Source: an uncultured Lachnospiraceae bacterium
GTDB lineage: Bacteria > Bacillota > Clostridia > Lachnospirales > Lachnospiraceae
Direction of reading: 5' to 3'
Assembly: GCA_944380185.1 (NCBI GenBank)
Contig: CALWGV010000064.1
Span: 1-43,065, forward strand
DNA: 43,065 nt
Below, piece by piece: positions 1 through 43,065 of this stretch; the first letter of the stretch is position 1, and each line of letters opens with the position of its first letter. The translations under genes were made by a program, and so were the position numbers. The notes beneath the pieces are model-generated. The model worked only from the letters and a program-made list of their open reading frames with translations, was not told the origin of the DNA and did no database searches.

Positions 1-58
1 TTCGATGTGTTTTAGCGTCCAAAAAACAAATAATTTACAGGAAAAGAGAGAAAAATAC

Positions 59-87
59 TTGCCTTTCTGAGAGACTTGCTTTATAAT
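59..87 (+). promoter_or_regulatory. Sigma-A promoter of the radical SAM peptide locus
   Basis: TTGCCT at 59-64 and a consensus TATAAT at 82-87 are separated by exactly 17 bases. Transcription would start near 94, about 80 bases before the GTG start of the first gene. No other good promoter is visible before the two precursor genes, so it probably drives the whole locus. Confidence 0.7.
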
Positions 88-129
88 ATGGTCTGTAAGT
101 TCAACTGTTATAAAGTGTACTATTTGATT

Positions 130-152
130 GATATCCCTTGACAAGAGATATC
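130..152. promoter_or_regulatory. Operator-like dyad in the leader of the peptide locus
   Basis: GATATC at 130-135 and 147-152 flank CTTG and CAAG arms, giving an interrupted 23-bp palindrome centred on one base. An RNA hairpin with a one-base loop is unlikely, so this fits a DNA site for a dimeric regulator better than an attenuator. It lies about 35-60 bases downstream of the predicted start of transcription and before the ribosome binding site. No regulator gene for it is visible in the window. Confidence 0.45.
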
Positions 153-176
153 TGAGAGGAGAGAAGAAGGTGTTGC

Positions 177-587
177 GTGAAAGAGTATAAGGGACCGGAG
201 TACCATTTTGTTTGTAGTCCGGGCGGACTGAGCGGCAACGAGCTTGCAAAACTGTCAGATGACGAGCTGACCAGATATCTCAATCAAGATAGTTATCTAC
301 AGGAAAAGAAAAAATACCGAATCAGGTCTGGATACATACTGAGAGAAATCGCCGGGGAATATGCCATTATTCCAGTGAATGTAGATAGTGTATTTTCTAA
401 TGCGTTGATGGCACCGAATGAAACAGCGGCATTTTTATGGAATGCTTTTCAGAAACCAAGTACGATACAAGACGTGGTGATGCGTGGATTGCTGGAATAT
501 GATGTGGCAGAAGAAATTATACGAAATTCAGTGGAAAATTTCGTGAAGCAATCTTTAGAGTATAAGATCATAGAGGAGGTGGAGTAA
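177..587 (+). CDS. PqqD-like peptide chaperone (RiPP recognition element)
   Basis: A 136-residue protein whose residues ~45-136 have the PqqD fold pattern: YRIRSGYILREIAGEYAIIPV, a loop, then an NETAAFLW helix and a helical tail with hydrophobic repeats. In known systems such domains bind the leader of a precursor peptide and present it to a radical SAM enzyme. The first ~45 residues are an extra N-terminal segment (PGGLSGNELAKLSDDELTRYL) that I do not recognise. The start is GTG, about six bases after AGAAGAAGG. The stop is one base from the ribosome binding region of the first precursor, so translation is probably coupled. The PqqD assignment is firm by pattern and context; the partner role is inferred from the adjacent precursors and radical SAM gene. 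Confidence 0.8.
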   Translation: MKEYKGPEYHFVCSPGGLSGNELAKLSDDELTRYLNQDSYLQEKKKYRIRSGYILREIAGEYAIIPVNVDSVFSNALMAPNETAAFLWNAFQKPSTIQDVVMRGLLEYDVAEEIIRNSVENFVKQSLEYKIIEEVE

Positions 588-589
588 TA

Positions 590-1036
590 ATGAAAAAGAT
601 ATGGGAAGACCCCAGAATTGATGTTCAGATATTTGCTCCGAACGAGTATGTTGCGGCATGCGTTGTGGGTACTATCGAGTGTGCAATACCTGGTCATGAC
701 AGATATTCCTGTGATGGATCATCACCAACACGAAATTTTAATTATATGATTGACGGAGGTCAATGGGGTGGACCAACTATCCCTCAGGATGGCCTTGATC
801 ATGGAATATGTGGAAACTCTGCTCCGATTTCATTTAATGGAAGTACTGGAAGCGGATATGAAACAATAGGTGGGGAAATTCAAAGGAATCGACCAATTTA
901 TAATATTTCGGGTTACGAGTTGAATCCAGGAACATACAAAGTAACTTGGAATAGTGATAGCGGTGGACCTACATACAATCATTATGGTGAGTTGAATATT
1001 AGCTATATTGATTATGATCATCCAAATCATTCATAA
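590..1036 (+). CDS. Putative RiPP precursor 1, NEYVAAC leader family
   Basis: A 148-residue protein of no family I can name. Its first 24 residues, MKK-x-WE-x-PRI-x-VQ-x-FAPNEYVAAC, are almost identical to the N-terminus of the next gene, while the rest differs. That is the usual layout of a conserved leader and a variable core. Cys lie at 24, 31, 41 and 74. The body is rich in Gly, Asn, Ser, Tyr and Pro (GGQWGG, NGSTGSGYETIGG) and has few Lys. There is no Sec signal peptide or membrane segment. It starts two bases after the PqqD-like gene, with GAGGAGG in that gene's end as ribosome binding site. At 148 residues it is long for a RiPP precursor, so a small modified protein is possible. Function is inferred from context only. 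Confidence 0.65.
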   Translation: MKKIWEDPRIDVQIFAPNEYVAACVVGTIECAIPGHDRYSCDGSSPTRNFNYMIDGGQWGGPTIPQDGLDHGICGNSAPISFNGSTGSGYETIGGEIQRNRPIYNISGYELNPGTYKVTWNSDSGGPTYNHYGELNISYIDYDHPNHS

Positions 1037-1102
1037 ATTTAGCAAACGAATAATTTTTAAAATGCAATTAATAGTTGAAGATTGAGAGGGAGGATACCTA
1101 AA

Positions 1103-1492
1103 ATGAAAAAGAAATGGGAAGAACCAAGAATTATGGTTCAACAGTTTGCACCGAATGAATATGTAGCAGCATGTTACAATATAAGGTGCAATGTACCATC
1201 TGGTGTAGGATATTATGAAACTAATGGAGAGCCAGGATATCAGAGAGGTTCATGGTTTGAAGAGGGCGATGAATTTATTGCAAGTGGAACCGGATGCGGT
1301 ATAACACATTATGGAGTTCCTGGAGTGCCGGACGATGGGCCAGTTGCAAATGCCATGTGGCAGGAATCTTGGAGCGGAAGGTATTATCCTGTTTATTACT
1401 GGGAACAGGGGCAATCTAGCTGGGAGCACAGTAGTTCACATTTTAGTAAAGTCGAAGATGCAGAGTGGGAAAAGAATCCAAATGCTTCATAA
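1103..1492 (+). CDS. Putative RiPP precursor 2, NEYVAAC leader family
   Basis: A 129-residue paralogue of the preceding protein. The N-terminus MKKKWEEPRIMVQQFAPNEYVAAC matches it at about 19 of 24 positions. After residue 24 little aligns beyond a short Cys-Val/Ile-Pro motif (C29-N-V-P here, C31-A-I-P there) and a later Gly-Cys-Gly (C65). The body is rich in Tyr, Trp, Gly and Ser (YYPVYYWEQGQSSW), with a polar tail. I chose the ATG at 1103 because it restores the shared leader and has GGGAGG nine bases upstream; an upstream in-frame start at 1082 would add seven residues with no good ribosome binding site. A hairpin terminator follows, which would raise precursor output over the enzyme. Confidence 0.65.
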   Translation: MKKKWEEPRIMVQQFAPNEYVAACYNIRCNVPSGVGYYETNGEPGYQRGSWFEEGDEFIASGTGCGITHYGVPGVPDDGPVANAMWQESWSGRYYPVYYWEQGQSSWEHSSSHFSKVEDAEWEKNPNAS

Positions 1493-1526
1493 GTTCTCAG
1501 AACAGTACATATTTCAAAGATTACAG

Positions 1527-1556
1527 ACGGATGATCAGAGCTGGTCATCCGTTTTG
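1527..1556 (+). terminator. Hairpin with T-run between precursors and radical SAM gene
   Basis: ACGGATGA (1527-1534) pairs with TCATCCGT (1545-1552) around a ten-base loop and is followed by TTTTG. A short partial terminator at this place would give more transcript for the precursors than for the enzyme downstream, a common RiPP arrangement. Confidence 0.6.
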
Positions 1557-1581
1557 TGATAATAAAATAATAGGAGAAACT

Positions 1582-2709
1582 ATGGACCCGATAGAATACC
1601 AGGGAAATATAGAACGTTTTTTGTGTGAAAAAGCAACTATCAATCATACGCCAATCAACGCCATCTTAGAATTAACGCCTCTATGTAACATGAACTGTGA
1701 TATGTGTTTTGTGCGGTTAGGTCCGGAAGAAATGAGACAAAAGGGACGTTTAAGAACTACAGAGGAATGGATTTCTCTTGGAAAAGAAATGTGCGATGCC
1801 GGAACGCTCTTTGTACTGCTAACAGGAGGAGAACCGTTACTATATCCAGGATTTCGTGAGACCTATACAGCTTTAAAAAAGATGGGAATGATATTAACGG
1901 TCAATACAAATGGAACACTGATCAATGAAGAGTGGGCGGATTTTTTTGCAAAGCATACTCCACGCAGAATCAATATTACGTTATACGGCAAAGATAATCG
2001 TACTTATCAGAAGCTATGCCATTATCCTGAAGGCTTTCAGAAGACGATCAAGGCAATAAGGTTGCTTCGAGAACGAGATGTAGATGTAAAAATCAATGGA
2101 AGCATAACTCCCGAAAATATAGAAGACTTGGATGATTTATTCTCAATAGTAGAGCGGATGGGCGTTGTATGGAAATTTGATACTTATATGTATCCCGCTT
2201 CCAGGGAAAGAGAAGCTAAGTTTGATGATAGATCCAGGCTGACAGCTGATGATGCAGCCGCCGCCCGGGTTAAATTGATAGAGAAAAGAGAGGGGAATGA
2301 AAACTTTTCTTCGTTTGCTCGAAATTTCATAAAACAGGGAGAGGCGGCTCCCGGAGATTATATTGCACCTACTGTAAAATGTCGCGCCGGAAGAAGTTCC
2401 TTTGTAATCAATTGGCAGGGAATGATGCGTCCTTGTGTCATGTTGTCTTCACCCGAAGAGGCAGTATTTAATATTGGTTTTATAGCTGCATGGAAAAGGA
2501 TAGTGGAAAAATTTGGCACGATCAGATTAAGCCCAAAGTGTAATGCCTGCACAATGAGAGAAGTATGTCAGACTTGTGCCGCCTGTGCAAAGTTGGAAAC
2601 AGGAAGTTATGGAGATATGCCAGGATATATGTGTCAGTATACTGAACAAACCTTGAAGTTAATGAAAGAAGCATTGGCAGGAAAACAGACGATAGAAAAT
2701 AATGAATAA
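1582..2709 (+). CDS. Radical SAM/SPASM peptide-modifying enzyme
   Basis: A 375-residue radical SAM protein. The SAM-cluster motif is C35-x3-C39-x2-C42 in TPLCNMNCDMC, followed by the GGEPLL glycine motif and an NTNGTLI strand. The C-terminal ~100 residues hold a SPASM-type set of Cys (KCRAGRSSF, RPCVM, KCNAC, REVCQTCAAC, YMCQY), which normally ligates auxiliary Fe-S clusters in enzymes that modify ribosomal peptides. The start at 1582 has AGGAG (1572-1576) in front and gives the family's normal length; the reading frame continues upstream without a good start. With the PqqD-like gene and two precursor-like genes it makes a complete minimal RiPP locus. The chemistry (thioether, C-C crosslink, epimerisation or other) cannot be told from sequence. 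No transporter or protease gene is adjacent. Confidence 0.88.
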   Translation: MDPIEYQGNIERFLCEKATINHTPINAILELTPLCNMNCDMCFVRLGPEEMRQKGRLRTTEEWISLGKEMCDAGTLFVLLTGGEPLLYPGFRETYTALKKMGMILTVNTNGTLINEEWADFFAKHTPRRINITLYGKDNRTYQKLCHYPEGFQKTIKAIRLLRERDVDVKINGSITPENIEDLDDLFSIVERMGVVWKFDTYMYPASREREAKFDDRSRLTADDAAAARVKLIEKREGNENFSSFARNFIKQGEAAPGDYIAPTVKCRAGRSSFVINWQGMMRPCVMLSSPEEAVFNIGFIAAWKRIVEKFGTIRLSPKCNACTMREVCQTCAACAKLETGSYGDMPGYMCQYTEQTLKLMKEALAGKQTIENNE

Positions 2710-2879
2710 GATATTACAAAGAAAATCCTTTTATTTTTGCTTAGATTGTTGATACAAAACTCCTGCGTCGGAAAAATCCGCAGTATGAAATGTCAAAGAT
2801 ATAGAGCCTCAATACACTTATGCAATTTTATGTCTTGAGAGAGTACTTTTTATGAAATTGCAAAAGATGAAAGCGAGAT

Positions 2880-3698
2880 ATGGAGATGAAATACAGAGAT
2901 CTCTCAGGTATGCGGATAGGTAAGTTAACCGTTATAGAGCCTACAGAAAAACGAATTCGAAAAGCGGTTGTATGGCGGTGCCGCTGCGAATGCGGGAATG
3001 AAATACTGGTGGAGAGCCGCCGGCTGAAGCTGGGCGTAATTTTTAGCTGCGGCTGTGAGGGGTCCCCTTATGATGGGGTCAAAGATTTGACGGGCTGTCA
3101 TTTTGGAAAACTGGTGGTCGAAGGCCGGTCCGGAAATAAAGCCAAGGACGGGAATCCTCTTTGGCTCTGCCGGTGCGAGTGCGGGAAGGAAATCGAGACG
3201 ACGAAGCATAAGCTGATAAGCGGCGGAGTGACAAGCTGCGGCTGCGGAAAGAGGCCGCCGTTAAAAGAATGGGTGGGAAAGCGCTTCGGCGCACTGACCG
3301 TCCTGTCTTATGCCTGCAGGGAGAACGGCTTTCACTTCTGGCATTGCAGATGCGACTGCGGAAAAGAACTGAATGTGCGTCAGTCCCATCTTCAGAACGG
3401 CTGGACGAGAAGCTGCGGCTGCCTGCGTCAGCCTCAAAAGAATCTGCACTATGAAAGCGGCACCTGTGTGGAGATGCTCCAGACCGATGTCATGTATAAA
3501 AGCAATACCAGCGGGGTGCGGGGCGTCTACTATAATAAAAAACGTCATAAATGGGTTGCTCAGATTGTATTTAAGCGAAAATGCTATTATCTGGGCGGAT
3601 ATGACCAGATCGACGATGCGGCGGAAGCCAGAGCGGAAGCCGAAGAGAATCTTTTTGGCGATTTTTTAAAATGGTATGCTGCGACATATAAAAAATAA
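2880..3698 (+). CDS. Triple zinc-ribbon protein with C-terminal AP2-like DNA-binding domain
   Basis: A 272-residue protein built from three repeats (about residues 7-58, 68-122, 130-182). Each has GxxxGKLTV-like, then CRCECG or CRCDCG, then SCGC, so four to five Cys per unit fit for zinc. Residues ~205-260 (NTSGVRGVYYNKKRHKWVAQIVFKRKCYYLGGY) resemble the AP2/ERF-like domain of phage integrases and homing endonucleases. It most likely binds DNA. No nuclease or integrase catalytic domain is visible, so it may be a regulator or a relic of a mobile element. The start is uncertain: ATG at 2880 or 2886, neither with a strong ribosome binding site. The protein is more G+C-rich than the peptide locus before it. 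Confidence 0.7.
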   Translation: MEMKYRDLSGMRIGKLTVIEPTEKRIRKAVVWRCRCECGNEILVESRRLKLGVIFSCGCEGSPYDGVKDLTGCHFGKLVVEGRSGNKAKDGNPLWLCRCECGKEIETTKHKLISGGVTSCGCGKRPPLKEWVGKRFGALTVLSYACRENGFHFWHCRCDCGKELNVRQSHLQNGWTRSCGCLRQPQKNLHYESGTCVEMLQTDVMYKSNTSGVRGVYYNKKRHKWVAQIVFKRKCYYLGGYDQIDDAAEARAEAEENLFGDFLKWYAATYKK

Positions 3699-3879
3699 AA
3701 TGAGAAGAATGAAAAAAGAAAAGCGAAATAAGAAAAACAAGACGAGAGAGATAGAATGAGAGCATTCTGCGGAAAACTTGCGGTTGAAGAAGGGGGAAAA
3801 AACGCTTATAATAAAAGACATTGACAGCCGGACGGAAAAAGAGCCGGGAGAGAACATGGTGTACGGGAGGAGGAAGACA

Positions 3880-4317
3880 ATGAAGAAGTTCATAAAGGAG
3901 TTCAAGGCTTTTGCCCTGCGGGGAAACGTGATGGATATGGCGGTAGGCGTTTTGATTGCCAGCGCTTTTTCCGGCATCGTCACTTCGCTGACGGATAATT
4001 TTATCAATCCCATTATCAGTCTGGTCACCGGGGCAGCCACCTACAGTCTGCAGGATATCGCCGGTTTTGCGTCCAACTTTGTCGCTGCGGTCGTCAACTT
4101 TGTCATTATGGCGTTTATACTGTTCCTGCTGCTGAAGGGGGTCAACAAGGTGATCTCCCTGGGCCATAAGAAGGAGGAGCCCGCCGCGCCGGATACCAAG
4201 ATCTGCCCCTATTGCCTGAGCAAGATCCCGGCCAAGGCAGTCCGCTGCGCTTATTGCACCTCTGTGCTGGAGGAAAACGCTGGGACAGCGGAGGATACAT
4301 CTGGCGTACTTTCCTGA
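3880..4317 (+). CDS. mscL: Large-conductance mechanosensitive channel MscL with zinc-ribbon tail
   Basis: A 145-residue MscL: MKKFIKEFKAFALRGNVMDMAVGVLIASAFSGIVTSL is the diagnostic N-terminal helix and first membrane segment, and ~70-95 is the second. The channel opens under membrane tension and releases solutes after osmotic downshock. The cytoplasmic tail differs from E. coli MscL: residues ~108-130 carry CPYC and CAYC, a rubredoxin-like zinc ribbon. The start at 3880 follows GGAGGAGG by six bases; the reading frame extends upstream but without MscL similarity. Confidence 0.93.
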   Translation: MKKFIKEFKAFALRGNVMDMAVGVLIASAFSGIVTSLTDNFINPIISLVTGAATYSLQDIAGFASNFVAAVVNFVIMAFILFLLLKGVNKVISLGHKKEEPAAPDTKICPYCLSKIPAKAVRCAYCTSVLEENAGTAEDTSGVLS

Positions 4318-4356
4318 GAAAATCAGGGATTTTAAGCGGAAATTTTCAAAAATCCC

Positions 4357-4385
4357 TTGACGGAATGCCCGGCTTATGGTACGCT
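4357..4385 (+). promoter_or_regulatory. Probable promoter of rpmG-secE-nusG
   Basis: TTGACG at 4357-4362 and TACGCT at 4380-4385 are 17 bases apart, about 90 bases before rpmG. The -35 is near consensus, the -10 is weaker. Confidence 0.5.
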
Positions 4386-4477
4386 TAGGAAGCGATGAAA
4401 AGGGCCTAGGTTCTTTTTTTTGTGCCTTGAAAATAGACAAAGCAATGTAAAACAAATGTGAGTTGGAGGTGTACACG

Positions 4478-4627
4478 ATGCGCACGAGAATTACTTTGGC
4501 ATGTACCGAGTGCAAGCAGCGGAATTATAACATGACAAAAGAAAAGAAGCTGCACCCTGAGAGAATGGAGACGAAGAAGTACTGCCCGTTCTGCAAGAGA
4601 CATACGATGCATAAGGAAACCAAATAA
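4478..4627 (+). CDS. rpmG: 50S ribosomal protein L33
   Basis: A 49-residue L33, beginning [17 protein letters not shown]. It has two CxxC pairs (CTEC and CPFC), the zinc-binding form of the protein. GGAGGTG lies seven bases before the ATG. It is followed by secE and nusG, the standard order upstream of the L11 operon in Firmicutes. The gene is short enough to be missed by length filters. Confidence 0.93.
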
Positions 4628-4654
4628 TCAGCCGGATCAGAGAGAGTGATTGCA

Positions 4655-4843
4655 ATGGAAGAAGCAAAGAAGAAAACCAGCAAGTGGAAAACGCTGAAAG
4701 CCGAATTCAAGAAGATCATCTGGCCGGACAAGAAGACCATAGGGAAGCAGACGGTGGCTGTTATTACGCTGTCCATCTGCATCGGCCTGATTGTGGGCTT
4801 GCTGGATATGGTGGTTAAATATCTGGTCGGCTTCATTGTCTGA
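4655..4843 (+). CDS. secE: Preprotein translocase subunit SecE
   Basis: A 62-residue SecE of the short Gram-positive type. The amphipathic region WKTLKAEFKKIIWPDKKTI carries the conserved WP, and one membrane helix follows (residues ~30-60). SecE clamps the two halves of SecY in the protein-export channel. The ATG at 4655 is preferred; a GTG at 4646 would add three residues. nusG follows 20 bases later. Confidence 0.93.
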   Translation: MEEAKKKTSKWKTLKAEFKKIIWPDKKTIGKQTVAVITLSICIGLIVGLLDMVVKYLVGFIV

Positions 4844-4863
4844 TTATAGGGTAAGGTGATTGT

Positions 4864-5379
4864 ATGGCAGAAGCAAACTGGTATGTGGTTCATACCTACT
4901 CAGGTTATGAGAACAAAGTAAAGATGGACATCGAGAAGACCATCGAGAACCGCAAGCTGCACGATCAGATCCTGGAAGTCTCCGTGCCCATGCAGGACGT
5001 GGTGGAACTGAAGGACGGCAAACGGAGAACCGTGGCCAAAAAGATGTTCCCCGGCTATGTTCTGATTAACATGGTGATGAACGACGAGACCTGGTATGTT
5101 GTCCGCAATACCCGCGGTGTCACCGGCTTCGTGGGTCCGGGATCCAAGCCTGTGCCTCTGTCTCCGGAGGAGATCGAAGCGCTGGCGGGCGGCGAGAGCC
5201 CTGTGGTGGTGGATTTCGAGGTGGGCGATCTGGTGACGGTCACTTCCGGCGCCTGGGAGGGTACGGCAGGAGTCGTTGCGTCCATCAATGAGAGCAAGCA
5301 GAGTGTCATCATCCATGTAGATATGTTTGGCCGGGAGACACCGGTCGAGCTCGGCTTCGACGAGATCAAGAAGCTGTGA
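4864..5379 (+). CDS. nusG: Transcription elongation/termination factor NusG
   Basis: A 171-residue NusG. The NGN domain starts WYVVHTYSGYENKVK and contains MFPGYVLINMV and RNTRGVTGFVG. The C-terminal KOW domain (~120-171) has GDLVTVTSGAWEGTAGVV. NusG binds RNA polymerase and couples it to Rho or the ribosome. It lies in its usual place between secE and rplK. Confidence 0.96.
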   Translation: MAEANWYVVHTYSGYENKVKMDIEKTIENRKLHDQILEVSVPMQDVVELKDGKRRTVAKKMFPGYVLINMVMNDETWYVVRNTRGVTGFVGPGSKPVPLSPEEIEALAGGESPVVVDFEVGDLVTVTSGAWEGTAGVVASINESKQSVIIHVDMFGRETPVELGFDEIKKL

Positions 5380-5484
5380 CAGACAGAGTTTTGTTTTTCG
5401 TTTTTTCATTTTCACGCGTGTGAGATTTTTTGCGCCGGGCGCAGGAAATCTTCATGATAGCGGCGATTGTCCGGAGAAGGGACG

Positions 5485-5570
5485 AGACTGCCGCAGGTGG
5501 GAGGGATTTTCCCGCTGGTACCACAACACCTTCGTGTTGTGTCCGGGGTTAGCCCGGGACATTAAAAATT
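5485..5570 (+). promoter_or_regulatory. Structured leader between nusG and rplK
   Basis: The ~205 bases between nusG and rplK contain no gene but are highly structured. The segment GTGGGAGGG ... ACCAC is a pattern I associate with this position in other Clostridia. It is followed by a perfect hairpin (CACAACAC-CTTC-GTGTTGTG, 5522-5541) and a second one (5541-5560), directly before the rplK ribosome binding site. By analogy with other ribosomal-protein leaders it may bind L1 or L11 for feedback control; that is inference. Confidence 0.45.
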
Positions 5571-5584
5571 AGGAGGTGCCAAAA

Positions 5585-6010
5585 ATGGCAAAGAAAGTAA
5601 CTGGTTACATCAAATTACAGATTCCTGCCGGCAAAGCCACTCCGGCTCCGCCGGTTGGTCCTGCGCTGGGTCAGCACGGTGTGAATATCGTGCAGTTCAC
5701 CAAGGAATTCAACGCCAGAACCGCCGATCAGGGCGATCTGATCATTCCTGTGGTGATCACGGTTTACGCCGACAGAAGCTTCAGCTTCATTACCAAGACT
5801 CCCCCGGCTGCTGTGCTGCTCAAGAAGGCCTGCAAGCTGAAAACCGCTTCCGGCCAGCCCAACAAGAACAAGGTGGCCAAGATCTCCAGAGAAGAGGTCC
5901 GCAAGATTGCCGAGCTCAAGATGCCTGACCTGAACGCGGCCAGCGTCGAGGCTGCCACCAGCATGATCGAGGGTACCGCCAAGAGCATGGGTATCGTAGT
6001 AGAGGACTAA
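5585..6010 (+). CDS. rplK: 50S ribosomal protein L11
   Basis: A 141-residue L11 with the diagnostic segments [29 protein letters not shown] and [16 protein letters not shown]11 forms the GTPase-associated centre of the large subunit. AGGAGG lies eight bases before the ATG at 5585. rplA follows after a 14-base gap. Confidence 0.97.
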
Positions 6011-6024
6011 TGGAGGAGTAAGGA

Positions 6025-6720
6025 ATGAAAAGAGGAAAGAAATATATCGAGAGCGCTAAGCTGGTAGACCGCACTCAGCTGTACGACACCGAGGAGGCCG
6101 TAGCTCTGGTGAAGAAGACCGCCGGCGCCAAGTTTGATGAGACCGTTGAAGTTCATATCCGCACAGGCTGCGATGGCCGTCATGCCGATCAGCAGATCCG
6201 CGGCGCTGTCGTACTGCCTCACGGCACCGGCAAGACTGTCCGCGTGCTGGTGTTTGCCAAGGGCGTAAAGGCCGATGAGGCGCAGGCTGCCGGAGCAGAC
6301 TATGTAGGCGGCGAGGAGCTGGTTCCCCGCATTCAGAAGGAAGGCTGGCTTGATTTCGATGTGGTTGTGGCTACCCCCGATATGATGGGTGTGGTCGGCC
6401 GTCTGGGCCGTGTTCTGGGCCCCAAGGGCCTGATGCCCAACCCCAAGGCCGGTACGGTTACCATGGACGTGACCAAGGCTATCGCCGATATCAAAGCCGG
6501 TAAGATCGAGTACAGACTGGACAAGACCAACATCATTCACTGCCCTATCGGAAAGGCTTCCTTTACCGAGGAGCAGCTGGCTGAAAATTTCAAGGCACTG
6601 ACCGACGCCATCATCAAGGCGAGACCCGCCGCAGTGAAGGGCCAGTTCTTAAAGAGCGTGACCCTGACCTCCACCATGGGCCCCGGCGTCAAGGTCAACC
6701 CCATCAAGCTGCAGGCATAA
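6025..6720 (+). CDS. rplA: 50S ribosomal protein L1
   Basis: A 231-residue L1 ([16 protein letters not shown] ... [15 protein letters not shown]). L1 forms the mobile stalk next to the E site and in other bacteria represses its own L11-L1 mRNA. The stretch at residues ~128-145 is the family's most conserved region. It is followed by a new promoter and the L10 leader. Confidence 0.97.
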
Positions 6721-6745
6721 TCGCCGCATAAGCGCGATAAAAGGC

Positions 6746-6774
6746 TTGACAGCCCGATGGTTTTGTGATATGGT
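6746..6774 (+). promoter_or_regulatory. Promoter of rplJ-rplL
   Basis: A perfect TTGACA (6746-6751), 17 bases, then TATGGT (6769-6774). Transcription would begin close to 6781, exactly at the start of the L10 leader. Confidence 0.75.
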
Positions 6775-6780
6775 GTCAAA

Positions 6781-6900
6781 AGTAAAACTGCCGAAGACAG
6801 CAGGTACCCTTTGGGTGTAAGCACCGTCGCCTGCCGAGGAAGATGAGATTTTTGATAGGAATCCTTATGCCCTCTTTGTCTTTTGGCAAAGAGGGTTTTC
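6781..6900 (+). ncRNA. Ribosomal protein L10 leader with terminator
   Basis: The segment CTGCCGAAGACAGCAGG ... CCGTCGCCTGCCGAGGAAG is the characteristic L10-leader motif of Firmicutes, which binds the L10-(L12)4 complex for autogenous control. It ends in an intrinsic terminator: CCCTCTTTG (6870-6878) pairs with CAAAGAGGG (6887-6895), followed by TTTTCTCTTTT. Excess L10 would favour termination before rplJ. Confidence 0.88.
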
Positions 6901-6947
6901 TCTTTTAAACTCACCGGCGGTTGAAAAAATAATAAGGAGGAAAAAAG

Positions 6948-7436
6948 ATGGCAAAGGTAGAATTGAAACAGCCTGTAGTTGCCGAGATATCCGATCTTCT
7001 GAAGGATGCCAAGGCAGCTGTGCTGGCAGATTACCGCGGCCTGACCGTGGAGCAGGACACTGCTCTGCGCAAGCAGATGAGAGAAGCCGGCGTCACCTAC
7101 AAGGTGTACAAGAACACTATGCTGAACTTTGCGTTCAAGGGCACGGATTATGAAGCCATGGCCGGCAAGCTGGAAGGCCCCACGGCTCTGGCTGTGTCGA
7201 GCACGGACGCTTCCGCTCCGGCCAGAATTCTGTATGAGTTCGCCAAGAAGGCTCCGGCTCTGGAGTTGAAGGGCGGCGTGGTGGAAGGCACCTACTACGA
7301 CGAGAAGGGTATCCAGGTGATCGCTACGATCCCCAGCAGAGAGGTCCTTCTGGGCAAGCTGCTTGGCAGCATTCAGTCCCCTATCGCCAACCTGGCCCGC
7401 GTTCTCAACCAGATCGCCGAGTCCAAGGAGGCCTAA
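6948..7436 (+). CDS. rplJ: 50S ribosomal protein L10
   Basis: A 162-residue L10 (AKAAVLADYRGLTVEQDTALRKQMREAGVTYKVYKNT). It anchors L7/L12 dimers at the stalk. AAGGAGG precedes the ATG at 6948 by eight bases. It lies downstream of its own leader and before rplL. Confidence 0.97.
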   Translation: MAKVELKQPVVAEISDLLKDAKAAVLADYRGLTVEQDTALRKQMREAGVTYKVYKNTMLNFAFKGTDYEAMAGKLEGPTALAVSSTDASAPARILYEFAKKAPALELKGGVVEGTYYDEKGIQVIATIPSREVLLGKLLGSIQSPIANLARVLNQIAESKEA

Positions 7437-7513
7437 TGCTGTCCGCAGCATAAACTGGAACTTATATTTTCGTATCATTCATATTTTAATTTTTGAAAAC
7501 GGAGGAAATAAAA

Positions 7514-7885
7514 ATGGCAAAGTTGACTACTGCTGAGTTTATCGAAGCGATCAAAGAGCTGAGCGTTCTGGAGCTGAACGAGCTGGTAAAGGCCTGCGAG
7601 GAGGAGTTCGGTGTATCCGCCGCTGCTGGCGTGGTTGTGGCTGCTGCCGGCCCTGCTGCTGAGGCTGAGGAGAAGACCGAGTTCGACGTGGAGCTGACCG
7701 AGATCGGTTCCGAGAAGGTTAAGGTTATCAAGGCTGTTCGTGAGCTGACCGGCCTGGGCTTAAAGGAAGCCAAGGACGCTGTGGACAGCGCTCCCAAGGT
7801 GCTGAAGCAGGGCGTGTCCAAGGAAGAGGCAGAGGCTGCCAAGAAGGCTCTGGAGGAAGTTGGAGCCAAGGTTACCCTGAAATAA
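7514..7885 (+). CDS. rplL: 50S ribosomal protein L7/L12
   Basis: A 123-residue L7/L12 with the N-terminal dimerisation domain ([30 protein letters not shown]), an Ala-rich hinge (~38-52) and the factor-binding C-terminal domain ([29 protein letters not shown]). GGAGG precedes the ATG at 7514. In nearly all Firmicutes rpoB follows; here the sequence runs into degraded insertion elements. Confidence 0.97.
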
Positions 7886-8010
7886 TTCAGAGGGAAATTC
7901 AGCCCGAGATAATCGATTATTGCAAATCATTTATTTGCGGCAAAATGCAGGTTGTGAAATAGCAAGTTAAGAAGAAGGAACTGTCAGAAAATAGATAATT
8001 CCAAACAGGA

Positions 8011-8315
8011 GGGGTGTCCCGAAACTATGAATTTTTGGATTTATAGGAAAGGAGCATCCCTTTCTTTTATTGAAAAGCTTTTTGATGGTCTGAACAACGG
8101 CACTATTCCTTGTCCTTCCAGTGCCATTTTTGTGATATTATGGGCAATTGATAATAGTCCCCATTCTATTTCTGCTTTTTTCTTTCAAAAAAATCGATGG
8201 AACAACCAACAGCCTTTGATCCTTCCGACAGTCTGTTCCACTTCCATTACTCTTTGTGAACGCAGCTCCAGCCCTCAGAACAAAGGTTTTCATTTGCTTG
8301 TTTTTTTAATTCATT
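8011..8315 (-). mobile_element. IS1182-family element, 3' end remnant
   Basis: Read on the minus strand, the conceptual product LRSQRVMEVEQTVGRIKGCWLFHRF, then after a one-base shift KAEIEWGLLSIAHNITKMALEGQG, matches the C-terminal end of IS1182-type DDE transposases (VEQ-FG-IK ... EWGLL-IAHN). The outer end GGGGTGTCCCGAAAC (8011-8025) looks like the inverted repeat of this family. At least one frameshift is present and the 5' part is missing, cut at the junction with the IS3-like remnant near 8315. A plus-strand frame here is only a shadow. Confidence 0.7.
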
Positions 8316-8324
8316 TAATTAGTG

Positions 8325-9024
8325 CGAAAACTTTATGGTCTTTAGTTTCCCAGACTTGCTCCCTGGTCTTTTAGATCGGACAATAGAGATCTCAGATCTG
8401 CATTCATATATTTATGAATAGTTCTGCTGCTGTTTCCAGATAGACCTTTATGCTGCGGTAGCCATCAATACCGTTATGGCTGTGGTAGACTTCTTCGATC
8501 TGATCGTAGACCTCTGCTCTTTTGGCGTAATAATCTGCCTTTCGGTGTTTCTTTATAATAGGCATTCAGATAGATTTTCGATCGCCGCAATTACCAGCGA
8601 ACACCGAATTCTTCATGATACTGGTCAATGAATCGGTAAGCTCCTAACCGATTTTTTTTGCAAAGAATGCCACTGCTTTTTTAGGAAGGCAATCTCTTTG
8701 TGTAACTCTTCATTCTCATGTTTTAACCGAAGGTTTTCTTTCATGGAATCATAATCTTCTTTGTCCTGAGAGCTCATCTGGCAGTCTTCGCGGAACTCAC
8801 TGCGCCATTTAGAAATACTGGTTTTGGATATACCATACTCAGCAGTGATGTTTTTGTGGGTTCGCCCCTCCTCTTCGTGGAGACGAACAATCTTCTTTTT
8901 GAATTCGGGAGTGTAATTTTGTGACATAATGAGTATTTCTTTTCTGCTTCTGTTTTTGATTACATCTCATTAGCCACTCTCGCTACGACTTTATTATAGC
9001 ACTTTATAGGACTGGGAGTGGACA
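8325..9024 (-). mobile_element. IS3-family element remnant
   Basis: On the minus strand an intact orfA (8625-8927) is followed by a broken orfB. Recognisable orfB pieces in different frames are YRFIDQYHEEFGVRW, then ADYYAKRAEVYDQIEEVYHSHNGIDGYRS, then IHKYMNADLRSLL. The upstream end is TGTCCACTCCCAGTCC (minus strand, ending at 9024), an inverted-repeat-like terminus starting with TG. The DDE core and right end are lost, so the element cannot move by itself. Confidence 0.75.
8625..8927 (-). pseudogene. IS3-family OrfA (remnant element)
   Basis: The frame encodes 100 residues. The N-terminus MSQNYTPEFKKKIVRLHEEEGRTHKNITAEYGISKTSISKWRSEF is the helix-turn-helix of IS3-family OrfA, and residues ~60-85 form the leucine-zipper coiled coil (ENLRLKHENEELHKEIAFLKK). 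After LKK the frame runs into unrelated residues. A -1 shift at the C-TAAAAAAG run gives the expected AVAFFAKKIG and then a stop, as in programmed OrfA-OrfB frameshift sites. Since orfB is broken, the gene is probably inert. Confidence 0.75.
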
Positions 9025-9255
9025 GCCATTATGCGGCAACAATAGCCTACGACCGTAAAGGATACTGGGTCGTTCAATGCCGTAAACAAGGCGGTCAACT
9101 GGGCATTAAACAAAGAAAGACTGATAAACAGGGGCATTTATGACTTAGCCGTAGCCTATCAGTCTGTGCACATCAACTATTGAAACCGCTGTGTACCGAA
9201 CGGTATGCATGGTGGTGTGAGAGGACGAGAGTTAATCACTCGCTCCTACTCAATT
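9025..9255 (+). mobile_element. Group II intron, 3' end remnant
   Basis: The frame at about 9080-9183 reads NAVNKAVNWALNKERLINRGIYDLAVAYQSVHINY-stop, the C-terminal end of a group II intron reverse transcriptase. An upstream piece, AYDRKGYW, lies in another frame, so there is one frameshift. Right after the stop come ACCGCTGTGTACC-GAAC-GGTATGCATGGTGGT and the tail GTGTGAGAGGACGAGAG ... CTCCTACTCAATT, which match domains V and VI and the usual 3' end of clostridial introns. The intron is cut on its 5' side by the IS3-like terminus at 9024. Confidence 0.72.
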
Positions 9256-9418
9256 CAGGTGCCCTTTAAGTTACTTCATGACTTTTGAGATCCTCTTCTG
9301 TTATTCCTCAAAGCTGTCTGCTTAATGTGGCCAGGGCTCTCCGGAAAATATGACCCTGCTGTGCAGAAAGCGGCTATTTGCACCGTTATGATATAGCATG
9401 GGTTATATATATGGCGAA

Positions 9419-10681
9419 TTATACTTTAGACAAGGTGAGAGTATATCCACCACCTGCAGGAAAGCCATTGGTGTATGATGCAAATACATTGATTTTGTCT
9501 TTGGCCTCACCTCCTAAATGAGAAGGAACCAAGTGTGCATGCAAATCATTTGGATTAGGAGGAATTATTTGGTACCGGAAAATGTACTTTCTCCATCTTC
9601 TACTTTTCAAAAAGTTCCCCGTAAAATTTGCTCTTATGCAATATTGACCACATGGGTATTCTATAACTTTTGATTGAAAAAAGAGATCGGGACTAATTTC
9701 ATAGGTGCTTTCATAGATAACTTGATCGCTACTGTGAGCTTTTGTTTTAACTTCAATAACCCCGCTCGAGATATACGGCGACCAATTATCTTTGGCTGAA
9801 TTTTTCGGCTTATATCTCCGTACTAGACCTGAGGTTGTTTCCCCGTTTACAATTACCTTGCCATCTTCATAAGATTTTAATCCTTGGTCAATCTTTAAAA
9901 ATTGAGACGAAAAAGTCTGGATTATATCTGTGTCAGAAAGGTTTACAATAACATAAGAAGTAATTGTCCTTACTCGTATCTTCCCTTTGGTTTCGCCTTT
10001 ACTGATAACAATATTTCTTTCATATTCTTTGTAAAACACATAATTTTCCGATCTATCTTTCTGATTAAAAACCGTTAGGTTACGTGTTTTTAAATATGCT
10101 TGTTGAAGCGCTAACTTTGCTCTTTCTTGGTCATTTTTTTCGGCCCAATTGACCGATAAATTATCAATAATAGGAAGTCTATTTCTATAATGTACAATTT
10201 TAGTTTGAAAACATTCACATGTTAACGCTTGTTGATCTCGATTTACATTTATTAGATGAAGTTTCTTGACTTCCTCTTGTAGTCTTTCTGCTAATGCAAC
10301 AGGAAAAAATGTTGTGTCAAAGCGATATTGGTAATAGTCAGAACCGATAAATCCGGCGTGTTCTCCATTTCTGATTCCAGGCAATGTTATTACAAGCTTG
10401 GTGGACGGTTGCCCTTTACTTCGGATTACTCCAGATTCATTAAGGCAGTATTCACTTTTTTTGTATTCGTTTGATAAAACAATGATATCTAACCTTGTTT
10501 TTTTGAGTGCTGCAAACACGTCATCCGAGATCTTATCATGAACACCCGATCTATAGTCGGAACTACAGAAAATGTTTTCTCTCTTAACCCCTAAGCTTAC
10601 TAAATAATTGAGTAGCAGAGTTACAAAATCCTTATTCTTTTCCGAATGACTAATAAAAATTTTCTTTTTTCCTTTCATCAT
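9419..10681 (-). CDS. TIR-domain protein with unrecognised C-terminal domain
   Basis: A 420-residue protein. Residues ~5-130 form a TIR domain: KIFISHSEKNKDFVTLLLNYLVSLGV, then NIFCSSDYRSGVHDKISDDVFAALKKTRLDIIVLSNEYKKSEYCLNESG, where the Glu of CLNE is at the position of the catalytic Glu of NADase TIR domains. Bacterial TIR proteins often kill or arrest the cell by NAD+ destruction after sensing phage. Residues ~165-420 are predicted beta-rich with a basic patch (KSRRWRKYIFRY) and a Gly-rich end (GFPAGGGYTLTL); I recognise no family, and it may be the sensor. There are no membrane helices. GGGGG lies seven bases before the ATG at 10681. It is A+T-rich and surrounded by element remnants, so probably acquired. 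No partner gene is adjacent. Confidence 0.78.
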   Translation of the reverse strand: MMKGKKKIFISHSEKNKDFVTLLLNYLVSLGVKRENIFCSSDYRSGVHDKISDDVFAALKKTRLDIIVLSNEYKKSEYCLNESGVIRSKGQPSTKLVITLPGIRNGEHAGFIGSDYYQYRFDTTFFPVALAERLQEEVKKLHLINVNRDQQALTCECFQTKIVHYRNRLPIIDNLSVNWAEKNDQERAKLALQQAYLKTRNLTVFNQKDRSENYVFYKEYERNIVISKGETKGKIRVRTITSYVIVNLSDTDIIQTFSSQFLKIDQGLKSYEDGKVIVNGETTSGLVRRYKPKNSAKDNWSPYISSGVIEVKTKAHSSDQVIYESTYEISPDLFFQSKVIEYPCGQYCIRANFTGNFLKSRRWRKYIFRYQIIPPNPNDLHAHLVPSHLGGEAKDKINVFASYTNGFPAGGGYTLTLSKV

Positions 10682-10684
10682 CAC

Positions 10685-10973
10685 AAATCCCCCTTTATAG
10701 TATTATTTCTTATAATTCTTATTTTAACATAAAAAGGAGATTATGGAAATAAAAGTATATAATAAATCTGTTTTTTATTAGTATGATTTTTACGCAAAAT
10801 TAATCATATCCCAACTTGGTTCCTGCCTTCGGCCTCGCCTGTAATAAAAACTTTACGCCGGGGCAGAATTGTAGTATCCTTGAAGGAGAAAAATCTGGCA
10901 GAAAAGAATTCACAGGTCCCGCGGCAGGGGTATTTTGGGGCGGGGCATGTTGGATGGACGGAGGATAGGCGGC
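10685..10973. other. Intergenic region between divergent genes
   Basis: This stretch separates the minus-strand TIR gene from the plus-strand hydrolase. The half near the TIR gene is A+T-rich, the other half returns to the G+C-rich composition of the chromosome, so the right edge of the acquired island lies near 10800. A 12-codon frame at 10743 (MEIKVYNKSVFY) with AAAGGAG before it is too short to call. TTTACG (10852-10857) and TATCCT (10875-10880), 17 bases apart, could be the hydrolase promoter. Confidence 0.4.
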
Positions 10974-11951
10974 ATGACAGAAGATTTAACGGGAGACTTG
11001 ACAGGAGACAGGGGTGGCAGTCGATATGGAGAAAAAGCGGACAAGGTCATCGCGTCGGGGATCTACGAGAGGGCCTGGCGCGGTGAGCGGGAGGAGGAGC
11101 TGAGTCTGGCGCTCCTCGGCCAGCGCGTGAGGCTGCCGGAGCAGCCGGACTGCGGGGAGGGAGACGAGCTGCGTCCTCTGTGCTATGTCCGTCAGATGAA
11201 GAAGATAGGTCCGGTGCTTCTCGATATCCATGGAGGAGGCTTCGTGGAGGGGACGGCGGGAGCGGATGATGCGCTCTGCGATTATTATCATCGCAGATTG
11301 GGAATCGCCGTGGTCTCGCTGGATTACCGCAAAGCGCCGGCTTATCCTTATCCTGCGGCCCTTCGCGATATTGCAGCCCAGGTGGAATGGCTGTGCCGGG
11401 AGCGTCCCTGGGGGATCCGGCCGGAGCAGATGATCATCATGGGACACAGCGCCGGCGGCAATCTGGCGGCGGCCTACTGTCTGCTGGCGGTTAGAGAGGG
11501 ACTGCCACGGCCGGCAGCGCAGATCCTGGATTACCCTTATCTGGATCTCCAGATGGACTGCGGCGACAGACCGGCTATGCCGGAGGCCATCTCACCCGGC
11601 ATCATGGAGGTCTTTCGGCGGGCCTACGACGGCGGGCAGGGGAGAATGGGAGAGAGTCTGATGTCGCCGGTCTGTGCTGCGCAGGAGGAGCTTGCGGGAC
11701 TGCCGCCGGCTTTTCTTGTCACCTGCGGCCGGGACAGCCTGTGTCCGGAGGGACGGCGGTACGGAGAGCTTTTGCAGAAAGCCGGCGTTCCCGTTGCCAG
11801 GCTGCACTGCGCAGAGGCGCAGCACGGTTTTATCGAGCACACCTTTAATGCCCGCTCCCGCTTTGCGGCGGCGGCCGAGCAGAAGGAGATGGCGCGCAGG
11901 ACGGTGGAACAGACGGCTCAGTGGATCGAGATGATGGTCAGCAGTATATAA
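10974..11951 (+). CDS. Alpha/beta hydrolase, HSL/acetyl-esterase type
   Basis: A 325-residue protein of the hormone-sensitive-lipase group. LLDIHGGGFVEG holds the oxyanion HGGG motif; MGHSAGGNLAAA holds the nucleophile Ser; the Asp of CGRDSLCPEG and His of AQHGF complete the triad. It should hydrolyse small esters or amides in the cytoplasm; no signal peptide is seen. The start is uncertain: ATG at 10974 has GGAGG nine bases upstream, ATG at 10947 and TTG at 10935 are also in frame. mscS follows 38 bases later and may be co-transcribed. Confidence 0.85.
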   Translation: MTEDLTGDLTGDRGGSRYGEKADKVIASGIYERAWRGEREEELSLALLGQRVRLPEQPDCGEGDELRPLCYVRQMKKIGPVLLDIHGGGFVEGTAGADDALCDYYHRRLGIAVVSLDYRKAPAYPYPAALRDIAAQVEWLCRERPWGIRPEQMIIMGHSAGGNLAAAYCLLAVREGLPRPAAQILDYPYLDLQMDCGDRPAMPEAISPGIMEVFRRAYDGGQGRMGESLMSPVCAAQEELAGLPPAFLVTCGRDSLCPEGRRYGELLQKAGVPVARLHCAEAQHGFIEHTFNARSRFAAAAEQKEMARRTVEQTAQWIEMMVSSI

Positions 11952-11989
11952 GGCAAGGCATACAACTGCCGTACAAGGAGGAAATATAG

Positions 11990-12979
11990 ATGCTGGAGAA
12001 GGCAGGAATGCTGAGATTTTTGATGACGGAGGCTGCCGCCGAGACGGCGGCCGGATCGGCCGGGGAGACGGCAGCGCAGACCGAGGGCGCGGAGCTTTTG
12101 GCCGAAGAGCTGGCAGGCCAGGTGGACCGCTGGAAAGGGATCAGTCTGGCGGATTTTCTGGACACCTATGTGCCGGTAGTGGTGGACTATATTCTGCGGA
12201 TTGCTCTGGCCCTGGTAATTTTTGCCGTGGGGCGCAAGGTAATCCGCTCCCTGGTGCGGCTGATGGACAGGACGCTGGAGCGTCACGGCGTGGAAGTGAC
12301 GGTGCGCAAGTTTCTGCGCAATGTGCTGACGGCGGTGGGTTATGTCTGTCTGGTTATGATCCTTCTGCAGACGGTGGGTGTGGCGGCGACCTCTCTGACG
12401 GCTGCCTTCGCCTCCGCCGGTGTGACGGTGGGCCTGGCCTTGCAGGGCAGCCTGTCCAATCTGGCCGGAGGAATTCTCATCCTGTTAATGAAGCCCTTTG
12501 TCATCGGCGACTATATCATACAGGGAAGCGATGAGGGCACGGTGACGGAGATCGGCCTGGTGTACACGAAGCTTTTGACCAGTGACAACCGTGTGGTGAT
12601 GATTCCCAACGGTCAGCTGTCCGACGACAGTCTGACCAATGTGACCTCCAGCACCACCAGAAGACTGGATATAACCGTGGGAATCTCCTACAATGCAGAC
12701 CTTAAGGATGCCAAAGCTATTCTGGACCGTCTGGGGCGGGAGGATCCGGCCAGGCTTCCCGACCAGGAGATGAACGTGTTTGTGTCGGAGCTGGGAGACA
12801 GTGCAGTCATCCTGGGTCTTCGCTTCTGGGTGAATAACGGCGACTACTGGCAGGCCAAATGGCGCTTGAATGAGCAGATCAAGCTGGAGTTTGACGCGGC
12901 AGGAATTGAGATTCCTTATAATCAGCTGGATGTGCATCTTACAGGGGCCGGGGATGCAAAAAATATTAAAAAATTATAA
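11990..12979 (+). CDS. mscS: Small-conductance mechanosensitive channel, MscS family
   Basis: A 329-residue MscS-type channel. The N-terminal ~50 residues are an Ala/Glu-rich extension. Membrane helices lie at about 60-82 and 103-125, and the pore helix TM3 is AGVTVGLALQGSLSNLAGG followed by PFVIGDYI. The beta domain (GTVTEIGLVYTKLLTSDNRVVMIPNGQL) and the alpha/beta tail follow. It opens under tension to protect against hypo-osmotic shock. AAGGAGGAAAT precedes the ATG. Confidence 0.93.
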   Translation: MLEKAGMLRFLMTEAAAETAAGSAGETAAQTEGAELLAEELAGQVDRWKGISLADFLDTYVPVVVDYILRIALALVIFAVGRKVIRSLVRLMDRTLERHGVEVTVRKFLRNVLTAVGYVCLVMILLQTVGVAATSLTAAFASAGVTVGLALQGSLSNLAGGILILLMKPFVIGDYIIQGSDEGTVTEIGLVYTKLLTSDNRVVMIPNGQLSDDSLTNVTSSTTRRLDITVGISYNADLKDAKAILDRLGREDPARLPDQEMNVFVSELGDSAVILGLRFWVNNGDYWQAKWRLNEQIKLEFDAAGIEIPYNQLDVHLTGAGDAKNIKKL

Positions 12980-12987
12980 AAAGGGGA

Positions 12988-13016
12988 TTGACAGTCGGCC
13001 TGTTCCGTGTTAAAGT
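12988..13016 (+). promoter_or_regulatory. Promoter of the yhf-like cluster
   Basis: A perfect TTGACA (12988-12993), 17 bases, TAAAGT (13011-13016). Transcription would start near 13023, right at the edge of a perfect dyad, so a repressor bound there would block it. Confidence 0.72.
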
Positions 13017-13023
13017 TTAGATA

Positions 13024-13042
13024 ACAAAATACATTATTTTGT
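13024..13042. promoter_or_regulatory. Perfect 19-bp dyad, probable YhfZ operator
   Basis: ACAAAATA-CAT-TATTTTGT is an exact inverted repeat directly downstream of the promoter -10. The overlapping 15-mer ATTATTTTGTACATT (13033-13047) recurs with two differences, on the other strand, before the next gene. Position and repetition suggest autoregulation by the adjacent GntR-like protein; this is inference. Confidence 0.6.
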
Positions 13043-13109
13043 ACATTCAAAAAGCAGTCCTGTTTTGCGGCTGCAGTACAGTGGCTGATGGGGAGGGGAG
13101 GCGCGGCAG

Positions 13110-14030
13110 ATGGGCAGTGCATTGTATCAGAAGATTGGACTTACCGTGAGCCGGATGGCGCAGGATTTGATGAGCCGTGCGGAAGGCGAGAGGATCCCCT
13201 CCATTTCCGAGTACCAGGAGAAGTTCCAGGTCTCCAGGGGGACGGTGCAGAACAGCTTCGCCTACCTGAAGGAAAAGGGAGCTGTCGTCCTGGTGAGCCG
13301 GGGGCATATGGGGACGTTCATTGAGCATCTGGATTATCGGAGGCTTCAGGAGTGCAGTCTGAACAAGGGGCTTCTGGGCAGTATGCCTCTTCCTTATTCG
13401 GTGCTGTACCAGGGATTGGCCACGGCTCTCTACCACGAGCTCCGTCCTTTTGAGTTTAATCTGGTCTACACCAGAGGCTCGGAAAGCCGTCTCATGCTGG
13501 TGGGCGACGGCGTCTACCAGTTTACGGCCTGCAGCCGTTATGCGGCCCAGGAGTCCATCAAGAATCATCTGGATGTGGAGATTGCCGTGGATCTGGGACC
13601 GGGCACCTACCTGTCCCGCCACGTACTGATCCTGCGGGATAAAAATGCCAGGGGCATTGAACCGGGGATGAAGGTGGCCTATGACCGGACCTCTCTGGAC
13701 CAGAGAGATATCACCGGACAGATCACAGCCGGGATCAGCGGCATACAGTTCGTGGAGCTGCGTGCCCATCAGACGGTGACGGCCATTCGGGCAGGGATTA
13801 TCGATGCCGGAGTATGGAATGTGGATGAGATCGTGGAATCCGGATACAGAGATCTGCATATGGTATTTTTGGATAATATTCTGGATGTGAGCAGCTTTTC
13901 TTCGGCGGTGCTGGTGATCCGCCGGGGGGAGGAGGCCCTGGGACAGCTTCTCAGGCGCTATGTAAAGCCTGACGAGGTCAGGGAGATTCAAAAGGGCGTA
14001 AAATCCGGGGCGATCTCCGCAGACTACTGA
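13110..14030 (+). CDS. yhfZ: YhfZ-like transcriptional regulator
   Basis: A 306-residue protein. Residues ~10-70 form a GntR-type winged helix-turn-helix (LTVSRMAQDLMSRAEGERIPSISEYQEKFQVSRGTVQNSFAYLKEKGAV). The remainder has the alpha/beta shape of a periplasmic-binding-protein-like effector domain, as in E. coli YhfZ. It heads a cluster of yhf homologues on the same strand and has a promoter with a perfect dyad just upstream, so it likely senses the pathway's substrate and controls it. The start at 13110 is ATG; an earlier in-frame start gives no better fit. Confidence 0.82.
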   Translation: MGSALYQKIGLTVSRMAQDLMSRAEGERIPSISEYQEKFQVSRGTVQNSFAYLKEKGAVVLVSRGHMGTFIEHLDYRRLQECSLNKGLLGSMPLPYSVLYQGLATALYHELRPFEFNLVYTRGSESRLMLVGDGVYQFTACSRYAAQESIKNHLDVEIAVDLGPGTYLSRHVLILRDKNARGIEPGMKVAYDRTSLDQRDITGQITAGISGIQFVELRAHQTVTAIRAGIIDAGVWNVDEIVESGYRDLHMVFLDNILDVSSFSSAVLVIRRGEEALGQLLRRYVKPDEVREIQKGVKSGAISADY

Positions 14031-14080
14031 TCTGCGGAGAGTATGCTTCCGGGATATATAAATGGTATTTTTTTAACCAT

Positions 14081-14095
14081 AATATACAAAATTAT
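14081..14095. promoter_or_regulatory. Second copy of the YhfZ operator-like sequence
   Basis: The reverse complement of 14081-14095 is ATAATTTTGTATATT, identical at 13 of 15 positions to the operator-like sequence at 13033-13047. It lies ~38 bases before the yhfY-like gene, in a short A+T-rich stretch within otherwise G+C-rich DNA. Confidence 0.5.
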
Positions 14096-14132
14096 GTACA
14101 AGCGTCATGATGTACAGCCTTCAGGAGGAAAT

Positions 14133-14480
14133 ATGTTAAAGCAGAGAATGGAGATTTTGAGGGATGCAGGGGTGATAAGCGCGGAGATCGCCGACTTTAT
14201 GGATAAGGTCATCGATCTTCTGGCGGAGAAGTTCCCCGATGCAGGGCAGGAAAAGCTGGAGATGTTTACCACGCATCTGGCCATGGCGGCGGAGAGAATC
14301 CGCAAGGGGGAGACGGTGGATGAGCTGGGCGATGAGGCCTGGGAGGAGATTCAGGGGAGCGAGCATTTTGCCGAGGCCAGAGATTTCCTGAATGAAATGC
14401 TGGCGCTCTGCCCGGTGGAATTTCCGGAGGGCGAGAGCAGATTTATGCTGCTGCACATCTGCAGCATGCTGACGGACTGA
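14133..14480 (+). CDS. yhfY: YhfY-like PRD-domain protein
   Basis: A 115-residue, all-helical acidic protein (MLKQRMEILRDAGVISAEIADFMDKVIDLL). It matches the size and helical pattern of a single PTS regulation domain, as in E. coli YhfY. The conserved-His region may be THLAMAAERI. By analogy it would tune YhfZ or sense sugar phosphorylation. The ATG at 14133 follows AGGAGG. A 118-base gap without clear features separates it from yhfU. Confidence 0.7.
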   Translation: MLKQRMEILRDAGVISAEIADFMDKVIDLLAEKFPDAGQEKLEMFTTHLAMAAERIRKGETVDELGDEAWEEIQGSEHFAEARDFLNEMLALCPVEFPEGESRFMLLHICSMLTD

Positions 14481-14598
14481 GATGCGGCAGAGTCGGCAAA
14501 GAAAAACAGAACGTGAAAGCAGAACGTGACTGCCGGGGCCGCATATAAGGCGAAAGGCAGTTGACGATAAACAGCAAAGCAGAAAGGAGGAGGTTTGC

Positions 14599-14970
14599 AT
14601 GATAAGGATTGTCGTAGGAGGACAGATCAACAAACAGGAAATTGCGGACTTCACGAAAAAGTTCCTCGGTGACAAGGCATCTGTGGACATCAAGGGGGAC
14701 TTGGATGCCGCTATGGCGCTCAAGAATGGGCAGTACGATTATTACATCGGCGCCTGCAACACCGGAGGCGGCGGAGCTTTAGCTCTGGCGCTGGCCCTTT
14801 TGGGGGCGGAAAACTGCGCTACTATTTCCATGCCGGGCAAGATCCTTCCCGATGAAGAGATCGTAGCTGCGGTTAACAAGGGAAAGAAGGCCTTTGGCTT
14901 TACGGCACAGCACGCGGAAAATGTGCTGCCGGTTCTGCTTAAAGCCATCACTGAAAAAGAAGGAGAGTAA
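14599..14970 (+). CDS. yhfU: DUF2620 family protein, YhfU-like
   Basis: A 123-residue cytoplasmic protein (MIRIVVGGQINKQEIADF ... YYIGACNTGGGGALALALALLGAENCATISMPGK) of the DUF2620/YhfU family. The Gly-rich GACNTGGGGALA resembles a ligand- or phosphate-binding loop. Its reaction is unknown. AGGAGGAGG lies before the ATG. yhfT begins six bases after it, and the two always-adjacent genes may form a unit with the transporter. Confidence 0.8.
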   Translation: MIRIVVGGQINKQEIADFTKKFLGDKASVDIKGDLDAAMALKNGQYDYYIGACNTGGGGALALALALLGAENCATISMPGKILPDEEIVAAVNKGKKAFGFTAQHAENVLPVLLKAITEKEGE

Positions 14971-14976
14971 AAGAGT

Positions 14977-16287
14977 ATGAAGTACATTGTCATCGTCTGT
15001 ATCGGTGCCCTGGCATCGATTCTGTCAAACCGTGGAATCGCTGTGTTTAACGATGGATTCCGCCCCATTGTCCCTCAGTATTTTGACGGAAAGATCAGCC
15101 GTAAAGAGCTGGCTGCCATGAGCTTTGCCGTCAGCTTTGGTCTGGTGGTAGGCTTTGGTATTCCTACTTCCATCGCGGCGACCATCATCCTGATTCACTG
15201 TCTGCTTCTGACCACCGATATTATCGGTACCTGGTGCCCGGACAGCAAGCTGGGCATGATTTTAGCCGGTGTCATCGGCGGCGTGTACGGCCTGGGCATT
15301 CTGGTGGGTCTGGAAGCGATCGTTGATCTCTTCGCCCTGCTGCCCTACAATTTCCTGGACAGCCTGGGAAGCGTTTCTACATATGTAACGGTAGTGTTCG
15401 CCATCTTCCCCGCCGTGGCTGTGGCTTATCAGCACGGTTTCAAGGATGGCGTGATCACGGCGGTAATCACGGTGATTGCCTACTTCCTGATCAAGAAATT
15501 CGGTACCTTCTCCCTGGGCGCCAACAGCGTGACCCTGAATGCCGAAGGTATGTCCATGCTGGTGGGCACCATTGTGATGCTGATCTTCGCTGCCCGTGTA
15601 AAGGGCGAGGGCGATGCCAACGCGTCTCTGGTGCATGTGTTCTCTGATCAGGTAGCCAGAATCCGCAAGAACTGGCCGCTGCTGGCGATCATGGGCGGCC
15701 TGCTGGCCTGCGGCACCAGCCTTTCCATTATAGCCGGCGACCCTGCTTCCCTGGCTCTGCTGGCTGAGGGAGCCTACAGTGACGCTGCTCTGGCAGCACT
15801 GGCGAGAGCCATCGGCTTCGTGCCGCTGGTATTTACCACGGCTATCGTTACCGGTGTGTACGGAACCTCCGGCTGCACCTTCGTCTTCGTGGTAGGTCTT
15901 GCCCTGCACGGCAATCCGATCCTGGCTCTGGTGCTCGGCGCCGTGGTCATGGTGGTGGAGCTTCTGCTGATCAATGTTTTTGCCAAAGGCATGGATAGAT
16001 TCCCCGGCGTCAAGGATATGGGCGAGCACATTCGTACTTCCATGAATAAGGTCCTGGAAGTGGCCCTGCTGGTGGGTTCTGTCGTGTCTGCGGAGGCCAT
16101 GGCTTCTCAGGCTGCCGGCCTGTCCGGTATCGGCGCTCTGTTTGTCATCGGCTGCCTGCTTCTGAACCGCCGTTCCAAAAAGCCCATCGTGGAGATGGCA
16201 GTCGGCCCTGTGGCCTGCATTATATTCGGCATCCTGCTGAATATCCTGCTGGTAATCGGCCTGATCACTATGCCTGCGGCAGCCTGA
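14977..16287 (+). CDS. yhfT: YhfT-like membrane transporter
   Basis: A 436-residue very hydrophobic protein with about eleven to twelve membrane segments (for example 1-20, 45-72, 88-115, 125-150, 155-175, 225-245, 300-345, 365-395, 405-435). It matches the YhfT family, thought to be a transporter. It carries no ATP-binding cassette and no PTS motif, so it is likely a secondary carrier. Its place between yhfU and php suggests it imports the pathway substrate. The substrate is unknown. Confidence 0.8.
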   Translation: MKYIVIVCIGALASILSNRGIAVFNDGFRPIVPQYFDGKISRKELAAMSFAVSFGLVVGFGIPTSIAATIILIHCLLLTTDIIGTWCPDSKLGMILAGVIGGVYGLGILVGLEAIVDLFALLPYNFLDSLGSVSTYVTVVFAIFPAVAVAYQHGFKDGVITAVITVIAYFLIKKFGTFSLGANSVTLNAEGMSMLVGTIVMLIFAARVKGEGDANASLVHVFSDQVARIRKNWPLLAIMGGLLACGTSLSIIAGDPASLALLAEGAYSDAALAALARAIGFVPLVFTTAIVTGVYGTSGCTFVFVVGLALHGNPILALVLGAVVMVVELLLINVFAKGMDRFPGVKDMGEHIRTSMNKVLEVALLVGSVVSAEAMASQAAGLSGIGALFVIGCLLLNRRSKKPIVEMAVGPVACIIFGILLNILLVIGLITMPAAA

Positions 16288-16351
16288 TGAAGGATATCAT
16301 CGGCAAAGGCCGGCGGTTTTAGCGCCGCCGCGGTAATCTTGATGTAAGCGG

Positions 16352-16400
16352 GCGGGGGCGTCCACAGCACAGACGCGCTGGAACGCCCCCGCTTGATTTT
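16352..16400 (+). terminator. Intra-cluster terminator between yhfT and php
   Basis: GCGGGGGCGT (16352-16361) pairs with ACGCCCCCGC (16383-16392), with an inner CAGC/GCTG helix, followed by TTGATTTTT. It would reduce transcription of the catabolic genes after the transporter, or respond to an antitermination signal. Confidence 0.6.
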
Positions 16401-16431
16401 TGCCATTATTTTTAAAGAGGTTGGAAAAACG

Positions 16432-17310
16432 ATGAGTGGTTATACACTGATGCACGAGCATACGACGATTGATTTGTCCGGCGTGAAAAAGGATATGGAC
16501 TGCAGGCTGGACTGCTATGAGGAGACGGTAAAGGAATACCGCCGTCTCCACGAGCTGGGGGTCGATACCATTGTGGATGTGACCTGCGACGGTATGGGAC
16601 GCAATCCTCAGTATGTGAGCCGCGCAGCCCAGGAGAGCGGGATCCATATCGTACAGTCCACCGGTTTTTACAAGGAGCCGTTTCTGCCGGAGAGGGTCTA
16701 TGAGTCCACAGTTGAGCAGCTGGCTCAGTGGATGATCGGAGAGATCACGGAGGGCATAGAAAATGGCCCCAGGGCGGGAATGATCGGGGAGATCGGAACC
16801 AGCAAAAATGTCATGACCGATGAGGAGCGCAAGGTCTTTGACGCGGCCATTCTGGCGGCTGAGGAGACGGGTGCGCCGATCTATACGCATACAACCCTGG
16901 GTACCTGCGGCCTGGAGCAGGCGCTGTATCTGCGGCGCTCCGCTCTGGATCTGGGCCGGGTGGTCATCGGACACATGGATCTGTCGGGAGATCTGGATTA
17001 CATCCGCCGGGTGCTGGCCACCGGCGTGTGCATCGGATTTGACACCGTGGGCAAAAAGGCATATCTGCCCGACGAGACCCGCGTGGAATTTCTGAAGGCT
17101 CTGGAGAGGGAAGGAATGCTGGACCAGGTGGTGCTGTCCATGGATCTGACCCGCAAGTCTCATCTGTCCTACAGGGGCGGCATCGGCTACAGCTATCTAA
17201 TCGAGACCTTTTTGCCCATGCTTCGGGAGGCCGGTATGGCCGAGACAAGCATAGAGAAGATGCTGGTGGACAATCCCAGACGTATCCTCCAGGGAGAGCA
17301 GGAGAGATGA
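16432..17310 (+). CDS. php: Phosphotriesterase homology protein (amidohydrolase)
   Basis: A 292-residue TIM-barrel amidohydrolase of the phosphotriesterase family. Metal ligands can be seen: H8-x-H10 in LMHEHTTIDL, Glu of GMIGEIGTS (place of the bridging residue), His of IYTHTTLG, His of VIGHMD and Asp of LSMDLTRK. Relatives hydrolyse phosphoesters or lactones; the substrate of E. coli Php is not established. AGAGG lies before the ATG. Its stop overlaps the next start by four bases (ATGA), so the two are translationally coupled. Confidence 0.85.
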   Translation: MSGYTLMHEHTTIDLSGVKKDMDCRLDCYEETVKEYRRLHELGVDTIVDVTCDGMGRNPQYVSRAAQESGIHIVQSTGFYKEPFLPERVYESTVEQLAQWMIGEITEGIENGPRAGMIGEIGTSKNVMTDEERKVFDAAILAAEETGAPIYTHTTLGTCGLEQALYLRRSALDLGRVVIGHMDLSGDLDYIRRVLATGVCIGFDTVGKKAYLPDETRVEFLKALEREGMLDQVVLSMDLTRKSHLSYRGGIGYSYLIETFLPMLREAGMAETSIEKMLVDNPRRILQGEQER

Positions 17311-18371
17311 CGGAGCGGGAAAAATCTCTTCTGCTTCACGCCAAGATGACCATGGCGGCATACAAGAATCCCTATGGCAGTGTGGAGAGGGTGTTCCCAC
17401 TGGCCATCGATTGTCCTGACGGGAGCGGGAAACTCCGCTATCTAGGCGTCAAGAATGGCTCCGCCATACCGGAGGAGGCGGTGAAAAGGCTGAAGCAGGC
17501 GGGATATGCTCTGCACACGATAGACCGCGCTTCCTTCGGCGGACGGGCGGTGGACATGGGACTGACAAATCCGGTGACGGGATGGCCCATGACCGGCAGC
17601 AGCAGCGGCACGGCGGTAAATGTTTTTCTTCACTTCAATGATCTGGGGCTGGGTACCGATGGAGGCGGTTCGGTGCTGGCTCCGGCCATGAGCCTCAATC
17701 TCTGGGGATTGATGAGCCCCCTCTTCTGCACCGCAGCCATGAAAAAAAGAGAAAAGCGTTCCACCGACGGGATTGCATTCTTCCCATCCCTGGGGCTGAT
17801 GGCCAGGGAATACGAGGAGCTCTCGCGGGGAGTGGAGGCATTGCTGGAACCGGCGGATGTATCCTCCGGCAGCCGCACTGCCGGAGAGGATGACCCTGCG
17901 GCAGAGCCGCGGGAGGCCCTGGTGTATCGTCTGGAGAAGGACGGTCTGTACCAGGGAGATAAAAGACTGGGATCGGCCCCCGATGTGTCCGGCAGCCGCA
18001 GACCGCTGATCGATTTTCTGCTGGAGACGCTGTCCCGCTGCGACTGGCTGATCAGCCGGGAGGGGCCGGTGGATGTAAATGGTATGGGCGATTCGATATT
18101 CGGCCATTACGATGAGGAGACGGCTGCCGGGCAGAGGCAGTCGGGAAAAGGTCTCATGCGGGTAGTCAATATGGCGGGGGCCACCGCCATGACGATACCG
18201 GAGCCTGCTCTGGCAAAGGGACAGCTGTGGATCTGCCGGTCTGAGCCGGAACTGGTGCGGCGTATGCTGGCCGCTGCGGCGAAAGCGGAGATTCGCCGCG
18301 ACGAGATGGCAGAGTGGTATTTTGGCAATCTGGACCAATACCTGGACGGAGGCGCCTTCTTGCCGCAGTGA
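17307..18371 (+). CDS. Short amidase-signature protein in the yhf cluster
   Basis: A 354-residue protein that I recognise as a compact amidase-signature enzyme by aligning it to GatA in this same window. EEAVKRLKQAGYAL fits the helix after the catalytic Lys; MTGSSSGTAVN fits GGSSGGS (cis-Ser S99); LGTDGGGSVLAP fits GSDTGGSIRQP (nucleophile S122); K49 in GVKNGS fits the catalytic Lys of AIKDN. Thus the Ser-cisSer-Lys triad appears kept, although the protein is ~100 residues shorter than usual. It would hydrolyse an amide. I know no such member among the E. coli yhf genes. It overlaps php by four bases. Confidence 0.7.
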   Translation: MTEREKSLLLHAKMTMAAYKNPYGSVERVFPLAIDCPDGSGKLRYLGVKNGSAIPEEAVKRLKQAGYALHTIDRASFGGRAVDMGLTNPVTGWPMTGSSSGTAVNVFLHFNDLGLGTDGGGSVLAPAMSLNLWGLMSPLFCTAAMKKREKRSTDGIAFFPSLGLMAREYEELSRGVEALLEPADVSSGSRTAGEDDPAAEPREALVYRLEKDGLYQGDKRLGSAPDVSGSRRPLIDFLLETLSRCDWLISREGPVDVNGMGDSIFGHYDEETAAGQRQSGKGLMRVVNMAGATAMTIPEPALAKGQLWICRSEPELVRRMLAAAAKAEIRRDEMAEWYFGNLDQYLDGGAFLPQ

Positions 18372-18442
18372 CAGGCAGGGAGAGGAGTGATATTGCCCGG
18401 AACGGTACGGCAGGGGGCAGGATACCGACCGGCGGGAACATC

Positions 18443-18471
18443 ATAGGGGCCAAAATACCTTTTGCCCCTAT
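18443..18471 (+). repeat. Strong hairpin before yhfS
   Basis: ATAGGGG (18443-18449) and CAAAA (18451-18455) pair with TTTTG and CCCCTAT (18460-18471) around a four-base loop, one C bulged. No T-run follows, so it is not a terminator; it may set mRNA stability between the amidase and yhfS cistrons. Confidence 0.45.
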
Positions 18472-18504
18472 CATCATAGTATGGGAGAAAAGAGGAAGAA
18501 GACG

Positions 18505-19608
18505 ATGAAAACATATCCGCTTAACAGCATTTCCATAGAGGAGGCGCAGGCCCTGCAGTTTAAAGTGGTGGACTGCATCACAAGGGAGTTTGCCGGCCAT
18601 GAATTTCTGACCTGCGGCGATCTGGGCGTGGTGCCGGGCCTCAACAAGCCGGTGACCACCCAGAAGGCAGAGAAGGTCATTGCCCGCGTCTTTGACGCGG
18701 AGAAAAGTCTGCTGGTGCGGGGAGCGGGGACCGGCGCTATCCGCTATGCGCTCTTTGCCGTGATGAAGGCGGGGGAGACGCTGCTGATTCACACCTCTCC
18801 GGTCTACAGTACCACGCAGACCACGGTGGACATGCTGGGACTTAAGACAGTGCGGGCGGATTTCAATGATCTGTCCGATATTCGCCGGGTGATGGGCGAG
18901 CATCCGGAGATCAGGGCGGCTCTGGTGCAGTATACCAGACAGAGCATCGGCGACTCCTACGATATGGAGGAGGTCATCCGCACGATCAAGGAATGCCGAA
19001 ATATTCCGGTGGTGACCGATGACAACTATGCGGTCATGAAGGTGAAAAAGAACGGGAGCCAGTGCGGGGCCGACCTGGCCTGCTTCTCCACCTTCAAACT
19101 TCTGGGGCCGGAGGGAATCGGCTGTATCACCGGCAAGGCCGAGTATATCGATATTCTGATCAAGCACCACTACTCCGGCGGCTGCCAGACACAGGGACAT
19201 GAGGCCCTGGAGGTGCTGCGGGGCATGGTCTATGCTCCGGTGGCTCTGGCGATCCAGGCTGCAGTCAACGACCGGCTGGCGGCGCGGCTGAGGGGAGGAG
19301 AGCTGCCGGGAGTCAAGGATGCCTTTCTTGCCAATGCGCAGTCGAAGGTACTTTTGGTGGAATTTGAAGAGCCCATCGCCGAGCAGGTGCTTAAAGAGGC
19401 GGAGAAGCTGGGTGCTGCGCCCAATCCGGTGGGAGCGGAGTCCCGCTATGAGATCGTGCCCATGTTCTACCGGGTATCCGGTACCTTCCGGGCTGCCGAT
19501 CCCGGCATTACCAAGAGAATGATTCGCATCAACCCGATGAGGAGCGGAGACGACACAGTGATCCGCATTCTCAAAGAGGCTATGGAAAGGGTGAGAGGAT
19601 GTTTTTGA
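18505..19608 (+). CDS. yhfS: YhfS-like PLP-dependent aminotransferase/lyase
   Basis: A 367-residue fold-type I PLP enzyme. ACFSTFKLLGPEGIG carries the PLP-binding Lys, VVTDDNY the Asp that pairs with the pyridine nitrogen, and RGAGTGAIRYALFA the phosphate loop. It matches E. coli YhfS. The reaction, transamination or elimination, is unknown. AGAGGAAGAAG lies before the ATG at 18505; the frame begins earlier at 18481 but without family similarity. It overlaps yhfX by ten bases. Confidence 0.82.
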   Translation: MKTYPLNSISIEEAQALQFKVVDCITREFAGHEFLTCGDLGVVPGLNKPVTTQKAEKVIARVFDAEKSLLVRGAGTGAIRYALFAVMKAGETLLIHTSPVYSTTQTTVDMLGLKTVRADFNDLSDIRRVMGEHPEIRAALVQYTRQSIGDSYDMEEVIRTIKECRNIPVVTDDNYAVMKVKKNGSQCGADLACFSTFKLLGPEGIGCITGKAEYIDILIKHHYSGGCQTQGHEALEVLRGMVYAPVALAIQAAVNDRLAARLRGGELPGVKDAFLANAQSKVLLVEFEEPIAEQVLKEAEKLGAAPNPVGAESRYEIVPMFYRVSGTFRAADPGITKRMIRINPMRSGDDTVIRILKEAMERVRGCF

Positions 19609-20771
19609 ATAAACTGCAAAAGGACAATCCGCGGCTGATCGAGGCGATCTGCCGTCTGCATCAGTCCGGACAGCTGCTGCCGGATTCCTATGTGGTGGAT
19701 CTGGAACAGTTTCGGCGAAACGCCGCCGCCATCAAGGAAGCAGCTGACGCCAGAGGGATCCGCCTGTATTTCATGCTCAAGCAGCTGGGGCGCAACCCGG
19801 CGCTGGCGGCAGAGCTGGTAAAGATGGGCTATGAGGGAGCCGTGGTGGTGGACTTCAAGGAGGCCCAGGTGATGATGCGTCATCATATCCCCATCAGCAA
19901 TGTGGGACATCTGGTGCAGACGCCGGAGGCAATGCTGGAGCAGGTGGTGGCCTATGGACCCGAGGTGGTCACCGTGTTTACCGAGGAGAAGGCCAGAAGC
20001 GTCGACCGGGCGGCCAGAAAGGCGGGCAAGGTGCAGAAGCTTCTGATCCGGGTATTCGATGATCAGGATATGATCTACAGCGGGCAGACGGCCGGCGTCT
20101 CTCTGGGAGAGCTGCCGGAATTTCTCGGCCGCCTGCGGGACTGCACATCCATCCGACCGGCCGGCGTCACCTCCTTTCCCTGCTATCTGTATCAGGAGGA
20201 GGTGGGGGATATTGCGCCTACGCCTAATCTGCAGACGGTGCTGCGCGCGGCAGAAATCATGAGGACCTGCGGTTATGAGCCGGAGATCGTCAATACGCCT
20301 TCCGCCACCTGTGTGCGCACCCTGGAGCTGATGAGCCGTCTGGGCGGAAATTGCGGAGAGCCGGGCCATGGATTTACCGCTACCACGCCGGCCCATGCCG
20401 TCATGGATCTGCCGGAAAAGAGCTGTGTGGCCTATGTCAGCGAGATATCCCATAATTTTGACGGAAGGGCATACTGCTACGGCGGCGGTCATTACCGCCG
20501 GTCCCACCTGGCCGGGGCCCTGGTGGGAAGAGAGGCGGACAGCCTGCGCTGCATGCAGGTGACGCCGCCCAGTCTGGAGAGCATTGACTATCATTTCGGA
20601 CTGGCGGAGCCCTGCCAGGTCGGGGAGACGGTAATCATGGCTTTCCGCTATCAGATTTTTGTGACCCGCAGTGATCTGGTCCTGTTGGAGGGCGTGTCTG
20701 AGGGATGTCCCAGGATAGTCGGCGTATACGACAGCCTGGGAAATGAGAAAATGCCGTCGGATCGGCTGTGA
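19599..20771 (+). CDS. yhfX: YhfX-like alanine-racemase-fold PLP enzyme
   Basis: A 390-residue fold-type III PLP enzyme. YVVDLEQFRRNAAAIKEAADARGIRLYFMLKQLGRNP is the N-terminal barrel strand with the PLP Lys in FMLKQ. GVTSFPCYLY, NTPSATC and GHGFTATTPAH mark later barrel strands and the phosphate-binding area. Family members racemise or decarboxylate amino acids. With yhfS it gives the cluster two different PLP activities, so the substrate or an intermediate probably carries an alpha-amino group. Confidence 0.82.
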   Translation: MFLNKLQKDNPRLIEAICRLHQSGQLLPDSYVVDLEQFRRNAAAIKEAADARGIRLYFMLKQLGRNPALAAELVKMGYEGAVVVDFKEAQVMMRHHIPISNVGHLVQTPEAMLEQVVAYGPEVVTVFTEEKARSVDRAARKAGKVQKLLIRVFDDQDMIYSGQTAGVSLGELPEFLGRLRDCTSIRPAGVTSFPCYLYQEEVGDIAPTPNLQTVLRAAEIMRTCGYEPEIVNTPSATCVRTLELMSRLGGNCGEPGHGFTATTPAHAVMDLPEKSCVAYVSEISHNFDGRAYCYGGGHYRRSHLAGALVGREADSLRCMQVTPPSLESIDYHFGLAEPCQVGETVIMAFRYQIFVTRSDLVLLEGVSEGCPRIVGVYDSLGNEKMPSDRL

Positions 20772-20782
20772 GGAGGACTAAA

Positions 20783-22003
20783 ATGAAACGTTTTATCGTG
20801 ATTGTATTGGATGGTTTTGGAATGGGAGCCATGAAGGATGCCCACGAGGTGCGTCCCGGCGATGAGAAGGCCAGTACGCTGGGCAGCATACTGCGGGATT
20901 TCCCGGACAGCTGCTTTCCCACACTGGAAAAGCTGGGCCTGATGAACGCCTTTGGCCGGGAGAGTCTGCGGATGAAGTTCTCCCCCACGGCAAATGCGGG
21001 CAAATCGGAGCTGATGCACTGGGGAGCCGATACCTTTATGGGACATCAGGAGATCATGGGAACTCTGCCGAAAAAGCCCATCGCTCAGCCCTTCCAGGAG
21101 AAGGTGGACGCCATCAGGGAATATCTTCTGCAAAACGGCCATAAGGTGGAGGAGCGCGAGACAGACGGCCTCCGCTATCTGCTGGTGGACGACTATGTGA
21201 CAGTGGCCGACAACATCGACGCGGATTACGGCATGGCTTACAACTGCACGGCGCCTCTGGACTATATTTCTTTTGAAAAGGAGCTGGAGATCGGCCATCT
21301 GGTCCGCGATATCGCCACCGTAAACCGGGTGATTCCCTTCGGCGGGACAGGCACCACCATCCAGGATATTCTGAACGCGGAGGAGATAAGGGAAGGAAAG
21401 TACATCGGCATCAATGCGGTCAGATCCGGTTCCTACAATCACGGTTACCAGTGCCGCCATCTGGGCTACGGCGTGGACAAGAATGTTCAGGCCCCTACCA
21501 TCTTGACAAATGCAGGAATCCCGGTTACGCTATTGGGGAAGGTGGCCGACATAGTGGCCAACGATGGGGGGAAGAGCATTTCCTGTGTGCCCACCGACGA
21601 GGTGCTGGATCTGACAGCTAAAGAGATCCGCTCCATGGAGACCGGTTTTATCTGCACCAATGTACAGGAGACGGATCTGGCCGGACACAGCCAGGACAGC
21701 GACTGGTACCGCAGGCTGCTGGAGCTGGCGGACAGAAAGATCGCCGGTATGCTGCCTATGCTTGCGGAGGACGACATTTTCCTGGTCATGGCGGACCATG
21801 GCAATGATCCCGATATCGGACACAATAAGCACACGAGAGAAAACGTCCCTCTTTTGGTGTACAAGAAGGGACTTTCCGGTGTGAATCTGGGACTGCGCTC
21901 CACGCTTTCCGATGTGGGGGCCACCGTATGCGATTATTTCGGGGTGAGGGCTCCGCAGAATGGGACCTCTTTCCTGAACCTACTGAAGAAGGGGGAAGAA
22001 TGA
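20783..22003 (+). CDS. yhfW: YhfW-like phosphopentomutase/alkaline phosphatase superfamily enzyme
   Basis: A 406-residue metalloenzyme of the phosphopentomutase branch. IVIVLDGFGMGA has the first metal Asp; SPTANAGKSEL places a Thr at the usual nucleophile region; HWGADTFMGHQEIMG is typical of DeoB-like proteins; DLAGHSQD, MADHGNDPD and HNKHTRENVPLL hold the remaining metal ligands. It should move or remove phosphate on a sugar phosphate. AGGAGG precedes the ATG at 20783; nagB follows one base after its stop. Confidence 0.83.
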   Translation: MKRFIVIVLDGFGMGAMKDAHEVRPGDEKASTLGSILRDFPDSCFPTLEKLGLMNAFGRESLRMKFSPTANAGKSELMHWGADTFMGHQEIMGTLPKKPIAQPFQEKVDAIREYLLQNGHKVEERETDGLRYLLVDDYVTVADNIDADYGMAYNCTAPLDYISFEKELEIGHLVRDIATVNRVIPFGGTGTTIQDILNAEEIREGKYIGINAVRSGSYNHGYQCRHLGYGVDKNVQAPTILTNAGIPVTLLGKVADIVANDGGKSISCVPTDEVLDLTAKEIRSMETGFICTNVQETDLAGHSQDSDWYRRLLELADRKIAGMLPMLAEDDIFLVMADHGNDPDIGHNKHTRENVPLLVYKKGLSGVNLGLRSTLSDVGATVCDYFGVRAPQNGTSFLNLLKKGEE

Positions 22004-22004
22004 T

Positions 22005-22733
22005 ATGTTGAAGGTTGTCAGAACAAGGGACTATGACGACATGAGCCGTAAGGCGGCCAACGTGATCTCGGCGCAGGTGATCCTGAAGCCGGATTCGGTG
22101 CTGGGCCTGGCTACCGGTTCTACGCCTCTGGGAATCTACCGGACGCTGATCGGCTGGTATCAGAAGGGGGATCTGGATTTTGCCCATGTGCGCAGCGTCA
22201 ATCTGGACGAATACCAGGGGCTTCCCAGAGAGCATGACCAGAGCTACTATTATTTTATGAACGAAAATTTCTTTAAGCACATCAACATTGATCCGGAGCA
22301 GACCCATCTGCCCGACGGCATGAACATGGATGCCGAGGGCGAGTGCGCCCGCTATCATCAGGTGGTTGAGAGCATGGGAGGAATTGATCTGCAGCTTTTG
22401 GGCATCGGCAATAACGGCCACATCGGCTTCAACGAGCCGGCGGAGGATTTTGCCGAGCGCGTCCACTGTGTGGAGCTGACGGAGAGCACCATCAGGGCCA
22501 ACGCCCGCTTTTTTGCCAGCGAGGCGGATGTGCCCCGCTACGCCTACACCATGGGCATCGGCGAGATCATGTCTGCCAAGCGCGTTCTGATCGTGGCCAG
22601 CGGCAAGGCCAAGGCTCCTATCCTGCGCGATCTGATCCACGGACCGGTGACGCCTCACGTGCCGGCCTCCATCCTGAAATTCCATCCGGATGCGACGCTG
22701 ATCGCCGATGAGGACGCTTTGAGCCTGGTGTGA
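22005..22733 (+). CDS. nagB: Glucosamine-6-phosphate deaminase
   Basis: A 242-residue NagB. GLATGSTPLGIYRTLI is the phosphate loop, SVNLDEYQGL holds the catalytic Asp region, and GIGNNGHIGFNEP the active-site His and Glu. The enzyme converts glucosamine-6-phosphate to fructose-6-phosphate and ammonia. It is the last gene of the cluster, one base after yhfW, which suggests that an aminosugar phosphate is the end product of the pathway, or that a related sugar is used. A dedicated nagA is not present here. Confidence 0.92.
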   Translation: MLKVVRTRDYDDMSRKAANVISAQVILKPDSVLGLATGSTPLGIYRTLIGWYQKGDLDFAHVRSVNLDEYQGLPREHDQSYYYFMNENFFKHINIDPEQTHLPDGMNMDAEGECARYHQVVESMGGIDLQLLGIGNNGHIGFNEPAEDFAERVHCVELTESTIRANARFFASEADVPRYAYTMGIGEIMSAKRVLIVASGKAKAPILRDLIHGPVTPHVPASILKFHPDATLIADEDALSLV

Positions 22734-22824
22734 GAGCTCCGGGACCATAGCTGACCGCTTAAAGATAACGACCACTGCCGGATAACAAAAGAATGCAAAA
22801 TAAGAGGATTTATAATTGCCAAAA

Positions 22825-22861
22825 AGAGAGACGCGCCGTACATGTGACGGTGCGTTTCTCT
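22825..22861 (+). terminator. Terminator after the yhf-nagB cluster
   Basis: A 15-bp stem (22825-22839 with 22847-22861, two G-T pairs) around a seven-base loop, followed by the moderately T-rich TTCGCTTTAC. It closes the cluster before the typA promoter. Confidence 0.65.
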
Positions 22862-22892
22862 TCGCTTTACACTCTTTTTCATGGAAAACCTC

Positions 22893-22920
22893 TTGAAATC
22901 ATCCGTAAACATGATAGAAT
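22893..22920 (+). promoter_or_regulatory. Promoter of typA
   Basis: TTGAAA (22893-22898), 16 bases, TAGAAT (22915-22920). The leader of about 100 bases then runs to the AGGAGG of typA. Confidence 0.6.
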
Positions 22921-23030
22921 AATACAGTTGCTATGCTTTGCCTGTGTCTCGCGGGGAAGCAGGATCATATGTGAAATTTGGATTAATCAATTACCAGGCT
23001 GCAGGCAGCCGCAGGAGGAAGGAAGAGTAA

Positions 23031-24863
<1,833 letters not shown>

Positions 24864-24939
24864 ACATGCAGTAAGTGCGATACAGATAAGGATAAATTAA
24901 GGCGGCCGCATCGGCCGCCGATTATACAGGAGAACGGAC

Positions 24940-25425
24940 ATGGAATTTGAAAAGCTGTATACGGCGGAGGATGTGGTACAGATCACCGGGCTGACGCTCA
25001 GAACGATTCGCAGCTATATCAAGAGCGGAAAGCTCAAAGGGCGCCGCATCGGCGTCCAGTGGCGTTTTACGGCGGCGGATATTGAAGCCCTTTTTGAGAC
25101 CCCTGAGGCTGCGGCCGCAGAAAAAAACGATAAGCGGGCTGAGGCAGAGCGGCCCGAGACGGAGCGTCTGGCCAGAAGCTTTCTGGAGAGAACCAAAGCC
25201 CCCCGCGCCAGCGCCTGCGTGATTGTGGACATGCCGGGCGTGACGGAGCAGGAGGCCAGGTTTCTGTTCGGCCGCCTGCAGAGCCTGGCGGCCGTCTATC
25301 AGGACGGCCCCAAGCGGCTGGAACTGTCCTATGAATATGATGAAAATCGGGAGCAGGCCCGCTATGTATTCAATGGAGCCATCGATTCGGCCTGCGCTAT
25401 GATGAACCTGTGCGAGGTGCAGTGA
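24940..25425 (+). CDS. Helix-turn-helix protein, MerR/excisionase-like
   Basis: A 161-residue protein. Residues ~4-52 (KLYTAEDVVQITGLTLRTIRSYIKSGKLKGRRIGVQWRFTAADIEAL) form a MerR- or excisionase-type winged helix. A charged, Ala/Glu-rich linker follows (~53-85) and an alpha/beta C-terminal domain (ACVIVDMPGVTEQEARFLFGRLQSL ...) whose ligand I cannot name. A perfect hairpin follows the gene. It probably acts as a transcription regulator; its target is not evident. Confidence 0.7.
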   Translation: MEFEKLYTAEDVVQITGLTLRTIRSYIKSGKLKGRRIGVQWRFTAADIEALFETPEAAAAEKNDKRAEAERPETERLARSFLERTKAPRASACVIVDMPGVTEQEARFLFGRLQSLAAVYQDGPKRLELSYEYDENREQARYVFNGAIDSACAMMNLCEVQ

Positions 25426-25436
25426 GGCGAAGCTTT

Positions 25437-25465
25437 GTTCCCGCCGGTGTAAGTCCGGCGGGAAC
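25437..25465. terminator. Hairpin between convergent genes
   Basis: GTTCCCGCCGG (25437-25447) and CCGGCGGGAAC (25455-25465) form a perfect 11-bp stem with a seven-base loop between the convergent HTH gene and the PhoH-like gene. T-runs are weak on both sides, so termination would rest on stem strength. Confidence 0.5.
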
Positions 25466-25478
25466 GAGTTTGCTTCTC

Positions 25479-26848
25479 TCACATCCGCAGCACGGCGTCC
25501 ATGGCCAGAGGGGAGCGCTCGCACTCGTCGGCGGTGAGGGTGAGCTGCCAGCACAGCGGGCTGCCCTTCATCTTTTCTGAGGCGTAGGAGAGGCCGTTGG
25601 TGCGCTCATCCAAAAGAGGGTGATCATCTGATCCGGGTCGCCTAGCAGAATGATTTTGGTACCCATTCCGGCCCTGGTGATAATGCCCTTGGCCTGTTTG
25701 GGCGTCAGGTTCTGCGCCTCATCGATGATCAGATAGGTCTGAGCCACCGAGCGGCCTCGGATAAAATTCAGGGCCTGTGCGCTTATATAGCCCCGGTCAA
25801 AGAGCTCTTCGATCTTGCCGGACAGGCTGCGCTCATCGCTGTAGCGCTCCTTTTCGTTCTGATCCACTAAAAGCTCCAGATTATCGATGACGGGGCGCAG
25901 AAGAGGGGCGATTTTTTCCGCCTCGTCGCCGGGGAGATAGCCGATGTCATCGTCAAACTGCGCATTGGGCCGGCTGATCAGGATGCGCCGGTACTGCGGC
26001 GCCTCATGCTCCAGCATGGCGGACAGGCCCACGGCCAGAGAATAAAAGGTTTTGGCCGTGCCGGCCATGCCTTTGACAATGACCAGAGGGGCTTCGTCGG
26101 GAGGAGCCATCAGGGCTTCCTGGAGAAAGCGCTGTCCTACGTTGCGTGGAGTCACGCCGTAGGGCTTTTTCTTTTTGTAGGTAAGCGGAACAATCCGACG
26201 GCCGTTGTAGCGGCCCAGCTGTGTCTTCTTGTCGCTCTCATCGGAGCGCAGGATCAGAAATTCGTTAGGTTCCAGATGGACGGACAGCCTTTCGCCGGAC
26301 GGACCTGCCTGATAGACATCGTCAGGCGAAAGATTTTTTTTCTTGAAATCGGCAAAGCAGGCCTCCGGCACAAAAACCTCGCATCGCCCGGTATATTGTT
26401 CTTCCCGGACAGGGGCCTGCTCCGTGGTGAAGTCCTGGGCATCGATGCCCAGCATCTGTGCTTTAATCCGCACGACGATATCCTTGGTGACCAAAATCAC
26501 GGTCTGCCCTTCATTTTTCAGAGCCAGGCAGACTTTCAGAATCCGGTTGTCATTCTTGTATTCGGGCAAATCCCGGGGCAGCGGGGTGTCTATACAGTTT
26601 ACTTCCAGCCGCAGGGTGCCTCCGGAGGGAAGACTGACACCATCAATGAGGCTGCCCTGCAGCCGCAGCGTTTCCAGAAAACGGATTGCCTGCCTGGCAT
26701 TGGCGCCTCTTTCTCCTTCGCTGTTCTTCAGCCCGTCCAATTCCTCCAGCACGGCCAGGGGCAGGACAATATGATTGTCTTCAAAAGATGACAGAGCATA
26801 GGGGGCCTGAATCAGCACATTGGTATCCAGCACATAGGTTTTTTGCAT
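25479..26848 (-). pseudogene. phoH2: PhoH-family PIN-ATPase with C-terminal frameshift
   Basis: An N-terminal PIN domain (YVLDTNVLIQAP, with acidic residues at VLEELDGLK and ILVTKD) is fused to a PhoH ATPase with Walker A GMAGTAKT and Walker B LIIDEAQNLTP. Such proteins act on RNA. The open frame runs 26848-25568 and ends after GDPDQM with an unrelated tail. A one-base shift near 25630 restores the expected ending (HPLLDERTNGLSYASEK, CWQLTLTADECERS, LAMDAVLRM) with its stop at 25479-25481. About 48 conserved residues are therefore out of frame. It could be a real mutation or a sequencing error; both Walker motifs precede the shift, so partial activity is possible. Confidence 0.8.
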
Positions 26849-26909
26849 GGCTGCCTCCTTTCAGGGGCGGCGGAGCGAGATATTCTTTTGCCGTCCCGGT
26901 ACGGGAGAT

Positions 26910-26915
26910 ATTATA
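26910..26915 (-). promoter_or_regulatory. Possible -10 box of the PhoH-like gene
   Basis: A consensus TATAAT on the minus strand, about 60 bases before the gene. No good -35 is seen at 16-18 bases, so the promoter may need an activator or the match may be chance. Confidence 0.35.
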
Positions 26916-26986
26916 GCGGAGAACCCTGCCTGCTTGTGTCAGCAGCGTGTTAAGTTTTGATAAATTACCCAAGCAAAAGGCAAGCA

Positions 26987-27039
26987 AAAGGGGGCCAAAG
27001 CACCGGCGGGATTTTCGCTTAAAGGTGCATGCCCCCTTT
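26987..27039 (-). terminator. Terminator of argG
   Basis: AAAGGGGGC pairs with GCCCCCTTT (26987-26995 with 27031-27039), with an inner GCACC/GGTGC helix and a large loop. On the minus strand it is followed by TTTTGCTTGCC. It lies ~40 bases after the argG stop. Confidence 0.65.
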
Positions 27040-27075
27040 GTATTTTATCTGTTTTTGACGGTTTGTTTTCTGCGG

Positions 27076-28305
27076 TCAGTCTTCCACGGTCAGTCCGTGT
27101 TCGGCCAGCATCATGGCGCGCACCTTGAGCGGCAGGCCAAACAGGGTGATGAAGCCGCTGGCATCGTGATGGTCATAGAGATCCCCCGTGGTGAAGCTGG
27201 CGAGGGATTCGCTGTAGAGGCTGTAGGGAGAGGTGGTCCCTGCTTTGATGATGTTGCCTTTGTACAGCTTGAATTTAACTTCGCCGGTGACATATTTCTG
27301 GGTGGAGGTGACGAAAGCCTCGATGGCCTCGCGCAGAGGCGTAAACCATTTTCCTTCGTAGACCAGCTGGGCCAGTTTATTGCCCATGTCTTTTTTGACA
27401 TCCATGGTATCGCGGTCCAGAATCAGCTCTTCCAGCTGTTGGTGAGCTTCCATCAGGATGGTGCCGCCGGGGGTTTCGTAGATACCGCGGGATTTCATGC
27501 CGACCACACGGTTCTCCACGATGTCGACAATGCCTACGCCGTGCCTGCCGCCCAGGACGTTGAGCTTTTCGATGATCTCGGAGACCTTCAGGGACTCGCC
27601 GTTTAAGGTCTTGGGTACGCCGGCCTCGAAGGTCATGGTCACGCACTCCGGTTCATCCGGCGCTTTCTCCGGAGTGACGCTTAAGACCAGCAGATGCTCA
27701 TAGTTGGGCTCGCTGGCCGGATTTTCCAACTCCAGACCCTCGTGGCTGATATGCCAGAGATTGCGGTCGCGGCTGTAGCTGTTGTCCGCGGAGAAAGGCA
27801 GGTCTATGCCATGGGCTTTGCAGTAGGCGATTTCATCCTCACGGGACTGCATGGTCCAGACATCGGTCATGCGCCAGGGAGCGATAATCTTGAGGTCAGG
27901 GGCCAGAGCTTTGATGCCCAGTTCAAAGCGGATCTGATCGTTGCCCTTGCCTGTGGCTCCGTGGCAGATGGCGCAGGCTCCTTCTTTGCGGGCAATTTCC
28001 ACCAGCTTTTTGGCGATGGCCGGACGGGCCATGGAAGTGCCCAGCAGATATTTATTTTCATATACGGCTCCCGCCTGGACGCAGGGTATGATATAATGGT
28101 CGCAGAAGTCATCCACAATATTTTCGATATAGAGCTTGGAAGCTCCGGAGAGTTTGGCTCTCTCCTCCAGGCCGTCGAGCTCGCTGCCCTGCCCGCAGTC
28201 CACGCAGCAGCAGATGACTTCATAGTCAAAGGTCTCCTTCAGCCAAGGGATGATGGCGGTGGTGTCCAAACCGCCGGAGTAGGCAAGAATAACTTTTTCT
28301 TTCAT
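27076..28305 (-). CDS. argG: Argininosuccinate synthase
   Basis: A 409-residue enzyme that joins citrulline and aspartate with ATP in arginine synthesis. VILAYSGGLDTTAIIPWL is the N-type ATP loop; GATGKGNDQIRFE and DNSYSRDRNLWHISHEG are family signatures. GGGAGGAC precedes the ATG at 28305. argH is not next to it, so it is transcribed alone. ARG-box-like sites lie upstream. Confidence 0.96.
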   Translation of the reverse strand: MKEKVILAYSGGLDTTAIIPWLKETFDYEVICCCVDCGQGSELDGLEERAKLSGASKLYIENIVDDFCDHYIIPCVQAGAVYENKYLLGTSMARPAIAKKLVEIARKEGACAICHGATGKGNDQIRFELGIKALAPDLKIIAPWRMTDVWTMQSREDEIAYCKAHGIDLPFSADNSYSRDRNLWHISHEGLELENPASEPNYEHLLVLSVTPEKAPDEPECVTMTFEAGVPKTLNGESLKVSEIIEKLNVLGGRHGVGIVDIVENRVVGMKSRGIYETPGGTILMEAHQQLEELILDRDTMDVKKDMGNKLAQLVYEGKWFTPLREAIEAFVTSTQKYVTGEVKFKLYKGNIIKAGTTSPYSLYSESLASFTTGDLYDHHDASGFITLFGLPLKVRAMMLAEHGLTVED

Positions 28306-28404
28306 TGTATCGTCCTCCCAGATCGAAAACAAACAAGGTTTTCGGTATTTCTACATTATGAATATGGTGAGAGCCGTCCGCATCCGCTCTCTGTGTTGTT
28401 CATA

Positions 28405-28433
28405 AATATACATCCTATCCCGGAAAAAATCAA
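28405..28433 (-). promoter_or_regulatory. Promoter of argG
   Basis: On the minus strand TTGATT (28433-28428), 17 bases, TATATT (28410-28405). The start of transcription would be about 90 bases before the ATG. Confidence 0.6.
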
Positions 28434-28440
28434 GGGGAAA

Positions 28441-28498
28441 ATGAATAAAAATAATATTTATCCCCGATTTTCGGCGGATATGATGAATAAATATTAAA
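28441..28498. promoter_or_regulatory. Two ARG-box-like operators for ArgR
   Basis: ATGAATAAAAATAAT (28441-28455) and ATGAATAAATATTAA (28483-28497) each resemble the ArgR/AhrC box (TGAATAAAAATTCA-like). They lie directly upstream of the argG -35, a typical arginine-repression layout. Confidence 0.55.
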
Positions 28499-28502
28499 AA
28501 TC

Positions 28503-28534
28503 GACCGCTGCATTGTGCGAAGATGCAGGCGGTC
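28503..28534 (-). terminator. Hairpin with minus-strand T-run upstream of argG
   Basis: GACCGC-TGCAT pairs with ATGCA-(G)-GCGGTC around a nine-base loop. On the minus strand the stem is followed by GATTTTTAATATTT. There is no minus-strand gene upstream, so it may block antisense transcription coming from the next region, or be a leader if argG has a second, distal promoter. Confidence 0.45.
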
Positions 28535-28616
28535 ACGGGGCGGCGCCGGCAGACATGCGGATGACGGCTGCATTTTGATGCTGATGCTGCCGGAGAAAAG
28601 TGAGCAGGAGAAAAAA

Positions 28617-29192
28617 ATGAACAGAAGACTTACAAAGTATGCGAAGCGGGTGCGCCGTTTCTTTTCGCGGCCGGAGAGAAAGGACAGAGTTGACCCGAGG
28701 GCCTATTCCCAGGACGGATATCTGATCAATCAGGGACTTCTCAGCGGCGTGAGCTATGGCAGGAGACTGGCCAGTGAGACGGGCTGCGGTTTTATCGCCT
28801 GCTATAATTTTCTCCACTTTATGGGGGAGAGAATACCGGCCATAAAGGTGGCCCGTCAGCTGGAAAGACTGCTTCTGTGGGGCGGAATGATCGGCAGTCA
28901 TCCGCTGGCCGTATGGTGGTATCTGCATCGCAGGGGGTACCGTTTTCGGGTGGCATTTACCTGCAGAGGCTTTAAACGTGTGCTGAGGGAAAGTCCGGCG
29001 CGCACGGCAGGGGTTATCGCTTACCGGCACCGAAAGGGAGCGCATTTTGCCGCATTTACGCGGGAGGAATGCGATGGAAAGCTGCGTTTTCTAAACGCGG
29101 TCTATGGAGAGCCGGAGGACCGGCAGACGGCAGGAGAGTTTTTTGAACGCAGAGTGTCCTTTCCCTTCTGCATGGTTCTTGTGGCCAGATAA
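28617..29192 (+). CDS. C39-peptidase-like protein of unknown role
   Basis: A 191-residue protein with a basic N-terminus (MNRRLTKYAKRVRRFFSR). The layout ETGCGFIACYNFLHFMG, then KGAHFAAFTREE, then LRFLNAVYG is like the Cys, His and Asn/Asp blocks of papain-like C39 domains. There is no signal peptide or transporter. The substrate is unknown; it may be a degenerate, non-catalytic member. AGGAG lies six bases before the ATG at 28617; the frame extends upstream without a better start. It stands alone between argG and ybaK. Confidence 0.5.
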   Translation: MNRRLTKYAKRVRRFFSRPERKDRVDPRAYSQDGYLINQGLLSGVSYGRRLASETGCGFIACYNFLHFMGERIPAIKVARQLERLLLWGGMIGSHPLAVWWYLHRRGYRFRVAFTCRGFKRVLRESPARTAGVIAYRHRKGAHFAAFTREECDGKLRFLNAVYGEPEDRQTAGEFFERRVSFPFCMVLVAR

Positions 29193-29298
29193 ATGCACAG
29201 ACGGAATACAGTGCGCAAGTGAACAGAGAAAGAGAAAAAAGAGAGCAAAAAACGAGAGCAGAGCATAGGAATAAGCATAAGGCGAGGAGAGTATAAAA

Positions 29299-29784
29299 AT
29301 GGCTTCACAGAAAGGAAAAGAAAAGACAAACGTGATGAGGATACTGGAGCAGAATGGGATAGCTTATACGGCTCATGAGTATCCGCACGGCAAGGAAGCA
29401 GTCGACGGAGTGACGGTGGCAAATCTGCTGGGAGAGGATGTGGAGCGAGTATTTAAGACCTTGGTGACCCGGGGGAGCAAAGGATATTATGTTTTTGTCC
29501 TGCCCGTGGCGGCGGAGCTGGATTTGAAAAAGGCGGCCAGAGCCGTAGGGGAGAAGGCTGTGGAGATGATCCATGTGAAAGAGCTTTTGCCGCTGACCGG
29601 CTATGTTCGCGGAGGCTGTTCGCCGGTGGGAATGAAAAAGGCTTTTCCCACGGTGTTCCATCAATCTGTCCTGGACATTCCCACGGTCATGGTCAGCGCC
29701 GGAAAAATAGGCTGGCAGATCGAGGTGGCCCCGGCGGATCTTTTGGGTCTTGTGGGGGCGCACTCGGCAGATATCATCCACTGA
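29299..29784 (+). CDS. ybaK: Cys-tRNA(Pro) deacylase YbaK/EbsC
   Basis: A 161-residue YbaK-type editing protein (NVMRILEQNGIAYTAHEYPH ... VFKTLVTRGSKGYYVFVLPVAAELDLKKAARAV ... GYVRGGCSPVGMKKAFPTVF). The GGCSPVG loop and the Lys of KTLV line the active site. It removes cysteine mischarged on tRNA-Pro. The ATG follows GGCGAGGAGAG. The glnA promoter begins six bases after its stop. Confidence 0.93.
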   Translation: MASQKGKEKTNVMRILEQNGIAYTAHEYPHGKEAVDGVTVANLLGEDVERVFKTLVTRGSKGYYVFVLPVAAELDLKKAARAVGEKAVEMIHVKELLPLTGYVRGGCSPVGMKKAFPTVFHQSVLDIPTVMVSAGKIGWQIEVAPADLLGLVGAHSADIIH

Positions 29785-29789
29785 ATGAC

Positions 29790-29818
29790 TTTACAAACCG
29801 GCGGCCGCATGCTATGAT
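29790..29818 (+). promoter_or_regulatory. Promoter of glnA
   Basis: TTTACA (29790-29795), 17 bases, TATGAT (29813-29818). It would start transcription near 29825, a few bases before the leader terminator. Confidence 0.55.
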
Positions 29819-29831
29819 GGGGTACAAGGAC

Positions 29832-29880
29832 AACGGCGTTCTGCCCATCGTAAGAGCGCCGTTTATCTTATTATTTTATT
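29832..29880 (+). terminator. Leader terminator (attenuator) of glnA
   Basis: AACGGCGTTCT (29832-29842) pairs with AGAGCGCCGTT (29853-29863), one G-T pair, ten-base loop, then TATCTTATTATTTTATT. It stands between promoter and gene, so transcription of glnA must pass it. The gene after glnA encodes an ANTAR RNA-binding antiterminator, the natural candidate to control it. Confidence 0.72.
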
Positions 29881-29913
29881 ATTCATTATGCATCCTGTTT
29901 GAAGGAGATGGCT

Positions 29914-31248
29914 ATGGCAAAATACAGCAAAGAGGATATCCTGCGGATTGTGGAGGAGGAGGATGTGGAGTTCATCCGCCTGCAGTTTACCGATATCTTT
30001 GGCATGATCAAAAATGTAGCGATTACGTCCAGCCAGCTGGAGAAGGCTCTGGACAACCGCTGTACCTTTGACGGAGCGGCTATCGAGGGCTTTGGCGGCG
30101 ATGCCAAATATGACATGTGCCTGCACCCGGATCTGGATACCTTTGAGATTTTTCCCTGGAGACCCCAGCAGGGCAAGGTGGCCCGGCTCATCTGTGATGT
30201 GTACGATGAGGACGACAAACCGGCCTACGGCGATTCCCGCAGCGTGCTGCGGCGCATCTGCGCCAGAGCGCAGCAGATGGGTTATCAGTTTGGTCTGAAG
30301 CCGGAGTGTGAATTCTTTCTGTTTCAGATCGACGATGAAGGGCTTCCCACCACCATCACCCATGAGAAGGCCAGCTATTTTGATGTGGCTCCCACGGACT
30401 TTGCGGAGAATGTGCGCAGGGATATCGTGCTGAATCTGGAGGAGATGGGTTTTGAGATCGAAGCTTCCCATCACGAGATTGCTGCGGCTCAGCACGAGGT
30501 GGACTTTGCTCATTCCGATGCACTGACGGCGGCGGACCGGCTGATGACCTTCAAGATGACCACGAAATCCATCGCCAAGCGTCATGGGCTTCATGCCACT
30601 TTTATGCCCAAACCCAAGGGAGACGACTATGGCTCCGGCATGCACCTGTTTATGTCGCTGACCGGTCCGGACGGGGAGGATGCCTTTGCCGACCCTGCCG
30701 ACGCCATCGGCCTGAGCCAGACAGCCTATTCTTTTATCGCCGGTCTTTTGGCTCATATGCCCGGGATGACGGCCATCTTAAATCCGCTGGTCAATTCCTA
30801 CAAGCGCTTCGTACCCGGCTATGAGGCGCCGGTGACATTGACCTGGTCGGCCAATTTCCGGGATTCTCTGATCGGGATTCCCAAACGCCGCGACGGCAGG
30901 ACGCTCATCGAACTGCGTTCGCCGGACGGCACCATGAATCCCTACCTGGCTTTTGCGGTGGTGCTGGCAGCCGGCCTGTCGGGAGTGGAGAAAGGGCTGA
31001 AACCTCCGGCCCCCATCGGGCAGAGCCTGGCCAAAAAGGACAGGGTGGAGCTGGCAGAGCTCAATCTTTCGCTGCTTCCCATGAGCCTGGGAGATGCGGT
31101 GGAGGCCATGAACCAGGATGAGTTTGTCAAGGGAGTACTGGGCGAGCACATTGCAAAGACCTACATCAAGGCCAAGCGCGGCGAGTGGAACGTCTACAAT
31201 GCGCAGGTGACGCAGTGGGAGCTGGACCAGTATCTGAATAAATACTGA
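29914..31248 (+). CDS. glnA: Glutamine synthetase type I
   Basis: A 444-residue GlnA that makes glutamine from glutamate, ammonia and ATP. KPECEFFLF, HHEIAAAQHEVDF, NPLVNSYKRFVPGYEAPV and RSPDGTMNPYLAFAVVLAAG are the family's active-site blocks. Length is that of GSI-alpha, and no adenylylation loop is evident. The ATG at 29914 has AAGGAG six to seven bases upstream; ATG at 29908 is possible. Expression seems governed by the leader terminator and the following ANTAR protein. Confidence 0.96.
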   Translation: MAKYSKEDILRIVEEEDVEFIRLQFTDIFGMIKNVAITSSQLEKALDNRCTFDGAAIEGFGGDAKYDMCLHPDLDTFEIFPWRPQQGKVARLICDVYDEDDKPAYGDSRSVLRRICARAQQMGYQFGLKPECEFFLFQIDDEGLPTTITHEKASYFDVAPTDFAENVRRDIVLNLEEMGFEIEASHHEIAAAQHEVDFAHSDALTAADRLMTFKMTTKSIAKRHGLHATFMPKPKGDDYGSGMHLFMSLTGPDGEDAFADPADAIGLSQTAYSFIAGLLAHMPGMTAILNPLVNSYKRFVPGYEAPVTLTWSANFRDSLIGIPKRRDGRTLIELRSPDGTMNPYLAFAVVLAAGLSGVEKGLKPPAPIGQSLAKKDRVELAELNLSLLPMSLGDAVEAMNQDEFVKGVLGEHIAKTYIKAKRGEWNVYNAQVTQWELDQYLNKY

Positions 31249-31326
31249 TGGGTGCGCTTTGGGGCTCGCTTCGGAGAAAGGGCATCAGAAGCGGCATCAG
31301 GACAGGGACGACTTGGAGGTGACGGT

Positions 31327-31869
31327 ATGGCCAATATTATTGTAGCTTTCTCCAAGATTGACGACGCGAAAAATATCAAAAACGTACTGGTTCGGAGCGG
31401 ATATGCGGTGGCAGCCATCTGCTCCACCGGGGCTCAGACCATCAACTACGCCGAGAGCCTGGACTGCGGCGTGGTGGTATGCGGCGGACGTTTCCCTGAC
31501 ATGATGGCGGCAGAGCTCAAGGATCGGCTGCCCGGGAGCTTTGATATGCTGGCGGTGGCATCCCCTGCTTATCGGGACAATGGGCGGGACGATATTGTCT
31601 ACGTGAATATGCCGCTGAAGGTTCACGATTTGGTCAATACTCTCAATATGATCTGTCAGACCCAGGAGAGGCGGCGCAGAAAGCTCAAGGAGATTGCGCG
31701 GGTGCGCAGCGAAAAGGAGCGCAATCTGATCACCAACGCCAAGAGGATTCTGATGGAGCGCAACAACATGACTGAGGCTGAGGCCCATCGCTATATTCAA
31801 AAGTGCAGCATGGACAGCGGCACAAACATGGTGGAGACTGCGCAGATGATCATCAGTATCATGTTCTGA
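31327..31869 (+). CDS. ANTAR-domain antiterminator with degenerate receiver
   Basis: A 180-residue protein. Residues 1-120 have the receiver fold, but the phospho-acceptor Asp is replaced (VVVCGGRFPDM, Gly at position 53 where VVCD is usual), so it is unlikely to be phosphorylated there. Residues ~118-175 are a coiled helix and an ANTAR domain (KERNLITNAKRILMERNNMTEAEAHRYIQKCSMDSGTNMVETAQMII), which binds paired RNA hairpins. GGAGG precedes the ATG. Position after glnA matches clostridial nitrogen-control antiterminators such as NitR, as I recall. It likely relieves the glnA leader terminator. Confidence 0.88.
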   Translation: MANIIVAFSKIDDAKNIKNVLVRSGYAVAAICSTGAQTINYAESLDCGVVVCGGRFPDMMAAELKDRLPGSFDMLAVASPAYRDNGRDDIVYVNMPLKVHDLVNTLNMICQTQERRRRKLKEIARVRSEKERNLITNAKRILMERNNMTEAEAHRYIQKCSMDSGTNMVETAQMIISIMF

Positions 31870-31912
31870 ATAATAGCAATAAAACCAACCAAACAAGAAA
31901 GGAAGCTTTCCG

Positions 31913-32779
31913 ATGAGATTTACGAAAATGCACGGAATCGGAAATGACTACGTGTATGTCAATTGCGTGGAGGGAACAGACGGAGCGGAGATCGTCGATG
32001 AATCCTTTGCCCCCCGGCTGGCTGAGCTTTTGAGCGACCGCCATTTCGGGATCGGCTCCGACGGTCTGATTCTGATCCGGCCCTCACAGGCGGCGGATTT
32101 CTGTATGGATATGTATAATGCTGATGGCTCGCGGGGGGCCATGTGCGGCAACGGCATCCGCTGTGTAGCCAAGTATGTCTACGAGCACGGGCTGACCAAC
32201 ATGACGACGCTGACCATTGAAACCCTGTCGGGAATCAAGACCGTGGATCTGACGGTGAAAAACGGCAAGGTGACCATGGTAAGGGTGGACATGGGCGTTC
32301 CGATGCTGACCAGCAACGGCCGCGAAATTCCGCTGAACCATGAGCTGGCTGATCCCAGCTGCGTCTGGGAGGAGATCGAGGCCGGCGGACAGAAGTACCG
32401 GATGATCTGCATTTCCATGGGCAATCCCCATGCTGTGCTCTTCTTTGATGACATGCAGCAGGCAGAGGTGGAAAAGCTGGGTCCGCTCATCGAAAGCCAT
32501 CCCCGTTTTCCGGATCGCACCAACGTGGAGTTTGTGGTGGTTCATGGGCGGGATCAGCTGGAGATGCGGGTCTGGGAGAGAGGCTCTGGGGAGACTCTGG
32601 CCTGCGGGACCGGAGCCTGTGCGTCGGCAGCGGCTGCTGCGCTGGCAGGATACGCCGACCGTTCGGTCAATATGCGGCTTTTGGGCGGCAATCTGAAGAT
32701 ATACTGGAATCCGGAGACCAGCCAGGTGGAGATGAGCGGCCCGGCTACAGAGGTTTTCCGGGGTGAAATCAATTTGTGA
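31913..32779 (+). CDS. dapF: Diaminopimelate epimerase
   Basis: A 288-residue DapF (MRFTKMHGIGNDYVYVNC). The two active-site Cys are in GAMCGNGIRC and LACGTGACAS. It converts LL- to meso-diaminopimelate for lysine and peptidoglycan. dapL follows after 61 bases, so the pair makes the last two steps of the aminotransferase route. Confidence 0.96.
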   Translation: MRFTKMHGIGNDYVYVNCVEGTDGAEIVDESFAPRLAELLSDRHFGIGSDGLILIRPSQAADFCMDMYNADGSRGAMCGNGIRCVAKYVYEHGLTNMTTLTIETLSGIKTVDLTVKNGKVTMVRVDMGVPMLTSNGREIPLNHELADPSCVWEEIEAGGQKYRMICISMGNPHAVLFFDDMQQAEVEKLGPLIESHPRFPDRTNVEFVVVHGRDQLEMRVWERGSGETLACGTGACASAAAAALAGYADRSVNMRLLGGNLKIYWNPETSQVEMSGPATEVFRGEINL

Positions 32780-32840
32780 CAGGAAAGAATCATTTTGACA
32801 GAGACAGCCTATAGGGAGATTTTACAGGAGGATATCAGCC

Positions 32841-34055
32841 ATGTACAAGATCAATCAGAACTATCTGAAGCTGCCCGGCAGCTACCTTTTTTCTACCATC
32901 GGGAAAAAGGTAAACGCTTATTCGGCGGCAAATCCTGACAAGAACATCATTCGCCTGGGCATCGGCGACGTGACCCAGCCTCTGGCGCCGGCGATCATCG
33001 AAGCTCTGCACAGCGCCGTGGATGAGATGGCCCATGTGGAGACCTTCCACGGGTACGCTCCGGATCTGGGCTATGCGTTTTTGCGCAATGCCATTGTAAA
33101 GGGGGACTATGAATCCCGCGGCTGCGATATTCAGGCCGACGAAATCTTTGTCTCCGACGGAGCGAAGTGCGATTGTTCCAATATCCAGGAGCTTTTTTCC
33201 CTGGACAATGTGGTGGCGGTCTGCGATCCGGTCTACCCGGTCTATGTGGACAGCAATGTGATGGCGGGACGCACCGGTACTTACGATGCCTCCACCGGCA
33301 TGTGGAGCGATGTGGTCTATATGCCCTGCACGGAGGAAAACGGTTTCACGCCAGCTCTGCCTAAGAAGACGCCGGATCTGATCTACCTGTGCTATCCCAA
33401 CAATCCCACCGGCATGGCGATCACGAAGGCGGAGCTGCAGAAGTGGGTGGACTATGCCAATGAGAAGGGGGCGCTGATTCTCTACGACGCGGCTTATGAG
33501 GCATATATCTCCGAGGAAGATGTACCGCACACGATCTATGAGTGCGACGGAGCCCGTACCTGCGCCATCGAGTTTCGGAGCTTTTCCAAAAATGCCGGCT
33601 TTACCGGCGTGCGTCTGGGCTATACGGTGGTTCCCAAAGATCTGGTGAGGGACGGCGGCTCCCTTCACGATATGTGGGCCAGACGTCACGGCACCAAGTA
33701 CAACGGAGCTCCCTACATCGTCCAGAAGGCCGGGGAGGCCGTCTACAGCGAGGAGGGCCGGGCTCAGTTGAAGGAGCAGGTCGCTTACTATATGAACAAT
33801 GCCCGGACTATCCGCGAGGGACTGCGGGAGGCCGGCTACACCGTCTACGGCGGAGTCAATGCCCCTTATGTCTGGCTGAAAGTACCTGCCGGCATGACCT
33901 CCTGGGAGTTCTTTGACTATCTGCTGGAGAGAGCAGGCGTGGTGGGTACGCCCGGCTCCGGGTTTGGTCCCAGCGGCGAGGGCTATTTCCGTCTGACTGG
34001 TTTTGGCAGCCATGAAAATACGGAGAAGGCCATCGAGAGGATCAAAAAGCTGTAA
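32841..34055 (+). CDS. dapL: LL-diaminopimelate aminotransferase
   Basis: A 404-residue fold-type I aminotransferase, DapL type ([24 protein letters not shown] ... [12 protein letters not shown]). [13 protein letters not shown] and [18 protein letters not shown] hold the Asn and PLP Lys. It makes LL-diaminopimelate from tetrahydrodipicolinate in one step, the route of many Clostridia, which avoids the succinyl or acetyl intermediates. AGGAGG precedes the ATG. Confidence 0.96.
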
Positions 34056-34071
34056 GGGAGAAAATTTCTCC

Positions 34072-34100
34072 TTGCGTTTTCTTTTGATGTGTGATAAGGT
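34072..34100 (+). promoter_or_regulatory. Probable promoter of aspS-gatCAB
   Basis: TTGCGT (34072-34077), 17 bases, TAAGGT (34095-34100). An overlapping TATGAT at 34100-34105 is an alternative -10 with a poorer -35. Confidence 0.4.
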
Positions 34101-34124
34101 ATGATCAAAATTTCAAATCATTCT

Positions 34125-34424
34125 TCATGAAATGCTGGGAACCAGACTCTGGCTGCCGGAAGCTGACAGGGAGACGGCGTCGCCGACTGAGAGCGCCGTC
34201 ATGGCGGAAAGGGCCGATAGGGAACACTGGGGAGCAGGTAGACTGAACCCGCGCCGGCGCGGCAGTAGGGATACACGTGGGATTCACGTTACAGAATCGC
34301 GCATCCCCGGAGTCTGGACCCGGGCGTGCGGTCAGAGGAGGTCCGAAAGGTCTTAAAACATCGGGTGGCACCGCGAAGAGGATATTCGCCCCGGTATACG
34401 TTGGAAAGCGTATGCCGGGGTTTT
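34125..34424 (+). ncRNA. T-box riboswitch before aspS-gatCAB, probable Asn specifier
   Basis: The T-box core GGGTGGCACCGCG is at 34363-34375. It is followed by a terminator: CCCCGGTATACG (34389-34400) with CGTATGCCGGGG (34409-34420) and TTTTGC. Upstream, 34130-34330 is a structured stem I-III region. The candidate specifier is AAC (Asn) within GGGAACACT, 34223-34225. Uncharged tRNA-Asn would stabilise the antiterminator and turn on the downstream genes, which make Asn-tRNA. The G before AAC makes an overlapping GAA (Glu) codon. Confidence 0.85.
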
Positions 34425-34532
34425 GCATATTTATCTGCGGGCTGCATCCGCATTGCGGACGCCTCGCTGTGCGAAACAGTGGCAGCTTTTTTAGCAATGA
34501 AACTTTGTCATTGGGAAAGAGAGGTTACGCAG

Positions 34533-35843
34533 ATGAGAAGTGAGATGGAAAAGATCATGTGTCAGGCACAGGAGGGCCAGAGGATAACCCTGCGGGGCAG
34601 TGTTCACGCCCTGCGGCCCATGGGGGAGATTACCTTTTTGATTCTCCGCCGGGGGCAGAGCTTTATCCAATGTGTCTGGGAGGATGGGACGATGACAGGG
34701 CAGGAAAACCCTGTCGCAGGTCTGAAGGAGGAGACGGCAGTGGAGGTCATCGGGACAGTGCACAGAGAGCCCAGGGCGGTGCACGGTTCGGAACTTCGGA
34801 TAGCTTCGGTGCGCGTGCTGTCGCGCCCGGCGGAGCCTCTGCCGCTGTGTATCAACAAGGGAAGAGTGAAGGCGTCGCTGGAGACGCGGCTGAATCTGCG
34901 GAGTATCGCTCTGCGCAACCCGCTGGAAGCGGCCCGTTTCCGGATACAGGAGGGATTGACCAGAGGGTTTCGGGAGTATCTGCACAGCGAGGGCTTTACC
35001 GAGGTGCACACGCCCAAACTGACGGCCAGGGGAGCGGAGGGAGGAGCAAATATTTTTTGTCTGCCCTACTTTGGCCAAAAGGCGGAGCTGGCGCAGAGCC
35101 CTCAGTTTTACAAGCAGGCTCTGGTGGGGGTCTACGACCGGGTCTTTGAGGTGGGACCGGTGTTCCGGGCGGAGAAGCACAATACGGTCCGCCATCTGAA
35201 CGAATACGTCAGCATGGATCTGGAGATGGGCTATATTGACAGCTATGAGGATATTATGGAGATGGAGACGGGGACGCTCAAATTTATGTTTCGGCTGCTC
35301 GAAGAGGAATATGGCCGGGAGCTGTCCGCGCTGCGGGTGGAGCTGCCGCGCATTGGGCGGATCCCCCGGATTCGGTTCGATGAGGCGAAGGAGCTGGCGG
35401 CAGAGCTGTCCGGCCGTCCGGTCAGCCGTACCGGAGATCTGGGCCCGGAGGAGGAGCAGAGGCTGGGAGAGTATTTCCGGGAAGAGGAGGGCAGCGATTT
35501 CGTCTTTGTCACCCATTATCCGTCCCGCAAGCGCCCTTTCTATGCCATGGATGATCCGGAGGACGGACGTCTCACCCTGAGCTTTGATCTGCTCTTCAGA
35601 GGGCTGGAGATCACGACGGGAGGGCAGAGAATACACGATTACGGGATGATGATGGAGAAGCTGGCGGCCAGGGAGATGGACCCGGGGCAGTTGGAATCCT
35701 ACCTGATGATCTTTTGCTATGGCATGCCGCCCCACGGAGGATTGGGGATCGGACTGGAACGGCTTACGATGAAGCTTTTGGGTGAGGACAATGTAAGAGA
35801 GGCGTCCCTGTATCCCAGGGATGTGAAGAGGCTGACGCCGTGA
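34533..35843 (+). CDS. aspS2: Aspartate-tRNA(Asp/Asn) ligase, archaeal-type, non-discriminating
   Basis: A 436-residue class II synthetase of the archaeal/eukaryal AspRS branch. The OB-fold domain (~1-130) has ITLRGSVHALRPMGEITFLILRRG. Then come FTEVHTPKLTARGAEGGANIF, ELAQSPQFYKQ, GPVFRAEKHNTVRHLNEYVSMDLEMGY (motif 2) and GGLGIGLERLTMKLLG (motif 3). It lacks the large bacterial insertion. With gatCAB next to it, it probably charges tRNA-Asn with Asp for amidation. The ATG at 34533 is preferred; the open frame continues upstream into the T-box, which is not coding. Confidence 0.9.
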   Translation: MRSEMEKIMCQAQEGQRITLRGSVHALRPMGEITFLILRRGQSFIQCVWEDGTMTGQENPVAGLKEETAVEVIGTVHREPRAVHGSELRIASVRVLSRPAEPLPLCINKGRVKASLETRLNLRSIALRNPLEAARFRIQEGLTRGFREYLHSEGFTEVHTPKLTARGAEGGANIFCLPYFGQKAELAQSPQFYKQALVGVYDRVFEVGPVFRAEKHNTVRHLNEYVSMDLEMGYIDSYEDIMEMETGTLKFMFRLLEEEYGRELSALRVELPRIGRIPRIRFDEAKELAAELSGRPVSRTGDLGPEEEQRLGEYFREEEGSDFVFVTHYPSRKRPFYAMDDPEDGRLTLSFDLLFRGLEITTGGQRIHDYGMMMEKLAAREMDPGQLESYLMIFCYGMPPHGGLGIGLERLTMKLLGEDNVREASLYPRDVKRLTP

Positions 35844-35886
35844 CGAGCGGAAAATGAGGGCGAATTTAAGGAAAGGAGATGCGGAT

Positions 35887-36180
35887 ATGGCGCAGGAGAT
35901 AACCGATGAAATGGTCGACAGTCTGGAGATTTTGGCAAAGCTGGATCTGAGCGGGGAGGAGAGAAAAAGAGTGAAGAGAGATCTGGGGCAGATGCTGGAC
36001 TACATCGGGCGGATGAACCGGCTGGATACAGAGGGGGTGGAGCCTCTCTACCATGTGACATCTCAGGTCAATGTGTTTCGTGAGGACGAAGAGGAAGGCA
36101 GTGCCGGCCGGGAGGAGATCCTGGCCGGTGCGCCGGAGGCGATGGAGGGCTGCTTCCGGGTGCCGCGCACGGTGGAATAG
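35887..36180 (+). CDS. gatC: Asp/Glu-tRNA amidotransferase subunit C
   Basis: A 97-residue GatC (ITDEMVDSLEILAKLDLSGEERKRVKRDLGQMLDYIGRMNRLDTEGVEP). It wraps around and stabilises GatA and GatB. AAGGAG lies eight to nine bases before the ATG at 35887. Its C-terminus FRVPRTVE is typical. gatA starts ten bases downstream. Confidence 0.93.
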   Translation: MAQEITDEMVDSLEILAKLDLSGEERKRVKRDLGQMLDYIGRMNRLDTEGVEPLYHVTSQVNVFREDEEEGSAGREEILAGAPEAMEGCFRVPRTVE

Positions 36181-36190
36181 GAGGGGCGTC

Positions 36191-37747
36191 ATGAGAGAGA
36201 TACGCAGATGGCCGGCAGCTGAGCTGGCCGGCAGGATAAAGAAGCGGGAGATAAAGGCCGGGGAGGCGGCTGCGGCTTATCTTGAGCAGCTGCGCACCGC
36301 GGAACCCGAACTCAACAGCTTTATCACGGTGGATGAGGAGGGGGCCATGGCCCAGGCTGACCGGATACAGGCGCTGGTGGACCGGGGGGAGGATGCAGGC
36401 CCCTTGGCTGGCGTGCCGGTGGCGATCAAGGATAATCTCTGCACCAGGGGACTTGGCACTACCTGCGCCTCCCGGATGCTTGCTGACTTTGTTCCGTTTT
36501 ATGAGGCGACGGCTGTAGAACGGCTGCGGGCAGCAGGGGCGGTCATCCTGGGAAAAACCAATATGGATGAATTTGCCATGGGAAGCACCAGCGAGACCTC
36601 GGCCTTTGGTCCGGTGAAAAATCCCTGGAATACGGCGCATGTGCCGGGCGGTTCCTCGGGCGGCTCCTGTGCGGCTGTGGCCGCCGGTCAGAGTCTGTGC
36701 GCGCTGGGCTCCGATACCGGCGGCTCGATCCGGCAGCCATCCTCCTACTGCGGCGTGGTGGGGCTGAAGCCTACCTACGGCACGGTATCCCGCTGGGGTC
36801 TGGTGGCCTATGCCTCCTCTCTGGATCAGATCGGTCCCATCGCCCGAAATGTGGAGGACTGCGCTCTGCTGCTGCAGGCCATATCCGGCGGCGACAGGCG
36901 GGACAGTACCTGCCTAGGACGAGAGGACACGGATTTTGCCGCCGGGCTTACGGAGGATGTGCGGGGGCTGCGGATCGGCATCGTGAGCGATTATTTCGAT
37001 CAGGGGCTGGATGAGCAGGTGGCCTCGGCTGTCCGCCGGGCTGCCGGGATCCTGCAGAGGCAGGGGGCCCTGGTGGAAGAGACGGCGCTGAGCCTGGCGG
37101 AATATGCCGTTCCGGCCTACTATACCATTGCCTGCGCCGAGGCAAGCTCGAACCTGTCCCGCTTTGACGGCGTCAAATACGGCTACCGGGCAGGTGCGCA
37201 GGAGGGGCTGCACGCAATGTACCGCCGCACCAGGACAGAAGGCTTTGGCACGGAGGTAAAACGGCGGATTGTGCTGGGCTCCTTTGTTTTGAGCTCCGGC
37301 TACTACGAGGCTTATTATGAGAAGGCTCTGCGGGTAAAGGCCCTGATCGTAAAAGCCTTTGACGAGGCTCTGTCCCGCTTTGATCTGCTGCTGGGGCCGG
37401 TGTCGCCGACAACGGCCCCTCTGCTGGGGAATACGGGGGAGAATCCTCTGCAGATGTACCTCAGCGATATCTACACCGTATCGGTAAATCTGGCCGGACT
37501 GCCGGCGATCAGCCTGCCCTGCGGCCTGGATGCGGAAGGACTTCCCATAGGTCTCCAGCTGATCGGACGCCGTTTCGGCGAGCAGACTATCCTGCGGGCG
37601 GCCCGGGCCTACGAGAAGGCCTGCGGCGGTTTTGCTCTGAGCCCTATGGCAGAGAGAGGGCAGGAGGCCGCCGGGAGCGAGGAAGGCAGAAAGAGAGACG
37701 AGAAAAGCCCGGACGGGACGGAAGGGAAAGGAGGAATGCCGGCGTGA
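36191..37747 (+). CDS. gatA: Asp/Glu-tRNA amidotransferase subunit A (amidase)
   Basis: A 518-residue amidase-signature protein. Catalytic Lys in VAIKDNLCTRG, cis-Ser in PGGSSGGSCAAV, nucleophile Ser in GSDTGGSIRQPSSYCGVVGLKP. It releases ammonia from glutamine for GatB. A ~35-residue charged tail (KRDEKSPDGTEGKGG) extends beyond the usual end. The stop overlaps the gatB start (GTGA), so they are coupled. Confidence 0.96.
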   Translation: MREIRRWPAAELAGRIKKREIKAGEAAAAYLEQLRTAEPELNSFITVDEEGAMAQADRIQALVDRGEDAGPLAGVPVAIKDNLCTRGLGTTCASRMLADFVPFYEATAVERLRAAGAVILGKTNMDEFAMGSTSETSAFGPVKNPWNTAHVPGGSSGGSCAAVAAGQSLCALGSDTGGSIRQPSSYCGVVGLKPTYGTVSRWGLVAYASSLDQIGPIARNVEDCALLLQAISGGDRRDSTCLGREDTDFAAGLTEDVRGLRIGIVSDYFDQGLDEQVASAVRRAAGILQRQGALVEETALSLAEYAVPAYYTIACAEASSNLSRFDGVKYGYRAGAQEGLHAMYRRTRTEGFGTEVKRRIVLGSFVLSSGYYEAYYEKALRVKALIVKAFDEALSRFDLLLGPVSPTTAPLLGNTGENPLQMYLSDIYTVSVNLAGLPAISLPCGLDAEGLPIGLQLIGRRFGEQTILRAARAYEKACGGFALSPMAERGQEAAGSEEGRKRDEKSPDGTEGKGGMPA

Positions 37748-39192
37748 AAAAACAATATGAGACAGTGATCGGACTGGAGGTCCATATCGAGCTGGCGACC
37801 AGGACCAAGATATTCTGCGGCTGTTCCACGGCCTTCGGCAGCGCGCCGAACACCCATGTCTGCCCGGTGTGCGCCGGTATGCCCGGCTCCCTGCCGGTGC
37901 TAAACCGCCGGGTGGTGGAATACGCCATGGCTGTGGGGCTGGCGACGAACTGCCGGATCAGCCCTCTGTGCCGCTTTGACCGGAAAAATTATTTTTATCC
38001 GGATAATCCGCAGAACTATCAGATCTCTCAGCTGTATCTGCCGATCTGCCGAGACGGACATATCGATATCGAGACGGAGACGGGGACAAAAAGCATTGGA
38101 ATTCACGAGATCCATATGGAGGAGGATGCAGGCAAGCTGACGCATGACGACTGGGCGGGAGAGACAAATGTGGATTTCAACCGCAGCGGCGTCCCGCTGA
38201 TCGAGGTGGTGTCGGAGCCCGATATGCGTTCGGCCGACGAGGTCATCGCCTATCTGGATAAGCTGAGGCTGATCGCTCAGTATCTGGGAGCCTCCGATTG
38301 CAAGCTTCAGGAGGGCTCCATGCGGGCCGATGTGAATCTTTCGGTGCGGCCTGCGGGCAGTGATGTCCTGGGGACGAGGACGGAGATGAAAAACCTGAAT
38401 TCTTTCAAGGCCATTACCAGAGCCGTGGAAAATGAGAGGGAACGCCAGATCGAGATCCTGGAGGCTGGAGGGCGCGTGGTGCAGGAGACCAGGCGCTGGG
38501 ACGACAATAAAGAGCGCTCCTATCCGATGCGCTCCAAGGAGGACGCCAAGGATTACCGGTATTTTCCGGAGCCGGATCTGCCGCCGGTAATGATCAGCCG
38601 GGAATGGATCGAGAGCGTAAAAAAAAGGCAGCCGGAGCTGCGGGATCAGAAGAAAAAGCGGTATGTAAGCCAGTACGGCCTGCCTGCCTACGATGCGGAT
38701 ATCCTGACTTCGGATAAAAAGCTGGCCGATCTGTTTGAGGAGACTCTTGCGTACTGCAGCAACCCCAAGAAGGTGTCCAACTGGCTGATGGTGGAGACCA
38801 TACGGCTTGCCAGGGAGCATGGCATCGGTATCGATCAGGTCGATTTTTCGCCGGCAAATCTGGGAAAGCTGATCTGTCTGCAGGATAAAGGGACCATCAA
38901 CGGCACGGTGGCCAAGGAGATCTTTGCCGTGATCTTTGCCGATGATGTGGATCCGCAGAAATATGTGGAAGAACACGGCCTTCTGGCGGTCACCGACGAG
39001 GAGGCTGTCCGCCGGGCAGTGGTTCAGGCGATGGAAGCCAATCCTCAGTCCGTAGCGGACTATCTGTCCGGAAAAAAGAAAGCCATGGGCTTTCTGGTAG
39101 GCCAGACCATGCGGGCCATGGGCGGCAGGGCAGATCCGGCCCTGGTCAACCGTCTGGTCAGCGAAGCGCTGGACGAAGCAGCCGCAAAATAA
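37744..39192 (+). CDS. gatB: Asp/Glu-tRNA amidotransferase subunit B
   Basis: A 482-residue GatB. GLEVHIELATRTKIFCGCSTAFG and CPVCAGMPGSLPVLN hold zinc ligands; DRKNYFYPDNPQNYQISQ and EEDAGKL form the kinase-like cradle that activates the misacylated tRNA; the helical and YqeY-like tail (~300-482) binds tRNA. It starts with GTG, overlapping gatA by four bases. Confidence 0.96.
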   Translation: MKKQYETVIGLEVHIELATRTKIFCGCSTAFGSAPNTHVCPVCAGMPGSLPVLNRRVVEYAMAVGLATNCRISPLCRFDRKNYFYPDNPQNYQISQLYLPICRDGHIDIETETGTKSIGIHEIHMEEDAGKLTHDDWAGETNVDFNRSGVPLIEVVSEPDMRSADEVIAYLDKLRLIAQYLGASDCKLQEGSMRADVNLSVRPAGSDVLGTRTEMKNLNSFKAITRAVENERERQIEILEAGGRVVQETRRWDDNKERSYPMRSKEDAKDYRYFPEPDLPPVMISREWIESVKKRQPELRDQKKKRYVSQYGLPAYDADILTSDKKLADLFEETLAYCSNPKKVSNWLMVETIRLAREHGIGIDQVDFSPANLGKLICLQDKGTINGTVAKEIFAVIFADDVDPQKYVEEHGLLAVTDEEAVRRAVVQAMEANPQSVADYLSGKKKAMGFLVGQTMRAMGGRADPALVNRLVSEALDEAAAK

Positions 39193-39203
39193 GGAGCAAA
39201 AAG

Positions 39204-39290
39204 ATGAAAGCCGTACTATTGCAGCGGGACGGGACCGGCGCGGCAGCCGGCCGCCTCACAGCTCCCGCTGCAAATATACCATATCGGTGA
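39204..39290 (+). CDS. Possible 28-codon remnant after gatB
   Basis: AAGGAG (39191-39196) lies seven bases before an ATG opening MKAVLLQRDGTGAAAGRLT and a stop 28 codons later, overlapping the 3' end of the minus-strand GNAT gene. The ribosome binding site is good but the body is short. It may be the broken start of a lost gene or chance. Confidence 0.2.
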   Translation: MKAVLLQRDGTGAAAGRLTAPAANIPYR

Positions 39291-39702
39291 TGGTCACGCC
39301 GTCCTCCACAATGGGATGGTCGTAATTGTCGGTAAAAAAGCCGGGTACGGTATGGCTGACGGTAAAGCCGCATTTTTCATAAAACTGCACATTGGAGGAG
39401 CCGGCGCCGGTGCCCACGGTGAAGAGACGTCCCCGGCCGTGGTAGTAGGCCAGCAGGTATTCGATCATCTTGCGGCCGTAGCCCTTGCGGCGGAAAACGG
39501 GATCGGTGGCCAGGTTCTTTAATTCGTAGACTCGCTTGGGCTCCTTGGAGACTACGGCCACGGTTTTTAATCCTCCGTCATAGAGGGCGAACATTTCTCC
39601 TTTCTCCAGGTAACGGTCGATCATGCTCTCCTGCTCGTCGCCCAGAAGCAGCAGAGGGAGAAAACGTTTTTTGCCAGTTGTGATCTTTAAAATTTGTATC
39701 AT
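39256..39702 (-). CDS. GNAT family N-acetyltransferase
   Basis: A 148-residue GNAT protein (MFALYDGGLKTVAVV ... YELKNLATDPVFRRKGYGRKMIEYLLAYY). RRKGYGRKM is the acetyl-CoA pyrophosphate loop and VQFYEKCGF the C-terminal motif. The acceptor is unknown. The ATG at 39702 has GAGGTG six bases before it on the minus strand; a GTG nine bases upstream overlaps that site and is less likely. It runs opposite to gatB and the S9 peptidase. Confidence 0.88.
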   Translation of the reverse strand: MIQILKITTGKKRFLPLLLLGDEQESMIDRYLEKGEMFALYDGGLKTVAVVSKEPKRVYELKNLATDPVFRRKGYGRKMIEYLLAYYHGRGRLFTVGTGAGSSNVQFYEKCGFTVSHTVPGFFTDNYDHPIVEDGVTITDMVYLQREL

Positions 39703-39909
39703 ATGAAACACCTCGACTGTGTTTTTTCGTTGTTATGTGCCGGATTATGTGCCGGAAGCTTTTGAAACATCCCTATCTTATCATGAGAGGCGTAAAAAAA
39801 CAAGAAGCGGCAAAAGGACTCTGTTCATTTGCTGGAAAATGCGGTACAATATTCCTGGAAGCGGCGTGATTGGGAAACGCCGCGGTTCTTTCATAAGAGG
39901 AGGTCAGAC

Positions 39910-41940
39910 ATGAGAAAAAAAATCGAGGCAGATCACTTTAAAAACTTTAAGATGCTGTCCAGACTCAAGGAACAGGGAGGCGTTCTGTATTTTATCGTAA
40001 AACAGGCCAATCTGGAGGAGAACCGCTACGACAGCGACCTCTATCAGCTGAAGGACGGCAAGGTGGGAAGGCTCACTTCGTCCAGAGATATTGGTACATA
40101 TTATTGCCTGAACGGCAATATTCTGTTTCCTGCCCTGCGGGAGAAAAAAGACAAAGAGGCAGTAGAGGCAGGCACGCCCCTTACGGTCCTCTATCAGATG
40201 GTACCCGGCATGGGCGAGGCTCTGGAGTGGAAACGGCTGCCCTATCAGGTGCAGGAGATGGAGTTTATCGACGAGGAGCATTTTTTCTTCACCGCTGTCT
40301 ACAGCAGACAGTGGGAGAAAATTCTGGCTGCCTGTGAGGGAGACCTGGACAGGGCGCTGAAGGTGAAGGAGGAAAATGAGGAATTCCGCGTTTTTGAGGA
40401 AATCCCTTTCTGGAGAAATGGCGGCGGCGATGTGAGCGGGGTCCGTTCCCGCCTCTACTATTATCATGAAGGGCGCGTTTTTGCCCTCTGTGGTCCGCTG
40501 GCTGATGTGGATGGGCTGACGCTCAGCCCGGAGAAGGCGACCCTTATGTATACCCAGGAAGAGTACGAGGGCAAGGCTGAGCTCTATAATCATCTGAAGG
40601 CTCTGTCTGTGGAGGCTGTCCAAACTCTGGCGGCAGCGGGCGAGACAGATGAACAGAAGTGGTACGGTCTGGCCAGGGAATATGAGCTATATCCCTCTGC
40701 CAGCTATTACGGCGTAGATTTTGCGGCGGAAAACGATGTGGTGGTGACGGTAAATCGCCATGAAAAGTATGGGCTGAATGAAAATGCCGGTTTTGTGCGG
40801 CTGAATTTGCAGACCGGAGAGAGCACCCTTATCTATGACGGCGATCCCTACACGCGCTCGGCCTCCGAGGCAAGCGACGTAAAGATGGGCAATGTGGGAA
40901 GCAAGCTGATTTTTGACAAGGAAGGTTTCGTCATGCTGTCTACAGCTGTGGATCACACGCCGTTGGTCCATGTGGGGTATGACGGCAGCGTCCATGAGAT
41001 CACCGGACGTCAGATGGTGCAGGAGGTGATTCCTTCTTTTGACGGCTATACGGTCATCGCCATGGTGGGAGACGACGGAAACGAGATCTACTTTGTAAAT
41101 CATCAGGGCGAGTTCACGGCGATGACGGATTTCAACGGCAGTCTGAGCCGGGAGTATGAAGTGATCACGCCTCAGGAATTTATCTTTGAAAATGAAAATG
41201 GGCTGGAGATCACCGGTTTTGTGATTCCCCCGGCAGGGCTGGAGCCCGGCAAAAAATATCCGGCGATCCTGGATATCCACGGCGGTCCCAAGACAGTCTA
41301 TGGCCCTCACTTCTTCCATGAGATGCAGTACTGGGCCAATGAGGGATTTGCGGTGATCTTTACCAATCCCACCGGCGGCGACGGCAGAGGCAATGCGTTT
41401 ATGGACATCCGGGGAAAATACGGCACGGTGGATTACCGCGATCTGATGCGGTTTGTGGACGAGGCTGTGGCTCGCTATGACTTTATCGACGGAGAGCGTC
41501 TGGGCGTCACCGGAGGTTCCTATGGCGGATTTATGACCAACTGGATCATCGGCCATACGAATCGATTTAAGGCGGCGGCCTCCCAGAGAAGCATCTCCTC
41601 CTGGCTGTCTTTCTCCAATACTACGGATATCGGCTATTACTTTAATAAGGACCAGATTGGCGTCACGGCATGGGAGGATCACGACAAGCAGTGGGACAGC
41701 TCGCCGCTCAAATATGCGGATCAGGTGACTACGCCCACGCTGTTTCTCCACAGCGACGAAGATACGCGCTGCTGGATGGCGGAAGGAATCCAGATGTTCT
41801 ATGCACTTAAATATTTTAACGTTCCTTCCCGCTTGATTCTCTTCCACAAGGAAAACCACGAGCTGTCCCGTTCCGGCCGGCCGAAGAGCCGTATCCGCAG
41901 GAACAAAGAGATCCTGGAGTGGATGAAGAAGTACCTGTAA
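39910..41940 (+). CDS. S9 family prolyl-oligopeptidase-like serine peptidase
   Basis: A 676-residue two-domain peptidase of the acylaminoacyl-peptidase type. A beta-propeller (~10-410) is followed by an alpha/beta hydrolase domain: YPAILDIHGGPKTVYG, the Ser in VTGGSYGGFMTNWIIGHT, the Asp in LHSDEDTRCW and the His in KENHELSRSG. It cleaves short peptides in the cytoplasm. No signal peptide. AGAGGAGG precedes the ATG at 39910. A good terminator follows. Confidence 0.93.
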   Translation: MRKKIEADHFKNFKMLSRLKEQGGVLYFIVKQANLEENRYDSDLYQLKDGKVGRLTSSRDIGTYYCLNGNILFPALREKKDKEAVEAGTPLTVLYQMVPGMGEALEWKRLPYQVQEMEFIDEEHFFFTAVYSRQWEKILAACEGDLDRALKVKEENEEFRVFEEIPFWRNGGGDVSGVRSRLYYYHEGRVFALCGPLADVDGLTLSPEKATLMYTQEEYEGKAELYNHLKALSVEAVQTLAAAGETDEQKWYGLAREYELYPSASYYGVDFAAENDVVVTVNRHEKYGLNENAGFVRLNLQTGESTLIYDGDPYTRSASEASDVKMGNVGSKLIFDKEGFVMLSTAVDHTPLVHVGYDGSVHEITGRQMVQEVIPSFDGYTVIAMVGDDGNEIYFVNHQGEFTAMTDFNGSLSREYEVITPQEFIFENENGLEITGFVIPPAGLEPGKKYPAILDIHGGPKTVYGPHFFHEMQYWANEGFAVIFTNPTGGDGRGNAFMDIRGKYGTVDYRDLMRFVDEAVARYDFIDGERLGVTGGSYGGFMTNWIIGHTNRFKAAASQRSISSWLSFSNTTDIGYYFNKDQIGVTAWEDHDKQWDSSPLKYADQVTTPTLFLHSDEDTRCWMAEGIQMFYALKYFNVPSRLILFHKENHELSRSGRPKSRIRRNKEILEWMKKYL

Positions 41941-41961
41941 CACTTACCCGAAAAAACACTG

Positions 41962-41988
41962 AAAATGGGGCCGGATGGCCCCATTTTT
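41962..41988 (+). terminator. Terminator after the S9 peptidase
   Basis: AAAATGGGGCC and GGCCCCATTTT form a perfect 11-bp stem with a GGAT loop, ending in a T-run. The A-run on its left makes it usable from both sides. Confidence 0.85.
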
Positions 41989-42052
41989 GCGCATAACGGG
42001 CATGCCGGTCAGATCTGGAGCCGCAGCTAAGTGAACACTGGGGGAACAGATC

Positions 42053-42131
42053 GCGAGGATAGGGGCGAGGATAGGGCAAGGATGAGGGCGAGGATAGGAC
42101 GGCACATATAGGCGGATAGGACGGCATATAT
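42053..42131. repeat. Degenerate tandem repeat before the membrane protein gene
   Basis: GCGAGGATAGG occurs at 42053, 42065 and 42088, with a variant (GCAAGGATGAGG) at 42076, giving an 11-12 base period. A second repeat, GGATAGGACGGCA-ATATA, follows at 42092 and 42114. No gene is seen in 41990-42160. Confidence 0.6.
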
Positions 42132-42163
42132 TTAGAGGGAAGAGGAAAAACGAGGTAAAAAAT

Positions 42164-42544
42164 ATGGGCGCAAATTCTTCTGGAAATTCCACGACAAATC
42201 CCGGAATTTTACTAAAGACTCTGCTGCTTTCCTATGTGGTGACGGCAGTGCTGATGTTCGTCCTGGCCTTTGTGCTGTACAAGATGAAATGGAGTTCTTC
42301 TCAGGCGTCCTGGGGCATTATGCTGATTTATTTGCTCTCCTGTGCTCTGGGCGGTTTTATCGCCGGGAAAAGGATGAGAAGCAGGAGACTGCTGTGGGGG
42401 ATTGCATCCGGACTTCTCTACTTTGCCGTACTGTTCCTTCTGTCTCTGGCCGTAGGAAGCGGACTGCGGGGGGATATGCAGGGGACACTGACGGTGCTGG
42501 CGGCCTGCTTGGGAGGGGGCGCGGCAGGTGCTTTTTTGAGCTGA
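42164..42544 (+). CDS. TIGR04086 family membrane protein
   Basis: A 126-residue protein with four membrane helices (~15-38, 47-67, 75-98, 102-126) and short loops (GKRMRSRR, GSGLRGDMQ). The pattern LLKTLLLSYVVTAVLMFVLAFVLYKMKW ... GGFIAGKRMRSRRLLWG is that of the TIGR04086 family of Clostridia, role unknown. The ribosome binding site is weak (GAGGTAAAAAAT). A tRNA cluster follows. Confidence 0.8.
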   Translation: MGANSSGNSTTNPGILLKTLLLSYVVTAVLMFVLAFVLYKMKWSSSQASWGIMLIYLLSCALGGFIAGKRMRSRRLLWGIASGLLYFAVLFLLSLAVGSGLRGDMQGTLTVLAACLGGGAAGAFLS

Positions 42545-42632
42545 AAGAAGGGACGACTGCGGCAGGAGGGGGAATGAAAATGCACGAGGAGAAAAATACA
42601 AAAAACGCCTAAAAAGAAAATCAAAAAAGTTC

Positions 42633-42661
42633 TTGCATTTATCCCGGGAGTGTGCTATTAT
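42633..42661 (+). promoter_or_regulatory. Promoter of the tRNA cluster
   Basis: TTGCAT (42633-42638), 17 bases, TATTAT (42656-42661), with a GGGCC-containing leader of about 35 bases before the first tRNA. Confidence 0.65.
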
Positions 42662-42698
42662 ACTAAATGCCCGTTCGAGCGGGCCTTAAGTTTCAACC

Positions 42699-42772
42699 GG
42701 ACCTTTAGCTCAGTTGGTTAGAGCAACCGGCTCATAACCGGTCGGTCCTGGGTTCGAGTCCCCGAAGGTCCA
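42699..42772 (+). tRNA. tRNA with CAT anticodon (Met; tRNA-Ile2 not excluded)
   Basis: Acceptor GGACCTT pairs with AAGGTCC (42765-42771). D loop AGCTCAGTTGGTTAGAGC, anticodon CAT at 42733-42735 in GGCTCATAACC, T loop GGTTCGAGTCC. CCA is not encoded. It lacks initiator features; modification of C34 to lysidine would make it Ile2. Confidence 0.9.
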
Positions 42773-42812
42773 CTACCTGCTGGCTGCGGTTGATGTGTTG
42801 TTATAGCAATAT

Positions 42813-42886
42813 GGCCCGATGGCTCAGTTGGTTAGAGCGCCGCCCTGTCACGGCGGAGGTCGTGGGTTCGAGTCCCATTCGGGTCG
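42813..42886 (+). tRNA. tRNA-Asp (GTC)
   Basis: Acceptor GGCCCGA pairs with TCGGGTC (one G-U). Anticodon GTC at 42847-42849 in CCCTGTCACGG. Discriminator G, as in tRNA-Asp. CCA is not encoded. Confidence 0.93.
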
Positions 42887-42938
42887 TTTTCCCCGTTCCC
42901 CGGGCTGTCAGCCCGGTCAGCCGGAGGCAGTAGCTTTC

Positions 42939-43024
42939 GCCGGCGTGGCGGAACTGGCAGACGCCCGGGACTTAAAATCCCGTGGGTAGCGATACCCGTA
43001 CCGGTTCGATCCCGGTCGCCGGCA
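42939..43024 (+). tRNA. tRNA-Leu (TAA)
   Basis: An 86-base class II tRNA. Acceptor GCCGGCG pairs with CGCCGGC (43017-43023), anticodon TAA at 42973-42975, and a long variable arm (GTGGGTAGCGATACCCGTA). Discriminator A. Confidence 0.93.
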
Positions 43025-43065
43025 TTTCGTTTCTTACAATCTTATATGTATCATGCGGTAGTAGC

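Follow-up and report, generated by a model that had tools for sequence, protein, structure and literature searches.

Four genes lie on one strand in an operon-like arrangement at the start of contig C64 of an uncultured Lachnospiraceae bacterium: a PqqD-like protein, two precursors (A and B), and a radical SAM/SPASM enzyme (Table 1). This set, including the two leader-sharing proteins, had been reported in a preliminary description of the DNA, and the coordinates bear it out. A plausible ribosome-binding site is visible by eye before each of the four genes. The first base of the window, meaning the whole stretch of 43,065 nucleotides that was analysed, is the first base of the contig, so genes 5' of the PqqD-like gene are cut off. 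Positions 59-176, upstream of the first gene, include a promoter-like site; the region holds 11 sites of such quality and shuffled sequence 9.5, which makes the evidence for a promoter weak. On the downstream side follows an AP2-domain gene, which also lies 3' of the radical SAM gene at a sister locus in the same genome (C38:56 kb); its product possibly stands outside the RiPP system. The GC content of the block is 39.8%, against 54.7% for positions 4463-43065. Low GC was dropped as proof of transfer because other 2.7-kb stretches in the window span 37.5% to 61.5%, some of them equally low.

Table 1. Features at the start of the window.
Feature	Position	Strand	Details
Promoter-like site	59..87	+	TTGCCT-17-TATAAT; 10/12 consensus matches
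PqqD-like RiPP recognition element (RRE)	177..587	+	136 aa; GTG start; PF05402 E 8.4e-11
Precursor A	590..1036	+	148 aa; leader 590-661, MKK..WxxP...NEYVAAC; C-terminal ...HPNHS; terminal Ser codon 1031-1033
Precursor B	1103..1492	+	129 aa; leader 1103-1174; C-terminal ...NPNAS; terminal Ser codon 1487-1489
Hairpin	1527..1552	+	10 bp, then TTTT; between precursor B and radical SAM gene
Radical SAM enzyme	1582..2709	+	375 aa; PF04055 E 1.2e-26
AP2-domain protein	2880..3698	+	PF00847 E 3.9e-8

The precursors have the lengths first given for them and a common N-terminus of about 24 residues, 20 of which are identical. At eight of these 20 positions the two genes have differing synonymous codons; the leaders are therefore conserved at the protein level and do not reflect a recent DNA copy; a chance or copy artefact was rejected on the same ground. 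The leaders are followed by cores of 124 (A) and 105 (B) residues that have no likeness to each other by BLAST (best E 1.1). Precursor A carries four cysteines in all and precursor B three (C24, C29, and C66). Neither precursor has a match in NCBIfam or Pfam. In searches of solved structures for the precursors, A2 has no match up to E 10 and A1 has four chance-level matches (E at least 0.25). Models predicted from the window sequences alone were too poor to use (mean pLDDT 40.6 and 31.2). Across related loci, the precursor bodies are long and fall into families marked by conserved Cys, His, and Trp, and exactly four cysteines occur in 25 of 36 curated precursors. Bodies vary widely from locus to locus, even inside one genome, and body type tracks the radical SAM enzyme tree only in part. 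The block holds the hallmarks of a RiPP locus, with ribosomal precursors of conserved leader and variable core encoded next to genes for an RRE and a modifying enzyme.

The leaders of this family are of the [W/Y]xxP type, WxxP in A and B; recognition elements of lasso and LPP systems bind leaders of this type (PMC13381572, PMC7533575). The window block combines this leader with a PqqD-like B1, the pairing used to recognize paeninodin-like systems. Its PqqD-like protein bears an N-terminal extension of about 45 residues and matches the NCBIfam model lasso_PqqD_Bac under the cut-off (E 7e-5). Leader aromatic and one PqqD residue co-vary in 23 precursors: W pairs with non-Gly in nine and with Gly in one, while Y pairs with Gly in 13 and with non-Gly in none (p 1.2e-5, relatedness not corrected). 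The table was drawn from the 36 curated precursors, less eight without a PqqD in the locus as called and five with a PqqD at least 3.5 kb off; all 28 precursors with a PqqD give nine W/non-Gly, two W/Gly, and 17 Y/Gly. L015 is among the eight left out, since its PqqD frame was truncated as called; extended upstream, the frame carries Thr at the site, and the L015 leader is of the W type. Between L013 and L033 on one side and L019 on the other, leader aromatic and RRE residue switch jointly, with enzyme and core within one family.

The enzyme has the CxxxCxxC of the radical SAM domain (C35/C39/C42) and, by eye, C-terminal cysteines spaced as in SPASM domains, CX12GX4C ... CX2CX5CX2C ... C. The SPASM model PF13186 scores 18.1 bits, short of its 21.5-bit cut-off. 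No named maturase equivalog fits: the best 25 of 75 NCBIfam matches all lie under their cut-offs, and the nearest models among these 25 include, far under, heme-pathway enzymes, the mycofactocin maturase, and PqqE. By sequence, the best match among solved structures is SkfB (E 5e-14).

The genomic distribution of the leader ties it to this enzyme. The pattern coding for NEY[VIM]A[AV]C occurs at 15 places in 10 of 397 genomes of the host's bacterial family, and the radical SAM subfamily lies within 3.3 kb of all 15 and within 1 kb of 14. A reversed control pattern finds no place in the same genomes. The enzyme occurs in 27 of the 397, which include all 10 motif genomes (hypergeometric p 3.5e-13, relatedness not corrected). 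An N-terminal motif widespread away from radical SAM genes would have spoken against the proposal, made at the outset, that A and B serve as substrates for the PqqD/radical SAM pair; no such place was seen, and the linkage together with the leader/PqqD co-variation supports a substrate role as predicted from sequence. Twelve viral contigs with the bare motif have no such leader by eye and look like chance matches; a scan with the precursor alignment found no viral relative, and a scan of genome contigs with one protein found one truncated locus. The family of the block appears patchy in distribution and so far unnamed; among the open-licence matches listed, no paper concerns these precursors or a radical SAM/HprK-like RiPP family.

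Both precursors end in serine, as do 32 of the 36 curated precursors and 33 of the 41 ORFs picked by the rule alone; the background is 82 of 888 ORFs of at least 100 aa in the same loci, spurious ORFs included. The other four curated precursors end in T, W, L, and V. Five of the 41 ORFs from the rule, ending in F, W, S, Q, and P, were removed by eye as antisense or off-frame. The rule demands a Cys after the leader; outside it fall two L029 precursors ending in A (kinase at 5.9 kb) and one L030 candidate ending in Q (kinase at 0.5 kb), and L062 (ending in T) and L063 (ending in S) stand outside the count.

The terminal serine draws attention to HPr-kinase-like genes, since PadeK and its kin phosphorylate the C-terminal Ser of paeninodin-type lasso peptides (PMC9266682). 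Of 46 radical SAM genes, 40 have such a gene no more than 5 kb away; over the same distance the counts are 30 for PqqD, 21 for an exporter, 15 for an SpI-like protease, and 13 for a nucleotidyltransferase (NTase). Loci were chosen by radical SAM gene or motif and never by kinase; five of these loci supplied the seed sequences for the kinase profile. Of the His-Lys-Asp-Asp motif, His, Lys, and one Asp are invariant in A3 and in 37 kinases; the pair aligned to the DD of HPr kinase reads GD, the first Asp replaced by Gly, in 34 of the 36 with the site found (of 38). The kinase-like proteins have no HPr kinase match in Pfam, NCBIfam matches under cut-offs, and weak similarity to solved HPr kinases (E 0.4-0.7).

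In the genome of the block itself, both kinases found, at C38:22838-23755 and C41:8743-9636, adjoin sister radical SAM genes, and sister clusters also hold an ABC exporter, a signal-peptidase-like protease, and a nucleotidyltransferase. The visible part of the window locus has no kinase, nor does the complete sister locus C38:56 kb, which likewise lacks protease and exporter; the terminal Ser is present in both. The locus had been called minimal, a label made uncertain by the cut contig and by sister clusters with accessory genes in the same genome, though the complete sister locus is equally bare. That no protease or exporter is adjacent holds for the downstream side; the upstream side lies beyond the contig end.

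The hairpin that separates precursor B from the enzyme gene could bear on expression. The fold of 1493-1581 has a z of -4.4, none of 200 shuffles being equally stable; the terminator scan did not list the hairpin. Thirteen precursor-enzyme gaps from type A loci were chosen, one of them an overlap, and 12 were folded; gaps at L015, L018, L021, and L028 and two of L035 were left out. Stems of at least 10 pairs occur in 10 of the 12, the window gap included, and z is at most -2 in nine and near zero in L014. The hairpin is a possible partial terminator and may hold the precursor level above the enzyme level.

Read together, these observations make it reasonably likely that the four genes form a RiPP operon and belong to a radical-SAM branch of the paeninodin/LPP machinery with protein-sized cores. 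The PqqD-like protein would bind WxxPxI of the shared leader, as the known motif and the co-variation suggest, and would present both precursors to the single radical SAM/SPASM enzyme for modification of their cores. Because cysteines are conserved, thioether cross-links are the first guess for the chemistry, and aromatic C-C or C-O links might be the second. An HPr-kinase-like enzyme supplied in trans by the C38 and C41 clusters could phosphorylate the C-terminal Ser. The leader may be cut near its V-A-A/C end, either by a signal-peptidase-like protease encoded in a sister cluster or by the product of a gene in the unseen upstream region. Secretion would then fall to an MsbA-like exporter. 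The predicted products are probably cross-linked and, given an available kinase, C-terminally phosphorylated.

The bareness of the visible window locus and of its complete sister invites a simpler account, in which this is a plain radical SAM RiPP akin to sactipeptides or ranthipeptides, four genes suffice with a general protease and exporter, and the terminal Ser and the kinases are irrelevant here. Thioether chemistry would fit the conserved cysteines and the nearest solved structure, SkfB. Yet both loci without a visible kinase retain the terminal Ser, in a genome that encodes two kinases elsewhere, needlessly if the residue were irrelevant, and none of the enzyme's best 25 NCBIfam matches reaches its cut-off; we regard this account as rather unlikely. 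The long bodies with conserved Cys, His, and Trp, together with the appearance of heme-pathway enzymes, the mycofactocin maturase, and PqqE among the nearest models, could instead indicate that the enzyme converts the precursors into a small cofactor or into a prosthetic group bound to an enzyme (cf. PqqE, MftC), with the bodies as folded carrier proteins. Bodies that diverge between loci and within one genome are unlike a conserved cofactor precursor, and no partner dehydrogenase was noticed in passing, which leaves the cofactor account with little probability.

Membership in the lasso or LPP families, the radical SAM gene being a bystander, is the least credible and would surprise us. It would explain the WxxP leader, which Lachnospiraceae lasso precursors also carry (PMC7533575), and sister clusters with a kinase, an NTP transferase, a signal-peptidase-like protease, and an exporter. 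It conflicts with the invariable presence of a radical SAM gene beside the motif and with leaders in which the LPP motif YxxPxVLxHQxIxFETxxS (PMC13381572) is absent. The lasso reading was set aside because the genome, 84% complete, holds no convincing B2 or cyclase: PF13471 (lasso B2 type) has one match under the cut-off and PF00733 (cyclase type) one fragment at the cut-off, both off the locus contig.

If the block does represent a radical-SAM branch of the paeninodin/LPP machinery, it joins two RiPP worlds that have been treated apart, those of radical SAM maturases and of phosphorylating machinery. It offers protein-sized radical SAM substrates and a locus with two substrates for one enzyme, suited to specificity tests, and the contrast of L013/L033 with L019 is a natural case of leader aromatic and RRE residue switching together. 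Should the terminal Ser be phosphorylated, a shared role of C-terminal phosphates would become testable in anaerobic gut-type bacteria. More speculatively, and with doubts that outweigh our confidence, the family might constitute a third, radical-SAM class next to phosphorylated lasso peptides and LPPs, in which one leader/RRE/kinase chassis takes a cyclase, nothing, or a radical SAM enzyme, and whole cores of about 105-125 residues are internally cross-linked and bear a C-terminal (poly)phosphate or sugar-phosphate, possibly for capsule attachment.

Among known systems, the block shares a radical SAM domain with SPASM-type cysteines and cysteine-bearing substrates with the sactipeptide and ranthipeptide maturases SkfB, AlbA, and PapB, but their NCBIfam models match far under cut-off and the RRE here is a separate protein. 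Known sactipeptide and ranthipeptide substrates are far shorter than precursors A and B. SynChlorMet is a second point of comparison: ScmC is the best NCBIfam match of the kinase-like protein at L013 (E 3.7e-7, under the cut-off), and ScmE and ScmF match the radical SAM enzyme at E 3e-21 and 5e-17, both also under cut-offs.

Paeninodin and pseudomycoidin (PadeK, PsmK, PsmN) resemble the family in the WxxP leader, the PqqD-like B1, the HPr-kinase-like enzyme, the C-terminal Ser, and, in some clusters, a nucleotidyltransferase (PMC9266682). Unlike paeninodin-type lasso systems, this genome has no convincing B2 or cyclase, and the cores of A and B exceed the 18-44 residues in those lasso table rows of PMC7533575 that were compared. 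LPP clusters (PMC13381572) comprise an RRE, HprK-like kinase, SpI peptidase, NTP transferase, and MsbA-like exporter, of which the RRE alone is seen in the visible window locus, cut upstream by the contig end. The phosphorylated Ser of LPP is core position 3 and not the C-terminus (PMC13381572), and the motif precursors here adjoin a radical SAM gene, whereas the term "radical SAM" is absent from the main text of that report. The family nonetheless resembles LPP (LppA, K, B, S, D, N) in its discrete RRE and [Y/W]xxP leader; in the accessory genes present at part of the loci, for an HprK-like kinase, an archaeal-type signal peptidase, an NTP transferase, and an MsbA-like exporter; in surroundings of the capsule type; in the number and size of the precursors (one to three, 35-200 aa); and in its patchy distribution (PMC13381572). 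The earlier statement that the precursors match no named RiPP class stands insofar as they are neither paeninodin-type lasso peptides nor LPP, but the family can be placed beside both.

Homologues of the window's radical SAM/SPASM enzyme are thinly scattered. At E 1e-60 they occur in 27 of 397 genomes and 25 of 334 genera of the family; at E 1e-50 the source genome is the only carrier among the seven genomes of its genus. Class-wide, 4/341 genomes carry the enzyme at E 1e-60, two of these outside the family (35% identical). This patchy distribution points to horizontal transfer. Searched as a degenerate DNA pattern and independently of any enzyme, NEY[VIM]A[AV]C matches 15 places in 10 of the 397 family genomes (reversed control, 0), and all ten are among the 27 enzyme-bearing ones (p 3.5e-13 without correction for relatedness). 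By coordinates, 14 places lie within 1 kb of an enzyme gene; at the other (L018, genome G135) the enzyme is 3.3 kb off on the other strand and a PqqD gene follows the motif by 10 bases. The preliminary description had proposed the window's two leader-sharing proteins as substrates and held that wide occurrence of the motif at sites remote from radical SAM genes would count against this. No such spread was seen in the 397 genomes, all 15 places lying within 3.3 kb of the enzyme, and the proposal stands: precursors A and B are very probably substrates.

Each of the four window genes is preceded by a ribosome-binding site (by eye). The two precursor leaders share 20/24 residues with eight synonymous codon changes, and their bodies are dissimilar past the leader. 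GC content is 39.8% in the locus vs 54.7% in window 4463-43065, with equally low 2.7-kb stretches elsewhere in the window. The contig begins at window base 1, cutting off the upstream side of the locus. Three further enzyme homologues in the source genome are 41-53% identical to the window enzyme; their loci, L005, L013 and L014, are tabulated with neighbouring features. By eye, L013 also has glycosyltransferases and L014 Wzz/CpsD-type genes. Two of the four source-genome loci encode an AP2-domain protein, which may be mobile or a regulator, just after the radical SAM gene. A TIR-domain protein (PF13676, E 1e-6), possibly a defence gene, lies near a transposase-like ORF, and genes like those near the window locus (rpmG to rplA) also adjoin a distant radical SAM/HPrK locus in another genus (L027), a possible recurrent insertion site.

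Loci and features by location (L, collected loci; C38 and C41, other source-genome contigs)
Location	Coordinates	Feature	Remark
Window	1-2709	PqqD-like protein, precursor A, precursor B, radical SAM/SPASM enzyme	one strand, tight order
L005	C38:56 kb	PqqD, one precursor, enzyme, AP2 protein	layout almost as in window
L013	C38:24 kb	PqqD, precursor, enzyme, HPr-kinase-like gene, MsbA-like ABC exporter, signal-peptidase-like protease	
L014	C41	precursor, enzyme, PqqD, kinase, PF14907 nucleotidyltransferase	
Window; L005	2880-3698; 5476-6450	AP2-domain protein	
Window; L005; L033	177-310; 8000-8467; 18591-19019	PqqD N-terminal extension	K.YK.PE.HFV
Window	4463-7885	genes like rpmG, secE, nusG, rplK, rplA	
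L027	7726-14765	rpmG/secE/nusG/rplK/rplA-like genes	directly downstream of distant radical SAM/HPrK locus
Window	8625-8927	transposase-like ORF	
Window	9419-10684	TIR-domain protein	minus strand
L016	795-1189	precursor-enzyme gap	395 bases
L025; L026; L027; L022	3155-7915; 9857-12490; 2213-5215; 9815-13747	large proteins of one BLAST cluster	
L062	145-297 / 3495-3668	lasso-like precursor (by eye) and precursor of the radical SAM set	WxxP leader and Ser end in the lasso-like one, Thr end in the other

NEYVAAC-type precursors fall into one core family ending mostly TAKS (alignment A1) and others ending HPNRS or NPNAS (alignment A2, one row extending a residue past Ser). Features shared by both alignments are the leader, C24, another Cys and the terminal Ser; exactly four Cys occur in 25 of 36 curated precursors, and three in precursor B. 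In the enzyme tree the three HPNRS enzymes group (100/99), and the window enzyme is next to the L032 enzyme (99/97); the L032 precursor likewise ends NPNAS. Enzymes adjoining the NPNAS-type precursors of L037 and L035 branch elsewhere and TAKS enzymes are scattered across several branches, so on inspection of the tree the match between enzyme and core is only partial. More distant enzymes come with a second set of shorter precursors, 76-99 aa in length and for the most part with F[NAST]S at the end. Large proteins, secreted-looking by eye, adjoin these shorter-precursor loci and could be partners or targets of the predicted modified peptides.

The leaders carry [W/Y]xxP, described as the binding motif of the discrete recognition elements in lasso and LPP (linear polyphosphorylated peptide) systems, with W in Bacillota paeninodin-type and Y in LPP leaders (PMC13381572); WxxP is described for Lachnospiraceae lasso leaders (PMC7533575). 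A W leader is accompanied by a PqqD protein with SNA, ENT or ENS, a Y leader by one with Gly at the last of these three sites (W/non-Gly 9, W/Gly 1, Y/Gly 13, Y/non-Gly 0; 23 of 36 precursors, leaving out eight without a called PqqD and five with PqqD at least 3.5 kb away). L013 and one L033 locus (W) differ from L019 (Y) in leader and PqqD jointly, despite one enzyme clade (100/99) and a common core family. We therefore read leader plus PqqD as one putative moving module and enzyme plus core as another. The PqqD extension found in three proteins resembles a WxxP leader to be bound and might be a pseudo-leader.

Curated precursors end in Ser in 32/36 cases and Thr in one (Ser in 33/41 by rule); the background is 82/888 ORFs of at least 100 aa in the same loci, spurious ones included. 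An HPr-kinase-like gene lies within 5 kb of 40/46 enzyme genes and within 500 bp of 29. Against solved structures the kinase matches mostly PEPCK and HPr kinase, weakly (E 0.013 to 1), and its best NCBIfam match, ScmC, is below cut-off. The paeninodin kinase is described as targeting the precursor's C-terminal Ser, a residue conserved alongside kinases of this kind, and a nucleotidyltransferase-like enzyme as adding a hexose to pseudomycoidin (PMC9266682). Against C-terminal phosphorylation stand four curated precursors without a Ser end, two L029 precursors (ending A) and an L030 candidate (Q), which fall outside the rule, and the kinases' Gly-Asp where Asp-Asp is expected. The kinase profile matches only the L013 and L014 kinases in the source genome (84% complete); at the window locus a kinase would act in trans or be encoded upstream of the contig start.

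In 17/36 precursors, both window ones included, the last leader residues are [VI]-A-[AS]-C, and most others have close variants. This resembles a signal-peptidase site, although the leader has no hydrophobic stretch. The 14 signal-peptidase-like proteases of the loci carry SMxP (14/14) and an HR motif (13/14); the best NCBIfam match of the L013 protease, archaeal-type signal peptidase I (E 2.6e-7), is below cut-off, and Peptidase_S24 just below its own. In LPP biosynthesis such a peptidase is described as cutting the leader only given the recognition element (PMC13381572); by analogy, we infer that such a protease would cut the leader in the radical SAM/NEYVAAC family.

The gap separating precursor B from the enzyme gene contains a 10-bp hairpin with four T after it (fold z -4.4), absent from the list of a simple terminator scan. 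Stems of at least 10 pairs occur in 10/12 folded precursor-enzyme gaps, the window's included, with differing sequences, and z is -2 or lower in 9/12. The hairpin fits precursor being made in excess of enzyme. The L016 gap looks like an inserted element, its inverted repeats forming a very strong structure (z -9).

On the 5.2-kb contig of L062, outside the family, the lasso-like precursor accompanies a radical SAM/PqqD/HPrK/signal-peptidase-like set that has a separate precursor with a Thr end, an arrangement resembling published paeninodin-LPP neighbourhoods. The full mechanism with the predicted phosphorylation is at best moderately probable, and the enzyme's radical chemistry is putative. 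The window system is placed among neither lasso peptides nor LPPs, because convincing lasso enzymes are absent from the source genome (84% complete) and its leader departs from the LPP motif; it would nonetheless work much as the paeninodin and LPP machineries do.
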